A program made the translations under genes and the position numbers. Below the pieces are notes generated by a model that was not told the DNA's origin, made no database searches, and saw only the letters and a list, made by a program, of their open reading frames with translations. A stretch of DNA of 64,000 bases. Source: an uncultured Pseudomonadales bacterium (lineage in GTDB: Bacteria > Pseudomonadota > Gammaproteobacteria > Pseudomonadales > Azotimanducaceae). The stretch lies in the NCBI GenBank assembly GCA_958295875.1, contig OY282379.1:1984001-2048000 (forward strand), in the 5' to 3' direction. Within the stretch, counting starts at the first letter, position 1. Each line of letters begins with the position of its first letter. This document shows positions 1-64,000 of the stretch, one piece after another.

Positions 1-225
1 TTGCGTGCGCTCGAAGAACTCGTTCAGGTGTTCAAGTTCCTCACGCGAGAGGCAGTTGCCGATGACGGCGAACCCGTTTTCCGCGAAGAACTCATGGATG
101 CGCTCCACATCCGCGCCACCGAACTGCGGCGGGTTCTGTCGCGCCACACGACCAAACCCTTGATCCGCCAGCGCTGCGTCGCCCGTGCGGTTGTCCTGCT
201 GTTCGATTTGGATCTGCGTCTTCAC
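1..225 (-). CDS. Phytanoyl-CoA dioxygenase-like protein, N-terminal part (partial)
   Basis: The gene runs off the left edge; 75 codons are visible from a GTG at 225. Residues around VERIHEFFAENGFAVIGNCL and the following charged helix resemble the start of PhyH-type Fe(II)/2-oxoglutarate oxygenases, where a 'F..nGFvvi.n.l..eel' segment opens the fold. The catalytic HxD...H residues would lie outside the window, so the family call rests on this N-terminal similarity only. It follows the GST gene on the same strand, 31 bases downstream of its stop, so the two may be co-transcribed. Confidence 0.5.
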   Translation of the reverse strand, partial: MKTQIQIEQQDNRTGDAALADQGFGRVARQNPPQFGGADVERIHEFFAENGFAVIGNCLSREELEHLNEFFERTQ

Positions 226-256
226 TGGACGGGCCGCCCCAGAGCGGTGGATGTTG

Positions 257-988
257 CTAAAGGTCTGCCTTCAGCGCGGAGTTGGAAGCGATGCCGCCGC
301 CGTTGCGCTGGTACTGCTCGCGCCGCTCCTTGCTGAACTTGTCGATTTCGTCCTTCGGCACCCCAAACGCGATGCCGCGTTCCACGCCGGGTCGGGCGCG
401 AACGCGATGCACCCAATCCACCACCCGGGGCTTGGTGGTGATGTCCACCTTGGACCACTTGTAGGAGCGAATCCAACACCAGGTGGCGATGTCGGCCACG
501 GTGAACGCATCGCCGGCAAGAAAGGCGTGTTTGCCCAACTGATGGTCTAGCACGGACACCAGCCGCAGCGCCTCCTTGCCGAAGCGCTCCAGCGGATGCG
601 CCTTCTGCTCGTCCGTCGCGTCGTTGATGTAGCGCGTGTAGGAGAGCTTGTTGCCAAACACGGGGCCAACATTCGCTGCCTGCCAGTAAAGCCAAGGAAG
701 GACGTCCCATCGCTGCTCGCCAGCGGGAAGCAGGCTCGACGGGAACATCTCGCCGAGATATTGCAGGATGGCGCAGCTTTCGATGATGGCGCGCCCGTCA
801 TGCACGATGGCCGGAATCTTCTGATTCGGGTTGATGGCCATGAATGCCTCGGAGAACTGCTCGCCCCCCAAGCTCACCGCGTGAGTGCGCACATCCGGCA
901 ACGCCACGCCCGCCTCCCGCAGCTCCTCAATCATCACGGTGACTTTCCAGCCGTTCGGCGTGGCGGCGGTGTAAACGTCCAAGCTCAT
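257..988 (-). CDS. Glutathione S-transferase family protein (YfcG-like)
   Basis: 243 residues. An N-terminal thioredoxin-fold domain starts with LDVYTAATPNGWKVTVMIEE and contains NPNQKIPAI (the cis-Pro loop) and the glutathione-contacting ESCAILQYL. The C-terminal helical domain contains FLAGDAFTVADIATW, typical of GSTs. The Asn at the active-site position (TPNGWK) matches the YfcG/Ure2-like subgroup, which acts as a disulfide reductase. Start chosen at ATG 988 because GGGAGAG lies 7 bases upstream; an in-frame ATG at 1003 is an alternative. Probably cytoplasmic, acting in thiol/disulfide chemistry; the substrate cannot be predicted. Confidence 0.88.
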   Translation of the reverse strand: MSLDVYTAATPNGWKVTVMIEELREAGVALPDVRTHAVSLGGEQFSEAFMAINPNQKIPAIVHDGRAIIESCAILQYLGEMFPSSLLPAGEQRWDVLPWLYWQAANVGPVFGNKLSYTRYINDATDEQKAHPLERFGKEALRLVSVLDHQLGKHAFLAGDAFTVADIATWCWIRSYKWSKVDITTKPRVVDWVHRVRARPGVERGIAFGVPKDEIDKFSKERREQYQRNGGGIASNSALKADL

Positions 989-1228
989 CGCAACTCTCCC
1001 CATCCCCAAGGGCCTTTCGGATGATACCGCGCTGGTGGAGGGGGAGGGGGTTGGGCGGGTTGGTGCGGCAGGGTAGCGGCACGCTGACGGGGCTCCCGCT
1101 GTCGGCGAAGCTCCGCGTTTCCAGTCTTGCAACGCCTTCAACAGCGCATCCAGTGCGGTGCCCCTACAGGCGGCGCTCCGCCCGCAATGTGCCACCATAT
1201 CGCCATCGGATTGGGAGGTGTAAGGAGA

Positions 1229-1465
1229 GTGGCCAACGTCACTGTGCGCAACATCGATGACAGCGTCATCGACGCCCTCAAGGCTCAAGCGAAGGCAAAC
1301 CACCGGTCACTGGAGGACGAGATCAAGCACATTTTGGCTCAGCAGGTGCTCCGCCACACCCGCCTCGACAGGTTCCGCGAACGGACGGCGCACCTCGCCT
1401 CGCGCACCGCCGATGTCCCTCAAACCGACAGCGCCATCGTTCTCCGTGATGACCGTGACCGGTGA
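1229..1465 (+). CDS. FitA/VapB-type ribbon-helix-helix antitoxin
   Basis: 78 residues. The beginning, VANVTVRNIDDSVIDALKAQ, is the ribbon-helix-helix DNA-binding segment of FitA-like antitoxins. The end, DSAIVLRDDRDR, matches the tail that normally sits directly before a PIN-domain VapC toxin. Start GTG 1229 is preceded by GGAGG at 1214-1218. A four-base GTGA overlap leads into a toxin reading frame that is intact for only about 15 codons, so this antitoxin seems to have lost its partner. It would be expected to bind its own promoter in the 989-1228 gap. Confidence 0.8.
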   Translation: MANVTVRNIDDSVIDALKAQAKANHRSLEDEIKHILAQQVLRHTRLDRFRERTAHLASRTADVPQTDSAIVLRDDRDR

Positions 1466-1605
1466 AGTTGGTCATTGACGAGACTGTCGGTGCTATTGCT
1501 CTGCATCGCTTTGCGCCGCGTAGATGGTTAACCGGAGTTCGGCATGGTCGAACAACTCGATCTTCGGCTCTTTGCCGGAGAGCTCAATGCTGTTGTCTAG
1601 GATGA
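1462..1605 (+). pseudogene. Truncated VapC-like PIN toxin remnant
   Basis: Starts with GTG overlapping the antitoxin stop. The first residues, VKLVIDETVGAIALHRF, fit the first strand of a PIN domain, with the first catalytic Asp at residue 6. After that the frame reads as Arg/Cys-rich nonsense and stops at codon 48. A real VapC is about 130 residues. The loss of similarity coincides with the 3' end of the minus-strand defence gene at 1493. The most likely reading is that the island replaced the rest of the toxin gene. PIN assignment from so few residues is tentative. Confidence 0.5.
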
Positions 1606-2908
1606 TCGGCATGCCTTCGCCACGACGTTCCATCATGTGTTGCCGCGGCGTCGCCAACCAAGGTTCGTCCCGGATGGGACATCTCGCCAACACGCTGCAG
1701 ACGGCTTCGTTGCGCGCCGATTGCCGGTAGCGCAGGCGCTCTACGGTGAGCGAGTGGTGGAGGTCTCCTGGCGAATAGAGCTCCAATCTGTTCTCGAACA
1801 ACCGCAGCCGCACTTTAGAGCCGCGGACGGAGTAGTCCCGATGCGCAACCGCGTTGACGAGGGCCTCGAAGACGGCCGTCATGTCGTACTGCGGTTGGTC
1901 CGTGCGCCCCATGTGCTTGAATGCGGCGGTTTTCATGTTCCTGGCCACAAAACGACAGGCGTCCGCAACCTGGTGATCCAGTGGGCCGGTGGCATCTAGA
2001 GCGTCGAGTTGATAGGCAACGCTCGCGGACCGTGCGCGGATGTCGTTGCCTCGATACGCCACAGCCTGCACATAGGCGTTGGGCAACCAGCGGCGCGGAT
2101 CGTCGCTGGCCATGAGCACCCCAGCGACAGTTGGTTTGGCGATCCCTTCTGCGTCGAGTTCGACCATCCCCAGCTTGGCGAGAAAAGTGGCGCCATCTTC
2201 GTCGGATCGCGCCGTCATGAAGCGCGACCACAACGATGGATTCAAGTCTTCCATTCCCGCTCCCGGTACGGGTTGTTCGTCGAAGGGCACAACATGCTGC
2301 TGGCCTCGCTCGCCGAACAGTCGCGCCAAAAGCGCCGGAGAAATGGGCCGCTTGGAATCCGCCACGCGATGCAAGTAGCCGCCCGGGCTCCGATGCACGA
2401 ATAGGCTGCGCGGCACGTCAACTTTAACCACTGCGACTTCTTCGCCGGTGCTGGCTGGCAACAGAAGACGATCCACGACCACATGCTCCAAGGGAGGTTC
2501 GATGGAATCCATGCATACGTTGCGCACGAACTCGACCACCGCGTCGAGACGTTCCAGCGGCACGCCGACGACTTCGCGAGTCCTGTCTGCAACGCCCAGA
2601 ACGAACACGCCGCCGCGGCTGTTCGCAAGCGCGGCCAACCCATCGGCCAGCGAGTCGCGATGAGGCCCTTCGATCCTGTTGCCCTTGAACTTCACTTCCT
2701 TGAACTCAAGGAAGGAGCTCTTGCCTAAGCGAATCTTCTCCAACAGCTCCGCCTTGGCGTCAAACATCGCTTGGTGCTCCGCCAAGCCGCTAGCAAGGCT
2801 GCGAGAACGCCGGTGGCCACTTTCCATGATCTGGCAGTTTTCCTCGCGGATTTTCAGATCGTCTTCGGGTCGATCGAGCACCAAGGGCTTCGGAAACTGC
2901 TTCCGCAT
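1493..2908 (-). CDS. AlbA_2/Schlafen-type protein with divergent GHKL-like ATPase domain
   Basis: 471 residues. Residues about 65-170 form an AlbA_2 (Slfn) domain: SSFLEFKEVKFKGN, then LADGLAALANSRGGVFVLGV, a signature of putative nucleic-acid binding. Residues about 335-395 resemble the HATPase_c_4 region of so-called RecG-like transcriptional regulators (FEALVNAVAHRDYSV, then LELYSPGDL). Such proteins are common in defence islands; some act as regulators, others as nucleases. Start ATG 2908 is preferred over TTG 2926, though neither has a clear Shine-Dalgarno. A perfect inverted repeat lies 27-55 bases upstream, suggesting control of this gene separately from the methyltransferase operon. 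Confidence 0.75.
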   Translation of the reverse strand: MRKQFPKPLVLDRPEDDLKIREENCQIMESGHRRSRSLASGLAEHQAMFDAKAELLEKIRLGKSSFLEFKEVKFKGNRIEGPHRDSLADGLAALANSRGGVFVLGVADRTREVVGVPLERLDAVVEFVRNVCMDSIEPPLEHVVVDRLLLPASTGEEVAVVKVDVPRSLFVHRSPGGYLHRVADSKRPISPALLARLFGERGQQHVVPFDEQPVPGAGMEDLNPSLWSRFMTARSDEDGATFLAKLGMVELDAEGIAKPTVAGVLMASDDPRRWLPNAYVQAVAYRGNDIRARSASVAYQLDALDATGPLDHQVADACRFVARNMKTAAFKHMGRTDQPQYDMTAVFEALVNAVAHRDYSVRGSKVRLRLFENRLELYSPGDLHHSLTVERLRYRQSARNEAVCSVLARCPIRDEPWLATPRQHMMERRGEGMPIILDNSIELSGKEPKIELFDHAELRLTIYAAQSDAEQ

Positions 2909-2934
2909 TGCGTCTCGCTGCGACAACTACGCGC

Positions 2935-2963
2935 CTAACATCACGGCGCGAGTCACATGTTAG
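2935..2963. promoter_or_regulatory. Inverted repeat, candidate operator
   Basis: CTAACAT (2935-2941) and ATGTTAG (2957-2963) form a perfect 7-base inverted repeat with a 15-base spacer. It sits in the 72-base gap between the methyltransferase stop and the AlbA_2 gene start. The spacing and position fit a dimeric repressor site; the AlbA_2 protein itself is one candidate ligand. No sequence after it suggests a terminator. Confidence 0.4.
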
Positions 2964-2980
2964 CGTGGCCATCTCTTCCC

Positions 2981-4159
2981 TCAAGCCGCTGGGAGGTAGT
3001 CGCCGAGCGAGGAGATTTCTCGGAAGCCATTGGCGGCACTCCATTTCATTCCCCTTTGGCCGGGCAGCAGAAAATCTAACTCCTTGGCTCTGCGCCCTCC
3101 GTGACCGTGATAGACAGACTCCCCCTCAGACGGCGCAGTCGTCGCGCGTACGAAAATCGCTTCGTCAGGCCAAACATCTTTGAGGACTTCCACGCACATC
3201 TCGGCCGTGTGCCGGCGAAGATCGCTCCGCACCAAGATTGCGGCGCTGTCAACCAGATGGCGTTGCGACTCCCGGAAGACATCTCGAAGGAGCTCTCGAT
3301 AGCCATCTCGATTCTCGAATCTTGCCGACCTCTGCCAGTTCTTCCGCAATCCGTAGCCTAACATCCACAACCTAATCCAATGATCATTCCAGTAGTCGGT
3401 TACGCCACAGTAGGGCGGGGAAGTCAGCAATAGTGCCACCTTCAAACAATTCTGCTGCCGCAGCACCGTCGCCGCTTCGCCGAGGACAGCACTGCCGTGA
3501 GTCTGCCGGGGTATGCCGTACCTATACCGACGTTTGATCTTCTCCTCAAGCGCAGCTTTGGGATCGACGTTCGGCGGACGCAGAAGCCCCTTTCTTGTCC
3601 ACCACTTGACGGCGTAAGCCGGCGAGCAGGCGATGGTGGGCCAAAGGGCGTTGGAGAGGCCTGTTCCCCGCTTGTCCTGCATGTGAAGCATGATGAAGGC
3701 CATCAGCGTCCGATCCACGGCGCATCCCCGCCAATCCAGTTCGCGTCTAGCTGCCCGTAGGAACGAGCGGACCTCCGGAGCCCAAGCCATCGTCTCGAAG
3801 CGTGAGCGGCTTCGCCTGTCCTGCGGTCGGGATGCGTCTGAGACTTCTCGAAGCCTACCAAGGACGCGCTCCGCGGGCGCCGGTCCAAGCTTCGCCGCCG
3901 TATAGACCCAACCGACGGGGTTGATGTCGACCCCAATGCTGGGACGTTGCATCGTCGTTGCCATGAATGGTGCGTTACCCCGGCCGCAGAACGGATCCAA
4001 CACGCGCTCTCCGGGATCGGTTAAGCCTTGCACCGCGTCGTAGGCGAAAGATGGAGGGAACATCGCGTAATAGCGCCCGAGACCGTACCACCGATGTTCG
4101 GGCGTGTTGCCGCGCCAAGGCAGGGCCCTGGAACCAGCGACGTCTCTGCACCGTTTCAT
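2981..4159 (-). CDS. DNA N4/N6 methyltransferase of the HerA-NurA operon
   Basis: 392 residues. Motif I (VLDPFCGRGN, residues 53-62, S-adenosylmethionine binding) precedes motif IV (TSPPY, residues 246-250, catalytic), an order opposite to beta-class enzymes. SPPY is frequent in N4-cytosine methylases, but base specificity cannot be decided here. The ATG overlaps the NurA stop in an ATGA, so translation is coupled and the enzyme should work with NurA and HerA, either marking self DNA or modifying the substrate the nuclease senses. No separate target-recognition subunit is seen. Confidence 0.85.
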   Translation of the reverse strand: MKRCRDVAGSRALPWRGNTPEHRWYGLGRYYAMFPPSFAYDAVQGLTDPGERVLDPFCGRGNAPFMATTMQRPSIGVDINPVGWVYTAAKLGPAPAERVLGRLREVSDASRPQDRRSRSRFETMAWAPEVRSFLRAARRELDWRGCAVDRTLMAFIMLHMQDKRGTGLSNALWPTIACSPAYAVKWWTRKGLLRPPNVDPKAALEEKIKRRYRYGIPRQTHGSAVLGEAATVLRQQNCLKVALLLTSPPYCGVTDYWNDHWIRLWMLGYGLRKNWQRSARFENRDGYRELLRDVFRESQRHLVDSAAILVRSDLRRHTAEMCVEVLKDVWPDEAIFVRATTAPSEGESVYHGHGGRRAKELDFLLPGQRGMKWSAANGFREISSLGDYLPAA

Positions 4160-5466
4160 GGCGCAAGGCTCTGGATTAGGTCCGTGCCGCGCTTCAGCGG
4201 TATGGCCGCATGGCTGTGAACACGACGAAGCGCGAGGAACTGGTTGGTACTTACGCCTAGCGGCCCGGCGGTTGCTAGAGCGTCTCCCAGCACACGTGGC
4301 CTTGGCGCGTTGGTGAGCGGCGGATCGGCCTCCGGCTGAGCTAGATTAAGAACTAGGCGCTCGCCGTTTGCCGTCTTCAGGACTACGGGCCTACCGTAGT
4401 AGGTGAGCTCTCCCCAAGGCTTCGACTGCTGGGAGCCACGCGCTACGATGTTTGCTCGGATGTAGTCGTTGTCCGGCAGCCAGAAGTGGTTTTTCGACAG
4501 TCTCTTGTTCGGCTCTGGCGCCCGGTCCAGCTCTTCCGCATGGTCGACGAATGGCCCGCTCTTCACGCCCGACATTATCAGTAAAGTTGCCCCGGACTGC
4601 TGTCTCTCGACAAGCTCTTGCACACGACGTATCTCCTTTCGGACCGCACGGGCTAGCACTGCGATAGTCCCGAAAGCAGCGAGCGGGCCATCCATAACGA
4701 ACGCCGTGTTAGCGATGGCCCGAAGCCCCCTGTCTGACGCCGCAAGATATCTGAGCGTGTTCACCAGTGCCAGCATCTCCAGAGCATCACGCACACGGTG
4801 ATGACACTCGGTTGGCGAGTCATTCTCCAGAAACTGCTCTTGGATACGCAGTCCATCGCTGACAAAAACGCGCTCGCCACAGGTCTTGCATTCGCCGCTA
4901 GACCTTGGTGTGGGAATCCCCACGTTCTGCTCATTGCATTCATCATTCGGGCACCGAACCGTACGGCCGTCGCCGAGCAAGTGGTACAGCGTGTCGGCGA
5001 AGCTCTCACCGCCGAGTTGCGCCTGTTCAAGCTCGTTGTTGAGGATCTCCCTAAACCAAGTGCGCGGCATCGTGCCGTCCTTTTTGGCCGCATTCTGTCC
5101 AGGCAGCATCATGCCTAGACTGACGCTCTTTTCCGTTCTCCTGAGTTCTCCCGGATCTGCCGCGCCACTCGCAGGCAGGTGCGGCAGCGATTCTAGTTTC
5201 CTCACATCGATGACCACCATCCCAAGCGATACAAGCCCAGCTTCCGTACAGGGGAGCGCACCGGGGATAGGCGCATAGATGTTAGACCCGTCGATAGCAA
5301 CGACGTAGCTTCGATACTTGCCGGCTGGGCAGGGCTCAAACCTCGGAAGTGGTAAGGGCTGCCCTGTGTGGCGTTCTGCCATCTCCGTGCGGAAGCTCTC
5401 GACGACTCCACTCTCCGTGATGGCGCGAATCGCATCCAATCCGGCTCTCTCATCCTGATAGGGCAT
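4156..5466 (-). CDS. nurA: NurA-family nuclease with zinc-ribbon insertion
   Basis: 436 residues. The N-terminal metal-binding motif is YVVAIDGSN (Asp59). A second acidic motif, FVMDGPLA (Asp259), is also NurA-like. Between them lie Cys172, Cys177, Cys193 and Cys196 (CPNDEC...CKTC), a zinc-ribbon pattern not typical of classical archaeal NurA. Family members are Mn-dependent 5'-3' exo/endonucleases that work with the HerA hexamer. Start ATG 5466 was chosen because GGGAA lies 8 bases upstream and the gap to the HerA stop is then 16 bases; an in-frame upstream start would overlap herA. The 3' end overlaps the methyltransferase start. Confidence 0.85.
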   Translation of the reverse strand: MPYQDERAGLDAIRAITESGVVESFRTEMAERHTGQPLPLPRFEPCPAGKYRSYVVAIDGSNIYAPIPGALPCTEAGLVSLGMVVIDVRKLESLPHLPASGAADPGELRRTEKSVSLGMMLPGQNAAKKDGTMPRTWFREILNNELEQAQLGGESFADTLYHLLGDGRTVRCPNDECNEQNVGIPTPRSSGECKTCGERVFVSDGLRIQEQFLENDSPTECHHRVRDALEMLALVNTLRYLAASDRGLRAIANTAFVMDGPLAAFGTIAVLARAVRKEIRRVQELVERQQSGATLLIMSGVKSGPFVDHAEELDRAPEPNKRLSKNHFWLPDNDYIRANIVARGSQQSKPWGELTYYGRPVVLKTANGERLVLNLAQPEADPPLTNAPRPRVLGDALATAGPLGVSTNQFLALRRVHSHAAIPLKRGTDLIQSLAP

Positions 5467-5482
5467 GTCGCTTTCCCGCCTG

Positions 5483-7612
5483 TTACGGTGCGTCTTCGGC
5501 CACTCTCTCAGTTGAAGTCTCGTCAATGCGGAACTTATCTAGTTGAACAGGCACCGTGTACGCCTGCGAAAGCGTACGAATACGAACAAACCCTTGTTCG
5601 CTAACTTTACCGATTTGCTCTAGGAAGTCCGCGAAGTCCATGTAGCCCGCAATGACCCTGCGTTCGCTCTCCGAGTTCAAGTAGGATAGTATCCAGTTAT
5701 CCGTCTCACTAAGGATTTCCGGCATCACCGAACTAGGCGCTTGCGTGGCCAGCACCATGCCGATATTCAATTTGCTGCCTTCCTTTGCAGAACGCGCCCA
5801 TACCGTCTGCAAGTTATTCGCCGCGTTCGCCCGAGGCAGCAGGTTGTGGGCCTCCTCAAGGTAGACGACGATATGCCCTTCGGTGGGGTCGCGCTCGGTC
5901 GTTTGAGCAAGCTGCCTCCTAAAGAGGTCCTGCTGAGCCAGGAATATCCTCCACATGACTCGTTCAGCAGCCGTCCGGTTTTGCTCCGGGTCGCCCGCCG
6001 ATTGATCTATGATGACGAGCTTCCCCTTGCGGAGGTCTGCTACTACTCGCTCCGCAAAATCTACTTCGACATCTGGGCTGTGCTGCTGCTGAGCGGTTTG
6101 GAACATCCGCGGGCCGTTCTGGGACGCAAAAATGCGGATGACGGATCGCAGTCTCGGATCAGCCCACCCTTCGCCACTCGACGATTTAGTGATGTAAGCA
6201 TTCTCGAACGCACCAAATCCGCTCTTTTTGTCCTCGACAAACTTGCTCAAGGCACGAAACACGATCTCAAGTCTTGTCCATTCGATCCGCCCTTGGTCCT
6301 GTTTCGCATGCGTCAAGATCGTTGCAGCCTCATTGTAGTCCGTCTGGTTGTCGCTGCCTGCGTTCTGAGCAGGGGACATAGCATCGATTATGTCCTTGCC
6401 GAACAACCCTTGAACGGACGGTTGCCATGATGGCAGAGTCAAACCGGCAGCCGCGAGTGCCGTTTGATAGGCGAGTATCGCGCGCCGGTATCTGGTCTGT
6501 ATGCCGCGGCTGCCTTCGGCGTCGAGTGGAACTGCTAGGTCGGCGTCCCTAAACGACGTGGTGTAAATCGTGGTCAAGTGTGCCATGATGCCTTTGACTA
6601 TCTCCCGACCAGCGAGTAGCTGATCCATCGCCTGCTCAACGTCCACAGTGCGCCAAGTTGGGGGAAACGGTTCCCCGAAGAAGTTGATCTTCATGATCTT
6701 CCGATCAGGATCCCAAGGCACGGGCAGGAGTCCGTAGGTCTCCACTTCCCCATCTCTAGCGACACCGATGACCTCATGGATGCAATGTAGAGCTTTACCA
6801 TCTTGGGGATTGTCTTGGGCGTACTCTCCGCTGAGGTCGAAAATTAGCTGGCCGACGCGGCACTTGGACAGATCTTGAGTACGGAGCCGATATATTGCCT
6901 CAGCGACAATTTTCATGCCGTTGGACTTGCCGGAGCGCGACATGCCCAAGTAGACAGTCCGGCGTTTCAACACGTCCGTTGGGTCCAAGCTGAAGTCGGC
7001 TTTCGTTGCCGATTCGCGTTCGGCCGCTGCGAATCGCGTAGTGCCGATCTTTGTTAGCGGCTGGTCGATGGGAACATCGTTCGAACGGTGACGGTGATTG
7101 ACGATTAAAGACAGCGTGTGGGAGTCTGGCTTCCAAACCATTAACTCATGCACGGCATAGTAGTTCTCGATGTCCTCGGCGTATCGGTAGCCATCGTGCT
7201 GTTGTATGAAGGTACCAAGCACGCTGCACTCGACGGCGTGGAGCGAGAGCTGATCTCGCATCCATTCGTCAAGCTTGCCATCCCAAGCTTCTTCGTTCCC
7301 CGAAGACTCGATCGCGCGTTGGCGGGTCTCGTCGTTAGACGTGGCGTTCGGCAAGCGAGCTTCTCTTTGAATCCTGAGCAGGAGAAAGGACTCATCGCCG
7401 GTCTGCTTGGCGGCCAAGAGGAACATGCCCTTGGCTAAACCACCAGCGCGTTCACGGTCGAAATCGTACACGGCCACAATCGCTTGCGTATACGACAGCG
7501 TGTACACCGCGCCGACCCTCATCGAACGATCGCGGAAAGCTGGCGACTCCTCGGTCGCTCCCGCTGCCTCGGCTAGCGCCGGAAGTATCGGTTCACTCAT
7601 CGGTTCTCGCAT
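5483..7612 (-). CDS. herA: HerA-like hexameric DNA translocase/ATPase
   Basis: 709 residues. Walker A is GMSRSGKS (residues 223-230), Walker B HIVVYLEEAHNLLP (about residues 580-595), followed by VLATQAPSSV and ILSYLNSESERR, typical of the HerA/FtsK superfamily. The first 200 residues form the usual beta-barrel-like HAS region. HerA pumps DNA and loads or activates NurA. First gene of the herA-nurA-methyltransferase operon. ATG 7612 and ATG 7600 are both possible starts, neither with a strong Shine-Dalgarno. Base composition is clearly more AT-rich than the ribosomal region, consistent with acquisition. Confidence 0.9.
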   Translation of the reverse strand: MREPMSEPILPALAEAAGATEESPAFRDRSMRVGAVYTLSYTQAIVAVYDFDRERAGGLAKGMFLLAAKQTGDESFLLLRIQREARLPNATSNDETRQRAIESSGNEEAWDGKLDEWMRDQLSLHAVECSVLGTFIQQHDGYRYAEDIENYYAVHELMVWKPDSHTLSLIVNHRHRSNDVPIDQPLTKIGTTRFAAAERESATKADFSLDPTDVLKRRTVYLGMSRSGKSNGMKIVAEAIYRLRTQDLSKCRVGQLIFDLSGEYAQDNPQDGKALHCIHEVIGVARDGEVETYGLLPVPWDPDRKIMKINFFGEPFPPTWRTVDVEQAMDQLLAGREIVKGIMAHLTTIYTTSFRDADLAVPLDAEGSRGIQTRYRRAILAYQTALAAAGLTLPSWQPSVQGLFGKDIIDAMSPAQNAGSDNQTDYNEAATILTHAKQDQGRIEWTRLEIVFRALSKFVEDKKSGFGAFENAYITKSSSGEGWADPRLRSVIRIFASQNGPRMFQTAQQQHSPDVEVDFAERVVADLRKGKLVIIDQSAGDPEQNRTAAERVMWRIFLAQQDLFRRQLAQTTERDPTEGHIVVYLEEAHNLLPRANAANNLQTVWARSAKEGSKLNIGMVLATQAPSSVMPEILSETDNWILSYLNSESERRVIAGYMDFADFLEQIGKVSEQGFVRIRTLSQAYTVPVQLDKFRIDETSTERVAEDAP

Positions 7613-7752
7613 TCTGTTCGCTAGCGCAGTGTCTCACACTGGCCCGCCGATGTATCGATAGGGCTGCTGACGGTGGACGGCGGGGTCTCTATTGCGGCAC
7701 TCGCAGCTTGCACGGCAAGTGTCGCGGGCGTCTCTCAAAGTGAGTTTCGAGT

Positions 7753-7773
7753 TCTCGCGGCGCTGTCGCGAGA
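7753..7773 (-). terminator. Hairpin after the DUF4276 gene
   Basis: TCTCGCG (7753-7759) pairs perfectly with CGCGAGA (7767-7773) around a 7-base loop, 6 bases beyond the DUF4276 stop. There is no U-tract, so it is either a weak terminator or a 3' stabilising hairpin separating the AAA_21/DUF4276 pair from herA. The rest of the 7613-7779 gap shows no convincing promoter. Confidence 0.35.
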
Positions 7774-7779
7774 GCGTGT

Positions 7780-8391
7780 TCATGGTGCCACCTTCTCCAT
7801 CTCGCTCGAGATGGTCTCGACAAGACGCCGGGCGTGAGAGGACGCGCTAATGACCCTTGCTGCGTCGATCCGTCCCAGCAGGGCAAACGAGTCTCGGCCT
7901 TTGTCGTACCGGCCCTTGCGAGATTGCCGAGTGGACTCTCGGAGCGCCTTGTCGAGATCGGCCTTTGCAACTTGCTCAACCTCCCGTTGCGGCGCCGGCA
8001 GTGCGTTCGCTCTGAAGCCGTTGCCGAAGTAGCGGGCAAGGCAGTCCCGGTCGGCTAGGAACCAAGACTCCATCACTTGCACCATCAGGTGAGCGTTCCG
8101 GTCCGTGGCGCCGTCCGGCTGCTCCCATCCGTCGCGTTGCTTCAGATGGGCCCAAGACGTGGCGTCTACTGGCCCCTCGCCGTCTACCAGCAAGCCCACA
8201 AAGTCGTCTGCCTGCTGGGCAATAGCGGTGCAAAATCTCTCGTAGGCTTGGCGCCTGCTGCCGCAGGCGACGACGGCCGGCATGCGGTCCGTGAGGCCGG
8301 CGTTGCGAAAGAACGCACTGAAGCCTTGGCGACACGCATGCCGTAGCTTTCGGCCGTTTCCGCCGCCTTCGACGTATACCTTGGCTTTCAA
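7780..8391 (-). CDS. DUF4276 protein (TOPRIM-like partner of AAA_21 ATPase)
   Basis: 203 residues from a TTG start. KVYVEGGGN near the N-terminus supplies the TOPRIM glutamate; LLVDGEGPVD supplies the acidic D-x-D-like cluster. DUF4276 proteins resemble the nuclease half of split OLD/PARIS-type pairs. The TTG at 8391 lies 8 bases after GGAGGG and overlaps the upstream ATPase stop as TTGA, so the two proteins are translationally coupled. Function inferred: effector triggered by the ATPase. The D-x-E/D arrangement is not fully canonical, so catalytic activity is uncertain. Confidence 0.75.
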   Translation of the reverse strand: MKAKVYVEGGGNGRKLRHACRQGFSAFFRNAGLTDRMPAVVACGSRRQAYERFCTAIAQQADDFVGLLVDGEGPVDATSWAHLKQRDGWEQPDGATDRNAHLMVQVMESWFLADRDCLARYFGNGFRANALPAPQREVEQVAKADLDKALRESTRQSRKGRYDKGRDSFALLGRIDAARVISASSHARRLVETISSEMEKVAP

Positions 8392-9584
8392 TGGCGGTTC
8401 CCTCCGATTTCGCCGGAAGACCACAATTCGCCAAGACGGTACTTGTCCAGCCAGTGTTTCAGATCTGGGGTGCTGAGGCGCCTAAGTTGCGTCTGGCCCT
8501 TCTCCTTTTCGCAAACCACCACGCACTCCGGATGGTCCGTCAAAGCATCGACCAGAACCTCTGAATGCGTCGTGACGACAAGCTGGCAGCGTTCAGACGT
8601 TTCCAACAGGAGTTCGACCAAGCCAGGGAGAATGTCGGGATGAAGGCCAATCTCTGGCTCTTCGATGCATACCAACGGGGGCGGGTCCGGATCGCAGAGG
8701 ATGGCCAGCAGCGACAGGTAGCGAATCGTGCCGTCGGAGAGCCGGGTCGCCGGTACTGTCACGCGCCCGCCCTGCTCTTGGACGAAAACCTGAACCGTGT
8801 TGAATTCGATGTTCACATGGAAATCGGAGACGTCTTGATAGAGGCCGCGCAATGCTTCGACCAACCGCTCACGGACCTTGTAGTCTCTGGATAGGCGATT
8901 CAGAACCAAACCCAGATTGGCATTGTCTTCGTTGAGATTGGCGTTCGGCAGGTCCGTCTTCTGGAGCGAGCGGACGACGTTGTTGCGGCCAAGAGTCCAC
9001 TCTCGATAGAGCTTGATGCGTTCTAGCTCTTTTGCTAGGCAGGTGAGTTCCGGGTAGCGCTCCGAATCTTTCACTTGGGCCAGAACGGATTTGGAGATGT
9101 CTAGCGGATACTTGACCTGCTTGAATGCCCCCCAGAGCCTGCCCGCTATCGATTCGTTGTCCGCGGCCCGAAGGAGCGCATGGCGGGCGGTTCCACTCAT
9201 CTCGAAATAGGGCGTTCGCTTACCATATTGATCCGGAGCCACCGGTTCCGCCCGCTCGTCGATCACGCCGAAGCTCTGATAACGTTCGGCAAACTCCATG
9301 CCGTAGCGCAGCGCCTCCTGGCCGGCGGGATGTACGACGGCCTCCAAGCGGGCGGAGTCTGCCTTCGGATCGCCTTGCCAAATCCAGTCCGCGACGCCGC
9401 GCCCCGTGCGGATCGGGGTCGCCAAGTCTGTTGGCGCCGCCTGAAGCAGGCCAATCGCCTCAATGAAGTTCGATTTGCCAGACCCGTTGGCGCCGATCAA
9501 TACGTTGAGCGGCCGGAGCGCAAACTCTTCCGCCTGCGGCCCGAAGGAAAGCAGGTTTTTCAGTCGGATGCGCTCAAGCAACAT
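8388..9584 (-). CDS. AAA_21/RloA-like SMC-type ATPase
   Basis: 398 residues. Walker A GANGSGKS (residues 31-38) follows an RIRLKNLLSFG start typical of RecF/OLD-like ATPases; an ABC-signature-like LSDGTIRYLSLLAIL, a Walker B ending in CIEEPEIGLHP and TTHSEVLVDAL follow. The middle region is helical and may form a short coiled coil. Start ATG 9584 has AGGA 8 bases upstream. Together with the overlapping DUF4276 gene it forms a two-gene ATPase/TOPRIM cassette of the kind found in OLD, PARIS and related phage-defence systems; the trigger is unknown. Confidence 0.85.
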   Translation of the reverse strand: MLLERIRLKNLLSFGPQAEEFALRPLNVLIGANGSGKSNFIEAIGLLQAAPTDLATPIRTGRGVADWIWQGDPKADSARLEAVVHPAGQEALRYGMEFAERYQSFGVIDERAEPVAPDQYGKRTPYFEMSGTARHALLRAADNESIAGRLWGAFKQVKYPLDISKSVLAQVKDSERYPELTCLAKELERIKLYREWTLGRNNVVRSLQKTDLPNANLNEDNANLGLVLNRLSRDYKVRERLVEALRGLYQDVSDFHVNIEFNTVQVFVQEQGGRVTVPATRLSDGTIRYLSLLAILCDPDPPPLVCIEEPEIGLHPDILPGLVELLLETSERCQLVVTTHSEVLVDALTDHPECVVVCEKEKGQTQLRRLSTPDLKHWLDKYRLGELWSSGEIGGNRH

Positions 9585-9620
9585 GTCTCGTTCCTGCGCT
9601 CTACTGCTCCACACTCCTCC

Positions 9621-10298
9621 TCACTGCACCCACCCCCCAGAAAACGGTATGGCCTGCCCCACGAAGAAGTTGCTTTCTTCGCTGGCGAGGAACAGTGCGA
9701 ACAGGGCGTCTTCGCGGGCGGTGCCTAAGCGGCCGGCGGGCACTTGGCGTTTCAGGGAGGCTTGGAAGGCGGGGCGCTCCCGCAGGGCTGGTGGGAAGTA
9801 GTCTTCGTTTTCCACATAGTTCTGGGCGATCAGGTTGATCTGCACGTTGCGCGGCGCCACTTCCACGCCCACGGCCTGCACATAGCCGAGTTGCGCGGCC
9901 CGCGCCGCGCTGTAGGCGGCGAGGGTGCGCATCCCTTTAAGGGCCGACGCGCTGCCGTACACCACGATCTTGCCGCGTTCGCGTTCCAGCATCTGTGGCA
10001 GCGCGGCCCGCGTGAGCCGGTGGAGGGGGTGTACCATCATCTCGAATGCCTTGCCCCAGTCCGCATCGCCCAGTTGGGTTGTTTCGGTGCCGGCGAAAGT
10101 AGGCGAGGCGAGGTTGGCCACCAGCACGTCGATCTGGCTAGCTTCTGCCACCGCCGCCTCGCAAGCGCCGGGGGCCGTGAGGTCCCGGGCATCGGCGATC
10201 ACTTCCGCGCCTTCTTCGGCAAACACTTCCGCAGTGATTGGCCCCATGAAGTCCTGCGCCTGTGTGATGAGCACTCGTTTGCCGGCCAATCGCTTCAT
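9621..10298 (-). CDS. Divergent short-chain dehydrogenase/reductase
   Basis: 225 residues with SDR architecture, but two hallmark motifs are altered. The nucleotide loop reads ITQAQDFMG (residues 11-19) where TGxxxGxG is expected. The catalytic YxxxK reads YSAAR (Tyr129, Arg133). Ser116 of the triad is present. The halohydrin-dehalogenase branch of SDRs also has YxxxR and a changed cofactor loop, so that branch is a possible relative. Cytoplasmic; substrate unknown. It lies between the defence island and the DegP/Q gene, with 150 bases separating it from the latter. Confidence 0.75.
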   Translation of the reverse strand: MKRLAGKRVLITQAQDFMGPITAEVFAEEGAEVIADARDLTAPGACEAAVAEASQIDVLVANLASPTFAGTETTQLGDADWGKAFEMMVHPLHRLTRAALPQMLERERGKIVVYGSASALKGMRTLAAYSAARAAQLGYVQAVGVEVAPRNVQINLIAQNYVENEDYFPPALRERPAFQASLKRQVPAGRLGTAREDALFALFLASEESNFFVGQAIPFSGGWVQ

Positions 10299-10449
10299 GG
10301 CGTGTCTCCTCCTGCTGGTCTGCTGAGTTGTGCTGCGCTTCCCATTCCCGCGTCAGGTGTGAGCGTGATGCCGAGCTGCGGCCGACCCTCGTGCGCAGCC
10401 CTAGGCACCGTCCGCAACGTTCACCCGCGCGCCCAACCAACGCCAATCG

Positions 10450-11796
10450 CTACGGAATGGCGATGAAGATGCGCCGTTCGCCACGCTGCACCCATAGGGC
10501 AAGGGTGCGCGGCAGCTCCTCCACCAAGTCCAAAAGCTCCTGCACGTTGGCGACGCGCCGCCGGTTCACGCCCAAGATGATGTCGCCGGGGCGCAAGCCC
10601 TCGCGGGCTGCGCGGCTGCCGGCGTCAACTCGCGCCACTTCCACTCCGCGCACTTCGCCGAAGAGCGGATGATCCGGCGAGATGTCCCGCAATGCGACGC
10701 CTTCGAGGCGTTCGCTGGTCGCCCCGCCATCCGCCAACGTCACGCCACGCTCGCCGATGACGACCTTGCGCTTCAACCGTTCGCCGTCGCGGATGAGTTC
10801 GATTTCCACCTCTTCGCCGACGCGGCCCAAGCCCACGCGGTTGCGGAGATCGTTCGCGCCCTCGATGGCCTCGCCGTCAACGCTCACGATCACGTCGTAG
10901 GGGCGGATGTCTGCCTTTTCGGCGTGCGAGCCTTCCATCACCTCAGAAACCAATGCGCCCTGGGCTTGGTCTAGATCGAGGCCTTCCGCCAAGTCTGGCG
11001 TGAGGTCGCGGATGATGACGCCAAGCTGCCCGCGCCGCACTTCGCCATGTTCGAGCAGTTGTGCCACCACGGCCGTGACCATGCGCGTTGGCACCGCGAA
11101 GCCGATGCCGACGCTGCCGCCGGATGAAGAAATGATGGCCGTGTTGATGCCAACGAGGCGCCCGTCGAGATCGATGAGGGCGCCGCCGGAGTTGCCGCGG
11201 TTGATGGAAGCGTCTGTCTGGATGAAGTCTTGGTAGCTGTCTTGGTAACCGGCATCGAAGTTGAAGCCGGTGCGGCCCAGGGCGCTCACAATGCCGAGCG
11301 TCACCGTGTGTCGGAGGCCAAACGGGTTGCCGATGGCGACCACGAAGTCTCCCACCTCCAACATTTCGGAGTCGCTGGGGCGCAATTCGGTGAGATCGTC
11401 CGCATCGATGCGCAGGAGCGCCACGTCGGTGCCGGCGTCGCTGCCCACGAGGGTCGCCTCGAAGTCTCGCCGGTCGAGCAGGGTGACGACGATGGTTTCC
11501 GCGTCCTTCACCACATGGTGGTTGGTCACCACCAAGCCTTCCTCGGCATCGACGATGACGCCGGAACCAACGCTTTGCACCGGCACGCTGCGCTGTTGCG
11601 GCGCGTTGAAGAAGCGGCGAAAGAAGGGGTCTTCAAGCAACGGATTGCGCTGCACGCGCCGCCCGCGCACGGAAATGTTCACCACGGCCGGCGTCGCTTC
11701 CTTCAACACCGGCGCCGCGGAGAACTTGTCCGCATGGGCGCCGGCGGCGATTGCGGCCAGCGAGAACAGCGCAACGGCGCGCAACAGACGGAACAT
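10450..11796 (-). CDS. degQ: Periplasmic serine endoprotease DegP/DegQ (Do family)
   Basis: 448 residues. Signal peptide MFRLLRAVALFSLAAIAAGAHA. The trypsin-like domain has its triad at VVTNHHVV (His), AGTDVALLRI (Asp) and INRGNSGGAL (Ser), followed by two PDZ domains (one around DIRPYDVIVSVDG, the other around LRPGDIILGVNRRRV). It degrades or chaperones misfolded envelope proteins. Start ATG 11796 follows AAGGAGAAGGAA; a second ATG at 11814 is less likely because it would lengthen the signal peptide. The absence of the long LA loop favours DegQ over DegP. The upstream 200 bases contain CATAAT but no good -35. Confidence 0.92.
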   Translation of the reverse strand: MFRLLRAVALFSLAAIAAGAHADKFSAAPVLKEATPAVVNISVRGRRVQRNPLLEDPFFRRFFNAPQQRSVPVQSVGSGVIVDAEEGLVVTNHHVVKDAETIVVTLLDRRDFEATLVGSDAGTDVALLRIDADDLTELRPSDSEMLEVGDFVVAIGNPFGLRHTVTLGIVSALGRTGFNFDAGYQDSYQDFIQTDASINRGNSGGALIDLDGRLVGINTAIISSSGGSVGIGFAVPTRMVTAVVAQLLEHGEVRRGQLGVIIRDLTPDLAEGLDLDQAQGALVSEVMEGSHAEKADIRPYDVIVSVDGEAIEGANDLRNRVGLGRVGEEVEIELIRDGERLKRKVVIGERGVTLADGGATSERLEGVALRDISPDHPLFGEVRGVEVARVDAGSRAAREGLRPGDIILGVNRRRVANVQELLDLVEELPRTLALWVQRGERRIFIAIP

Positions 11797-12008
11797 GGCT
11801 TCCTTCTCCTTCATCGAAGTGCATGTGTCGAAGCGGCAATTATGCCCCTTCCGGGCTTGGCCTCCCGTGATCGGGCTCACCGGGACGACCGCGTTGGGGC
11901 TGCCTCGATGCCACCACCGCACGCGCTGCCGACGCGCCGCAGCGCGTGCGCAATCCCGGTGTCCACCGGCTCGCTGCCGAACGCCGGCATCCCGAGCCAC
12001 CGATGGGA

Positions 12009-12284
12009 TCAATGCTCATGCAGCAGCACCCGGTCATAGATGGCGGTGACATGGGCGAAGTTGATGATGAGCGAGTGCGAGATCGGCTGGTGTGGATCGC
12101 GCGTGTCATGCAGGTGGTACTTGAAGCGCTTCTGCGGCTCGCCCTGTAGAAAGGCATCGTAATCCTTCGACAACTCCCGCACGTCGGAGAGCATCTCCTT
12201 GCTCCATGTGGCGCGGAACGGCCCAAGCAGCGCGCCGCCCTGCAAGGCGACGGTGATCTCGTGGTTGGTGAGGCCCTCAGACAT
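12009..12284 (-). CDS. Conserved-looking hypothetical protein, 91 residues
   Basis: Not recognised. The start at ATG 12284 has GGGAG 8 bases upstream, which supports expression. The protein is soluble, without a signal peptide or membrane segment; it is rich in His and aromatic residues near its C-terminus (KYHLHDTRDPHQPISH). It stands alone between the degQ gene (212 bases away, same strand) and the divergent VOC gene. Confidence 0.55.
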   Translation of the reverse strand: MSEGLTNHEITVALQGGALLGPFRATWSKEMLSDVRELSKDYDAFLQGEPQKRFKYHLHDTRDPHQPISHSLIINFAHVTAIYDRVLLHEH

Positions 12285-12433
12285 GACGGTGCTCCCGCGT
12301 TGTGATGGCGCCTACCTTATTGACGCAAACGCCGCCTTTCCAGTTTCAATTCGGCCATTTGCGGCGTGACGCGAAGCCGCCGCCGCCGGGTAAACTGTGC
12401 CGCATCGCGTTGGCAGGGCAAGGAGAACGAGCG

Positions 12434-12820
12434 ATGGCGATAACCGGATTCGATCATATGGTGGTGCGCGTGGCAGATTTCGATGCCGGCGTGGCAACTT
12501 ACCGCGACGCCTTGGGGTTGGACTTGGACCGCACGGACGAGAACGCCGCCCTCGGCATCAAGCAGGCATTCTTCAACCTGCCGGATGGCGGCTTCATCGA
12601 GGTGGTGGCGCCCACCGATGCGAACGGCGCCGTGGGCAAGGCGCTGGAGGGGCGCGGCGAAGGCATGCACACCATGTCCCTTGCGGTGGACGACATGGCC
12701 GCCACCGTTGCGGAACTGAAGGAGACCGGCGCGCGGCTCATCGGCGAGGGCGGGCCACAGGTGTTCGTGCATCCGAAGTCCACCCACGGCATTCTGCTGC
12801 AGCTCACGGAGAAAGCCTGA
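12434..12820 (+). CDS. VOC-superfamily protein, methylmalonyl-CoA epimerase-like
   Basis: 128 residues with one betaalphabetabetabeta pair of VOC modules. The metal-binding set fits the family: His in FDHMVVRVAD, His in GEGMHTMSLAV, and Glu near FIEVVAP. The tail HPKSTHGILLQL is close to the HPKSTxGVLxEL tail of methylmalonyl-CoA epimerases, but the protein could also be another lactoylglutathione-lyase relative. ATG 12434 has AGGAGAA directly upstream. No propionate-pathway genes are adjacent. Confidence 0.75.
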   Translation: MAITGFDHMVVRVADFDAGVATYRDALGLDLDRTDENAALGIKQAFFNLPDGGFIEVVAPTDANGAVGKALEGRGEGMHTMSLAVDDMAATVAELKETGARLIGEGGPQVFVHPKSTHGILLQLTEKA

Positions 12821-13012
12821 CGCGGATTGCCTTGGCAGCGCTGGCGATGCGGCGTTGCCGAACTGGGTGCGTTAGCGCCGCTTTGGGCGAAACCAGCCGC
12901 GCACCTTAAGCGGCGAGGGTGATGGCGCCGCCGGCCAGAGAAGGCCGCTCCGCTGAGGTGCGCGGGTTCCTATCGATCCCAGTAGAAGCGGCCAAGCGTC
13001 AAGCGCGGAAGC

Positions 13013-13405
13013 TCAGTCTCCGTGCGCCGCCACCGCAGCCAACCAGCGCCGGGCGGCAGGCAAACACAAGAGCGCCAGCGCCGCCATTTGCATGGCGCGG
13101 CCGGCGAGGTCTGGCAACGGGGCACCGGTGATGGCATCGCCCAAGGCACCGGAGTTGCTCGCCCCCCAAAGCCACGCAACGAGCGCCGCGGCAATGGCCA
13201 AACGCACCCAACCAAAGCCGCGGAACGCAGCGTACGCCAGCGTCGCCCAGAGCATGACGAAGAACACCCGCGCGCCGTTGCTCACCACATGCTCCGGCCA
13301 GAGCATCCAGCCAATGGCCAGCACGAGCGCAGCGCAGAGCAGCAGCGCCGCGGCCGCCACCACCGCCGGTGGGCGCGCCGCCGGCATCCCGGCCTCGGCG
13401 CTCAT
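13013..13405 (-). CDS. Small integral membrane protein
   Basis: 130 residues with about four hydrophobic segments (starting VVAAAALLLCAALVLAIG, then FVMLWATLAYAAF, then LAIAAALVAWLW, then AMQMAALALLCL). The ATG overlaps the MOSC gene stop in ATGA, so it is the third gene of a tightly coupled set. The pattern resembles DUF2568/YrdB-like small membrane proteins, but I do not recognise it with certainty. Confidence 0.6.
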   Translation of the reverse strand: MSAEAGMPAARPPAVVAAAALLLCAALVLAIGWMLWPEHVVSNGARVFFVMLWATLAYAAFRGFGWVRLAIAAALVAWLWGASNSGALGDAITGAPLPDLAGRAMQMAALALLCLPAARRWLAAVAAHGD

Positions 13406-13863
13406 TCGGCTGTGCGGATCTCCGAGCCGAGCGCGAAGGCGCCGCCTTGCACCACGCGGGCGCGCAAACCGCCGCGCCACAGCATTGCCTTGACGACTGC
13501 GGCAGCGGAGATGCTCTCCGTCTGCAACCGGCGGCCCAGCGTGGCGCAGGGATCGCAGGGTTCGATGCCTTCGAGCAACGCCTCGCCGACGCTGAAGCGC
13601 TGGCCGATGAGCGGCCGCAACGCGACGCCGCGGGTGACGAGGTTGCGGCGCGTGTCCGCCGGTTCGATGGCCTGGCCAGTTTCGGCGTTGAACGCTTCCA
13701 CCTCTTCGGCTTCGATGAGCGTGACTTCCGCGGCCGGCACGCCGTTGGGGTGCGCCCAGTGATGGTCTCCCTTGATGCCGCGGCCGGCCACGAGTTCGCC
13801 CTGTTCCAAGGCCGCCGTCGGGCCGCCGCGCTCTGGCGCGATGTGGATGCTGACGATGCTCAT
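13402..13863 (-). CDS. MOSC-domain protein
   Basis: 153 residues. The sequence opens as a MOSC beta-barrel (VSIHIAPERGG..., GRGIKGDHHWA) and carries RRNLVTRGVAL and EPCDPC, both typical of MOSC proteins; the conserved Cys is thought to carry sulfur in molybdenum-cofactor sulfurases and YiiM-type enzymes. It overlaps DUF1330 upstream and the membrane protein downstream by four bases each. No molybdenum-cofactor genes are visible nearby. Confidence 0.85.
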   Translation of the reverse strand: MSIVSIHIAPERGGPTAALEQGELVAGRGIKGDHHWAHPNGVPAAEVTLIEAEEVEAFNAETGQAIEPADTRRNLVTRGVALRPLIGQRFSVGEALLEGIEPCDPCATLGRRLQTESISAAAVVKAMLWRGGLRARVVQGGAFALGSEIRTAE

Positions 13864-14252
13864 TCCACGGCCTCTACGGCCACCACAAAGTCCAGATCGA
13901 TCTTGCCTTCGCGCAGCGCGATGGCCTCTTTGTAGGCGGGTGAGTTCCAGAAGCCCTTGAAGTCTTGCATGGAGCGGAACCGTTCCACCACGAGAAAGCC
14001 ATCAAACGGCCACTCCCCTTCCATCACTTCGATGGCGTCCGCTTCGCCGCGCCCCAACAATTCGATGCCGGCCGCTTGGGCACCCGGCCCCGCGGCCTCC
14101 CCATAGGCTTCCAACCCTTCCGCGTCGATGACGCGGCCGGAGACGATCACATAGGCCGCCGGCTCGGCGTGGTCTTCCGCGTAGGCGACGCCCAAGCAGG
14201 CGCCGGCGCCAAGGCCGATGGCGAGGGTGACAAAGGGAATGGCGCGGTGCAT
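13860..14252 (-). CDS. Secreted DUF1330 protein
   Basis: 130 residues. The N-terminus HRAIPFVTLAIGLGAGACLGVAYA is a signal peptide or anchor. The rest matches the ferredoxin-like DUF1330 fold: AAYVIVSGRVIDAEGLEAYG near the start and PFDGFLVVERFRSMQDF followed by WNSPAYKEAI. Biochemical role unknown. AGGAG precedes ATG 14252. First gene of a three-gene overlapping operon. Most family members are cytoplasmic, so the signal sequence is a small oddity. Confidence 0.8.
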   Translation of the reverse strand: MHRAIPFVTLAIGLGAGACLGVAYAEDHAEPAAYVIVSGRVIDAEGLEAYGEAAGPGAQAAGIELLGRGEADAIEVMEGEWPFDGFLVVERFRSMQDFKGFWNSPAYKEAIALREGKIDLDFVVAVEAVE

Positions 14253-14426
14253 GGCGCTGCTCCTATCGCATGGTGGCGGTGAGGCTACGCCGGCGGCTTG
14301 GGAAAGGGAAGCGCGGCGCGGCTCTTGACCTCCGCGCATGGCCGCGGGGTGCCGGCGGCCACGCACGCGAAGCCCGTCGCCGGGCGACTTTTGATGTTCC
14401 GCGCAAGGCTAGCCGGAAGTGGCCTG

Positions 14427-14435
14427 TGCTAATAT
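14427..14435 (+). promoter_or_regulatory. Candidate extended -10 promoter of nuo operon
   Basis: TGC followed by TAATAT (14430-14435) forms an extended -10 element. The sequence 17 bases upstream (GGCTAG) is a poor -35, which is tolerated with an extended -10. It would give a leader of about 60 bases before nuoA. Confidence 0.45.
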
Positions 14436-14502
14436 CGCCGCCCGTTTGTGGGGTCACTCACGCCGTGCCCCAACCCACTGCTTGGAGTGCGCCGCGCCGC
14501 CC

Positions 14503-14943
14503 ATGACGGAAGGCCCAGACATCCTGCCGTTTCTGCTGTATGCGTTGGTGGTGGCGGCGCTCATCGCGGTCACGCTCACCGCGGCGTGGTTCATCGGCGC
14601 CAAGGCGCGCCACGGTGGCGCCCGCACCCTGCCATTCGAGTCTGGCGTGGTGTCGGTTGGCGATGCCGAGGAGATGCGCTTCTCCATCGAGTTCTATCTC
14701 ATCGCCATGTTCTTCGTCATCTTCGATTTGGAGACCATCTTCATCATCGCTTGGGCGGTGGCGTTCTTTGAGACCGGCTGGCGCGGCTACATCGGCGCCA
14801 GCATCTTCATCGCCATCCTGCTCATCGCGCTGGTTTACGAGTACCGCACGGGGGCGTTGGATTGGGGCGTGAAGGGGCGTTTTGCCCGCGCACCCGGCGC
14901 CCCGCGCTATGCCCAGGCAGACACCGAAGCGACGGGGGCGTAG
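14503..14943 (+). CDS. nuoA: NADH-quinone oxidoreductase subunit A
   Basis: 146 residues, three transmembrane helices. Diagnostic segments are [26 protein letters not shown] at residues about 44-70 (the conserved loop and acidic helix of NuoA) and FDLETIF. It is part of the membrane arm of complex I at the quinone site. First gene of the nuo cluster, five bases before nuoB. Confidence 0.95.
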
Positions 14944-14948
14944 CGGCG

Positions 14949-15632
14949 ATGCAGTGGCGGCTCATCAAGACGGAAGCGGACGCGCCCATGGCCGCGGTGG
15001 ACGCTGCCTACCAGGAAGATGCCGCCAAGGGCTTCCTCACCGCCAAGCTCGAAGACTTGGTGGCGTGGGGGCGCGCAAACTCCATCTGGCCGTTCAACTT
15101 CGGCCTCTCCTGTTGTTATGTGGAGATGGCCACCGCGCTCACCTCGCGCCACGATGCGGCGCGCTTCGGCGCCGAGGTCATCCGCGCCACGCCCCGCCAA
15201 GCGGACCTGATAGTGGTGTCCGGCACGGTGTTCCGCAAGATGGCGCCGGTGCTGCAACACCTCTACGAGCAGTTGTTGGAGCCGCGCTGGGTGATTTCGA
15301 TGGGATCTTGCGCCAACTCTGGCGGCATGTTCGACGTGTACAGCGTGGTGCAGGGCGCCGACAAGTTCCTGCCGGTGGACGTGTATGTGCCCGGCTGCCC
15401 GCCGCGGCCCGAGGCCTTCATGCAGGGGCTCACCTTGCTGCAGGAGTCCATCAAGAACACGCATCGCCCGCTCTCTTGGGTGATTGGCGAGGATGGCTCG
15501 GTGGCGAAGTACGCGCCCAGCCAGCGGGATGCGCGCACGCCGGAGCGGATGCGGGTGTCTCATCTCGACGAGCCAACCACCGTCGGCGACGCGCCCCTTT
15601 CGGATTCGCTGTTGAAGCGGCGCGACGCATGA
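14949..15632 (+). CDS. nuoB: NADH-quinone oxidoreductase subunit B
   Basis: 227 residues. It carries the N2 iron-sulfur cluster ligands: the tandem Cys pair in [10 protein letters not shown], the Cys of MGSCANSGG and the Cys of [10 protein letters not shown]2 passes electrons to quinone. Longer than many NuoB proteins because of a 40-residue polar C-terminal tail. The stop overlaps the nuoCD start (ATGA). Confidence 0.96.
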
Positions 15633-17392
15633 GCGAGGCCGCAGTCGCCCCACCCGTCGTCGAGCCAGACATCGTCTCGGTGCTGCGGGGACGGTTCGGC
15701 GAGGGCTGTGTGCTGCAGCCCACCGCAGACGGCATTCCCACGCTGTGGGTGGAGAAGGAGCAGGCGCCGGCCGTGCTGCGCTGCCTGAAAGAGGAGGAGG
15801 GCTACGAGCTCCTGCTCGATCTTTCCGCCATCGACGAACGCACGCGAGCGTTCCGGCCGCACCAGCCAGCGGCGGACTTCACCGTGTTCTACCACCTGAT
15901 GTCGCTCCAGCACGACAGCGATGTGCGCATCAAGGCGGCGCTCAACGGGGAGCATCCCAGCGCGCCCTCGGTCACGTCCGTGTATCCCGTGGCGGACTGG
16001 TACGAGCGCGAGGCCTTCGACATGTTCGGCATCACGTTCGATGGGCACCCGAACCTGCGCCGCATCCTCACGCCGCCGAACTGGGAGGGCCATCCCCTGC
16101 GCAAGGAACACCCGGCGCGGGCGACGGAGATGGACCCGTTCACCATGACGCCGGAGTTTCAGCAGTCGCAGCAGGATGGCTTGCGCTTCGTGCCGGAAGA
16201 GTGGGGCATGAGCCGCTCCTCCAAGCACACAGACTTCATGTTCCTCAATTTGGGGCCGAACCACCCCAGCGTGCATGGCGTGTTCCGCATCGCCCTGCAG
16301 CTCGATGGCGAGGTGATCGTGCAAGCGGTGCCGGACATCGGCTACCACCACCGCGCCCAAGAGAAGATGGCGGAGCGGCAGAGCTGGCACACCTACATTC
16401 CGTATACAGACCGGGTGGACTATCTGGGCGGGGTGATGAACAACCTGCCCTATGTGATGAACGTGGAGCGCATGGCGGGCATTGAAGTGCCGCCGCGCGC
16501 GCAGTTCATCCGCATCATGCTCTCCGAGTGCTTCCGCATCGCCAGCCATTTGTTGTTCTACGGCACTTATGCCCAAGACGTGGGGCAGATGTCGCCCGTG
16601 TTCTACATGTTTGCAGACCGGGAGCGCCTCTTTTCCATCATCGAGGCCATCACCGGCGGGCGCATGCATCCAAGCTGGTTCCGCATCGGCGGCGTCTGCC
16701 AAGACTTGCCGGATGGTTGGGACAAGATGGTGCTGGACTTCGTGCGCTACATGCCGAAGCGCCTAGACCACTACGAGAAGATGGCGCTGAAGAACAAAAT
16801 CCTGCAGCGCCGCTCCATCGGCATCGGCGCCTACACCACCGCTGAAGGGCTGGACTGGGGCATCACCGGCCCGTCGCTGCGCGCCACCGGCCACGACTGG
16901 GACCTGCGCAAGAAGCGTCCCTACAGCGGCTACGACCAAGTGGAGTTCGAGGTGCCGACGGCCAACAACGGCGATGTCTTTGACCGCGCGGTGGTGCGCG
17001 CCGAGGAGATTCGCCAAAGCCTGCGCATCATCGAGCAATGCGCGCGCAACATGCCGTCCGGCCCATACAAATCAGACCATCGGCTCACCACGCCGCCGCG
17101 CAAAGAGCGCACGATGCAAGACATCGAAACGCTCATCCACCACTTCCTGAACGTGAGTTGGGGGCCGGTGATTGCGCCTTGCGAATCGGCCACCACCATC
17201 GAGGCCACCAAGGGCTGGAACTCGTATTACTCAATCTCCGATGGCGGCACGATGGCGTACCGCACGCGCATCCGCACGCCGTCTTTTCCGGCGCTGCAGA
17301 TGATCCCCCTCATCAGCAACGGCTTCATGGTGGCAGACCTCATCGCCATCATCGCCAGCATCGACTTTGTGATGGCGGATGTGGACCGATGA
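15629..17392 (+). CDS. nuoCD: NADH-quinone oxidoreductase fused subunit C/D
   Basis: 587 residues, one uninterrupted frame. Residues 1-190 are NuoC ([17 protein letters not shown] is the family signature; HPLRKEHP follows). Residues about 205-587 are NuoD, with [26 protein letters not shown] and the C-terminal [17 protein letters not shown]. The C-D fusion is the usual form in Gammaproteobacteria such as E. coli and supports the taxonomic reading. It overlaps nuoB and nuoE by four bases on each side. Confidence 0.97.
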
Positions 17393-17898
17393 GTGAACCC
17401 GCGCAAGACTTGGCTGGGGCAGACCTGATTCCCACCCTTTCCCCGGAGGAGACGGCCGCTATCGAGGAAGAGTGCGCGCACCTGCCAGACCGGGAGTCTG
17501 CCGCCATCGACGCCATGATGATCGTGCAACGCGAGCGCGGCTGGGTGTCGGATGCGAGCCTCGCCGCCATTGCCCGCCTGCTGGGCATGAGCGTGGCGGC
17601 GCTGGATTCCATCGCCACCTTCTACAACCTCATCTTCCGGCAGCCCGTGGGCCGCCATGTGGTGATGCTGTGCGACAGCGTGTCCTGCTATGTGATGGGC
17701 GCCGACACGCTGCGTAAGCAGGTAGAGGATCACTTGAACCTCAACATGGGAGAGACCAGCGCAGACGGCCGCTTCACGCTGTTGCCCATCGTTTGCTTGG
17801 GCGCGTGCGACCGGGCGCCGACGATGATGGTGGACGAAGATTTGATCGGCAACGTTTCCGCCGAACAGTTGGCCGAGACGTTCAAGGGCTACGAGTGA
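17389..17898 (+). CDS. nuoE: NADH-quinone oxidoreductase subunit E
   Basis: 169 residues, thioredoxin-like. Ligands for the binuclear cluster N1a are the two Cys in [13 protein letters not shown] and the two in [11 protein letters not shown]. It forms the NADH-dehydrogenase module with NuoF and NuoG. A 15-base intergenic gap precedes nuoF. Confidence 0.96.
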
Positions 17899-17914
17899 GG
17901 GTTGGCTACGAGTG

Positions 17915-19222
17915 ATGGCGAAGGGCAACGGCAAGACATCCGCTGAGGCGCCCCTGATCGGCGTGATCGAAGCCGTGGGCGGCGCGGTGGACTTGTCCGC
18001 CTACGAAACCCACGAAGGCTACGCCGCGGCGCGGACGGCGCTCGCATCCATGACGCCGGCTGAAGTGATCGACTTGGTGAAGGAAGCCAACCTGCGCGGG
18101 CGCGGCGGCGCCGGCTTTCCCACTGGCCTCAAGTGGAGCTTCGTGCCGCAAGGCGATGCCGCCGGCAGCGGCCCCAAGTACCTCGTCTGCAACGCGGACG
18201 AGATGGAGCCTGGCACCTTCAAAGACCGTTACCTCATGGAGCGCAACCCGCACCTGCTCGTCGAAGGCATGATCCTCGGCGCTTGGGCGATCCAAGCGAG
18301 CCACGGCTACGTCTTCCTGCGCGGCGAATACCACGCGGCCTACCGGCAATTGCAGGACGCCATCGACGCGGCGGCGGCCAAGGGCTACCTCGGCAAGAAC
18401 ATCTTCGGCAGCGGTTTCGATTTCGAGCTGCGCATCCACCGCAGCGGCGGCCGCTACATCTGCGGCGAAGAAACCGCGCTCTTGAACGCCTTGGAAGGCA
18501 AACGCGCGCAACCCCGCCAGAAGCCGCCATTTCCCCCGGCCAGCGGCGCTTGGGGACGCCCCACCATCGTCAACAACGTGGAGACGTTCTGCAACGTCCC
18601 CGCCATCATCAGGAACGGCGCCGAGTGGTATCACGAGCTTGGCATTGGCGACGACGCCGGCACCAAGCTCTATGGCGCGTCTGGCCGCGTCAAGCGGCCG
18701 GGGCTGTGGGAACTGCCGATTGGCACGCCCATCCGCGAAATCATCGAGGAGCATGCTGGCGGCATGCAGGATGGCTACGCGCTGCGCGGCATCTTGCCCG
18801 GCGGCGCTTCGACGGACTTTCTGGTGGCCGAGCACTTCGATTTGGCGATGGACTACGGCACGATTCAGAAGGCCGGCAGCCGCATGGGCACCGGCACCAT
18901 GATCCTGATGGACGATTCCATCTGCCCGGTGGACATGTGCCGCAACTTGGAGCACTTCTTTGCCCAAGAGTCCTGCGGCTTCTGCACCCCGTGCCGGGAA
19001 GGGCTGCCGTGGGTGGAGCAACTGCTCCTCGACATCGAGGAAGGCCGCGGCAAGGAAGGCGATCTTGAGCTGCTGGACCGCAACGCTGCCTTCATCGGCG
19101 GCGCGACCAACACCTTCTGTCTGCACGCGCCGGGCGCGATCGAGCCGCTGGCGAGCGCCCTCAAGTACTTCCGCGAGGACTTCGAGGAACACATCCGCAC
19201 TGGCGCTTGCCGCTACCGATAA
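17915..19222 (+). CDS. nuoF: NADH-quinone oxidoreductase subunit F (NADH-binding)
   Basis: 435 residues. The FMN/NADH glycine-rich site is LRGRGGAGFPTGLKWSF; YLVCNADEMEPGTFKDR follows; the 4Fe-4S ligands are in ESCGFCTPCREGLPW and in NTFCLHAPG. An adjacent GTG (17912) is possible, ATG 17915 preferred. nuoG, expected next, is absent; the 215-base downstream gap shows no nuoG remnant and is followed by a DNA methyltransferase. Confidence 0.96.
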   Translation: MAKGNGKTSAEAPLIGVIEAVGGAVDLSAYETHEGYAAARTALASMTPAEVIDLVKEANLRGRGGAGFPTGLKWSFVPQGDAAGSGPKYLVCNADEMEPGTFKDRYLMERNPHLLVEGMILGAWAIQASHGYVFLRGEYHAAYRQLQDAIDAAAAKGYLGKNIFGSGFDFELRIHRSGGRYICGEETALLNALEGKRAQPRQKPPFPPASGAWGRPTIVNNVETFCNVPAIIRNGAEWYHELGIGDDAGTKLYGASGRVKRPGLWELPIGTPIREIIEEHAGGMQDGYALRGILPGGASTDFLVAEHFDLAMDYGTIQKAGSRMGTGTMILMDDSICPVDMCRNLEHFFAQESCGFCTPCREGLPWVEQLLLDIEEGRGKEGDLELLDRNAAFIGGATNTFCLHAPGAIEPLASALKYFREDFEEHIRTGACRYR

Positions 19223-19437
19223 TGTTGCTGGCGCGCCCGTCAGCGTCCACGCTCCCAACAGGCTTCCCCGTTGGGGCGCTGGCCAGAAGGTGCTGAGCCA
19301 CAGTCGCTTGCCAGGGCCGCTGCTCAGGTTTACGCTCGTGTTCCGAAGGGTCAGGGCACGCGGTTCACGGAGCGTTGAAGGGGGCATCCGCCCGCGGAGT
19401 GAGCCGAAGGCATGACCCACGCAGCAGAGAAGCGTGC

Positions 19438-20592
19438 GTGAACCATTCGCCGGCACGACAAACAGCGCCGCGTAGCGGCGGAGTCGATGTGCCTGCTACC
19501 CCGTTCTTCATCCCCGCCAAACATGCGCCAACACGAAAACGCGGCGCTGTGGTGGATGTGTTCTGCGGTGCCGGTGGGCTGAGCCACGGCTTCTTGCTCG
19601 AAGGCTTCGACGTGCGCGCCGGCATCGACATCGATTCGGCTTGCCGGCATGCCTACGAGTGCAACAACGGTGCGCGATACATCGAGAAGGACGTAGCGGA
19701 CGTTCGGGGCGAGGAGGTCTCCGCGCTGTTCGCCGAGGGGCAACCGCGGATATTGGTAGGGTGCGCACCGTGCCAGCCGTTCTCCTCATACAGCCGGAAG
19801 GGCAGCCAGAAGCACCCGGATGCTAAGTGGAAACTGCTTGGCGAGTTCGGGCGTCTAGTAAAAGAAGTGCAGCCGGACATCGTCTCGATGGAGAACGTGC
19901 CGCGGCTCGCTAACTTCCACGGCGGTGAGCTGCTCAAGGCGTTCCTCTGTGGCTTGCAGAAGGCTGGCTACGCGGTGTGGTCGCAGGTTGTCGATTGCGC
20001 GGCCTACGGCGTGCCGCAAACGCGCCTGCGGCTCGTGGTGCTCGCGTCTCGGGTGGGTGCCATTGAGCTCGTTCCGCCTACCCACAAGTGCGATCGATAC
20101 CGAACCGTGCGGGACGCCATCGCGGGGCTGCCCCCGATTTCGGCCGGCGAGGCTGCGCAAGACGATCCATTGCATCGCGCCAGCCGGCTCTCCGCCGTCA
20201 ATCTTGCCCGCATTCGGGCGGCTCGGCCGGGGCAGACGTGGCGTGACTGGGATCCACGCCTCGTCGCCAAATGCCATCAGAAGAGCACCGGGCGCTGGTA
20301 CCAAAGCGTGTACGGCCGCATGAGCTGGGACGCGCCAGCGCCCACCATCACGACGCAGTGCAATGGCTTCGGCAACGGCCGGTTCGGCCACCCGGAGCAG
20401 AACCGGGCGATCTCCCTGCGCGAGGCGGCCCTCCTGCAGACGTTTCCGCGCAGCTACGAGTTCTTCCAACCCGACGAACGCTGGTTCGTTTCCGCTGCGG
20501 CGCGTTGCATCGGCAACGCCGTTCCTGTTGCGCTGGGGCGCGCGGTGGCGCAAAGCGTCGCCCGCACCCTAAACGGAGGGCGCGGTGTCTGA
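19438..20592 (+). CDS. DNA cytosine-5 methyltransferase
   Basis: 384 residues. Motif I VVDVFCGAGGLSHGF, motif IV GCAPCQPFSSY with catalytic Cys112, motif VI SMENV, motif VIII QTRLRL and C-terminal motif X (CIGNAVPVALG) are in Dcm order. The target-recognition region between motifs VIII and IX is short. Start is uncertain: GTG 19438, GTG 19489 or TTG 19375; none has a strong Shine-Dalgarno. It overlaps the downstream GHKL gene by eight bases, making a two-gene restriction-modification-like unit. Confidence 0.88.
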   Translation: MNHSPARQTAPRSGGVDVPATPFFIPAKHAPTRKRGAVVDVFCGAGGLSHGFLLEGFDVRAGIDIDSACRHAYECNNGARYIEKDVADVRGEEVSALFAEGQPRILVGCAPCQPFSSYSRKGSQKHPDAKWKLLGEFGRLVKEVQPDIVSMENVPRLANFHGGELLKAFLCGLQKAGYAVWSQVVDCAAYGVPQTRLRLVVLASRVGAIELVPPTHKCDRYRTVRDAIAGLPPISAGEAAQDDPLHRASRLSAVNLARIRAARPGQTWRDWDPRLVAKCHQKSTGRWYQSVYGRMSWDAPAPTITTQCNGFGNGRFGHPEQNRAISLREAALLQTFPRSYEFFQPDERWFVSAAARCIGNAVPVALGRAVAQSVARTLNGGRGV

Positions 20593-22570
20593 ACAACCCG
20601 CCAAGCGTCCGCTGGAGCTGAAGATCAGCTTGGCGGCTTTGGAGCACTTGGGGATGAATCTCTACAGCACCATCCCGGCAGTGCTCTCAGAGGTCGTCGC
20701 CAACGCTTGGGACGCGGACGCGGGCCGGGTTTCCGTGACGCTCGGCGACGGCGAGATCACGATTCAGGACGACGGCATCGGCATGACTCGAGACCAAGTC
20801 ATTGATCGGTTTTTGGACGTTGGCTTTCAGCGCCGCTCTGCGATGGGTGCCACCACCGCCAAGGGCCGTTCGCCGATGGGGCGCAAAGGCATTGGCAAGC
20901 TGTCGTGTTTTTCGATAGCGAATGTCGTCACCGTTCATACGACGAGTGCCGGCGAGCGCACAGCGTTCCGCATGGATGCAGGGCGGATTCGCGAGCAGAT
21001 GCGCCGCGACGACCGCGGCGTCTGCCCGATCGAGGAACGCGAGGATTGGCCCGAGGCGCTCGGCGTGGGCACGCGCATTGTCCTCACCGAACTGAAGCAC
21101 GAAGCCAGTCGACAGACGACGCTTGGCTTGCGCCAGCGCATCGCCAGACGCTTCTCCGTCATTGGCCCGCAGCGCGGGTTTGCGGTAGAGGTGGATGGCG
21201 AGTGCATCTCGCCCCACGACCGCGGCTACGACCGCCATGTGGAGTATTGCTGGACCTACGGCGACGACGCCGGCGTCACAGGGCGCTTCGACAATCTAGC
21301 CGACAATCAGCCGTCCTCCAACCGGAACGCTGCGCTGGCGGACGCGAACGTGAACGTCACCGGCTGGATTGGCACGGTGAAAAAACCCAACTTCCTCAAG
21401 GCCGAGGACGGCGACAACCTCAACCGCCTCGCCGTGTTCATGCGCGGCAAGGTGGCCCAAGAGGATCTCCTCGGCGACTTCGGGATGAAAGAGATATTCG
21501 CGGATTACCTAGTAGGCGAAATCCACTGCGACGATCTCGACCAAGATGATGACGATGACATCGCCACTAGCAGCCGCCAAACACTGAAGTACGACGACCC
21601 GCGATTTGCGCAGCTCCGGCGCTTCCTCCACGGTGAACTTCGCCACATCGCGGGCCAGTGGACGGATCTACGCAATCAGCAGGGTGCGAAGGTGTTTTGC
21701 CGGGATGTGCCTGCCGTGGCCGAATGGCTGGGTGCCCTGCAAGGAGACACGAAAACGAAGGCCGAACGATGGATCGGCCGTCTCAACGTGCTGCCCGCGG
21801 GAGACGAAGCCAAGCGGGAACTCCTGAAGGCTTCGATTCTGGCTTTTGAGAGCTATCGGTGGAAGGAGCAGTTGGATTTCCTCGGCAACGTCTCCAACGA
21901 GAACATCGAGACGATCCTCAAGGTGTTCGAGGAGATTGGCGACTTGGAACGCAGCTACTACGGACAGATCGCCAAGGGCCGTCTGCGGATCGTTGAGGCG
22001 CTTGAGGAGAAGTTGGACGCGGACGATAAGGAGCGGGTCATTCGCGATCACATCTACAGGAATCTATGGCTGCTCGATCCTTCTTGGGATGTCGTCGAGG
22101 GGAGCCAAGCAAGCGAACGCACCATCACAAAGTACCTTCAGGAGACATCCGCGAAGTTGAGTGCAGAGGAGCGAAGGGCACGAATCGACATCGGCTATCG
22201 CACTGCCGCCGGTGCCCATGTGATCATTGAACTTAAGCGAGCGTCGGTGTGCACATCGGTCTACCGGCTGCTTGAACAGATCACCAAGTACCGCGACGGT
22301 GCATCAAAGCTCATACTCAAGACTGGCCACAGGGACTGGCCCATTGAGGTGATTTGCTTGGTTGGTCGGGGCCCGCCGGAGGCGGACCAGAACCCGGACA
22401 GAGTGCGCAAACAGCTTGCCACTGTTAATGCCCGCCTGGTCCGGTACGACGAGCTGCTTGGCAACTCCCGTCGCGCCTACGCCGCGTACCTTGAGGAACA
22501 CAAGAAGATCGACCGGCTCTCCGGCATCTTCAGGGCCATTGACGATTTCACCGCGACGCAAATGGACTAG
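20585..22570 (+). CDS. MORC-like GHKL ATPase with C-terminal PD-(D/E)xK nuclease-like region
   Basis: 661 residues. The N-terminal ATPase has EVVANAWDAD (Glu36, Asn40), QDDGIGM (residues 61-67) and MGRKGIGKLS (residues 98-107), the Bergerat-fold motifs of MutL/MORC/Hsp90. Near the end, RIDIGYR (Asp535) and HVIIELKRA (Glu549, Lys551) fit a restriction-nuclease D...ExK site. GTG 20585 follows GGAGG and overlaps the methyltransferase stop. Prokaryotic MORC homologues are known beside DNA methylases in restriction systems, so this is the likely restriction component. Low-complexity acidic stretch at residues 316-326. Confidence 0.85.
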   Translation: MSEQPAKRPLELKISLAALEHLGMNLYSTIPAVLSEVVANAWDADAGRVSVTLGDGEITIQDDGIGMTRDQVIDRFLDVGFQRRSAMGATTAKGRSPMGRKGIGKLSCFSIANVVTVHTTSAGERTAFRMDAGRIREQMRRDDRGVCPIEEREDWPEALGVGTRIVLTELKHEASRQTTLGLRQRIARRFSVIGPQRGFAVEVDGECISPHDRGYDRHVEYCWTYGDDAGVTGRFDNLADNQPSSNRNAALADANVNVTGWIGTVKKPNFLKAEDGDNLNRLAVFMRGKVAQEDLLGDFGMKEIFADYLVGEIHCDDLDQDDDDDIATSSRQTLKYDDPRFAQLRRFLHGELRHIAGQWTDLRNQQGAKVFCRDVPAVAEWLGALQGDTKTKAERWIGRLNVLPAGDEAKRELLKASILAFESYRWKEQLDFLGNVSNENIETILKVFEEIGDLERSYYGQIAKGRLRIVEALEEKLDADDKERVIRDHIYRNLWLLDPSWDVVEGSQASERTITKYLQETSAKLSAEERRARIDIGYRTAAGAHVIIELKRASVCTSVYRLLEQITKYRDGASKLILKTGHRDWPIEVICLVGRGPPEADQNPDRVRKQLATVNARLVRYDELLGNSRRAYAAYLEEHKKIDRLSGIFRAIDDFTATQMD

Positions 22571-22668
22571 CTCCAACGCCGACTGCCGGGATTGGGTCGG
22601 TGGACGGCCCCGCGCCGCGGGAAGTGGTCAGCGCTAGGTTCGTGGCGCGGCTAAGCCCGAACAGCTCC

Positions 22669-22697
22669 TTGCTACACGCCTTCCCCCCCTATAGAAT
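22669..22697 (+). promoter_or_regulatory. Promoter of str operon (rpsL)
   Basis: TTGCTA (22669-22674), a 17-base spacer and TAGAAT (22692-22697) match a sigma70 promoter. It leaves a leader of about 85 bases before rpsL. The spacer contains a run of seven C. Confidence 0.65.
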
Positions 22698-22789
22698 CGC
22701 GCCCCTTTCTCGACGGGTGCGCGGCTTGGCGGCGCATCCTTAGGCTCGCCCCGCGGCGCATTGCCGGGCGACGCAGGTGTGGAGACCAC

Positions 22790-23161
22790 ATGGCCACCAT
22801 CGGTCAGCTAGTGCGCAAGCCGCGCAAGCGGCGCGTGCGCAAGAACATCGTCCCGGCGCTGCAGGGGTCGCCGCAGAAGCGCGGCGTCTGCACGCGGGTG
22901 TACACCACAACGCCCAAGAAGCCCAATTCCGCGCTGCGCAAGGTGTGTCGGGTGCGGCTCACCAACGGCTACGAGGTGAACTCCTACATCGGCGGCGAAG
23001 GCCACAACTTGCAGGAACACTCGGTGGTGCTCATTCGTGGTGGGCGCGTGCGAGATTTGCCGGGTGTGCGCTACCACACCATTCGCGGCAAGCTCGATGC
23101 GTCCGGCGTGGCAGACCGGCGCGGCGCCCGTTCCAAATACGGCGCCAAGCGGCCGAAGTAG
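22790..23161 (+). CDS. rpsL: Ribosomal protein S12 (with Arg88)
   Basis: 123 residues. [13 protein letters not shown] contains the unchanged Lys43. The loop reads [13 protein letters not shown]: residue 88, normally Lys, is Arg (codon CGA at 23051-23053). In E. coli and mycobacteria, K88R gives streptomycin resistance, so intrinsic resistance is predicted. Asp89, the methylthiolation site, is retained. First gene of the str operon. Confidence 0.97.
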
Positions 23162-23228
23162 GAATCCAAACAGCGTCCGAGTAAGGCTGCCCGCGCGTGG
23201 CAGACCCACCTGAAGGAGAGGAGCGCAA

Positions 23229-23699
23229 ATGCCGAGGCGAAGAGTCGTCGCGAAGCGGGAGATCATCCCGGATCCGAAGTATCACAATCAGACGGTGGCG
23301 AAATTCGTCAACCATGTGATGGTGAGCGGCAAGAAGGCCGTCGCAGAGCGCATCGTCTACGGGGCGCTCACCCGCATCGAGCAACGCGAGAAGGGTGACC
23401 CGGTGGGAACCTTCGAGAAGGCGTTGGAAGCCGTGGCGCCGTTCGTCGAAGTGAAGTCGCGGCGCGTTGGTGGCGCCACCTATCAGGTGCCGGTGGAAGT
23501 GCGCACCTCGCGGCGTCAGGCGCTTGCCATGCGCTGGCTGGTGGACAGCGCCCGCGGGCGCGGCGAGAAGTCCATGGCGGCGCGCTTGGCCGGCGAATTG
23601 ATGGACGCCGCGGAAGGCCGCGGCGGCGCGGTGCGCAAGCGCGAAGACACGCACCGCATGGCGGACGCGAACCGGGCGTTCTCCCACTACCGCTTCTAG
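23229..23699 (+). CDS. rpsG: Ribosomal protein S7
   Basis: 156 residues, normal length. Typical start ([18 protein letters not shown]) and [16 protein letters not shown]. It nucleates the head of the 30S subunit. GAAGGAGAGG precedes the ATG. The 67-base rpsL-rpsG gap is where S7 represses translation in E. coli; a similar site is not obvious. Confidence 0.97.
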
Positions 23700-23724
23700 A
23701 AACTCCCTGCGCGCGATGTGGGTG

Positions 23725-23745
23725 CGCGTGGCATTGCGCCACGCG
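23725..23745 (+). other. Stable hairpin between rpsG and fusA
   Basis: CGCGTGGC (23725-23732) pairs perfectly with GCCACGCG (23738-23745) around a five-base loop. It is followed by several near-repeats of GCGATGCGC before the fusA start. No U-tract follows, so it is more likely a processing or translational-control element than a terminator. Confidence 0.4.
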
Positions 23746-23798
23746 GACTGCCTACGCGATGCGCAATGCGCGATGCGCGCGATGAAGGAAAGGCAAGG

Positions 23799-25898
23799 AT
23801 GGCTCGCAGCATACCCATTGGACGATACCGCAACATCGGCATCGTCGCGCATGTGGATGCCGGCAAGACGACCACCTCTGAACGGGTGCTCTTCTACACC
23901 GGGCTCTCCCACAAAATCGGCGAGGTGCATGACGGCGCCGCCGTGATGGACTGGATGGAGCAGGAGCAAGAGCGGGGCATCACCATCACTTCCGCTGCCA
24001 CCACCTGCTTTTGGGCTGGCACCAAGGGCCAGTTCGACGAACATCGCATCAACATCATCGATACTCCAGGCCATGTGGACTTCACCATTGAGGTGGAGCG
24101 CTCCCTGCGCGTCTTGGATGGCGCCATGGTCGTCTTCTGCGGCACGTCTGGCGTGGAGCCACAATCGGAGACGGTGTGGCGCCAAGCGAACCGCTACGAA
24201 GTGCCGCGGGTGGTCTTCGTCAACAAGATGGACCGCGCCGGCGCAGATTTCCTGCGCGTCGTCGGGCAGATCAAGGAACGGCTCGCGGCCACGCCGGTGC
24301 CGGTGCAACTGCCTTGGGGCGCCGAGGAAGCCTTCAAGGGCGTCATCGACCTGGTGACGATGAAGGCGATCACTTGGACGGATGAAGACTTCGGCGCCGT
24401 GGCCCACGAGGAGGCCATCCCGGAGCACCTCGCCGAGGAAGCGGAGCGTTTGCGCGAGCAAATGGTGGAAGCCGCGGCGGAGGCCACTGAAGAGTTGATG
24501 GATCGCTATCTGGAGGATGGCGACCTGTCGCCCAAGGACATTCGCCAAGGCCTGCGCATCCGCACGCTGGACAACGAAATCGTGCCGGCGCTCTGCGGTT
24601 CGGCGTTCAAGAACAAGGGTGTGCAGCCGATGCTGGACGCGGTGGTGGATTTCCTGCCGGCGCCCACGGAAGTGAAGGCCATCGAGGGCGTGTTGGAAGA
24701 CGGTGCCACGGTGGCGCGCTGCCGGTCGGACGACGACGAGCCATTCGCCGCGCTCGCGTTCAAGATCGCGACGGATCCGTTCGTCGGCACGCTCACCTTC
24801 TTCCGCGTCTACTCCGGCGTGCTCGCGTCTGGAGACCGGGTGCTGAACTCGGTGCGGGGCAAGCGCGAGCGCGTGGGGCGCATGGTGCAAATGCATGCCA
24901 ACAGCCGCAACGAAATCCAAGAGGTGCGCGCCGGCGACATCGCCGCCGCCATTGGCCTGAAAGACGTCACCACCGGCGACACCCTCTGCGATGTGCGCCG
25001 CGCCATCACCTTGGAACGCATGGAGTTCCCGGAGCCGGTGATCAGCGTGGCGGTGGAGCCGAAGTCCGTGGCAGACCAAGAGCGCATGTCCACCGCGTTG
25101 GGCAAGCTCGCGCAGGAGGATCCGTCGTTCCGCGTCTCCGCAGACGCCGAGTCTGGGCAGACGATCATCGCCGGCATGGGCGAACTGCACTTGGAAGTGC
25201 TGGTAGATCGCATGAAGCGCGAGTTCAGCGTGGAAGCCGCCATCGGCAAGCCGCAGGTGGCGTATCGGGAAACCATCCGCAAACCGGTGGAATCCGAAGG
25301 GCGGTTCGTGCGGCAAACTGGCGGGCGCGGCCAATATGGCCATGTCTGGGTGCGCTTGGAGCCCTTTGCCGCGGAGGTGGATGGCGCCGCCTATGAGTTT
25401 GCGGACGAGATTGTCGGCGGGGCGGTGCCGAAGGAGTACATCCCCGCGGTGGAGCGCGGCATCGCCGGGCAGATGGAGAACGGCGTGCTCGCTGGTTATC
25501 CACTCATCGGCGTTCGCGCCACGCTGTACGATGGCTCGTTCCATGAGGTGGACTCTTCCGAAATCGCCTTCAAGGTGGCCGGCGCCACGGCGCTGAAGGA
25601 AGGCGCCCTGCGCGCCGACCCAGTGCTGCTTGAGCCGGTCATGAGCGTGGAGGTGGTCACGCCGGCAGACTACATGGGGCAGGTGGTGGGCGACCTGAAC
25701 CGGCGCCGCGGCATCATCGAGAGCTTGGACGAGAACCCGTCCGGCAAGATAGTGCGCTGCTTCGTGCCGCTGGGCGAGATGTTCGGCTACGCGACAGACC
25801 TGCGTTCCGCCACCCAAGGCCGCGCCACGTTCACCATGGAGTTCGCCCGGTATGACGAAGTGCCGCGCAGCGTCGCCGCGCACATCTTGAACCGGTAA
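23799..25898 (+). CDS. fusA: Elongation factor G
   Basis: 699 residues. GTPase motifs [17 protein letters not shown] and NKMD are present; domain IV has [11 protein letters not shown]. Catalyses translocation on the ribosome. The start at ATG 23799 follows GGAAAGGCA. tuf, which normally follows fusA, is missing; the next gene is rpsJ. Confidence 0.97.
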
Positions 25899-26050
25899 CG
25901 CCGCGCAAAGGGGCCGCCCCGGAACGGCGCACTTGGTTCGCCGCGGCGCGCCGGACGGCTGCGGCCAAAGCCCCAAGGCCGTTCGTGGGGGCGAAAGAGA
26001 CGGGGGACGCGGAGGAACGAAAGGCCGCGAAAAAAAGATGCCGCGCATCG

Positions 26051-26079
26051 TTGCGTAACGGAAACGGGCTTACTACAAT
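26051..26079 (+). promoter_or_regulatory. Promoter of S10 operon
   Basis: TTGCGT (26051-26056), an exact 17-base spacer and TACAAT (26074-26079) form a good sigma70 promoter in the fusA-rpsJ gap. Transcription would begin near 26086. Confidence 0.7.
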
Positions 26080-26085
26080 GCTCGG

Positions 26086-26275
26086 TTCCTTGCGGCGGCA
26101 AGGCGGGTGCCCTTGGGTGGCCGCCCGGTTGTCGCGGCTGGTGAGAGAGTTCGCCACATCGACAGCGTGAAAACGCTAGCAGGGGTACGTCACGGCCGAG
26201 CGGGCGCCCAGTGCGCGCGAGGCCACCTTGCGCCGCCGGCGTCGCTGGCGGGGTTAGGTCGCTTGAGGAAAGGGT
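26086..26275 (+). other. S10 leader region (possible L4-controlled leader)
   Basis: The 377-base gap from 25899 to 26275 contains no gene and no tuf remnant. Downstream of the promoter lies a GC-rich leader of about 190 bases with short hairpins (CCTTG 26088-26092 with CAAGG 26099-26103; GGCGG 26102-26106 with CCGCC 26121-26125). The length resembles the E. coli S10 leader bound by L4; homology is not shown. 25899-26050 holds nothing recognisable. Confidence 0.35.
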
Positions 26276-26590
26276 TTGAGTCAGAGTCAGCGCATTCGCA
26301 TACGCCTGAAGGCGTTCGATCATCGGTTGATCGACGTCTCGACGGAGGAGATCGTCGAAACGGCGAAACGCACGGGTGCTCAAGTGCTCGGCCCCATTCC
26401 TTTGCCCACGCGCAAGGAACGCTACACCGTGCTCATTTCGCCCCACGTGGACAAGGACGCGCGGGATCAGTACGAGATTCGCACGCACAAGCGGCTCTTG
26501 GACATCGTCGACCCAACGGAGAAAACCGTTGATGCGTTGATGAAACTCGATCTCGCCGCCGGTGTGGAGGTGCAGATCAGCTTGAATTGA
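26276..26590 (+). CDS. rpsJ: Ribosomal protein S10
   Basis: 104 residues. [17 protein letters not shown] and [15 protein letters not shown] are diagnostic. The start codon is TTG, preceded by GAGGAAAGGG; no ATG is available at the right place. It contributes to the 30S head and to the NusB/NusE antitermination complex. Confidence 0.96.
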
Positions 26591-26604
26591 GGTGCAGAAC
26601 ATGG

Positions 26605-26636
26605 AACGCCGCCTGAACTTGAGGGCGGCGTTTTCG
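26605..26636 (+). terminator. Terminator-like hairpin inside S10 operon
   Basis: AACGCCGCC (26605-26613) pairs with GGCGGCGTT (26624-26632), giving a nine-base stem with a 10-base loop followed by TTCG within a short T-rich stretch. It stands 14 bases after the rpsJ stop and 68 before rplC. It could be an attenuator that lowers transcription of the distal operon. Confidence 0.5.
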
Positions 26637-26703
26637 TAACGGGCAGTGTGAAAGAGGCAACGAACGGCGCGCGGGCGCCGAGGAAGAGGCCGAGGAACAA
26701 CGA

Positions 26704-27357
26704 GTGGCGATTGGCGTCGTTGGCAAGAAAAGCGGCATGACGCGGGTGTTCACCGAGGCGGGGCGATCCATTCCCGTCACGGTCATCGCGGTGGAGCCGA
26801 ATCGCGTGACGCAGGTGAAAACCCGCGCCGCGGACGGCTATGGCGCCTTGCAGGTGACGGCCGGCGAAGCGCGGCGCAATCGGCTGACAAAGCCGTTGGC
26901 GGGGCATTACATGAAAGCCAAGACGCCAGCCGGACGGGGCCTGTGGGAGTTCCGCATCGGCGATGACGATGCGCCGGAAGTCGGCGCCGAACTCAGCGCA
27001 GACCAATTCGAGGCTGGCCAGAAGGTGGACGTCACCGGCATCTCCAAAGGCAAGGGCTTCGCCGGCGGCATCAAGCGCTGGAACTTCGGCGCCCAAGGTT
27101 GGTCGCACGGCAATTCCCGAGCGCACCGAGCGCCGGGCTCCATCGGCCAATGCCAAACGCCCGGGCGCGTGTTCAAGGGCAAGAAGATGGCCGGCCACAT
27201 GGGCGCGGAGCGTGTCACCACGCAGAATCTGACGGTGGTGAAGGTGGATGCGGAGCGCAACCTGTTGCTCATTCGCGGCGCCGTGCCGGGTCCAGCCGGC
27301 GGCGATGTGGTGGTGAAGCCGGCTGTCAAGGCGGCTGGCGGCGCCGCCGGGAATTGA
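26704..27357 (+). CDS. rplC: Ribosomal protein L3
   Basis: 217 residues from a GTG start. [13 protein letters not shown] opens the protein; [11 protein letters not shown] and [21 protein letters not shown] are typical of L3, which shapes the peptidyl-transferase-centre entrance. The Gln in GQCQ is the usual methylation site region. The stop overlaps an in-frame start option for rplD. Confidence 0.96.
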
Positions 27358-27368
27358 TGAGGCGGGCG

Positions 27369-27980
27369 ATGCAACTCCCTTTGCATGATGGCAGCGGCAA
27401 CGTCGAAGTGGCGGATGGCGCGTTTGCGCGGCAATTCAACGCAGCCCTCGTGCATCAGGTCGTCACCGCCTACCTCGCCAAAGGCCACGGCGGCACCCGC
27501 GCCCAGCGCACCCGCGCCCAGGTGCGCGGTGGCGGCCGCAAGCCTTATCGGCAGAAGGGCACCAATCGGGCGCGCGCCGGCACCCGCAGCAGCCCGCTGT
27601 GGCGTGGCGGTGGGCACATGTTCGCGGCGCAGCCGCATGAGCGTTCAGACAATGTGAAGGTGAACCGCAAGATGTATCGCGGCGCCATGTGTTGCATCCT
27701 GTCCGAGTTGATTCGGCAGAATCGCCTGGTCGCCGCCACCGCCTTTGCCGTCGAAACCCCGAAAACCCAATCCCTCGCCGCCCAACTCACCGCCCTGAAA
27801 CTCCCCAACGTCCTCATCGTGAGCGGGGAGATCGACGAAAACCTCAAACTCTCCGCCCGCAATCTCCGCAACGTGGACGTGTGCGACGCAAACGGCGTGA
27901 ATCCGGTGAGCCTCTTGAGCCACGAGAAGGTGCTGGTCACCGTGGCGGCGTTGAAGGCACTCGAGGCGGCCCTCGCATGA
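27369..27980 (+). CDS. rplD: Ribosomal protein L4
   Basis: 203 residues. [19 protein letters not shown] and SPLWRGGG mark the extended tunnel loop. L4 is also the regulator of the S10 operon in E. coli. ATG 27369 is preferred to ATG 27357 because GAGGCGGG lies upstream and length matches the family. Stop overlaps rplW. Confidence 0.95.
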
Positions 27981-28273
27981 ACGAAGAACGCCTGTACGCC
28001 GTGTTGGTGGAGCCGCATGTCACCGAAAAGGCTTCGATTTTGGGCGACGCGAGCAACCAGTACACCTTCAAGGTGGCGAAGGACGCCAAGAAGCGCGAGA
28101 TCAAAGCCGCGGTGGAGCAGATCTTCGGCGTCGACGTGGTCAACGTCACCACGCTGAATCAACGCGGCAAGACACGGCGGACGGTGCGCGGCGTGACACG
28201 CCGGCGCAACTGGAAGAAGGCGTATGTGCGCGTCGCCCAAGGCCAAGACATCGACTTTGCGGTGGAGCGTTGA
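27977..28273 (+). CDS. rplW: Ribosomal protein L23
   Basis: 98 residues. [12 protein letters not shown] and [19 protein letters not shown] are the L23 signature. It forms the tunnel-exit docking site for trigger factor and SRP. The start overlaps the L4 stop by four bases. Confidence 0.96.
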
Positions 28274-28275
28274 CG

Positions 28276-29103
28276 ATGCCGGCGTTGAAGACCAAACCCA
28301 CCTCCCCAGGACGCCGCTTCGTCGTCAAGGTGGTCGATCCGGCGCTGCACAAGGGCGGTGCCTACAAACCGCTGTTGGAGCCGAACCCCAAGAGCGGCGG
28401 CCGCAACGCGAATGGCCGCATCACCACGCGGCATCGCGGCGGCGGCCACAAGCGCTTCTATCGCCGGGTGGACTTCCGCCGCGAGAAAGATGGCATCAAG
28501 GGGGTGGTGGAACGCTTGGAGTACGACCCGAATCGGAGCGCCAACTTGGCCTTGGTCAAGTACGAAGACGGTGAGCGCCGCTACATCTTGGCGCCGCGCG
28601 GGGTGGCTGCCGGCGCCGAACTCATGTCGGGCGCGAGTGCGCCGATTCGGCCCGGCAATGCCTTGGCGCTGCGCAACATACCGCTCGGCAGCGTCGTGCA
28701 TTGCGTGGAACTGAAGCCGCGCAAGGGCGGGCAATTGGCGCGCAGCGCCGGCACTTCCGCGCAGTTGGTGGCGCGGGAGGGCACCTACGCCACGCTCAGG
28801 CTGCGCTCCGGCGAGATGCGCCGCGTGCTGGCCGAGTGTCGGGCCACGCTTGGCGAAGTGGGCAACAATGAACACAACCTGCGCTCCCTCGGCAAGGCCG
28901 GGGCGGCGCGTTGGCGCGGGCGTCGCCCAACGGTGCGCGGCGTCGCCATGAACCCGGTCGATCACCCGCACGGCGGCGGCGAAGGCAAGTCTTCCGGCGG
29001 CCGCCATCCGGTGACGCCGTGGGGCGTGCCCACCAAAGGCCACAAGACGCGCGCCAACAAGCGCACAGACGCGCTCATCCTGCGGCGGCGGGGCCGGAAA
29101 TAG
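28276..29103 (+). CDS. rplB: Ribosomal protein L2
   Basis: 275 residues. [22 protein letters not shown] and the C-terminal [15 protein letters not shown], with the functionally essential His, are intact. Start ATG 28276 lies two bases after the rplW stop. Confidence 0.97.
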
Positions 29104-29188
29104 CGCCGGGTGAGCGAGCGAGGGGACGAGGCAACACGGATGCAACACACGCAACGACAGGAGCGGAACATGCGCAAGGAGCCAGGCG

Positions 29189-29464
29189 ATGCCTAGGTCG
29201 CTGCGCAAAGGCCCATTTGTGGATCTGCATTTGGCGAAGAAGGTCACCGCGGCGCAGGAAAGTGGAGACCGGCGCCCCATCCGCACTTGGTCGCGCCGCT
29301 CGATGGTCTCGCCGGACATGGTGGGGCTGACGCTCGCCATCCATAACGGGCGCCAGCATGTGCCGGTGTTTGTCACCGAAGACATGGTTGGCCACAAGCT
29401 CGGCGAGTTCGCGCCGACGCGCACGTTCCGCGGCCACGCGGCAGACCGCAAGGCGAGGCGCTGA
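29189..29464 (+). CDS. rpsS: Ribosomal protein S19
   Basis: 91 residues. [16 protein letters not shown] and the C-terminal [18 protein letters not shown] are diagnostic. An 85-base gap separates it from rplB, longer than other gaps in the operon, with GGAGC before the ATG. Confidence 0.97.
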
Positions 29465-29468
29465 GGCG

Positions 29469-29807
29469 ATGCGGGTGAGGGCAAAGGCCAAGACGCTGCG
29501 CATCTCGCCGCAAAAGGCGCGGCTGGTGGCGGATCAGGTGCGCGGCAAACCGGTGGGAGAGGCGCAGGACATCCTTCGCTTCAGCCCCCACAAGGGCGCC
29601 ACGTTGATCTCCAAGGTGCTCGAATCCGCCATCGCCAACGCCGAGGAGAACGAAGGCGCGGACATCGACGAACTGCGGGTGGGCGAGATTTTCGTGGATC
29701 CGGGCATCACCATGAAGCGCATTCGCCCGCGCGCCCGCGGCCGGGCAGATCGGCAGCTGAAGCGCACCAGCCACATCACGGTGGCGGTGACGGACGGAGC
29801 GCCCTGA
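29469..29807 (+). CDS. rplV: Ribosomal protein L22
   Basis: 112 residues. [17 protein letters not shown] near the start and the tunnel-wall beta-hairpin around [15 protein letters not shown]. No insertion or deletion of the type linked to macrolide resistance is seen in the loop. Confidence 0.97.
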
Positions 29808-29841
29808 AGGGCCCTCGGAGCGGTTACGGGAACTAAGCAGA

Positions 29842-30501
29842 ATGGGTCAAAAGGTCAATCCAACAGGCTTGCGCCTGGGCATCGTCGCCAAGCACCGCTC
29901 CCTGTGGTATGCGGAGCGCAAGGGCTACTCCGCCTATCTCCTGAACGATTTGGAAGTGCGCGAGTACCTGCGCAAGCGGCTCGCGCAAGCGTCCGTCAGC
30001 CGCATCGACATCGAACGCCCAGCGCAAACGGCGCGGGTCACCATCTACACGGCGCGCCCCGGCATCGTCATCGGCAAGAAGGGCGAAGACGTGGAGCGGT
30101 TGCGCAGAGAGTTGGTCAAGCGCATGGCGGTGCCGGTCCACATCAACGTGGAGGAAGTGCGCAAGCCCGAAGTCGATGCGCTGCTGGTGGCGCAGAACGT
30201 CGCCCAACAGCTGGAGCGCCGGGTGCAGTTTCGGCGCGCCATGCGGCGCGTCATCCAGAACGCCATGCGGTTGGGGGCGAAGGGCATCAAGGTGCGCGTC
30301 GCTGGGCGCTTGGGGGGGGCGGAAATCGCCCGTTCGGAGGTGTACCACGAAGGGCGCGTGCCGCTGCACACCCTGCGCGCCGACATCGACTACGCCACGG
30401 CTCGAGCGAAGACGACCTACGGGATCATCGGCATCAAGGTGTGGATCTTCAAGGGCGAGATCATCGCCGGCGAAGAGGAAACCGAAGCGCTGGCGCGCTG
30501 A
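29842..30501 (+). CDS. rpsC: Ribosomal protein S3
   Basis: 219 residues. [14 protein letters not shown], the KH-domain loop [16 protein letters not shown], and the C-terminal [21 protein letters not shown]. Binds mRNA at the 30S entry and contributes to mRNA helicase activity. Confidence 0.97.
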
Positions 30502-30519
30502 TGGCCGAGCGGAGCGACG

Positions 30520-30933
30520 ATGCTACAGCCCAAGAGAACCAAGTTCAGGAAGCAGCAGAAGGGCCGCAACCGCGGGCTTGCCGGGCGCGGCAACCGCGTG
30601 AGCTTTGGCGAGTACGGCTTGAAGGCGACCGCCCGCGGGCGGATGACGGCGCGGCAGATCGAGGCGGCGCGGCGCGCCATGACGCGCCATGCCCGGCGCG
30701 GCGGCAAGGTGTGGATTCGCGTGTTTCCAGACAAGCCCATCACCAAGAAGCCCTTGGAAGTGCGCCAAGGCAAGGGCAAGGGCAGCGTCGAGTACTGGGT
30801 GGCGCAAATCAAGCCTGGCCGGGTGCTGTATGAAATGGAAGGCGTGTCGGAAGAGGTGGCGCGGCGCGCCTTTGCTTTGGCGGCGGCGAAGCTCCCCTTC
30901 GCGACCGCCATGGTCACCCGGTCGGCGATGTGA
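30520..30933 (+). CDS. rplP: Ribosomal protein L16
   Basis: 137 residues. [36 protein letters not shown] and the conserved loop [18 protein letters not shown], whose Arg is hydroxylated by YcfD in E. coli. It organises the tRNA A-site on the large subunit. Confidence 0.97.
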
Positions 30934-30935
30934 CG

Positions 30936-31127
30936 ATGAAGGCTTCTGAACTCCGAGACATGAGCGTGGACGAGCTCAACCAAGCGCTGACGCGGCTGCG
31001 CCGGGAGCAGTTCAACCTGCGCATGCAGCGCGGCAGCGAGCACTTGCCGCAGACGCACCTCCTGAAGGTGGCGCGGCGCGACCTTGCGCGCGTCAAGACG
31101 ATATTGCGGGAGAAGGCGAATGGCTGA
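30936..31127 (+). CDS. rpmC: Ribosomal protein L29
   Basis: 63 residues, all helical. [17 protein letters not shown] and EQFNLRMQ are characteristic. Start at ATG 30936; GTG 30930 in the same frame is less likely. Its 3' end overlaps rpsQ by eight bases. Confidence 0.95.
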
Positions 31128-31386
31128 CTCGAATCCGCGCGCCTTGTCCGGCGCGGTGATTTCCAACCGCGCGGACAAGACCATCACGGTGCTCGTGGAG
31201 CGCAGCGTCAAGCACCCGATCTACGGCAAGATCATTCGCCGTCGCTCGAAGATCCACGCGCACGACGAGCACAACGAGTGCCAGATCGGCGATCTGGTTA
31301 CCGTGGTGGAGACGCGCCCGATCTCGAAACTCAAGTCGTGGCGCCTGCAGCAGGTCCACAACCGCCAACCCGCCGCGGACGGCTGA
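31120..31386 (+). CDS. rpsQ: Ribosomal protein S17
   Basis: 88 residues, OB-fold. [19 protein letters not shown] and [19 protein letters not shown] are diagnostic. It binds 16S rRNA early in 30S assembly. One base separates its stop from rplN. Confidence 0.96.
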
Positions 31387-31387
31387 C

Positions 31388-31756
31388 ATGATCCAAGCGG
31401 AAACCATGCTCGACATCGCCGACAACAGCGGCGCGCGGCGGGTGCAGTGCATCAAGGTGCTCGGCGGCTCTAAGCGCCGCTACGCCGGCGTCGGCGACAT
31501 CATCAAGGTCGCTGTGAAGGAAGCGATGCCGCGCGGCCGGGTGCGCAAGGGGCAGGTGATGGATGCCGTGGTGGTGCGCACCCGCAAGGGCGTGCGCCGC
31601 CCAGACGGCTCGGTCATCCGGTTCGACCGCAATGCCGCCGTGCTGCTGACGCCGCAGATGCAGCCGGTCGGCACGCGCATCTTCGGGCCGGTGACGCGGG
31701 AGCTGCGCGCCGGCAACTTCATGCGCATCGTGTCCTTGGCGCCTGAGGTGTTGTGA
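31388..31756 (+). CDS. rplN: Ribosomal protein L14
   Basis: 122 residues, exactly the usual length. [19 protein letters not shown], then [15 protein letters not shown] and the C-terminal GPVTRELR. Forms an intersubunit bridge and binds the silencing factor RsfS. Confidence 0.97.
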
Positions 31757-31772
31757 GGCAGCGGGGTCGACC

Positions 31773-32090
31773 ATGCGCAAAATTAAAGCGGAAGACGAAG
31801 TGATCGTCATCGCGGGACGCGACAAGGGCAAACGTGGCGAAGTGCTGCGCGTGCTCGACAACGAGCGCTTGTTGGTGGGCGGCGTCAACATCGTCAAGAA
31901 GCACCAACGCGGCGACCCGAACCGCAACCAGCAGGGTGGCATCATCGAGAAGGAGGCGCCGATCCACGTCTCCAACGTGGCCATCTACAACGATGCCACC
32001 GGCAAGGCAGACCGGGTTGGCGTGCGCGTGGAAGATGGCAAGCGCGTGCGCTTTTTCAAGTCCGACGGCGCGTTGATCGACGCCGGCTGA
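31773..32090 (+). CDS. rplX: Ribosomal protein L24
   Basis: 105 residues. The KOW motif [20 protein letters not shown] is at the N-terminus; [15 protein letters not shown] follows. One of the two assembly-initiator proteins of the 50S subunit. Confidence 0.97.
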
Positions 32091-32113
32091 GTGGGCAGGC
32101 GAGGTAAGCAACG

Positions 32114-32653
32114 ATGAGCGGGCTCAAGGAGCGCTACCGGGATGAGATCCACCAGGAGCTCATGTCCCAGCTTGGCTGCAAGAACCCGATGCAGGTGCCG
32201 CGGCTCGTGAAGGTGACGTTGAACATGGGCGTCGGCGAAGCAGTGGCAGACCGCAAGATCATGGACAACGCCGTGTCGGATCTAACGCTCATCGCCGGGC
32301 AGAAGGCCGTTGTCACCAAGGCCAGAAAGAGCGAGGCGGCGTTCAAGATTCGCACCGGCTGGCCGGTGGGCTGCAAGGTGACGTTACGGCGCACCCGCAT
32401 GTACGACTTTCTGGATCGGCTGATCGGCATCGCCATCCCCCGCATTCGGGATTTCCGCGGCTTGAATCCGCGCGCCTTCGATGGCCGCGGCAACTATTCG
32501 ATGGGCGTGACGGAGCAGATCGTCTTTCCCGAAATCGATTACGACAAGATCGACGCCGTGCGCGGCTTGGACGTCGCCATCACCACGTCGGCGGCCACGG
32601 ACGACGCAGGGCTGGCGCTGCTGCGCGCCTGCCGGTTCCCGTTCAGGAGTTGA
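32114..32653 (+). CDS. rplE: Ribosomal protein L5
   Basis: 179 residues. [15 protein letters not shown] and [21 protein letters not shown] are the family signatures. Contacts 5S rRNA and the P-site tRNA. Confidence 0.97.
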
Positions 32654-32687
32654 GCGCAGCGCACGCGCCGCAACGAGGAGAACTCAC

Positions 32688-32993
32688 TTGGCCAAGGTTT
32701 CAATGACAGAACGCGAGAAGAAGCGCGAACAGGTGGTGGCCCGGTATGCCGCCAAGCGCCGTGAACTGAAGGCCGTCATCGCCGATCGCAGCGCGTCGGA
32801 CGACGACCGCTGGGATGCGCAAACGGCGCTGCAGAAGTTGCCCCGCAACGCGAGCCCGGTGCGCTTGCGCCGCCGTTGCGGCCAGACGGGTCGCCCGCGC
32901 GGCGTGTATCGGAAGTTCGGCTTGGGCCGCAACAAGCTGCGGGAAGCGGCCATGCGCGGTGATGTGCCCGGCCTCGTGAAGGCAAGCTGGTAG
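32688..32993 (+). CDS. rpsN: Ribosomal protein S14 (zinc-free form)
   Basis: 101 residues, starting at TTG with GAGGAG upstream. [26 protein letters not shown] is typical; only one Cys remains, so this is the long C-minus form that does not need zinc. Frequent in Gammaproteobacteria. Confidence 0.95.
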
Positions 32994-33004
32994 GGAAGCC
33001 GCGC

Positions 33005-33397
33005 ATGACCATGCAAGACCCTGTGGCAGACCTTTTGACGCGCATCCGCAACGCGCAGGCGGCGCGGCACGCGCAAGTCACGATGGCGAGCTCGAAGCTC
33101 AAAGTCGCCATCTGCGAGGTGCTGCGCAATGAAGGCTACTTGGGCGGATTCTCGGTGGAGGCAGGGGCCAAGCCCTCGCTCACCATCGAACTCCAATATC
33201 CAGACGGCGCCCCCGCCATCGAGGAGTTGAAGCGGGTGAGCCGGCCGGGGCTCCGGGTCTATAAGCCGAGCAAGGATTTGCCCCGTGTGCGCGGCGGCTT
33301 GGGCGTGGCCATCGTCAGCACGGCGAACGGCCTGTTGACGGACCGTGCCGCGCGCCGCGCCGGCGTCGGCGGCGAAGTGCTCTGCACAGTGTTCTAG
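33005..33397 (+). CDS. rpsH: Ribosomal protein S8
   Basis: 130 residues. [17 protein letters not shown] at the start and [17 protein letters not shown] near the end. In E. coli S8 represses the spc operon by binding near rplE; no matching structure was identified here. Confidence 0.97.
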
Positions 33398-33406
33398 AAC
33401 GCAGCG

Positions 33407-33940
33407 ATGTCCCGAATAGCGAAAAGCCCAGTCGAGTTGCCGAGCGGCGTGGACGCCGAACTGGCGACGGGCGACGTGGTGGTGAAGGGCCCCAAGGGCA
33501 GCCTCAAGTTGCTGTTGACGGGTGAAGTGAATGTCGAGCGCACGGACGCCGGCCTCACCTTCACCGCCGCCAATGGCGACCGTCGCTGCCGCGCCATGGC
33601 CGGCACCGTGCGCGCCTTGGTGTACAACATGGTCGTTGGCGTGAGCCAAGGCTTCGAGCGGCGGCTGCAGTTGGTAGGCGTCGGCTATCGGGCGCAGGCC
33701 AAGGGCGGCACGCTCACCATGCAACTCGGCTTTTCCCACCCCATTGAGTACCAGTTGCCAGAGGGTGTGGAAGCGCAGACGCCAACGCAGACGGAAGTGG
33801 TGCTGACCGGCCTCGACAAACAGCGTGTCGGCCAAGCGGCCGCGGAGATCCGCGCCTTCCGCCCGCCAGAGCCGTACAAGGGCAAGGGCGTGCGCTATGC
33901 CAACGAGTGGGTGCGGCGCAAGGAAGCGAAGAAGAAATAG
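33407..33940 (+). CDS. rplF: Ribosomal protein L6
   Basis: 177 residues, two L6 alpha/beta repeats. [18 protein letters not shown] at the start and [14 protein letters not shown] at the end. The following 74-base gap to rplR contains three copies of GCAAGAGA. Confidence 0.97.
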
Positions 33941-34014
33941 CGGCCCAGTGCGCTGCAAGAGAAGCAAGCGCGGCGCAAGAGAGCGGTACAAGGGAAAGTG
34001 GCGCAAGAGAAACA

Positions 34015-34368
34015 ATGGCTCAACAGAAGAAACGGCTACGGTTGCGGCGCGCCAAGCGCAGCCGCATGAAGATGCGCGAAATCGGCGCCACGCGGCTGAC
34101 GGTGTTCCGTTCGCCGCGGCACATGTACGCGCAACTGATTTCGGCAGACGGCGGCAAGGTGCTGGCGCAAGCCTCTACCTTGGATGCGTCGCTGCGTGGC
34201 GGCGCCACTGGCAACGCGAAAGCGGCCGCGGCGGTGGGTGCGCTCATCGCCGAGCGGGGGCAGGCGGCAGGGGTATCGAAGGTCGGGTTTGACCGCTCCG
34301 GTTACAAGTTCCACGGGCGGGTGAAGGCATTGGCGGACGCCGCCCGCGCCGGCGGTTTGGAGTTCTAG
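34015..34368 (+). CDS. rplR: Ribosomal protein L18
   Basis: 117 residues. [17 protein letters not shown] and the C-terminal [20 protein letters not shown] are diagnostic. Binds 5S rRNA with L5. Upstream frames open earlier but the ATG at 34015 gives the family start. Confidence 0.97.
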
Positions 34369-34372
34369 CGCG

Positions 34373-34876
34373 ATGGCGTATTCCGAGGAAATCAGGGAAG
34401 AAGGGCTCGTCGAGAAGCTGGTGGACGTGAACCGCGTCGCCAAGGTGGTGAAGGGCGGGCGCATCTTCGGCTTCAGGGCACTCACCGTGGTCGGCAATGG
34501 CAATGGCCGGGTGGGTTTCGGGCGCGGCAAGGCGCGGGAAGTGCCGGTTGCCATCCAGAAGGCGATGGAGGCGGCGCGCCGCGACATGGTGGAGGTGGAG
34601 CTGAACGGCAGCACCATCTGGTATGCGGTGCGGGTGCGCCACGGCGCCTCGATGGTGTACATGCAGCCGGCCTCGGAGGGCACCGGAATCATCGCCGGCG
34701 GCCCCATGCGCGCGGTGCTGGAAGCCGCCGGCGTCCACAACGTGCTGGCGAAGTGCTACGGCTCCACGAACCGGGTGAATGTCGTGCGCGCCACGTTCAA
34801 GGCGCTCGCAAACATGCGCTCGCCAGAGATGGTGGCCAGCCGCCGCGGCAAGTCGGTGGCGGAGCTCACGGCGTGA
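34373..34876 (+). CDS. rpsE: Ribosomal protein S5
   Basis: 167 residues. [19 protein letters not shown] is the N-terminal double-stranded RNA-binding domain (with the spectinomycin-contact loop unchanged); [21 protein letters not shown] follows. A proofreading-associated protein of the 30S subunit. Confidence 0.97.
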
Positions 34877-34909
34877 GCGTGCGCTGCCGCCACGAACAGG
34901 ATGCAGACG

Positions 34910-35158
34910 ATGGGAACGGACAACCTTGAGCCAGGCGAGCGGGAAGCAGACGCCGGCGCGGAGCGGCCCATGCTCACCGTCAAGCTCGTAAGAAGCGCGC
35001 ACGGCCGCTTGAAGCGGCATCGGGCGTGCGTCGCCGGCCTTGGCCTGCGGCGCATCGGCCATGTGGTGCAGGTGGAGGACACGCCGGCCGTGCGCGGCAT
35101 GATCGCCAAGGTGGGCTACCTGCTGCAGGTTGAACCCGCCGCGGAGCATGGAGGCTGA
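34910..35158 (+). CDS. rpmD: Ribosomal protein L30
   Basis: 82 residues from ATG 34910 (AGGA 8 bases upstream), or 62 from ATG 34970 (GGAG 6 bases upstream). The L30 core starts at [16 protein letters not shown] and includes [23 protein letters not shown]. The first 20 residues of the longer form are acidic and unlike the family, so the shorter form is plausible. Confidence 0.92.
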
Positions 35159-35160
35159 AC

Positions 35161-35598
35161 ATGGCCTTGGAACTCAACACCTTGCAGCCGGCCGCCGGCG
35201 CCAAGCGCAATCGCAAGCGCGTCGGGCGCGGCGCCAGCTCTGGCTGGGGCAAAACTGCCGGCCGCGGCCAGAAAGGGCAGAAGTCGCGCTCCGGCGGCAA
35301 CGGCAAGCCGTGGTTCGAAGGCGGGCAACTGCCGCTGCAGATGCGCGTGCCGAAGTTCGGCTTTCGTTCCCGGGTGGCTTTGGTCACCGGCGAGGTGCGT
35401 TTGGGCGAACTCGCCAAAGTGCCGGGCGACGTCATCGACTTGGCGGCGCTGAAGGCGGCGAATGTGCTGCCACGCAACATCAAACGCGCCCGCATCATGC
35501 TTTCCGGCGGCATCGAGCGCGCCGTCACCGTGCGCGGCTTGGTCGTGTCGCGGGGCGCCCGCGCCGCCATTGAAGCCGCCGGCGGCAAGGTGGAGTGA
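35161..35598 (+). CDS. rplO: Ribosomal protein L15
   Basis: 145 residues. [20 protein letters not shown] and [17 protein letters not shown] are the basic glycine-rich N-terminal signature. The stop overlaps the secY start by one base. Confidence 0.97.
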
Positions 35599-36923
35599 TG
35601 GTGGCCACGCCGCGGTCCGGCCTGGCCGGCGCGCAAGCGGGGCTTTCCGAGCTGCGCGGCCGGCTGCTGTTCGTGCTGTTCGCGTTGCTGGTGTACCGCG
35701 TCGGCACGCACATCCCGGTGCCGGGCATCAATCCAGACGCGCTGCGCAACCTGTTCGAGCAGAACCAAGGCGGCATCTTGGAGCTCGTCAACATGTTTGG
35801 CGGCGGGGCGTTGGAGCGCATGAGCATCTTCGCCCTCGGCGTGATGCCGTACATCACGTCCAGCATTGTGATGAACCTGCTCACGATGATGTATCCATCG
35901 CTGCAGCAGCTGCGCAAGGAAGGCGAGGCGGGGCGGCGCAAGATCACGCGCTACACCCGCTACGGCACCCTCATCGTCGCGCTCATCCAGGGCGCCGCGC
36001 TCACCGGCACGTTGATGGCGCAAGGGCTCGCGTTCAATCCGGGCGCCGCCTTCTACCTCGTGGCGCTCGTCACCTTGGTCACCGGGGCGCTGTTTTTGAT
36101 GTGGCTCGGCGAACAGATCACAGAGCGTGGCGTCGGCAACGGCATCTCGCTGCTCATCTTCGCCGGCATCGTGTCTGGCTTCCCGGCGGCCGTGGGGCAA
36201 TCCTTCGAGGCCGCCCGCCAAGGGGACATCAACATCATCGCGTTGCTGGCCATCGGCGTGTTCGCCCTCATCATCGTTGGCTTCATCGTCTTCATCGAGC
36301 GCGGCGAGCGGCGCATCACGGTGAACTACGCCAAGCGGCAGCAGGGCCGGCGCGTCTATCAAGCGCAGTCCAGCGCGTTGCCGCTCAAAGTGAACATGGC
36401 CGGCGTCATTCCGGCCATCTTCGCCTCCAGCCTGCTGCTGGCGCCGGCCTCCATGGCCACTTGGTTTGGCCAATCGCCGAGCATGTCTTGGCTGCAGGAG
36501 GTGGCGCTGGTGCTGTCTCCTGGGCAGCCGCTCTACATCATGCTGTTCGCCGCCGGCATCGTGTTCTTCAGCTTCTTCTACACCGCCATCGTGTTCGACC
36601 CGAAGGACATGGCGGATAATCTCAAGCGCCAAGGCGCCTATGTGCCGGGCATTCGCCCCGGCGCGCAGACGGCGCGCTACATCGACGACGTGATCACGCG
36701 GCTGACGATGTTCGGCGCCCTGTACGTCACGTTGGTGTGCCTGTTGCCGGAGTTCATGATCGTGCTCTTCAACGTCACCTTCCAGCTTGGCGGCACGGCG
36801 CTCTTGATCGTGGTGGTGGTGGCGATGGACTTCATGACGCAGGTGCAGGCGCATCTCATGTCCAGCCAGTACGCCAAGTTGATGGAGAAATCCAACTTGC
36901 AGAATTACGGACGCCGCCGTTAG
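35598..36923 (+). CDS. secY: Protein translocase subunit SecY
   Basis: 441 residues with ten predicted transmembrane helices. RVGTHIPVPGIN is the plug-proximal region and LGVMPYITSSIVMNLL a conserved helix; MADNLKRQGAYVPGIRPG matches the cytoplasmic loop used by SecA and ribosomes. Start ATG 35598 (GTG 35595 also possible). Confidence 0.97.
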   Translation: MVATPRSGLAGAQAGLSELRGRLLFVLFALLVYRVGTHIPVPGINPDALRNLFEQNQGGILELVNMFGGGALERMSIFALGVMPYITSSIVMNLLTMMYPSLQQLRKEGEAGRRKITRYTRYGTLIVALIQGAALTGTLMAQGLAFNPGAAFYLVALVTLVTGALFLMWLGEQITERGVGNGISLLIFAGIVSGFPAAVGQSFEAARQGDINIIALLAIGVFALIIVGFIVFIERGERRITVNYAKRQQGRRVYQAQSSALPLKVNMAGVIPAIFASSLLLAPASMATWFGQSPSMSWLQEVALVLSPGQPLYIMLFAAGIVFFSFFYTAIVFDPKDMADNLKRQGAYVPGIRPGAQTARYIDDVITRLTMFGALYVTLVCLLPEFMIVLFNVTFQLGGTALLIVVVVAMDFMTQVQAHLMSSQYAKLMEKSNLQNYGRRR

Positions 36924-36941
36924 CGGCGGGTGGTGGCAGCC

Positions 36942-37058
36942 ATGAAAGTGCGAGCTTCGGTGAGGAAGATGTGCCGCAACTGCAAGGTTGTGAAGCGCAA
37001 GGGCGTGGTGCGGGTGATCTGTTCGGTCGAGCCGCGCCACAAACAGCGGCAGGGTTAG
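36942..37058 (+). CDS. rpmJ: Ribosomal protein L36 (zinc form)
   Basis: 38 residues: [20 protein letters not shown] and [12 protein letters not shown]. The CxxC...C...H set (Cys11, Cys14, Cys27, His33) shows the zinc-binding form. In its standard place between secY and rpsM. Confidence 0.95.
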
Positions 37059-37103
37059 CGGCAGGGGGAACGCGATGAACTGCGGTTTTGACGGGAGGCG
37101 CCC

Positions 37104-37460
37104 ATGGCGCGCATAGCCGGCATCAACGTGCCGGACGGCAAGCATGCGGCCGTCTCGCTCACCTACATCTTTGGCGTTGGCGCGTCGACGGCCAAGCGGC
37201 TGTGCGCCGCAGCCGGCGTGAACCCGGCGCGGAAGACGGGCGAGCTCTCCGAGGCAGACCTCGACGCGCTGCGCGCCGAGGTGGCGAAGCTGGCCGTGGA
37301 AGGAGATTTGCGGCGTTCGGTGTCGATGAACGTCAAGCGCTTGATGGACTTAGGCGCCTATCGCGGCATCCGCCACCGCCGCGGCATGCCAGTGCGCGGG
37401 CAGCGCACTCGCACCAACGCGCGCACACGCAAGGGCCCGCCGCGGGCCGTCAAGCGCTAA
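37104..37460 (+). CDS. rpsM: Ribosomal protein S13
   Basis: 118 residues. [20 protein letters not shown], the HhH-like [11 protein letters not shown] and the basic tail [19 protein letters not shown] are typical. First ribosomal protein of the alpha operon. Confidence 0.97.
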
Positions 37461-37482
37461 CGGCGCAACCAAGGGCAAGGAC

Positions 37483-37866
37483 ATGTCAGAAGCAGGCCGA
37501 AGAAAGGGCAAGCGCATCGTGGTGGATGGCGTCGCGCACGTGCATGCCTCCTTCAACAACACCATCATCACCATTGGCGACCGCCAGGGCAACGCGTTGG
37601 GCTGGGCCACGGCCGGTGGCTCCGGCTTTCGCGGTTCGCGCAAGAGCACGCCGTTCGCGGCGCAGATCGCCGCAGAGCGCGTGGCGACGGAGATGGTGGA
37701 GAACCACGGCATGAAGAGCGTGGATGTGTTCGTCAAGGGCCCGGGGCCGGGCCGGGAGTCTGCCGTGCGCGCGATGAACGCCGCCGGCTTGAGGATCAAC
37801 AGCATCGCCGACGTGACGCCGATTCCGCACAACGGATGTCGGCCGCCGAAGCGGCGCCGGGTTTAA
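37483..37866 (+). CDS. rpsK: Ribosomal protein S11
   Basis: 127 residues. [20 protein letters not shown] and [19 protein letters not shown] are the family signatures. Located at the 30S platform. Confidence 0.97.
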
Positions 37867-37877
37867 GGGGAGCAATC

Positions 37878-38498
37878 ATGGCGCGCTACACCGGACCAAA
37901 GCTCAAGCTCTGCCGGCGCGAGGGCACAGACCTCATGCTGAAGAGCGGCGTCACGCCCATCGATGCCAAGTGCAAGATGGACACGCCGCCGGGGCAACAT
38001 GGCAGCCGCCGCACGCGGCTGTCGGACTATGCCGTGCAATTGCGCGAGAAGCAGAAAGTGCGGCGCTTCTACGGCGTCTTGGAGCGGCAGTTCCGCAACT
38101 ACTACCAAAAGGCGGATCGGCAGCGCGGCGCCACCGGCGAGAACCTGTTGCGGCTGCTCGAATGCCGGCTCGACAACGTGGTGTATCGCATGGGCTTCGG
38201 CTCGACGCGGGCGGAAGCTCGGCAGTTGGTGTCGCACAAGGCGATGGCGGTGAACGGGCAGACGGTGAACATCCCCTCATACCATGTGCGCCCGGATGAC
38301 GTGGTGGCCGTGCGCGACCGGGCGAAGGGCCAGCTACGCATCAAGAATGCGTTGGACGTGACGGCGCAACGCGGCATGGCCGATTGGGTCGATGTCGATG
38401 CGGAGAAGTTCGAAGGCGTCTTCAAGCGCACGCCAGACCGCACCGAGCTGCCGCAGGAGATCAACGAGAACCTCATCGTCGAGCTCTACTCCAAGTAG
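37878..38498 (+). CDS. rpsD: Ribosomal protein S4
   Basis: 206 residues. [18 protein letters not shown], then the S4 RNA-binding domain [24 protein letters not shown]... (about residues 95-160). Translational repressor of the alpha operon in E. coli. AGGGGAGC precedes the ATG. Confidence 0.97.
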
Positions 38499-38555
38499 CG
38501 GCTAGACGCCTTAGAGCGCAGTCAAGCAATCCTAACGATGGAGGATGGATTGACC

Positions 38556-39554
38556 ATGGCACAAACGATGACCGAGATGCTGGCCCCGCGACACATCCGC
38601 GTAGAGGAGGTGCGCCCGGGGCGGGCCAAGGTGACGCTGGAGCCCCTCGACCGCGGCTTCGGCTACACATTGGGCAATGCCCTGCGCCGCATCCTGCTTT
38701 CGTCGATGCCGGGCGCCGCCATCACGGAAGTGGAAATCGACGGCGTGTTGCATGAATACGACACCATCGAGGGCGTGCGCGAGGATGTCATCGATATCCT
38801 GCTGAACCTGAAGGGCGTGGCAGTGCAACTCCATCACGGCGAGTCTGCGCGCATCACCCTCGCGCGGCAAGGCGGCGGAACGGTCACCGCCGGAGACTTC
38901 CAGCGCACCCAAGATGTGGACATCGCCAATCCAGACCACCTCATCTGCACGTTGAACGACAGCGGCAAGATCCGCATGGAAGCCAGGGTGACGCGCGGCC
39001 GCGGCTACCAAGCCGTCGAATATGTGGGCGAGGCCGAGGGGGAAACCCAGTCCATCGGCATCCTCAAGCTGGACGCCAGCTACAGCCCGATGCGCCGCGT
39101 GGCTTACGAGGTGCAGGATGCGCGCGTTGAGCAACGCACAGACTTGGACAAGCTCATTCTGGACATCGAGTCCAACGGCACCATCGAGCCAGAAGCGGCG
39201 GTGCGGCGGGCGGCAACTATCTTGCAGCGGCAGCTCGATGCATTCGTCGCCTTGGAAGCGGACCCAGAGAAAACGGACGACCTCAAGCACCCGGAAGTGG
39301 AGCCGATTCTGTTGAAGCCGGTGGATGACTTGGAGTTGACCGTGCGGTCAGCCAATTGCTTGAAGGCGGAGAACATCAACCTCATCGGTGATCTCATCCA
39401 GCAAAGCGAGGTGGACCTGCTGAAGACGCCGAACCTCGGCAAGAAATCCTTAACGGAGATCAAGGACGTGCTTGCCCAACGCGGCCTGTCGCTGGGCATG
39501 CGGCTCGATGGCTGGCCGCCGGCGGGTCTGCGCGACGACGAACGCATCGGCTGA
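38556..39554 (+). CDS. rpoA: RNA polymerase alpha subunit
   Basis: 332 residues. Assembly domain with [27 protein letters not shown] (about residues 29-55) and C-terminal domain with [14 protein letters not shown] [18 protein letters not shown], the 265 determinant that binds UP elements, intact. Start at ATG 38556, judged by E. coli length; ATG 38538 is an alternative. Confidence 0.97.
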
Positions 39555-39583
39555 AGCGCGTACCGCGGGAAGGACCACCCCCA

Positions 39584-40015
39584 ATGAGACACAGAAAGAG
39601 CGGCCGGAAGCTGAATCGCCCGAGTGCCCACCGGCGGGCGATGTTCCGCAACATGGCGTCGTCGCTCATCGAGCATGAGATCATCAAGACGACGTTGGCC
39701 AAAGCGAAGGAGCTGCGCCGCGTCGCCGAACCGCTCATCACCTTGGCCAAGCAAGACACCGTGGCCAATCGCCGCCTCGCCTTTGCCCGCACCCGCAACA
39801 AGGCGGCGGTGAGCAAGCTCTTCGCCGAGCTCGGCCCCCGCTACAAAGATCGTCCAGGCGGCTACACGCGCATCCTGAAGGCCGGCTTCCGCGTCGGCGA
39901 CGCCGCGCCAGTGGCGTACATCGAGTTGGTGGACCGCCCGATGGCCTTGGACGACGAAGGGGACGAAAGCGCCCTCCCGGAAGCTACCGAGGAAGGCCAG
40001 CGCGCGGCCGGCTGA
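39584..40015 (+). CDS. rplQ: Ribosomal protein L17
   Basis: 143 residues. [23 protein letters not shown] start and [19 protein letters not shown] 17-residue acidic C-terminal extension ([15 protein letters not shown]) follows the usual end. Last gene of the alpha operon. Confidence 0.97.
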
Positions 40016-40030
40016 AAACGCCCTTCTAGG

Positions 40031-40044
40031 GGCGGTGCGCCGCC
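40031..40044 (+). terminator. Weak hairpin after rplQ
   Basis: GGCGG (40031-40035) and CCGCC (40040-40044) form a short stem 15 bases after the rplQ stop; a second possible stem (CGCCC/GGGCG) overlaps it. No U-tract follows. It lies between convergent genes, so it may act as an end-of-operon signal, but the evidence is thin. Confidence 0.25.
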
Positions 40045-40148
40045 GCTCCGTCAATCAACACCGATCACGCGGCCAGGCCGCTACGCTTGCGGCGTCGCTT
40101 CCCTTTCGAACGGCGAGCCCCGGGCAAGGGTGCCTGCCACCCTCCCCT

Positions 40149-41600
40149 CTAGTACCCAGGCGGCGGCGTGAACGCGAAGCCTTCGGCCTCCAGCAGTTTG
40201 GCGAGGCCGATGGTCTTCAAGTCTCCATATTCGGGGCCGATGATTTGCACGCCGATGGGCAGCCCGTCGGCGCTGGGGCCGGTGGGGATGACCGTGGACG
40301 GCAGGTAGCTGCAAATGGCGAGGCCAGCCCAGAACACTTGCTCGAAGTAGGGGCGCTCGGCGTTGTCCACCATCAAGGTGCGCTTGCCGAACGGGCGATG
40401 GTCGTGCGGGAATGCCGGCGTTGCCATGATCGGCGCGATGAGCGCGTCGTAGCGCCCGAAAAACTCGCGCCACTTCCAGCGCAGATGCGTGCGCGCCTCG
40501 TTGGCGGCGGAGTAATCGCGGAACGTTGCCACTTGGGCGCGGAGGGTCCTCGCGCGGTCGCTCACATCGTCCAGCGCCAGCCCGCGCGCCTCTTCTTGCA
40601 GCGCCCGATACACGTCGTCTGGTTGACGCGACATCATCACCGCCTGCAGGAGCGTCTGGTAGGTGCCGAACGCGCCGCCTACGTCGAAGTCGTCAGGCGT
40701 GGCATCGAAATCCGCTTGGCCGCCGGCGGCAACGATGGCGTCCGCCACCGCGGCAACCCGCCCTTGGGTCTCCTGCGTCACCGGCGCCATGTCGTGGCTG
40801 GCCCAGCAGGCGACGCGATATTGGCCCAAGCGCGAATGTTGCGGGCCGCGCAGCCGCAGCGCGTAGCCTTCGTCCATGATCTCGTCTGGCCCCGCCATCG
40901 CGTGAACGCCGAGCTCCAAGTCTTGTGCGCCGCGTCCCAGCGGCCCGATCACCGATAGATCGGATTGGGACAAGACGCCCGGCATCGCATGGCCGCGCGG
41001 CGGCAACAGGCCCCAAGTGGGCTTGTGGCCGAAGACGCCGCAGAAGTGCGCGGGATTGCGGATGGAGCCGCCGATGTCCGAGCCAGATTCAAAGCCCGTC
41101 AGCCCCGCCGCCAACGCCGCCGCCGAACCGCCGGATGATCCGCCGGGGGTGCGCCCGACGTTCCAAGGGTTGTTGGTGACGCCGTAGATGTCGTTGTAGC
41201 TCTGGAAATCCGCCAAGTTGAGCGGCACGTTGGTTTTGCCGAACAGCACCACGCCGGCGGCTTTGAGGCGCTGCACAGAAAGGGCGTCTTTGCTCGGCAT
41301 GTTGTCCTTGAGCGGTACATTGCCCCAAGTGCTGGGCAGCCCCGCCACGTCGTAGGATTCCTTGATGGTCATGGGCACCCCGTGCAGTGGCCCCCACGTC
41401 TCGCCCTTGGCGACGGCCGCATCGGCTTCCCGCGCCCGTTGCCGAGCCCGCTCCTCGTCCATCACGATGAGCGCGTTGAGTTCGGGATTGAACTGCGCCA
41501 CGCGCTCCAGATAGCCGTCCAAGAGCTCCTCGCTGCCAACTTCCTTGGCTTGGATCATGGCCGCGAGCTCGGCGGCTGTCTTGAATGCGATGTCATCCAT
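40149..41600 (-). CDS. Amidase-signature-family hydrolase
   Basis: 483 residues. The Ser-cisSer-Lys triad fits: Lys in GVPMTIKES (about residue 80) and the Ser pair in TPGGSSGGSAAALAAG (about residues 155-170), followed by GSDIGGSIRNPAHFCGVFGHKPT. Similar to bacterial amidases that hydrolyse aryl or aliphatic amides; not GatA, since no gatB/C neighbours. Start at ATG 41600 (GGAG upstream) rather than 41636. Confidence 0.88.
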   Translation of the reverse strand: MDDIAFKTAAELAAMIQAKEVGSEELLDGYLERVAQFNPELNALIVMDEERARQRAREADAAVAKGETWGPLHGVPMTIKESYDVAGLPSTWGNVPLKDNMPSKDALSVQRLKAAGVVLFGKTNVPLNLADFQSYNDIYGVTNNPWNVGRTPGGSSGGSAAALAAGLTGFESGSDIGGSIRNPAHFCGVFGHKPTWGLLPPRGHAMPGVLSQSDLSVIGPLGRGAQDLELGVHAMAGPDEIMDEGYALRLRGPQHSRLGQYRVACWASHDMAPVTQETQGRVAAVADAIVAAGGQADFDATPDDFDVGGAFGTYQTLLQAVMMSRQPDDVYRALQEEARGLALDDVSDRARTLRAQVATFRDYSAANEARTHLRWKWREFFGRYDALIAPIMATPAFPHDHRPFGKRTLMVDNAERPYFEQVFWAGLAICSYLPSTVIPTGPSADGLPIGVQIIGPEYGDLKTIGLAKLLEAEGFAFTPPPGY

Positions 41601-41768
41601 GTCGTGCGCTCCAAAGGCGTGAAGTCGAGGCATCAACTTCGCAGTTTACAATGGCGACCTCGCGCAAAGACACGCTTGACTTATCGCTTCTGCCGCATGT
41701 GGGCCCGCCGGCGCCGTGTCGACGCACTGGGCGCTGGCGGCGTTGCGGTGAACGCGCACGGAGACGCC

Positions 41769-42899
41769 ATGCGGGACTTCCGCACCATCCACGAGATCGC
41801 CAAGGCGGCGCGCCGTCAGCTGGACGACAACCTGTGGGACTATGTGCTCGGCGGTGCCGATGCCGAGGCGGCGCTGCGCCGCAACCGGCTCGCCCTCGAT
41901 GCGCTGCAATTCAAGCCCCGCGTGCTGAACGACGTGTCGAACGTCGCCACCGAGACGACGTTCCTCGGCAAGGCGATGCGGCTGCCGGTGGTGTTGGCGC
42001 CCCTCGGCTCCGTGCAGGATTTGGCGCCGGGCGGCGGCGTCACGGCGTGGGCCGCGGCGCAGACGTTCGGCGCGGCGATGCTGCTGAGTTCCGCTTCCCA
42101 GCCGGATTTCGAGACGGTCGCCGCCGCGCCGGCGCCGGCCGCGGCCAACGCTGCCGGGTTCCCCCCGTGCCGCGTCTACCAGCTCTATCTCGTTGGCGAC
42201 CAAGCGTGGATGGACGACATCATCGAACGCGCCATGGCCGCCGGCTACGATGCCTTCTGCCTCACGGTGGACACCGCCGTTTACAGCCGCCGCGAACGCG
42301 ACATCGCCAAGCGCTACGTGCCGTCCTCTGGGCGCCGGGCGGATGGCGGCGCGTTCGGCAGCCTTGGCGCCGTGGATTTCCACGCCCAAGCCCGCATGAC
42401 TTGGAAGACCGTGGAGCACATCAAAGCCAAGTTCGACATTCCGCTCGTCTTGAAGGGCATTCAGCGCGGCGATGATGCGGCGCGCGCCGTGGCCTGTGGC
42501 GTGGAGGTGGTCTACGTCAGCAACCACGGCGGCCGCCAGCTAGACCACGCCCGCGCCGGCATCGATGCGTTGCCGGAAGTGGTTGCCGCGGTGCAGGGCG
42601 GGGCCACGGTGATCGTCGATGGCGGCTTCATGCGCGGGGCGGATGTCGCCAAGGGGCTCTGCCTTGGCGCAGACCTTGTGGGCATGGGGCGTGTGACGGC
42701 GTTGGCGCTGGCCGCCGGCGGCGACGCCGCGGTGGTGCGCGCGTTGGAACTGGTGGAAGAAGAGCTGCGCATCGTGATGGCGCTGCTCGGCGCCGCACGT
42801 CTTGAGGATCTGACGGCCGAACTCGTCGAGCCGGCAACGCCGTTGCCCGGCGACGGCAAGCCGTTGACAGACCTGCCGCTCATTGCAGAAGGCTACTGA
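41769..42899 (+). CDS. FMN-dependent alpha-hydroxyacid oxidase/dehydrogenase
   Basis: 376 residues, TIM barrel of the glycolate oxidase/lactate dehydrogenase family. The catalytic His and Arg are in VSNHGGRQLD, the flavin Lys in PLVLKGIQ, and the phosphate-binding GADLVGMGRV near the end. Oxidises a 2-hydroxyacid to a 2-oxoacid; substrate unknown. ATG 41769 has GGAGA 5 bases upstream. Divergent from the amidase; the 168-base gap holds their promoters. Confidence 0.88.
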   Translation: MRDFRTIHEIAKAARRQLDDNLWDYVLGGADAEAALRRNRLALDALQFKPRVLNDVSNVATETTFLGKAMRLPVVLAPLGSVQDLAPGGGVTAWAAAQTFGAAMLLSSASQPDFETVAAAPAPAAANAAGFPPCRVYQLYLVGDQAWMDDIIERAMAAGYDAFCLTVDTAVYSRRERDIAKRYVPSSGRRADGGAFGSLGAVDFHAQARMTWKTVEHIKAKFDIPLVLKGIQRGDDAARAVACGVEVVYVSNHGGRQLDHARAGIDALPEVVAAVQGGATVIVDGGFMRGADVAKGLCLGADLVGMGRVTALALAAGGDAAVVRALELVEEELRIVMALLGAARLEDLTAELVEPATPLPGDGKPLTDLPLIAEGY

Positions 42900-42926
42900 G
42901 CCTTAAGGCAAGGCTCGGCTACGGAG

Positions 42927-43259
42927 CTACGGGCCGCCTTTCTTTGGCACCGGCATGGGGAACGGCATGACGTTCTGGCCAGCCGAATCCGTGATCTTCG
43001 CAGTGCCTTCCTTCTCCACTTCGTCGATGCGGACGATGGCGTGCATCGGGATGAAGCTGCGCTGCACACCGGAGAACTCGTTGCGCAGTTTGTCCTCCGC
43101 GGGGTCGATCACCATCTTCGCCTTCTCGCCGAAGATGTAATCCTCAATCTCCACGAAGCCATACAGGTCGCTCTGGTAGATCGAGTGCGCGTACACCTCG
43201 TAGATCTGCCCAGCGTTGTGGAAGTGGATGCGGTAGATGTTGCGGTCGCTGTCTGCCAT
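42927..43259 (-). CDS. DUF1820 family protein
   Basis: 110 residues. DRNIYRIHFHNAGQIYEVYAHSIYQ..LYGFVEIE and RSFIPMHAIVRIDEVEKEG match DUF1820, a small soluble family seen mainly in Gammaproteobacteria. No function is known. The start at ATG 43259 excludes an upstream extension. Converges with the hydroxyacid oxidase gene. Confidence 0.85.
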   Translation of the reverse strand: MADSDRNIYRIHFHNAGQIYEVYAHSIYQSDLYGFVEIEDYIFGEKAKMVIDPAEDKLRNEFSGVQRSFIPMHAIVRIDEVEKEGTAKITDSAGQNVMPFPMPVPKKGGP

Positions 43260-43383
43260 GACACCGTTATACGGGCATGGCGCCAGCCTTTCAAGGTCGG
43301 CTTGGAGACGCGCCGCGCGCATTTGGCCGCCGATGAGTGGTTGCGGTGGGGCGGATGGGGCGGCCGCTAGGTGCCCGCGTTCA

Positions 43384-44070
43384 TCAAGGGTCGGCGCGGT
43401 CTAGCACCGGATACGGCGGCAACCCCCAAGGGACGTCTGGATGGTCCATCATCAAGTCGATGAAGTGGGGCACCAAGAAGGCTAGGATCTCGGTGCCTTG
43501 GCGCACTTGCTCGCGGTTCACGCTGCCTTTCCAGGTGGCGCCACCGTGCATGAGCTGGTTGCGCAGCACGTAGAGCCGGCTGAAGAGCACTGCGAGCACA
43601 CCGGCCGTGTCCATCTTGCCGAGCGCCTTATTCGCGTACCGCAACTGTCCATCGAACCGCTCCTTCCAATCGGCGCAACCCTCCTCGCCGTGATGGAAGC
43701 GCCAGAACGGCTCAAACACGAATCGGTTGTTCAGGAAGTTGCGGATGGAGCCGGCGAAGCGCATCCAGATGGCGTCATAGACCACCCGCCCGCGGTCGAG
43801 TTCCAAGATCGTCTTGAAATACCACTCGAAGAACTCTTGTGCGGAGAACTGCCTCGAGAGGTGCGCGGGTTGTGAGTAGCAGGCGTTGAAGGCCACCCAA
43901 TAGGAAACGAAGGCCAAGTCCTCATCTCGCTGCGCCATCGCCCGCTCCCCGGCTTGCACCCAACTGATGGCCCGATGCACCCGCAGCGCCACCGGCTGCG
44001 GGAACTGGCTGCGCCGGCGGCGTTCCTTGTCTTTCAGAGCCGCGTGGCGAAGGGCTTCGTTGTCACCCAT
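43384..44070 (-). CDS. HEPN-like helical protein
   Basis: 228 residues, almost wholly helical. [13 protein letters not shown] (about residues 168-180) contains the RxxxxH motif of HEPN domains (Arg-Asn-Gln-Leu-Met-His), often an RNase active site. The Apea-like HEPN subgroup is the closest pattern I know. No MNT or other antitoxin partner is adjacent, so it is a solitary HEPN. Divergent from miaB across a 192-base gap. Confidence 0.65.
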
Positions 44071-44262
44071 CGGAGTGGAATTGGGGCCGGGTCAAGTGCT
44101 CCCCAGTATCGTAACGCCATTGCCGCGAGCCACGCTAGGCGGAGGCCAGCACGGCATGGTTCGCGCCACCCCCGGCGCTGTGCTTCAATGGCTCATCGGC
44201 GGTGCGGCGGTTGCGCCCACGCCGTCGAAAGGGGCGCGTGGCCCCACGTTGGGAGCGAGCAG

Positions 44263-45660
44263 GTGGAAGGTTTCAAGCTCTACATCAAAACTCACGGCTG
44301 CCAGATGAACGTGTACGACTCGTCGCGCATGGCAGACCTCCTGCGTGAGCGCTGCGGCGCTGCCTTGGTGGAGGCGCCGGAAGAGGCGGACGTGCTGCTG
44401 CTCAACACCTGCTCCATCCGCGACAAGGCGCAGGAGAAAGTGTTTCACCAGCTAGGCCGCTGGAAGCCCATCAAGGCGCACCGTGAAGGCGTGCTCATCG
44501 GCGTGGGCGGTTGCGTCGCCAGCCAAGAAGGCGCGGCCATCGTCGCCCGGGCGCCGCAAGTCGATGTGGTGTTTGGGCCGCAGACGCTGCATCGTCTGCC
44601 GGAGCTGTTGCGCCAAGCGCGCCAAAACAGCAGCCCAGCCATCGACGTGAGCTTCCCGGAAATCGAGAAGTTCGATGCCCTGCCGCCGCCCGGCGTGACT
44701 GGCCCGGCCGCCTTCGTGTCCATCATGGAAGGATGCAGCCGCTACTGCACCTTCTGCGTGGTGCCCTACACCCGCGGCGAGGAAGCGAGCCGGCCGGTGG
44801 CGGACGTGATGCGGGAAGTCATCGGCTTGGCTGAGCAGGGCGTGCGGGAGATCAACTTCCTGGGCCAGAATGTGAACGCCTACCGCGGCGCGATTGATGA
44901 AGGCCACGCAGACCTCGCCGAGCTCATCCACTACGCCGCCGAAATCGACGGCATCGACCGCATTCGCTTCACCACCTCCCACCCCGCCGCCTTCACCGAT
45001 GCGCTCATCGACGCTTACCGCGAGGTGCCGCAACTGGCGAGCCATCTGCATCTGCCCGTGCAATCCGGCTCAGACCGGGTGCTTGCGGCCATGAAGCGCG
45101 GCCACACGGCGTTGGAATACAAGGACAAAATCCGCCGCCTGCGCGCCGCACGGCCCGACATTGCTCTCTCTTCAGACTTCATCGTCGGCTTTCCGGGCGA
45201 GACGGAGCAGGATTTCGAGGACACCTTGGCGCTGGTGCGGGAGATGGACTACGACATCTCCTTCAGCTTCATCTACAGCCCGCGCCCCGGCACCCCCGCC
45301 GCCACCCAGCCAGACCCCACGCCGTTGGCGGTGAAGCGCCATCGGCTGGCCATCCTGCAGGATCAACTGCGCCGCCAAACGGCAGCCCATGCCCAGGCGA
45401 TGGTGGGGCGCGTGGAACGGGTGCTGGTCACGGGGCCTTCCAAGCGCGACCCCGGCGAACTGCAGGGGCGCACAGAGAACAATCGCGTCGTGAACTTTCG
45501 CGCCAGCAGCGATGCACTGCACGACGCGTTCGCCGACGTGCGCATCGTGGAAGCGCTGCCGAACTCGCTGCGCGGTGCGCTCGTGGATGCCGCCGCGCGC
45601 CGGCGGCGCGTTGACAGCGAAGCGATGCCCGATATGCTAGGGCACCCAGCAGGAGCTTGA
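44263..45660 (+). CDS. miaB: tRNA-2-methylthio-N6-dimethylallyladenosine synthase
   Basis: 465 residues. The radical-SAM cluster is CSRYCTFC; the N-terminal domain has cysteines in [21 protein letters not shown] and GVGGCVASQ for the second cluster; a TRAM domain ends the protein. Adds a methylthio group to i6A37 of tRNA. GTG 44263 is 7 bases from GGGAG. First gene of miaB-ybeZ-ybeY-ybeX-lnt. Confidence 0.94.
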
Positions 45661-45667
45661 TCCGCAC

Positions 45668-46843
45668 TTGGGCGCCAACTTACCGATGCGCGAGGGTTCT
45701 GCCTCGCGCCCGCCGCTCGACGGCTCGTTTCGGCAACGGACACAGCCTCCGGAAGCGTCCACTGCGTCTTCGCCGCCCGTCGCGGACGAGCGAGGCGATG
45801 CGCCGGCCGGCGACGCGCCCGCAGCCGAGCCGCCGGCATCTGGCGACGAAGCCCCTCGCTCCGCCAGCGTCACCTTGGAACCGGAAGACGCGCACCGCCT
45901 CGCCGCGCTCTGCGGGCCGTTCGATCAGAATCTCTTGCATCTGGAGCGGCGCCTTGGCGTGACCATTCGCAATCGCGGCAGCCGGTTCCGCATCACCGGG
46001 CCGCCGGCGAGCGTGCAGGCGGGCCGCGCCTTGCTCGCCCAGCTCTATCTCGAAACGGCGGAAGCGGACGCCGTGGACTTGAGCACGGTGCATCTGCATC
46101 TGCAGGAAGCCGGCGTGGAAGCGCTGCTTGCCGGCGTGGGCGCCGATGCGAATGCCCCGGCGAACGTGATTCGCACACGCCGAAAGACCATCAAGCCGCG
46201 TGGCGCCACGCAACTGCGCTACGTCGAGGCGATTCGCTCCCACGACGTGAACTTCGGCGTCGGGCCGGCCGGCACCGGCAAGACCTACCTCGCCGTCGCC
46301 TGCGCCGTGGAAGCGCTGGAACGCCAAGCCGTGGGCCGAATCCTGCTGGTGCGCCCGGCGGTGGAGGCGGGCGAGAAGCTCGGCTTTTTGCCGGGAGACT
46401 TGGCGCAGAAGATCGACCCGTACTTGCGCCCGCTGTACGACGCGCTCTATGAGATGCTCGGTGTGGACCGGGTGAACAAACGCATCGAGCGCAACGTCAT
46501 TGAGGTGGCGCCGCTCGCGTTCATGCGCGGGCGCACCTTGAACGGCGCGTTCATCATCTTGGACGAAAGCCAGAACACCACCGTGGAACAGATGAAGATG
46601 TTCTTGACGCGCATCGGCTTTGGCTCCACCGCCGTCATCACTGGCGACATCACGCAAATCGATTTGCCACGCGGCCAGCGCTCCGGCCTGGTGCATGTGC
46701 TCACGGTGTTGAAGGGTGTGGCGGGCTTGAGCTTCACGCGCTTCGGCGCCAAGGATGTGGTGCGCCATCCCATCGTGCAGCGCATCGTCGAGGCTTATGC
46801 GCGGGAAGACGACGCCGCCGGCGAAGCGGGAGGCCGGGCATGA
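45668..46843 (+). CDS. ybeZ: PhoH-like ATPase YbeZ
   Basis: 391 residues from TTG 45668 (AGGAG 12 bases before) or 385 from ATG 45686. Walker [14 protein letters not shown] and Walker [12 protein letters not shown] are clear; [11 protein letters not shown] follows. The first about 65 residues are Ser/Pro/Ala-rich and low complexity, an extension to the usual YbeZ. Partner of the YbeY RNase; proposed RNA helicase-like role in ribosome quality control. Confidence 0.93.
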
Positions 46844-47349
46844 GCGACGCCGTGGCCGCGCTGGCGCGTGCCGATGGCCTCGGCGCCCCGGCCGCTGGCG
46901 GGGCCGAGCTGACGTGGGCCGCCGCCGAGCGTGTGGAGGTGCAGATTGCGGCGCACCCCTCCCCAGCGCCCACGGCGCTTAAGGCGTGGGCGTGGGCCGC
47001 CTTGGGCGATGAGCGCCGCGCAGTCTGCATCCGCATTGTGGAGCCGGCGGAGAGCCGGGCGCTGAACGCACGTTTTCGCGACAAGCCCCGCGCCACCAAT
47101 GTGCTGGCGTTCCCCGCCGACGCGCCAAGCGTCTTGGGCGACCTCGCCATCTGCGCCGAAGTGGTGGAGCGCGAAGCCGAGGAGCATGGCCAGGAGTTGG
47201 CGGCGCGCTTCGCGCACATGGTCGTGCATGGCGTGCTGCACTTGCGGGGCATGGATCATCAGGACGCTGCCGAAGCAGCACAGATGGAGGCAGCAGAGGC
47301 CCGCGTCCTCGCCGCCCTGGGCTTTGGAGACCCTTACGCGCTCCCATGA
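46840..47349 (+). CDS. ybeY: Endoribonuclease YbeY
   Basis: 169 residues. The zinc-binding [15 protein letters not shown] gives H-x3-H-x5-[21 protein letters not shown] region precedes it. Needed for 16S rRNA 3'-end maturation and 70S quality control. Overlaps ybeZ by four bases and ybeX by four. Confidence 0.95.
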
Positions 47350-48185
47350 CGGAACCAAAAACGGAACAACAACGCAGTTGGCGAGATTGGGTGGCCGATC
47401 TCTTCTCGGGTGATCCGATGGACCGCACCGAGGTGCTGGACATGTTGCAGGACGCCGCGGAGCGGGGCATCGTCAACGGCGGTGCCTTCGAGATCATGGA
47501 CCGGACGCTGCGCTTCTCGGACATGCGCGCCCGGGACATCATGATTCCGCGCTCGCAAGCTGTGTTCATCCGCGCCGACGAACCCCCGCAGGCGTTCTTG
47601 GCGCAAGTCGTCCAGTCCAAGCATTCGCGCTTCCCGGTGATCGGCGACGATTTGGACGACATCAAGGGCATCCTCCATGCGAAGGATCTGTTGCCCCTGT
47701 TGCTCGAAGGCGGCTTGGATGGCTTCGACATCAAGGACTGCATTCGCCCGGTCACGGTGGTGCCAGAGAGCAAGCGGCTGCATTTCATGCTGCAGGAGTT
47801 TCAGCAAACGCGGAACCACATGGCGGCGGTGATCGACGAGTATGGCCATGTCTCCGGAGTCATCACCATTGAGGACGTGTTGGAGCAGATCGTCGGCGAA
47901 ATCGAGGACGAGTACGATGTGGACGACGACAGCTTCATCAAGCAGCACGGCGCTGGCAGCTACACGGTGAAGGCGGTGACGCCGCTGCGGGAGTTCAACG
48001 AGTACTTCAAGGCGGATTTCGATGAAGCGGCCTGCGACACCATCGGCGGCGCCGTGCTGAAAGAGTTAGGCCGCCTGCCGGAACGCGAGGAAAAGGTGTC
48101 CATCGGCAAGTTCGACTTTCGCGTGTTGCACGCGGACCGGCGCCGCATCCAGCTCTTGGAGCTCAACTGCCGCGAACCCGCTTGA
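47346..48185 (+). CDS. ybeX: CorC/YbeX-type CBS-domain protein
   Basis: 279 residues. Two CBS domains (about residues 65-190; start [15 protein letters not shown], end [19 protein letters not shown]) followed by a CorC_HlyC domain (about residues 200-275). No transmembrane helices. Linked to Mg/Co efflux and to ribosome maintenance. Start overlaps the ybeY stop. Confidence 0.94.
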
Positions 48186-48233
48186 GCTGATGCGCGCACC
48201 GCGGGTGATCAGCCGGATGCGCGTGGCGATGCT

Positions 48234-49769
48234 GTGTCGCGCCGTGCCAACCGCGAGGTTCCCGTGGACGGACGGCGCCACGCTGAGCGCTCCCTGAAAC
48301 CCCTCGTCGCCGCCCTTGCCGCCCTCGGCGCCGGCGCCGCCTATCCGCTGGGCTTCGCCCCCTTCGACTTCTGGCCAGCGACGGTGGCCGCCATGGCGGC
48401 GCTCTGTTGGTTGCTGTGCCGGCCAGCGGCACGGCCATTCGCCTACGGTTGGCTGTTTGGCGTGGGCAAGTATGGCGTCGGCATCCATTGGATCTACGTC
48501 AGCATCCACGTCCACGGCAATGCCGCGCCGTGGCTCGCGGCAACGTTGGTGGCGGTGTTCGTCGCCGCCATGGCGCTCTTCCACGGCGCTGCGGCGTGGG
48601 GCTTCGCGCGCTTGTGTGGCGGTGGCGGGGCCTGGGCGGCCCTCGGTTTCGCTGCCGTGTGGACGCTGACGGAATGGCTGCTGACGTGGTTCCTCACCGG
48701 CTTCCCTTGGCTGTTCGCTGGCTACGCCATGCTGGACACGCCCTTGGAGGCGTTGGCCCCCGTCGGCGGCGTGTTGCTAGTGAGCTTCGCCGCGGCGCTC
48801 ACCGGTGCCGGCTTGGCCCTTTGGCGCACTTGGCAGGCGCCGGCGCTGGCAGCCCTGCCTTGGCTAGGCAGTTTCGCCCTCGCGGAGGTGGCATGGACGA
48901 CGCCGGGCGCCGCGGCCAGCGCCGCGCTGGTGCAAGGCGCGGTGGCGCAGGAGACGAAGTGGCGCCCAGCTTCGGAGAAGCCGATTCAGGCTCGCTACGC
49001 CGCTCTATCCGGCCCCGTGTGGGATGCCGACGTGGTGCTCTGGCCCGAAGCGGCCATCACCACGCCGCTGCATCGCGCCACACCGTTCCTCGATGCCATG
49101 GCGGAACGCGCATCCGGCGCCCTCGTGCTGGGGCTTCCCATCGCCGAGCGTTCCCCAGACGGATGGACTTGGCACAACGGCGCGGTGGCGGTGGGCGACG
49201 GCGGCGGGCGCTACGTCAAGCGGCGCCTCGTTCCGTTCGGCGAATATGTGCCTTTCGCATCTGCCCTGCGTGGCCTCATCGACTTCTTCGACCTGCCGAT
49301 GTCCCGCATGGAACCCGGCCATCCGCGCCAGCCGTTGCTGCGCATCGGCGAACTGCGCCTCGCCATGTCCATCTGCTACGAGATCGCCTTCCCAGAACTG
49401 GTGCGCGGCGCGGCGGCGCGCGCCGACGTGCTGGCCACCATCAGTAACGACACTTGGTTCGGCGCCTCCATCGGCCCCCTGCAACACCTGCAGATGGCGC
49501 GCATGCGCGCCTTGGAGAACGGCCGCTTCCTGCTGCGGGCCACCAACGACGGCGTCACCGCCATCATCGACGCGCAAGGCCAAGTGACGGCGACGCTGCC
49601 GCGTTTCGAGCGCGACGTCTTGCGCGGCGAGTTCCAGACGATGCACGGCACGACGCCGTTCGGGCGCTGGGGCGGGGTGCCGTGGGTGGCGGCGCTGATG
49701 GTCGTCGTGGCGGGGCTTGTCGCTGCGCGGGCGGTGCGCGGCTGGCGCCGCTGTCGCACGGGGCGTTAG
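48234..49769 (+). CDS. lnt: Apolipoprotein N-acyltransferase
   Basis: 511 residues. Six to seven N-terminal membrane helices, then a nitrilase domain with the catalytic triad Glu (LWPEAAI), Lys (YVKRRLVPFGEYVP) and Cys (AMSICYEIAFPE). Final N-acylation of outer-membrane lipoproteins. GTG 48234 is the chosen start; GTG 48264 is also possible. A last hydrophobic helix lies near residue 480-500. Confidence 0.93.
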   Translation: MSRRANREVPVDGRRHAERSLKPLVAALAALGAGAAYPLGFAPFDFWPATVAAMAALCWLLCRPAARPFAYGWLFGVGKYGVGIHWIYVSIHVHGNAAPWLAATLVAVFVAAMALFHGAAAWGFARLCGGGGAWAALGFAAVWTLTEWLLTWFLTGFPWLFAGYAMLDTPLEALAPVGGVLLVSFAAALTGAGLALWRTWQAPALAALPWLGSFALAEVAWTTPGAAASAALVQGAVAQETKWRPASEKPIQARYAALSGPVWDADVVLWPEAAITTPLHRATPFLDAMAERASGALVLGLPIAERSPDGWTWHNGAVAVGDGGGRYVKRRLVPFGEYVPFASALRGLIDFFDLPMSRMEPGHPRQPLLRIGELRLAMSICYEIAFPELVRGAAARADVLATISNDTWFGASIGPLQHLQMARMRALENGRFLLRATNDGVTAIIDAQGQVTATLPRFERDVLRGEFQTMHGTTPFGRWGGVPWVAALMVVVAGLVAARAVRGWRRCRTGR

Positions 49770-49849
49770 CGAAGGGTCCTATCGTTCCTTATGGGCATCT
49801 TGCTGCTCGATGCCAAAGCGCTCTGCTCTGCTCCTATCGAGCGGCCGGT

Positions 49850-50527
49850 CTAAGGGCTCAACGCTGGGAGCGCCTCTACCTTCCGTTGGAGAGCGGCAAT
49901 CTGGTCGCGGTATCGTGCCGGCGACTCCGGCGGGTTCCCCACGGCCCACTCAAGCGTCTGCAAGAGCGTCTCTGCGACCTCGCGTACTCGAAGCCGTGCA
50001 TGGCCAGCGCCACTCTCGAACGCCAAGCCTTCCTGTGTGAACTCCATCGGAGCGCCGAACCAAGACAGCTCGATGTCGTCCGCAACGCGGCGAATGAACA
50101 AGTCCGGGAATATCCCGCCCGCCGCGGCGCTGCGAACGCCATGTCTAAAGTACCAGTCTTGGGCGTTCGCATATCGCTCTCTGCCGCGCGGATCGTCGGC
50201 AGCCATCCACTCGTCAAGAGCGCGATTGCACGCGGTCGCCGCAGGGCCCGTGCCAGGATTGAGCCAAGGGAAGCGCTCTTCGTGCAGCAACGCCACCCAG
50301 TTGGTTGCAAGCCAGTCCAAGAATGGCGCCAGATACCAGCACACATAGGGCTGTTGCTCTGTGCCTAGGCGAGTTGCCGTGACGTTGACGCCGGCCACAT
50401 GCATCGTCAACTGCCCCATGGACCAGCCGTAGTCGGCTGGTCGCCGCTCGGGCGGCTCGCAGTCATCAACCCAACGCATGCCGATCTGCACCGTGGCCGT
50501 GTTGCCGCAGCGCATCCACTCACGCAT
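49850..50527 (-). CDS. Unrecognised protein, 225 residues
   Basis: I do not recognise the family. Start ATG 50527 is supported by AGGA 7 bases upstream. Trp-rich and soluble, with CWYLAPFLDWLATNWVALLHEE (shown split: CWYLAPFLDW, then LATNWVALLHEE) and LFIRRVADDIELSWFG as distinctive segments. No signal peptide. It may be the N-terminal half of a larger regulator or protease in other genomes, but nothing here proves this. First gene of the accessory segment after lnt. Confidence 0.5.
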   Translation of the reverse strand: MREWMRCGNTATVQIGMRWVDDCEPPERRPADYGWSMGQLTMHVAGVNVTATRLGTEQQPYVCWYLAPFLDWLATNWVALLHEERFPWLNPGTGPAATACNRALDEWMAADDPRGRERYANAQDWYFRHGVRSAAAGGIFPDLFIRRVADDIELSWFGAPMEFTQEGLAFESGAGHARLRVREVAETLLQTLEWAVGNPPESPARYRDQIAALQRKVEALPALSP

Positions 50528-50533
50528 CGGCAC

Positions 50534-50764
50534 TTCCTAGCGCCCAGCGGATATCGTCGGCGTTCACGGCTCCGCAGGCGCCGATGCAGGGTGCGGTGGC
50601 TGACGCCGACCTCCCTCAAGGCGGCGCGTTCGGCGCAGCCGGCGGCGCGCAGCCCGTCGAACTGGCGGATCGCCGACAAGGTGCCCGCGAGCCTCGGCCG
50701 GCAGGTCGGCGTCGTCCACCCTGAAACTGTGGCACGATCTGATCCGCATCGATTCGATTCGCAT
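50534..50764 (-). pseudogene. HTH-bearing gene remnant (transposase- or regulator-like)
   Basis: Two minus-strand frames are needed: one reads FRVDDADLPAEARG, the other continues SAIRQFDGLRAAG, then AALREVGVSHRTLHRRLRS. The latter is a helix-turn-helix of the type found at transposase N-termini or in small regulators. The frame change lies near 50680. No complete gene remains. Confidence 0.4.
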
Positions 50765-50856
50765 GGCTCAAGTCCCCAATCAGTGAGTTTGCGTTCACTG
50801 AGGCTGCCCCGATCCGGCGCTACCTCGCCCCGCCATCGGCTGGCGCAGTGCCACGT

Positions 50857-51079
50857 CTATCTGAACCAGCACATGGCCGCCGCGGCTGCAGCAACTGCGC
50901 CGGCGGAGATGGCCGAAAGCAGCGTCGCAGCGCCGAACGCCTTGCCGAAGTGGGGGTGTCGACCTCGTCCTTGAAGCCGGCGGGATCGGTTCCCGGCATG
51001 CCGCCCAAGTGGCGCGTCGAGGCGTCGGGGAACTGCAAGCGGTGCCACGCTGCCATCACGCGGCGGAACAGGGGGCCGG
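50857..51079 (-). pseudogene. trbI: VirB10/TrbI C-terminal remnant with frameshift
   Basis: Minus-strand frame 1 reads AAWHRLQFPDAS, HLGGMPGTDPAGFKDEVDT; after a five-G run at 50952-50956 the next frame gives HFGKAFGAATLLSAISAGA. This is the conserved core of the VirB10/TrbI type IV secretion channel protein. The usual protein is over 400 residues; here only some 70 codons remain, adjoining the metalloprotease stop at 51084. It points to a lost conjugative element in this spot. Confidence 0.6.
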
Positions 51080-51083
51080 CGGA

Positions 51084-54000
51084 TCAAGGGCCGGCGGCCG
51101 GCTCCGATTCGACGGTTGACATTGGTCCGGTCTCCGACGGGATGACGAGTCGCCAGCCTCTGACCCACGACCGAGTGGGCGCGTCGGTGAGCTCGACTTT
51201 GACCACGAGCTCTCGACTCCTGCCAGGGGTTCGAGCGAGCACCGTAACGGTGGTCTCCCCGAGCTGGTCGCCGAGCGGCACGATTCGCAACACGCCATCT
51301 TCAACGTGCGCTTGGACCAACGCCGGGTCGCCGACGGTGACGCGATACTCGACGGCGTTGCCGAGGACGGCGAAGATCTCGGCGACGTTCAACGAGAGCG
51401 CGTCGCCGGTCGGCAGGTCTCGGTTGGATGCGTCCTTGACGATGCCGATACCTTCCCGGTACCACCCAATTTGGACCGCCTCGTCACTTCCCTCGGCCAG
51501 CCACCAGGCAACTGCCAGCCGTTCGTCCAACTCCAGCACGCTGTCCCGCAAGGTCTCCACGCTTATCGTCGTCTCCGTGGTGCCGGCGGCTACAACTGCT
51601 TCGCCTGAGGCCGGAGAATAGTCCACGCCCGCCTCGGCGAATGGCGGTGGGACGTGAGTGTGGCCATACGATGGAGAAAAAGTCCGCCAATGAAGCCTCA
51701 CGTCACTGTTGACAGCCGGTGCTAGCCGCACACGGAACACAAGCGCTTCACCCTCCGCCGCGGCGGTGTCGTGCATGCGAAGAGTTGGCTGGAAGACGAC
51801 GTCCACGCCGCGGGCCCGCAGCGCGGAGATGCGCGGCCCCGCCGACTCGTCGTCGAGTGGGTTGCCGCTAAGCTCAATGCGATCGCCGCGCCCCAAGCCC
51901 GTGTTCCTTCCGAGCGCCGAGATGTCCACTATCGCGTTTGCATTCAGGCCGAGCAATCCAAGGTTCGTCAGACCCGACAAGGGAAAGATGTCCTCTATCG
52001 CATTTGCAGTCAGGTAGAGCCATCTAAGGTTCGTCAGAGCCGACAGGGGAGAGATGTCCACTATCGCGTTCCCACTCAGGCCGAGCCATCCAAGGTTCGT
52101 CAGACCCGACAAGGGAGAGATGTCCTCTATCGCGCTTGTATACAGGTAGAGCCATCTAAGGTTCGTCAGACCCGACAGGGGAGAGATGTCCACTATCGCG
52201 TTTCCACTCAGGTCGAGCCATCCAAGGTTCGTCAGACCCGACAGAGCCGAGATGTCCTCAAGGTCATTGTCGCGAAGGTCGAGCCATCCAAGGTTCGTCA
52301 GACCCGACAGAGCCGAGATGTCCTCAAGGTCATTGTCGCGAAGGTCGAGCCATCCAAGGTTCGTCAGACCCGACAGAGCCGAGATGTCCTCAAGGTCATT
52401 GTCGCGAAGGTCGAGCCATCCAAGGTTCGTCAGACCCGACAGAGCCGAGATGTCCTCGAGGTCATTGCCGCTAAGGTCGAGTTCCCTGAGGTTAGCCAAG
52501 TAGTCGAAGTCGTCGTCGCTCAATGAGGCCAGTCCACGACCTGAGAGGTCCAGTGTCCCAACATCGACCAAATCCCAAGCCGTCACGTCGCCACAGTCGG
52601 CGTGTTCCGAAGCGTCGACGATGGCTTGCCGAACTGCCGGGGTGCGATCGCAGACGGAGACCGGGGCAACGGTACCCAGCTGTCGCAGCGAGACGGGCTT
52701 GCCGGCAATGGAGACGATGCCCGAACGGACTAGCCCCTCGTTCGTTCGGGCGCGAATCAAGACTCGATCTCCTTCCACCGCCACGTCCACGAAGGCTTCG
52801 TTGGTCACCGCGTGCCAAGGACAAGATGCGCCCGAAGTGCCGACCTCTATCGTCGCGCTGCCGCCGTCGGCCGGCATTTCGATGACCTCTCCCGACAGGT
52901 CGAACCGACACCGCGCGGATCGTTGGCGCCAGTTGGCCAATGCCCGCTTGTTTTCGTTGACGGCCCGGCTGGCGTCGGCCGGCCACTCGTCCGGCCCGGC
53001 GTCTTCTTCGGCGATGCCCATCGGGTCGCCATTGTCGTCGGGCCAGCGTCGGCGCGGGTTGGAAAGACGCAGTAGCCTTTCACAATGCAACCCGTTGTCA
53101 TGGCACTGGACTCCATAAGCCATGACGGTTCGCCAATGTCGTTCCTCCTCCGCGCCGGCGTCGAAGGCGCGCTGGTTGACGTAGCCGACGCCATAGAGCC
53201 GAACGGGGTCGTCGCGCAACCCCTGCTCTATGGCTCGCCGGTACTCCTCGCCGCCCTCGTGGGTGACCAATTGATAGGCATCGTGTTTCAGGCCCATGTT
53301 GTGGCCGACCTCGTGAACGAGCGTGCGGACCCACCCCGCAATGCTGAGGCCGAAAGGGCCCCAAAGAATGGCAACTCCGCCGACGTCGGTCTCTCCCGGG
53401 CCGACGAGCAAATGAACCAAGTCCGACGAGTAGGCGTCGCGGACGTCGTGTACCTCGGTCATGTAGCCGTCGTCGGCCTTTCCGAGGTGGTCTATCCATG
53501 TGCGACCCTTCGTTTGGTTGGCACCTTCGTAGTCGTAATGCACTTCCGTGGCGCCGACCAGATTGAGGCGCGTCTGGATGTCGCTGGCCAAGTATGCCTC
53601 GTTGGCGCCGGCGACGGCCAGGTCCACGAGCGCCTGCATGTTGCGCAGGCCGCCAGCGTCCAGTCGGGCGCCTTGCGTCCAGAACGCGAAGATGTCGATC
53701 GTCGAGCCGCTGTCTTGGTTTGCCGTGTCCCTTGACGTCGGCGCCGTGTCGCGGGCGCTGCCCGGTGGCGGCGGGATTGGTTCGGCCAGCGGCTTCCTCT
53801 CGGCGGGATCGGTCTTCTCGATCAGATAGGACCCGCCGCCCGCCGCGCGGATGGTGTAGTGGCCTTGGGGCGTCCAGACGTCGCCGACGACCACGGCGCC
53901 GTTCACCACCAGAACCACGCTGCTGACGTCCTTCATGCCGGCGATGTGTCCGGCCAAGGAATAGCCGCGCGAGGTCGGGGCGGCGCGCTCGATCACGGCG

Positions 54001-54302
54001 GTCATGTCCACGCCGTCCAGCAAGTTGAGCCGCAGCTGCGTGGCGCTGCCAGCGCTCGCTTGGCCGCGGGCGCGGGCAAGCTGATCCTTGGCGATTCCGA
54101 CAATCCTGCGCTGCGCCGCCGGGGTGTCCAAGCTCTTGCCGCCGCTTGCGTCGTCCTTGGCGCCCGCGCGCGGCTCGAGCAGCGGCGGAGCGTTCGCCGG
54201 GCGCGGGTCGAAGAAAAGCCCTGGCAGCGTGTCTTCAACCGGCGCCGGTTGTCCATGCGCGACGGCAGCGCTTGCCAGCAAAAGAAGGATGGCGCGTCGC
54301 AT
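51084..54302 (-). CDS. Secreted metzincin protease with BACON-like, LRR and Calx-beta domains
   Basis: 1072 residues. Signal peptide MRRAILLLLASAAVAHG; a propeptide-like region to about 200. Metzincin zinc site HEVGHNMGLKHD (His330, Glu331, His334, His340) with Met-turn VMAYG (Met394). Then a BACON-like beta domain (about 468-543), about ten 22-residue leucine-rich repeats (580-800; LTNLGWLDL...DISALSG type, internalin-like), a Calx-beta-like domain (about 835-940, AEAGVDYSPASG) and a last beta domain. Exported, likely acting on outside proteins; adhesion through the repeats is inferred. Start ATG 54302 gives a clean signal peptide but has no obvious Shine-Dalgarno. Confidence 0.82.
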   Translation of the reverse strand: MRRAILLLLASAAVAHGQPAPVEDTLPGLFFDPRPANAPPLLEPRAGAKDDASGGKSLDTPAAQRRIVGIAKDQLARARGQASAGSATQLRLNLLDGVDMTAVIERAAPTSRGYSLAGHIAGMKDVSSVVLVVNGAVVVGDVWTPQGHYTIRAAGGGSYLIEKTDPAERKPLAEPIPPPPGSARDTAPTSRDTANQDSGSTIDIFAFWTQGARLDAGGLRNMQALVDLAVAGANEAYLASDIQTRLNLVGATEVHYDYEGANQTKGRTWIDHLGKADDGYMTEVHDVRDAYSSDLVHLLVGPGETDVGGVAILWGPFGLSIAGWVRTLVHEVGHNMGLKHDAYQLVTHEGGEEYRRAIEQGLRDDPVRLYGVGYVNQRAFDAGAEEERHWRTVMAYGVQCHDNGLHCERLLRLSNPRRRWPDDNGDPMGIAEEDAGPDEWPADASRAVNENKRALANWRQRSARCRFDLSGEVIEMPADGGSATIEVGTSGASCPWHAVTNEAFVDVAVEGDRVLIRARTNEGLVRSGIVSIAGKPVSLRQLGTVAPVSVCDRTPAVRQAIVDASEHADCGDVTAWDLVDVGTLDLSGRGLASLSDDDFDYLANLRELDLSGNDLEDISALSGLTNLGWLDLRDNDLEDISALSGLTNLGWLDLRDNDLEDISALSGLTNLGWLDLRDNDLEDISALSGLTNLGWLDLSGNAIVDISPLSGLTNLRWLYLYTSAIEDISPLSGLTNLGWLGLSGNAIVDISPLSALTNLRWLYLTANAIEDIFPLSGLTNLGLLGLNANAIVDISALGRNTGLGRGDRIELSGNPLDDESAGPRISALRARGVDVVFQPTLRMHDTAAAEGEALVFRVRLAPAVNSDVRLHWRTFSPSYGHTHVPPPFAEAGVDYSPASGEAVVAAGTTETTISVETLRDSVLELDERLAVAWWLAEGSDEAVQIGWYREGIGIVKDASNRDLPTGDALSLNVAEIFAVLGNAVEYRVTVGDPALVQAHVEDGVLRIVPLGDQLGETTVTVLARTPGRSRELVVKVELTDAPTRSWVRGWRLVIPSETGPMSTVESEPAAGP
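52212..52475. repeat. 66-bp tandem repeat array encoding LRR units
   Basis: Four nearly identical 66-base units start at 52212, 52278, 52344 and 52410; each encodes one 22-residue leucine-rich repeat. Further diverged units extend to about 51948. The near identity at the DNA level suggests recent duplication and possible copy-number variation. Confidence 0.85.
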
Positions 54303-54315
54303 CAAGTCAATAGAA

Positions 54316-54344
54316 ATGACGTAATCGGACTTAGAGCCAATTTG
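54316..54344 (-). promoter_or_regulatory. Candidate promoter of the metzincin gene
   Basis: On the minus strand TTGACC, a 17-base spacer and GATTAC stand close to the metzincin start. The -35 is good, the -10 weak. The transcript would have a very short leader. The 300-base span 54303-54602 otherwise holds only the inverted repeat at 54354 and the upstream region of the small secreted gene. Confidence 0.35.
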
Positions 54345-54353
54345 GTCAAACTC

Positions 54354-54369
54354 TAACACAGGGGTGTTA
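54354..54369. promoter_or_regulatory. Inverted repeat upstream of the metzincin gene
   Basis: TAACAC (54354-54359) and GTGTTA (54364-54369) form a perfect inverted repeat with a four-base spacer, 52 bases upstream of the metzincin start and directly before its candidate -35. It could bind a dimeric regulator. Confidence 0.35.
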
Positions 54370-54602
54370 CGGCGGAGTCACCAGCCTAGCAAACATGTTA
54401 GCGCAAAGTCGCAGTGTCGCCCTTTTCGCTGGGCGGGAGGACGCCGGTTTGATTGCGGAGGGGGACGTTGATGACGGGTGCTATTTTTGGGCGCAGTCCT
54501 GTTAAACTGCCAAGGAACTCGACAATCGCCGTGCGACCGAGGATGCTCGATGGTGATAGGCTGCGGACTCGGCGGCGGAGCACGCGACAGGGAGCACACC
54601 TC

Positions 54603-55013
54603 ATGACCAGACGAACGCCATTTGCCAATCGAATCGGGTCGCTTTGCGCGGTGTCCGCCGTGCTGGCGCTGTCGTTGGCCACGTCAGAGGCCCAAGCCCA
54701 AGATGCCACGATCAGGACGGAGGCTTTCATCAGCACCGTCAATCGCACACGGGTGACGGCGGATGCCCACATGGGCGGGTGCGGGGTGCGCCTCGCGGAT
54801 GCGGTGCAAGAGGAGACGGGCCTGAATTGCCCCAACAATTGGGTCACCTTCAGTTGCATCGGCACGCACACGACCAAGGCGAACGCGATGCGCCTGTTCG
54901 ACTCTGCCCAACTGGCCTTTGTGACGGGACGGCGCGTGGCCGTGTGGGTGGATGACGTCCGCAAGCACAGTGGGTTTTGCTTCGCTTCGCGCCTTGACGT
55001 GCTCAGCAGTTAG
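54603..55013 (+). CDS. Small secreted protein, function unknown
   Basis: 136 residues. Signal peptide up to SLATSEAQAQ (about residue 32). The mature part is about 105 residues with four Cys (in MGGCGVRL, LNCPNNW, FSCIGTH and GFCFASR), which could form two disulfides. The pattern TFSCIGTHTTKANAMRLFDSAQLAFVT is distinctive but not one I can name. GGGAG lies 9 bases upstream of ATG 54603. Divergent from the metzincin gene. Confidence 0.7.
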   Translation: MTRRTPFANRIGSLCAVSAVLALSLATSEAQAQDATIRTEAFISTVNRTRVTADAHMGGCGVRLADAVQEETGLNCPNNWVTFSCIGTHTTKANAMRLFDSAQLAFVTGRRVAVWVDDVRKHSGFCFASRLDVLSS

Positions 55014-55167
55014 CCGTTTGCGGCGCGGTGGCGGGATAGCCCTCGGCCCGCCCTGACTCGAAGGGTGTTTGGTAGCGCTGCCCGCGTCATCTAGCAATCT
55101 AGCCAGTGCCTGCAACATCGGCGGCGCGGGTGTGGCGATCGCTGACGCCATCAGGCGCAAGCCCCCA

Positions 55168-56238
55168 ATGAAGAAGCTCATCGTTCACATCGGTTGTGGC
55201 AAGGGTGGCAGTTCCGCGATACAGCGGGGCCTGCGCCTCAATGCCGGCGCGCTAGCCGAGCAGGGCATCGTCGTGCCGAGCGCAGACCTTGAGGCCGGCT
55301 CGGCCGTCACTGGCCGACACACGCAGTTCTTCGAATCCCTCGTCGAGCGCCGTGCCGCAACCGACATCCCGTCGCTTGGCGATCTCTTGGACGCAGCCGC
55401 AGGGGACGGTGCGTCCACCCTCGTCTTGTCCGCGGAAAACCTCTCGAACCCGACGGGCTTCGAGAAGACGTTTGCCAAACTGAAGAGTCGCTTTGATGTC
55501 TTCATCGTGCTGTATGTGCGCCGTCAAGACGAGTATTTGGCATCGTCGTGGCAGCAGTGGAACGTGAAAGAAGGCCACTCGCTATTGTCTTGGGTCGCCA
55601 GGGGGGTCGGCATCCGTGGCGATTGGCTGCGGATGGTCGAGCCGTGGGCGGCCACTTTCGGCGACGATCACATCATCGCCCGCGTCTTTGACCGCGAGCG
55701 GTTGGTTGGCGGCGACGTGTTTCTTGATTTTGCCGATGTGCTGGATGCTGACGCGGGGCGCCTTGAGGCGCCGGGGGAACGAAATCCTAGCCTCTCGGCC
55801 ATCGTCAGCCGCTTCGTCGAGGGGCGTGGCTTCCTGTTCGACGGCCCGCACGACCAAGCGTTCTATCAGAGTTTGCGCGCGCTAGCGCCGGATCATTTCC
55901 AAGGCGGCAATGACCTGCCGCTTTTCAGCCCACATGAGGCGAAGGCGATCCTGAACCGTTATCGGCAATCGAATGAGGAGTTTCGCCGCCGTTACCTGCC
56001 CCACGTCAAAGGCCGGTTGTTCAGACCGGTTCGAGGCCAGGGCGAAGGGGCTGCGACCTCGGCCAACGTCGAGGCGCTGGAGCGCGGCTTCCTGCAGCGG
56101 CAGATATTCAGCCTGTACAAGCAGGTTGAGGAGTTGCGTCGCGCTAGCCCGAAACCGCGCCCCAAATCGCCTTCAGCGGCGGAGCCGCAACCCGAATCGC
56201 GTTTGCGCCGCTGGGCCACGTTTGGGCGGCGCGGCTAG
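55168..56238 (+). CDS. Sulfotransferase-like P-loop protein
   Basis: 356 residues. The start MKKLIVHIGCGKGGSSAIQ fits the 5'-phosphosulfate (PAPS) loop of sulfotransferases that read HIGxxKTGSSSIQ; the usual Lys-Thr is Lys-Gly. VLYVRRQDEYLASSWQQW matches the 3'-phosphate site of the family. The C-terminal 60 residues are Arg/Pro-rich. Likely transfers sulfate to a surface glycan. Its stop is directly followed by the rmlD-like start, so the two form an operon. Confidence 0.7.
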   Translation: MKKLIVHIGCGKGGSSAIQRGLRLNAGALAEQGIVVPSADLEAGSAVTGRHTQFFESLVERRAATDIPSLGDLLDAAAGDGASTLVLSAENLSNPTGFEKTFAKLKSRFDVFIVLYVRRQDEYLASSWQQWNVKEGHSLLSWVARGVGIRGDWLRMVEPWAATFGDDHIIARVFDRERLVGGDVFLDFADVLDADAGRLEAPGERNPSLSAIVSRFVEGRGFLFDGPHDQAFYQSLRALAPDHFQGGNDLPLFSPHEAKAILNRYRQSNEEFRRRYLPHVKGRLFRPVRGQGEGAATSANVEALERGFLQRQIFSLYKQVEELRRASPKPRPKSPSAAEPQPESRLRRWATFGRRG

Positions 56239-57177
56239 ATGCGCCGCCGGCGGGTGCTGTTGCTGGGAGCAGGCGGCAGGCTGGGCAGCGATGTGGTGTG
56301 CGCCCATGCTGCCTCCGGCGCGTCGTTTGACTTGGTGCCATTGAGCCGGCAGCGCTTGGATCTGGCACGGCCGGACGCTGTGGCCAAGGCTCTGGCCGAG
56401 GCTGACTTCGACGTGTTGCTCAATTGCGCTGCGTACCACGATACGGACGCCGCGGAAGACAACGCCGCGCTGGCGTTCGCCGTAAACGGGCAAGCGGTGC
56501 AGCGTCTTGCAGAGGTGTGCGCGGGCAAGGGCGCGCGTCTCATGCACGTCAGCACAGACTATGTGTTTGGCGGCGATGCGGCGCGGCGGCAGCCGCTGGC
56601 GGAAGGCGACCCCACGGCGCCGGTCAATGTCTACGGTGCCTCCAAGGCATTTGGCGAGACGCTGGCTCGGCTTGCGCTGGAAGACTTGGTGATTCTGCGC
56701 GTTGCCTCCCTCTTTGGGGCGTCGGCGGCCCACGCTGAGCGCGGCAACTTCGTCGAGACGATCATCCGCGTCGCGCGGGAGCGGGGCGAGCTCAAAGTGG
56801 TCGACGATCAGATCATGTCGCCAACCTTCACCGAGGATGCCGCAGCCATCGTCGTCAAGATGCTCACGGCACACTGCTCGCCAGGCACATACCATGTGGT
56901 CAACTCGGGCGCCGCGAGCTGGTTCGATTTCGCCACCTCGATTGTCGAGCGTTTGGGAATGGACGCGACGGTGACGCCATGCCGCAGCGACGAGGCGGGT
57001 CGGCGGGCGCTGCGGCCGGCCTTCAGCGCACTGGACAATGCCAAGGCGAGCGCCGCGTTTGGGCCCATCCCCTCGTGGCAAGATGCGCTGGGGCGCTGCT
57101 TGCAAGCGCGTGGCTTAGCCGAGAGCGCCGCGCCAAAGCGTGTGCCTCGCGCATCGGCGGCCAGCGCATCCAGTTGA
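56239..57177 (+). CDS. rfbD: dTDP-4-dehydrorhamnose reductase-like (RmlD family)
   Basis: 312 residues. NAD(P)-binding LLLGAGGRLGSDVV, the substrate region VSTDYVFGG and the catalytic YGASKAFGE (Tyr-x3-Lys) are intact; DQIMSPTFTEDAA follows. The last step of dTDP-L-rhamnose synthesis, or a related sugar reductase. rmlA, B and C are not in the window. The start follows the sulfotransferase stop with no gap. Confidence 0.85.
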   Translation: MRRRRVLLLGAGGRLGSDVVCAHAASGASFDLVPLSRQRLDLARPDAVAKALAEADFDVLLNCAAYHDTDAAEDNAALAFAVNGQAVQRLAEVCAGKGARLMHVSTDYVFGGDAARRQPLAEGDPTAPVNVYGASKAFGETLARLALEDLVILRVASLFGASAAHAERGNFVETIIRVARERGELKVVDDQIMSPTFTEDAAAIVVKMLTAHCSPGTYHVVNSGAASWFDFATSIVERLGMDATVTPCRSDEAGRRALRPAFSALDNAKASAAFGPIPSWQDALGRCLQARGLAESAAPKRVPRASAASASS

Positions 57178-57256
57178 TGAACGTTGCGCGCGGCTGAGGC
57201 CGAGCATCGGCTAACATTGCCCGCTTCCCGCAGCCCCTAGCCCTCTTACCCTTCCC

Positions 57257-59689
57257 ATGACCGACGCCGCAGACCGCTACGACCCGCAGGCCGTGGAGCG
57301 CAAGTGGCAGCAGGCTTGGCAGGAGCGCGGCACCAATCTCTTCACGGACGCGGCCTTGGCCGCCGCGAAGCACCCCTACTACAACTTGATGATGTTCCCG
57401 TACCCCTCGGCGGAGGGGTTGCACATCGGCAATCTCTACGCCTACACGGGTGCCGACGTGAACGGGCGCTACTGGCGCCTCCAAGGCAAGGATGTGTTCG
57501 AGCCCATCGGCTTCGACGCCTTCGGCATCCACTCGGAAAACTACGCCCTGAAGGTGGGCCGCAATCCGCACGACCTCATCCCAGAGAACATCGCCAACTT
57601 CACGCGCATGCTGAAACGCTTCGGCGGCATGTATGACTGGAACCATGTGGTCAACACGACGCATCCGTCGTATTACCGCTGGACGCAGTGGGTGTTCCTC
57701 AAGCTGTTCCACGGCGGCTTGGTGGAACGCCGGGAAGCGCCGGTGAATTGGTGCCCGTCTTGCCGCACGGTGCTCGCCAACGAACAGGTGCTGCAAGGGC
57801 TCTGCGAACGTTGCGAAACGGCGGTTGAGCAACGCCGCTTGCCGCAGTGGTTCTTCAAGATCACGCGCTACGCAGCGCAGTTGCTGGACAACTTGGACGG
57901 CATCGATTGGTCTGAGGTCACCAAGAAGGCGCAGGCCAACTGGATCGGCCGGAGCGTCGGCGCGGAAGTGGGCTTCATGGCGCGGGGCGCGTCCATTCCG
58001 GTCTTCACCACCCGGCCAGACACCCTGTTCGGCGCCACCTACCTCGTGCTGGCGCCGGAACATCCGGACGTTGCGCGCCTCACCACCGCGGCGCAGCGCG
58101 GGGCCGTGGACGCCTATGTGGACGCGGTGCGCGCCCGCGCCTTGGTTGAGCGGCAAAGGGACGACAAAGAGAAAACCGGCGTCTTCACCGGCAGCTACGC
58201 CATCAACCCGGTGAACGGCGAAGAGATGCCCATTTGGGTGGCGGACTATGTGCTCATGGACTATGGCACCGGTGCCATCATGGCCGTGCCTGGGCACGAC
58301 CAGCGGGATTTCGAGTTCGCGAGCGCCTTTGGGCTGCCCATCGTGCGCGTCATCGCGGCGCACGGGGAGACGGCGCAAACGCCGCTGGCGCAAGCCTTTG
58401 TCGGCGATGGCGTGCTGGTCAACTCGGGTCGCTTCGATGGGTTGTCCGTGGCGGCCGGCAAGGAAGCCGTGGTGGATTGGCTGGCGGACGAGCGGGGCGC
58501 AGCCCGGCGGCAAGTGAATTACCGCCTGCACGATTGGTGCGTTTCCCGCCAACGCTACTGGGGGCCGCCCATCCCCATTGTCCACTGCGACGCCTGCGGC
58601 CCGGTGCCGGTGCCAGAAGCAGACCTGCCCGTGGAATTGCCGTACTTGGAGGACTTTCGCCCGGACGATTCCGGCATCAGCCCGTTGCAGCGCGCCAAGG
58701 AGTGGTACGAAACGACATGCCCCCGCTGTGGCGCCGCCGCCCGCCGGGAAACGGACGTGACGGACAACTTCCTGTGCAGCGGCTGGTACTTCCTGCGCTA
58801 TCCGAGCGCCGGCGAAGCAGACCGGGCGCTGGACGCCGCGCTCACGCGCAAGTGGCTGCCGGTGGACAGCTACATCGGCGGCAACGAGCACGCGGTGCTG
58901 CATCTGATGTACGCGCGTTTCCTCACCATGGCGCTGCACGACCAAGGCGTGCTGGGCTTCGATGAGCCGTTCGCCCGCTTTCGCGCCCACGGCCTGCTCA
59001 TCTCCGAGGGGCGCAAGATGTCCAAGAGCCGCGGCAACGTGGTGTCGCCCGACGCGGTCATCGAGCAGTTCGGCGCTGACACGATGCGCCTCTACCTGCT
59101 GTTCCTTGGCCCCTACGAGCAGGGTGGAGACTGGCAGGACAAGGGCATCCAAGGGCCGCGCAGCTTCCTCAACCGCCTTTGGCAGACCGTTTTGGACGCC
59201 GAGGAGGGGCTGGCGGCGCCGGATGTGGAACGGGCGCTGCACAAGACCATCAAACAGGTGACGGAGCAGACCGAAGCGCAACAGTTCAACACCGCCATCG
59301 CCGCGATGATGGAATATCTGAACGTCGTTCGCGCCGCCGGCCGCACGCCGCGCCGCACGGAAGTGGCGCCGCTCGTCATCTTGCTCGCGCCGTATGTGCC
59401 GCACATCGCCGAGGAACTGCACTCCCGTTTGGGGCACAGCACGCCCCTCTTCGAGGACGCGGTTTGGCCGCGTTTCGACGCCACGAAGCTCGTGGACGAG
59501 ACAGTGGAGATCGCGGTGCAGGTGAATGGACGCTTGCGCGGGCGCGTGACCGTCGCGGCCGGTGCCGGCGAAGCCGAAGCGTCGGCCCTCGCGCAAGCAC
59601 ACGAGAATGTCGCGCGTCACTTGGCCGGCAAAACGCTGCGCAAGACCATCTTCGTGCCGGACAAACTGCTGAGTTTTGTGGTGGGCTAG
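57257..59689 (+). CDS. leuS: Leucyl-tRNA synthetase (Chloroflexi-like type)
   Basis: 810 residues. HIGH motif as LHIGN (residues 55-59), editing domain with YGTGAIMAVPGHDQRD, zinc ligands in NWCPSCRTVL and LCERCET, and KMSKSRGN. Shorter than the about 860 residues of E. coli LeuRS, and GFDAFGIHSENYALK differs from the enterobacterial WDAFGLPAE. From memory the sequence resembles Chloroflexi enzymes, which suggests xenologous replacement. It still stands before lptE-holA. Confidence 0.94.
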   Translation: MTDAADRYDPQAVERKWQQAWQERGTNLFTDAALAAAKHPYYNLMMFPYPSAEGLHIGNLYAYTGADVNGRYWRLQGKDVFEPIGFDAFGIHSENYALKVGRNPHDLIPENIANFTRMLKRFGGMYDWNHVVNTTHPSYYRWTQWVFLKLFHGGLVERREAPVNWCPSCRTVLANEQVLQGLCERCETAVEQRRLPQWFFKITRYAAQLLDNLDGIDWSEVTKKAQANWIGRSVGAEVGFMARGASIPVFTTRPDTLFGATYLVLAPEHPDVARLTTAAQRGAVDAYVDAVRARALVERQRDDKEKTGVFTGSYAINPVNGEEMPIWVADYVLMDYGTGAIMAVPGHDQRDFEFASAFGLPIVRVIAAHGETAQTPLAQAFVGDGVLVNSGRFDGLSVAAGKEAVVDWLADERGAARRQVNYRLHDWCVSRQRYWGPPIPIVHCDACGPVPVPEADLPVELPYLEDFRPDDSGISPLQRAKEWYETTCPRCGAAARRETDVTDNFLCSGWYFLRYPSAGEADRALDAALTRKWLPVDSYIGGNEHAVLHLMYARFLTMALHDQGVLGFDEPFARFRAHGLLISEGRKMSKSRGNVVSPDAVIEQFGADTMRLYLLFLGPYEQGGDWQDKGIQGPRSFLNRLWQTVLDAEEGLAAPDVERALHKTIKQVTEQTEAQQFNTAIAAMMEYLNVVRAAGRTPRRTEVAPLVILLAPYVPHIAEELHSRLGHSTPLFEDAVWPRFDATKLVDETVEIAVQVNGRLRGRVTVAAGAGEAEASALAQAHENVARHLAGKTLRKTIFVPDKLLSFVVG

Positions 59690-59749
59690 CGAGCCCAGTT
59701 AAGCGCTATCGAAACCGTCGCGTTTGACCTGTTCACGGGTTGGCGGCGA

Positions 59750-61339
59750 CTACTCGCGAATGCAATGCACCCGCCCGACAAACGGGTCTTCACTGCCGAA
59801 CTTCGCCATGCCTTGGCCTTCAATTCGATAGACGCATTGCATCGCGCCACCCTTCTCCGCCTTCTTCACAAACCGATCAAGATCAATGAAGCGTCGATAG
59901 TGGCCGTCAAAGCGCTTGGGCGATGCCGCGTCCCTGCGCGTCCGGAACTCGAAATAGCAACGCGCCCCAGCAGGAAGATGCTTGGCAAGCACATCGAGAA
60001 TGTAAGTTTCTTCGTCCTCCGATATCGCGTGAAAGAAAAATCGGGCATAGATGACCAATGGATGATCCGTCATGGAATCAATCATTTTTCTGAGCGTCGT
60101 CGGCGTCGCGACGTTAGCTTCTTCGAACGTCAGGTTGCGTAGGCGCCTTTCGGCAAAAGAAGACTTCTCGACGGCGATGGACTGCACGGCGTCTACCCCG
60201 AGCACATGATGTCCGAGACGTGCGAAGAAGCGTGAATCTCGGCCATTGCCGCAGCCAATGTCGACAATCCTGCAGGTCTCTCCCTCTAACTCAACGGCCA
60301 CGGATGCGGCGAATGGCGTCGGGATGGCCGTGCGTTGTTCGCGATAGAAGTTGGTCCAATACTTCCTGATCTCATCATGCGTTGCTGCGTTTGTCAGTGG
60401 TTGCTCACGAAGTTGGCGCATTTTGGCCGCGACCGCTGGCGTGAGCCGCCACTGAAAGCCCGGGTCTGGCGTGCGCCACCCAGCGCCGTAGATGAGCTCC
60501 AGCAAGCCTTCAGCGTCGTTGGGAACATAGACGCTGTGGCCCTCGAGCTCGCCTCGGCGCAAGGGAAAAATGCGATCGCGCGAGAACCTTCCGCCGGCGT
60601 TGTACATATAGATGTGGTGGTCATCCTCCATCCACGCCATGAACACGTCCACGCTCTTCCCGGTGCGAAACCAATGGAACTGTGCCCCGCTCTTCACGGA
60701 CACACGTTCTCCCCGTGCCCTGAGGGCCGACACCAACTGGTGAAACTCTGCGACCGCGGCTTCGAGCCCCGTCGCCTTGGCGAGGAAGCAAACATCGACA
60801 TCGTCATCGTGCGGGATGAAGCCGCCTTCGCGCACATGGCCCAAGAGCGTGCCATAGCAAATGAAGAGGTGCTCGGAGGTGATGGCGAAGAACATCTCGT
60901 CGCATTCTTCAAGTGTCGCTAGTGCCTTTTTGCCGCGGCCGCCATGGGACAACGGAAGATGGATATGTCCAGACTTTGCGGAAACTAGATATCCATTGTC
61001 GAGCATTTCCATTAACTCTTCGCCGGTGCCGCCCGGATTGTCAATGCGTGGTGTACACTGACTCCACACGCTCAATACTTGGCCGTTGACGCTGGCTTGC
61101 ACCTCTCCACCGTGGGGGAGCAACTGGAATAGTTTTGGAGAAAACGGGAGCGAGAAGCCGGCTAGATTGCGATTCAGTGCTTGTTGGATGTCTGGGCGGG
61201 GTATGTCGGCCCGAACTGTGGCAAGAACGATAGAGTTGACGCGGATCTCGACGGTTGCGGGAGCGTCGTCGCGGTCATTGATGCACCAACCGCCGACACC
61301 CTTGGGCGAAACGCGATCTAGAGATCCTTTGATGGTCAT
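59750..61339 (-). CDS. LicD-type nucleotidyltransferase fused to SAM methyltransferase
   Basis: 529 residues. Residues 1-95 are a small beta-sandwich (GGWCINDRDDAPATVEI, then RPDIQQAL). Residues about 145-300 are LicD/fukutin-like (LFICYGTLLGHVREGGF, DDDVD at 178-182 as the metal site). Residues about 320-500 are a methyltransferase (RIVDIGCGNGRDSRFF, Asp360). Probably adds and methylates phosphocholine-like groups on a surface glycan. Noticeably more AT-rich than leuS. ATG 61339 is chosen as the family-like start. It interrupts leuS and lptE on the opposite strand. Confidence 0.8.
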   Translation of the reverse strand: MTIKGSLDRVSPKGVGGWCINDRDDAPATVEIRVNSIVLATVRADIPRPDIQQALNRNLAGFSLPFSPKLFQLLPHGGEVQASVNGQVLSVWSQCTPRIDNPGGTGEELMEMLDNGYLVSAKSGHIHLPLSHGGRGKKALATLEECDEMFFAITSEHLFICYGTLLGHVREGGFIPHDDDVDVCFLAKATGLEAAVAEFHQLVSALRARGERVSVKSGAQFHWFRTGKSVDVFMAWMEDDHHIYMYNAGGRFSRDRIFPLRRGELEGHSVYVPNDAEGLLELIYGAGWRTPDPGFQWRLTPAVAAKMRQLREQPLTNAATHDEIRKYWTNFYREQRTAIPTPFAASVAVELEGETCRIVDIGCGNGRDSRFFARLGHHVLGVDAVQSIAVEKSSFAERRLRNLTFEEANVATPTTLRKMIDSMTDHPLVIYARFFFHAISEDEETYILDVLAKHLPAGARCYFEFRTRRDAASPKRFDGHYRRFIDLDRFVKKAEKGGAMQCVYRIEGQGMAKFGSEDPFVGRVHCIRE

Positions 61340-61552
61340 GGTGCGGCGGGTGGCGACGAGCGGTGCGCACAAGTTAGCCGAGCGCCGGCGCCAACGCAAG
61401 GCGGGGTGAGAGGGCAAAAAGCCGTGGCGACGACGCAGTGCTTGGGGGCGGCGGCGTGCTTGGAGGGACGGTTTGCGCGAGCGCTGCGCAAAACTTCCAT
61501 ATTGGCTTATTCTGACGATGCGTGGATGGAAGCAAGGGGCACAGAAGAAGAC

Positions 61553-62113
61553 ATGGGTGAGGCGATGCTGGCAAATGGGCGCGCGGCCTGCCGTTCGGGG
61601 CGGCCCCATGCCGGCCGCGGCGTCGCCCGCTTAGCGGGGCGCTTGGCCATGGCGCTCATGGCAATCGCCCCCCTCATCGCCTGTGGTTTCCAACTGCGCG
61701 CTTGGCAACTCGACGGCGTGTTCCATGTGGAAGGCGAGGACGCGCCGGCTTTGGTGCGGGCGGTGCAGCGCGGTTTGCGCGAGTCTGGCGCGGCGAGCGC
61801 CGGTGACGCCGATGATGCAGACATCGTGGTGCGTCTCGCCGACGAGCGCGAAGCGCGTCGGGGCGTATCCCTCACCCCGGGGGGGCGCGTGGCGGAATAC
61901 GAGGTGTCGCTGCAAGTCTCCTTCGTGGCCGAGGCTGCCGATGGCGAAACCATCATTCCGCGCCGCGTCGTGCGCGCCGAACGGGTGTACAGTCTCGATG
62001 TGAACAACCTCGTCGGCAGCCGGGAAGAAGAGGCGCTCATCCGGGGCGAACTGCGCCGGGCGTTGGCCGAGCGCGTCGTTCGCAACTTGGCTGCGGTGGC
62101 CAATGCCCGTTAA
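61553..62113 (+). CDS. lptE: LPS-assembly lipoprotein LptE
   Basis: 186 residues. The lipobox LIACGF follows a hydrophobic MALMAIAP segment; the mature protein has the LptE pattern LRAWQLDGVFHVEGED and ends in RALAERVVRNLAAV. Plugs LptD in the outer membrane. Start ATG 61553 is uncertain (61526 or 61565 are alternatives). Overlaps holA by 11 bases. Confidence 0.85.
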   Translation: MGEAMLANGRAACRSGRPHAGRGVARLAGRLAMALMAIAPLIACGFQLRAWQLDGVFHVEGEDAPALVRAVQRGLRESGAASAGDADDADIVVRLADEREARRGVSLTPGGRVAEYEVSLQVSFVAEAADGETIIPRRVVRAERVYSLDVNNLVGSREEEALIRGELRRALAERVVRNLAAVANAR

Positions 62114-63137
62114 TCCGCGAGACTTGCCGCGCCGCTTGGCCGCGGGGCTTGCGCCAGTGTATCTGATCTCCGGCGACGAGGCGCTCCTTGTCGCCGAGGC
62201 GTGCGATGCCGTGCTCGCCGCGGCGCGCGGCCAAGGCTTCACGGAACGCGAAATCATCGATGGCGGCACCGGCATGGATTGGAACGCCGTGTTCGCCGCA
62301 GCGGGCAATCTGTCCCTGTTTGGAGACCGTCGCGTGCTCGATGTGCGCTTGCCCAAGAACCGCTTGGACAAGAAGGCGTCGCAGGCCCTGCGAGACTATC
62401 TGGCCAAGCCGCCGGCAGACACCCTGCTCCTCATCCGCACCGAGCGGCTGGAGCCGAGGCAGCGCTCCGAGGCTTGGTTCAAGGCCATCGAGTCTGCCGG
62501 GGCCGCGGTCCTCGTCTGGCCGCTCACGCCACGCGAGTTTCCCGGTTGGCTCACGGAGCGCTGCCGCGCCGGCGGCGTGACGTTGACGCAAGATGCCTTG
62601 GTGGAGTTTGTTGAGCGGGTGGAAGGCAACCTGCTTGCCGCCGTGCAGGAGATCGAGAAACTGAAGCTCGCCGGCGTGGCCATGCCGGTGGGGGCGCAAG
62701 CGCTGCGCGATGCGGTGGGTGATGCCTCGCGGTACGACGCCTTCGAACTCTTGGACGCCGTGTGCGACGGAGCGGCGACGCGGGTGCGCAAGATGCTCCA
62801 TGTGCTGGGCCAGGAAGGGCGGGTGCCGGTGCTGATGGTGTTGGGTGCCTTGAACGGGCAGTTGCGCAATGCTGCGCGCATCGCCGCGGGCACCCGCCCG
62901 CGCCTTGCGCAACGCCGGCTGCAGCGGCTTGAACGCCTCGCCAAGCGGGTAGGCCCGGCCGGCCTGGAACGCGCCCTCGCTGAATCCGCCATGCTCGACA
63001 TGCAGGCGAAGGGCATGTTGCGCGGCGACGCATGGGCTTCGTTGGAACGCCTGCTCGTGCGGCTTGCCGGTGGCAAGAGCGGATTGGGCACGCTAGGGGC
63101 GGAGGCGCCGCGCTTGCGCTTGGGCGGTGTTGCTTGA
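62103..63137 (+). CDS. holA: DNA polymerase III delta subunit
   Basis: 344 residues. LAPVYLISGDEALLVAEACDAV start and the region DTLLLIRTERLE..., REFPGWLTERCRAGGVTL match HolA. Opens the sliding clamp within the clamp loader. Its location after lptE is the standard gammaproteobacterial order; nadD is not visible after it. Confidence 0.94.
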   Translation: MPVNPRDLPRRLAAGLAPVYLISGDEALLVAEACDAVLAAARGQGFTEREIIDGGTGMDWNAVFAAAGNLSLFGDRRVLDVRLPKNRLDKKASQALRDYLAKPPADTLLLIRTERLEPRQRSEAWFKAIESAGAAVLVWPLTPREFPGWLTERCRAGGVTLTQDALVEFVERVEGNLLAAVQEIEKLKLAGVAMPVGAQALRDAVGDASRYDAFELLDAVCDGAATRVRKMLHVLGQEGRVPVLMVLGALNGQLRNAARIAAGTRPRLAQRRLQRLERLAKRVGPAGLERALAESAMLDMQAKGMLRGDAWASLERLLVRLAGGKSGLGTLGAEAPRLRLGGVA

Positions 63138-63211
63138 TGTTCGCAGTGCCGCCCGCCTAGTTCCCGCTAGCCGCCTCCCCCTCTGCGGGCGCCTCCAAAG
63201 TGGGCGGGCCT

Positions 63212-63229
63212 AGGCGCCGCGGGGCGCCT
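63212..63229. other. Hairpin between holA and histidine phosphatase
   Basis: AGGCGCC (63212-63218) and GGCGCCT (63223-63229) form a perfect seven-base stem with a four-base loop between convergent genes. There is no U-tract on either strand; a bidirectional transcription stop is possible. Confidence 0.3.
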
Positions 63230-63235
63230 GCAACC

Positions 63236-63790
63236 TCAGTTAACGTGTGTCCCCGCTTCGCGCCCCATCTCCACAAGGCTCAGCGCTCCGCCTTCCACCT
63301 GCACTTGGGTGATTGAGCCGTTGTCTGGCCGGAATGAGATGAGGGCGGGTGCGCCGGTGGCGGCGCCGACGATCACGTTGATGGCGATGAAATGGCAGAA
63401 CACCACGCAATCCTGCGTCTGGGTGCCCACCCAACTGACCATCGCGTCGCGCCAATCTGCCAGCCCCGGTTCGCGTTCGAGTGAGGGCCAAGTTCGCTGC
63501 ATCACCCCAGCGAGCCAACGGGCCCGATCGGCAAGGTCTTCGGTGGGGGAAGGGATCTCCGCCACGCGCGGCTCGATGACGGGCGTGATGCCCCAGCGCT
63601 CGGCGAGCGGCGCCGCAGTCTCCCGCGCCCGCGCCAACGGGCTCGAATAGATGGGCAGCGGCCCAAGGGATGCCAACGCAGCGGCCGTTGCTTCGGCTTG
63701 CTCACGCCCCGTGTCGTCGAGCCCCGGGTCTGCATGGGCGCCGAAGCCGGCAGCCGCCTTGCCGTGGCGCACGAGATGGATGATGGGCAT
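63236..63790 (-). CDS. Histidine phosphatase family protein
   Basis: 184 residues. RHG motif HLVRHGKAA with the phospho-accepting His; second-half catalytic His in VVFCHFIAINV. Resembles phosphoglycerate mutase-like phosphatases such as SixA or alpha-ribazole phosphatase; the substrate is unknown. Convergent with holA. Confidence 0.87.
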   Translation of the reverse strand: MPIIHLVRHGKAAAGFGAHADPGLDDTGREQAEATAAALASLGPLPIYSSPLARARETAAPLAERWGITPVIEPRVAEIPSPTEDLADRARWLAGVMQRTWPSLEREPGLADWRDAMVSWVGTQTQDCVVFCHFIAINVIVGAATGAPALISFRPDNGSITQVQVEGGALSLVEMGREAGTHVN

Positions 63791-63827
63791 TGCGTTGCGT
63801 TCCCTCCGGCTTGATTGAGCTTCGAGT

Positions 63828-64000
63828 CTATCGCGTCATGCCTCCGTCCCGGTCCCGGCCACGACGCGCGTTGTCACGAAACTGCTGCAATTCCTCTTGG
63901 AACCGCGCCTCGGTGGGCAACAGATCGATGGCATTTCCAAACGCCGCCTCCACCTCGTTGGCCGGCGAGCGCAGCGAGATTCGCACTCGCGCTAAATCTC
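63828..64000 (-). CDS. C-terminal end of an unidentified protein (partial)
   Basis: The last 56 codons of a minus-strand frame are visible, ending at TAG 63828-63830. The tail reads VEAAFGNAIDLLPTEARFQEELQ and ends in a basic, Gly/Arg/Asp-rich segment. Helical and soluble-looking; the family cannot be decided from this piece. It lies 37 bases upstream of the phosphatase gene and on the same strand. Confidence 0.5.
   Translation of the reverse strand, partial: DLARVRISLRSPANEVEAAFGNAIDLLPTEARFQEELQQFRDNARRGRDRDGGMTR

Follow-up and report, generated by a model that had tools for sequence, protein, structure and literature searches.

Three adjacent genes of an uncultured Pseudomonadales bacterium, encoding a HerA-type ATPase, a NurA-type nuclease and a SPPY-type DNA methyltransferase, raise the question of what such a combination does and whether the methyltransferase belongs to it as a functional partner. 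The genes lie in the window, by which is meant the whole 64,000-nucleotide stretch of DNA that was analysed (Table 1). An initial annotation had named the three products, and the Pfam families DUF87/HerA, PF09376 and N6_N4_Mtase bear these identities out. It had missed that the HerA-NurA pair is closest to TdpA and TdpB of a DNA-modification system, in which TdpC, a PAPS-reductase-like protein, makes phosphorothioate DNA and TdpAB senses phosphorothioate. On balance, the three genes appear to form a TdpAB-like module, probably a restriction system, in which methylation would replace phosphorothioate as the self-mark.

Table 1. Coordinates of the module, its genes and their predicted motifs within the window
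Feature	Position	Strand	Basis
Three-gene set (HerA; NurA; SPPY methyltransferase)	5483..7612; 4156..5466; 2981..4159	all -	ORF calls
HerA-type ring ATPase (TdpA-like), 705-709 aa	5483..7612	-	Pfam DUF87, TdpA match, tree
HerA Walker A, GMSRSGKS	6923..6946	-	G, M, R, GKS invariant in 23/23 aligned HerAs
HerA Walker B / catalytic EEAH	5846..5857	-	E582-H585 invariant in 23/23 aligned HerAs
NurA-type nuclease (TdpB-like fold), 436 aa	4156..5466	-	Pfam PF09376, fold
Predicted zinc ribbon, Cys172-x4-Cys-x15-Cys-x2-Cys196, between D59 and D259	4879..4953	-	conservation
Predicted DNA amino-methyltransferase, N6_N4_Mtase family, 392 aa	2981..4159	-	Pfam, PADLOC, fold
Methyltransferase motif I, DPFCGRG, residues 55-61	3977..3997	-	D55, P56, F57, G59, R60 invariant in 31/31
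Methyltransferase motif IV, TSPPY, residues 246-250	3410..3424	-	invariant in 31/31 aligned relatives
Insert with the three genes, HerA leader and first codons of the next ORF (AlbA_2) as called	2888..7759		blastn against L187

The three predicted proteins

The HerA gene most likely starts at 7600, not 7612, as judged from homologues, which gives a protein of 705 aa (P0241). The product matches the Pfam DUF87/HerA family at E 4.8e-5. Its closest relative of solved structure is TdpA (8wet), with an E-value of 1.1e-20 when profile A3 is used and 5.6e-13 with the single sequence, and the next solved HerAs follow at about 3e-10 with that profile. On sequence, the protein is classed as a predicted TdpA-type HerA ATPase. 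The NCBIfam HerA antiphage models score it far under their cut-offs (54.1 against 800 bits and 33.3 against 850 bits), and the PADLOC HerA models align mainly to its C-terminal ATPase part.

The NurA assignment is borderline but over the cut-off (PF09376, 22.1 bits against 21, E 1.2e-4), and no PADLOC or NCBIfam model matched this protein at E 0.01. The predicted fold is nearest TdpB, with the repair-type NurA fold scoring lower, and an N-terminal MPY motif is present as in TdpB. A search with a TdpB profile gave no match to the window NurA by sequence, and the link to Tdp therefore rests on the fold and on HerA. The four cysteines that had been pointed out between the acidic motifs are Cys172, 177, 193 and 196, and they are conserved in 120, 120, 119 and 120, respectively, of the 120 homologues listed of 308 found, so that the suggested check of their conservation came out in favour of the motif. 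Among 26 related NurAs, 25 have the pattern at the same place, including ones of about 19% identity; the NurA of locus L044 keeps three of the four residues. It is absent from the TdpB-type proteins (0/4) and from all 23 further NurAs, drawn from Deinococcota with the Pfam model, in agreement with the earlier remark that it is unusual for NurA. The model of this segment is confident, with pLDDT 93-95 across residues 171-200, and the cysteines would bind zinc. The ribbon is also present in loci without an adjacent methylase, and so is not tied to having one.

The methyltransferase matches N6_N4_Mtase in Pfam (E 8.7e-11) and the type II methyltransferase of PADLOC (E 2.1e-19). Its model has the class I methyltransferase fold, with Dam as the top Foldseek match (E 1.3e-6), and motif I precedes motif IV, the reverse of the order in the Pfam profile. 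As in restriction-modification, a predicted DNA methyltransferase is thus linked to the nuclease, and its SAM and catalytic motifs are intact; its specificity would be for N4-cytosine or N6-adenine.

In a HerA tree of 35 rows, for which long branches and uneven composition were flagged, the 25 HerAs from ribbon-NurA loci group in one clade that includes the window HerA (support 100/99), and four TdpAs form a separate clade (100/100). Both are set apart from the outgroup at 90/81, on long branches. Their grouping as sisters is supported at 62/3, again with long branches, and a sister relation is not claimed.

Arrangement of the genes and their insertion as a unit

The spacing first described for the minus-strand reading frames is confirmed: a 16-base gap separates the HerA stop (5483) from the NurA ATG (5466), and the NurA stop and the methyltransferase ATG share the four bases ATGA (4156-4159). 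The order HerA-NurA-methyltransferase is kept in all eight loci in which the three genes are covered (L002-L007, L009, L010) and the four-base overlap in seven of these eight, so the arrangement is far beyond chance. HerA is broken in L006 and L009 with the order retained. Within the window type of methyltransferase, the HerA, NurA and methyltransferase distances correlate at 0.957-0.966 over 10 loci, and the three genes share descent.

A comparison with L187, the corresponding stretch of the same-genus genome G399, delimits an insert of 4.9 kb, in place of which 9 other bases stand in G399. Positions 1-2887 and 7760-9105 of the window align to L187 by blastn at 88-95% and abut at the insert site, and the genes flanking the island are 3.8 kb apart in G399 and 8.6 kb apart in the window genome. 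A 138-base patch (9106-9243) is likewise unaligned to L187. The G+C content of the insert is 58.3%, against 61.9 and 64.5% in its flanks. The insert carries only the three genes, with neither an integrase nor a type IIG enzyme within 2888-7759. Upstream lie HEC-01A/B, recognised by PADLOC; the HEC-01 and AlbA_2 genes occur without the module in G399, since that genome misses only 2888-7759. The three genes are thus a presence/absence unit, a single insert, between two genomes of one genus. None of the eight same-genus genomes that were searched, not all of which are complete, has this NurA, and the distribution is patchy, with the module in 1 of the 398 genomes from its phylum.

Relatives, their modification genes and their neighbourhoods

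Relatives of the ribbon NurA occur in several bacterial phyla, on one archaeal plasmid and in two Vibrio phages; HerA and NurA are retained among these relatives, whereas the DNA-modifying enzyme is mostly another one. The survey comprised 29 ribbon-NurA loci, namely the window, L002-L007, L009 and L010, five plasmids, the two Vibrio phages, three Deinococcota, seven Chloroflexota and three further loci; L008 was left out, as its contig ends inside NurA. In 25 of the 29, a methyltransferase gene lies directly next to HerA or NurA. It is of the window SPPY type in 13 of these 25, of other SPPY types in L011 and L014, of D12 type in L044, L047, L093 (by a local profile only), L095, L101, L102 and the two phages, and of SPPF type in L092 and L094. 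The L092 enzyme belongs to a PvuII system and that of L094 is encoded close to an Mrr-type nuclease gene, and these two may serve another nuclease and not HerA-NurA; the count of 25 includes both, and some of the remaining 23 may likewise have a rival endonuclease in their flanks. A second methylase is found near L006, L010 and L098. In L096 the methyltransferase lies three genes away from HerA-NurA, and three near-identical cyanobacterial plasmid loci have no adjacent methyltransferase by HMMs and annotations. One of the three, L090, has a gene with a methyltransferase domain at a distance of 7 kb. Adjacency stands at 24 of 26 if the two phages and the three cyanobacterial loci are each taken as one. 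Sampling was uneven in that the close-relative query behind L002-L010 favours the window type of methyltransferase; in two broader searches a methyltransferase is adjacent in seven of eight Chloroflexota ribbon loci, a count that takes in L092 and L094, and in all four of the class of G457.

For comparison, 23 NurA loci taken with the Pfam model, all from the single phylum Deinococcota, were searched with the same HMMs up to 5 kb on each side, and none has a methyltransferase gene in that stretch. A search for the catalytic motif found nothing methylase-like in these loci, although among the 124 genes that neighbour them PADLOC recognised a single type IIG restriction-methyltransferase. The label 'housekeeping' for this set was rejected, as the NurAs of L104 and L105 lie between HerA and the defence gene DruA.

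Among TdpAB homologues, TdpC is the neighbour in Thermus and in one Chloroflexota genome, and it is present in all seven TdpB loci with the neighbourhood covered. The modification gene beside HerA-NurA is one that is exchanged among relatives, between TdpC of the phosphorothioation type and methylases of SPPY and D12 families. On the HerA tree, the window type of partner corresponds to one clade (11 rows, 99/99), and the D12 partners need three changes, at least two of them on starred branches. The methyltransferase gene of relatives may be downstream, upstream, divergent or convergent. Because both the methylase family and the gene position vary around a constant HerA-NurA core, a mark that blocks translocation or cutting is preferred to the methylase as a fixed subunit. 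The stoichiometric complex that the initial annotation had read from the gene spacing is not supported in view of this variation, from SPPY to D12 in family, which fits a DNA-marking enzyme better than an obligate subunit. The module is likely a restriction system with an exchangeable self-mark.

HerA or NurA is damaged in six loci: L006, L008 and L009 carry stops, L098 a frameshift and L014 an IS insertion, and in phage L012 HerA is split. The methyltransferase is intact in all five of the damaged loci where it is covered, which fits a protective methylase, these being five cases in which MAG errors are possible.

A defence context had also been proposed, and candidate defence genes do lie next door. 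Neighbours of 23 loci (22 ribbon and one Tdp; 127 genes) matched 84 PADLOC families at E 1e-20, against 15 for the 124 neighbour genes of the comparison loci, two of which (L104 and L105) adjoin DruA. This enrichment, a rough version of a check that had been suggested, is weak, suggestive and not strong, because no family matched more than three genes and many models matched one and the same gene. The PADLOC helicase matches are probably the UvrD genes of L095 and L096, in both of which UvrD and PD-(D/E)XK genes follow NurA. Type III restriction-modification genes adjoin L010, and in the two Vibrio phages the module lies beside an integrase.

Function of the module and the rival explanations

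As a restriction system, the module would operate through a methyltransferase that methylates the host's own DNA as a self-mark and a HerA ring that pumps incoming DNA into the NurA nuclease. Marked sites would halt translocation or cutting, and unmarked invading DNA would be degraded, probably from free ends. Methylation would thus be protective, with HerA-NurA degrading DNA that is unmethylated. Attack from free ends fits with the HerA-NurA of T. kodakarensis, which is reported to act as an exonuclease on both strands of dsDNA, irrespective of how the ends are structured (PMC12977600).

The module shares with the Thermus TdpABC system a HerA nearest TdpA, a NurA fold nearest TdpB, the MPY motif and an adjacent DNA-modification gene. 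It differs in having a methyltransferase in place of TdpC, HEC-01 genes as its other neighbours, and a NurA that carries the Cys4 motif lacking in TdpB and escapes the TdpB profile. Its methylase comes from the same pool of families, SPPY and D12, as those of type II restriction-modification systems, but is partnered by an ATP-driven HerA-NurA pair and not by a small site-specific endonuclease. A broader proposal, which is possible but for now rather doubtful, is that one modification-agnostic HerA-NurA core accepts phosphorothioate, SPPY-type (m4C/m6A) or D12-type (m6A) marks as self, that the NurA ribbon enables the use of base methylation, and that the modifying enzyme is replaceable like a cartridge. 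The recruitment of other modifications by a core has a precedent in Dnd systems (PMC10853773), although their core is DndDE and not HerA-NurA.

Of the described gene combinations found, the tdtA operon of ICETh1 in Thermus thermophilus comes nearest and gives most reason for caution. According to the published accounts, it comprises Tth111II, a NurA, the HerA-like TdtA and an N4/N6 methylase (PF01555) in a tight arrangement with a 4-base overlap, and it acts in DNA donation; losing the NurA-like gene lowers transjugation by 4-5 orders of magnitude, and the methylase mattered little there (PMC5365140, PMC7767461). As a relative of this operon, the window module would export DNA rather than destroy it, a serious rival that we nevertheless regard as unlikely. 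Set apart by its published description, the ICETh1 operon comes with a type IIG enzyme and an integrase, neither of which is in the window insert, and has the order NurA-TdtA-methylase instead of HerA-NurA-methylase. Moreover TdtA, compared here by description only, is reported to be 31% identical to the repair-type HerA of its own strain (PMC5365140), whereas the window HerA has TdpA as its nearest solved relative. The initial view that the triple is little described is borne out by the defence models used, which do not cover the combination; it had missed the published Thermus operon. Outside ICETh1, no description of a HerA-NurA-methylase combination, nor of a methylation-partnered TdpAB-like family, was found in a literature search that most subscription papers fell outside; the word NurA is absent from the main text, as far as available, of the comparative genomics of HerA capture and BREX (PMC10853773, PMC12839542).

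Equally improbable is an abortive nuclease, a sensor-triggered shredder like HerA-DUF4297 or HerA-SIR2, for which the methylase would be a passenger or an epigenetic regulator. Pairs of HerA and a nuclease that lack any modification gene are known defence systems (PMC11291478), and both the methylase-free cyanobacterial loci and the NurA-HerA pairs that adjoin DruA without a methylase point the same way. HerA-DUF4297 and HerA-SIR2 share the HerA ring and a partner effector with the window, but have other partner folds and no modification gene, and a passenger is hard to reconcile with a methylase that is adjacent in 25 of 29 ribbon loci, comes from unrelated families and is repeatedly replaced, or with the constant presence of TdpC in TdpB loci. 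Very unlikely is a housekeeping lineage for DNA end resection that sits beside a methylase by chance. In its favour, the NurA and HerA domains and Pfam families are shared with the repair-type pairs of archaea and Deinococcus, but the module is patchy and missing as one insert from a same-genus genome, its NurA fold is distinct with lower scores against repair NurA, it departs from the repair-type pattern as sampled in Deinococcota (23/23 without Cys4 motif, 23/23 without a linked methylase by HMMs), and the T. kodakarensis pair is itself argued not to be a resection enzyme (PMC12977600).

If the restriction reading is correct, phosphorothioate-sensing TdpAB and methylation-based restriction would be members of one ATP-driven nuclease family that differ in the mark they respect. 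A further defence system would be added, whose NurA escapes the PADLOC and NCBIfam models used. The question of how a DNA pump that is blind to sequence distinguishes own from foreign DNA would then become testable, with natural versions that use three kinds of mark.

Genes flanking the module

The HerA-NurA-MTase module of the window is bordered by genes that also occur without it. The DUF4276 and AAA_21 pair that matches the candidate defence system HEC-01 is kept in G399, a genome of the same genus, in the absence of the HerA-NurA-MTase insert, and the SLFN_AlbA_2/HATPase_c_4 gene is likewise kept in that genome. The protein encoded by the latter has no match close to the module among the close-relative loci L002–L010.

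Features of the window and of the compared loci
Feature	Location	Strand	Remarks
Ribbon-helix-helix antitoxin, FitA-like	window 1205-1465	+	
SLFN_AlbA_2 + HATPase_c_4 protein (RecG C-terminal-like)	window 1493-2926	-	immediately after MTase
DUF4276 + AAA_21 pair	window 7780-9614	-	candidate HEC-01; PADLOC E 1e-76 and 2.4e-157
TIR-TPR protein	L002:11564-14119	+	SAR202 bin; immediately downstream of module
Second HerA-like ORF	L003:524-2407	+	Truepera bin; distant, 25% identity
HerA-like ATPase, then methylase of the window MTase's family	L046:1439-4419	-	
DruA (Druantia), then Pfam-type NurA + HerA	L104:170-4200; L105:5385-9851		two Deinococcota genomes
PvuII-type R-M system immediately adjoining HerA-NurA	L092:2928-8516		
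Longer variant: HerA-NurA, then UvrD-type helicase + PD-(D/E)XK nuclease	L095:3191-10964; L096:4027-12818		
HerA-NurA + convergent D12 methylase	L091:1309-5750; L012:1309-5751		Vibrio phages with integrase

Other partners of HerA and NurA

HerA and NurA are also found in other combinations. The methylase of the longer variant is of the D12 family and lies upstream in L095, and is of the N6_N4 family and lies downstream in L096. At the PvuII-type locus the methylase matches M.PvuII with an E-value of 9.6e-130, and the endonuclease carries an HTH fusion. In L046 the profiles recognise no NurA with the HerA-like ATPase and methylase, and this ATPase possibly has another nuclease as its partner. 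The second HerA-like ORF of L003 is located some 4 kb away from the module of that locus.

Phage versions and damaged modules

In both Vibrio phages the module is placed with the integrase on one side and the excisionase on the other; HerA is a single ORF in L091 and is split in L012. HerA or NurA is disrupted by a stop, a frameshift or a transposon in six loci (L006, L008, L009, L012, L014 and L098), and the methylase is intact in these wherever it is covered.
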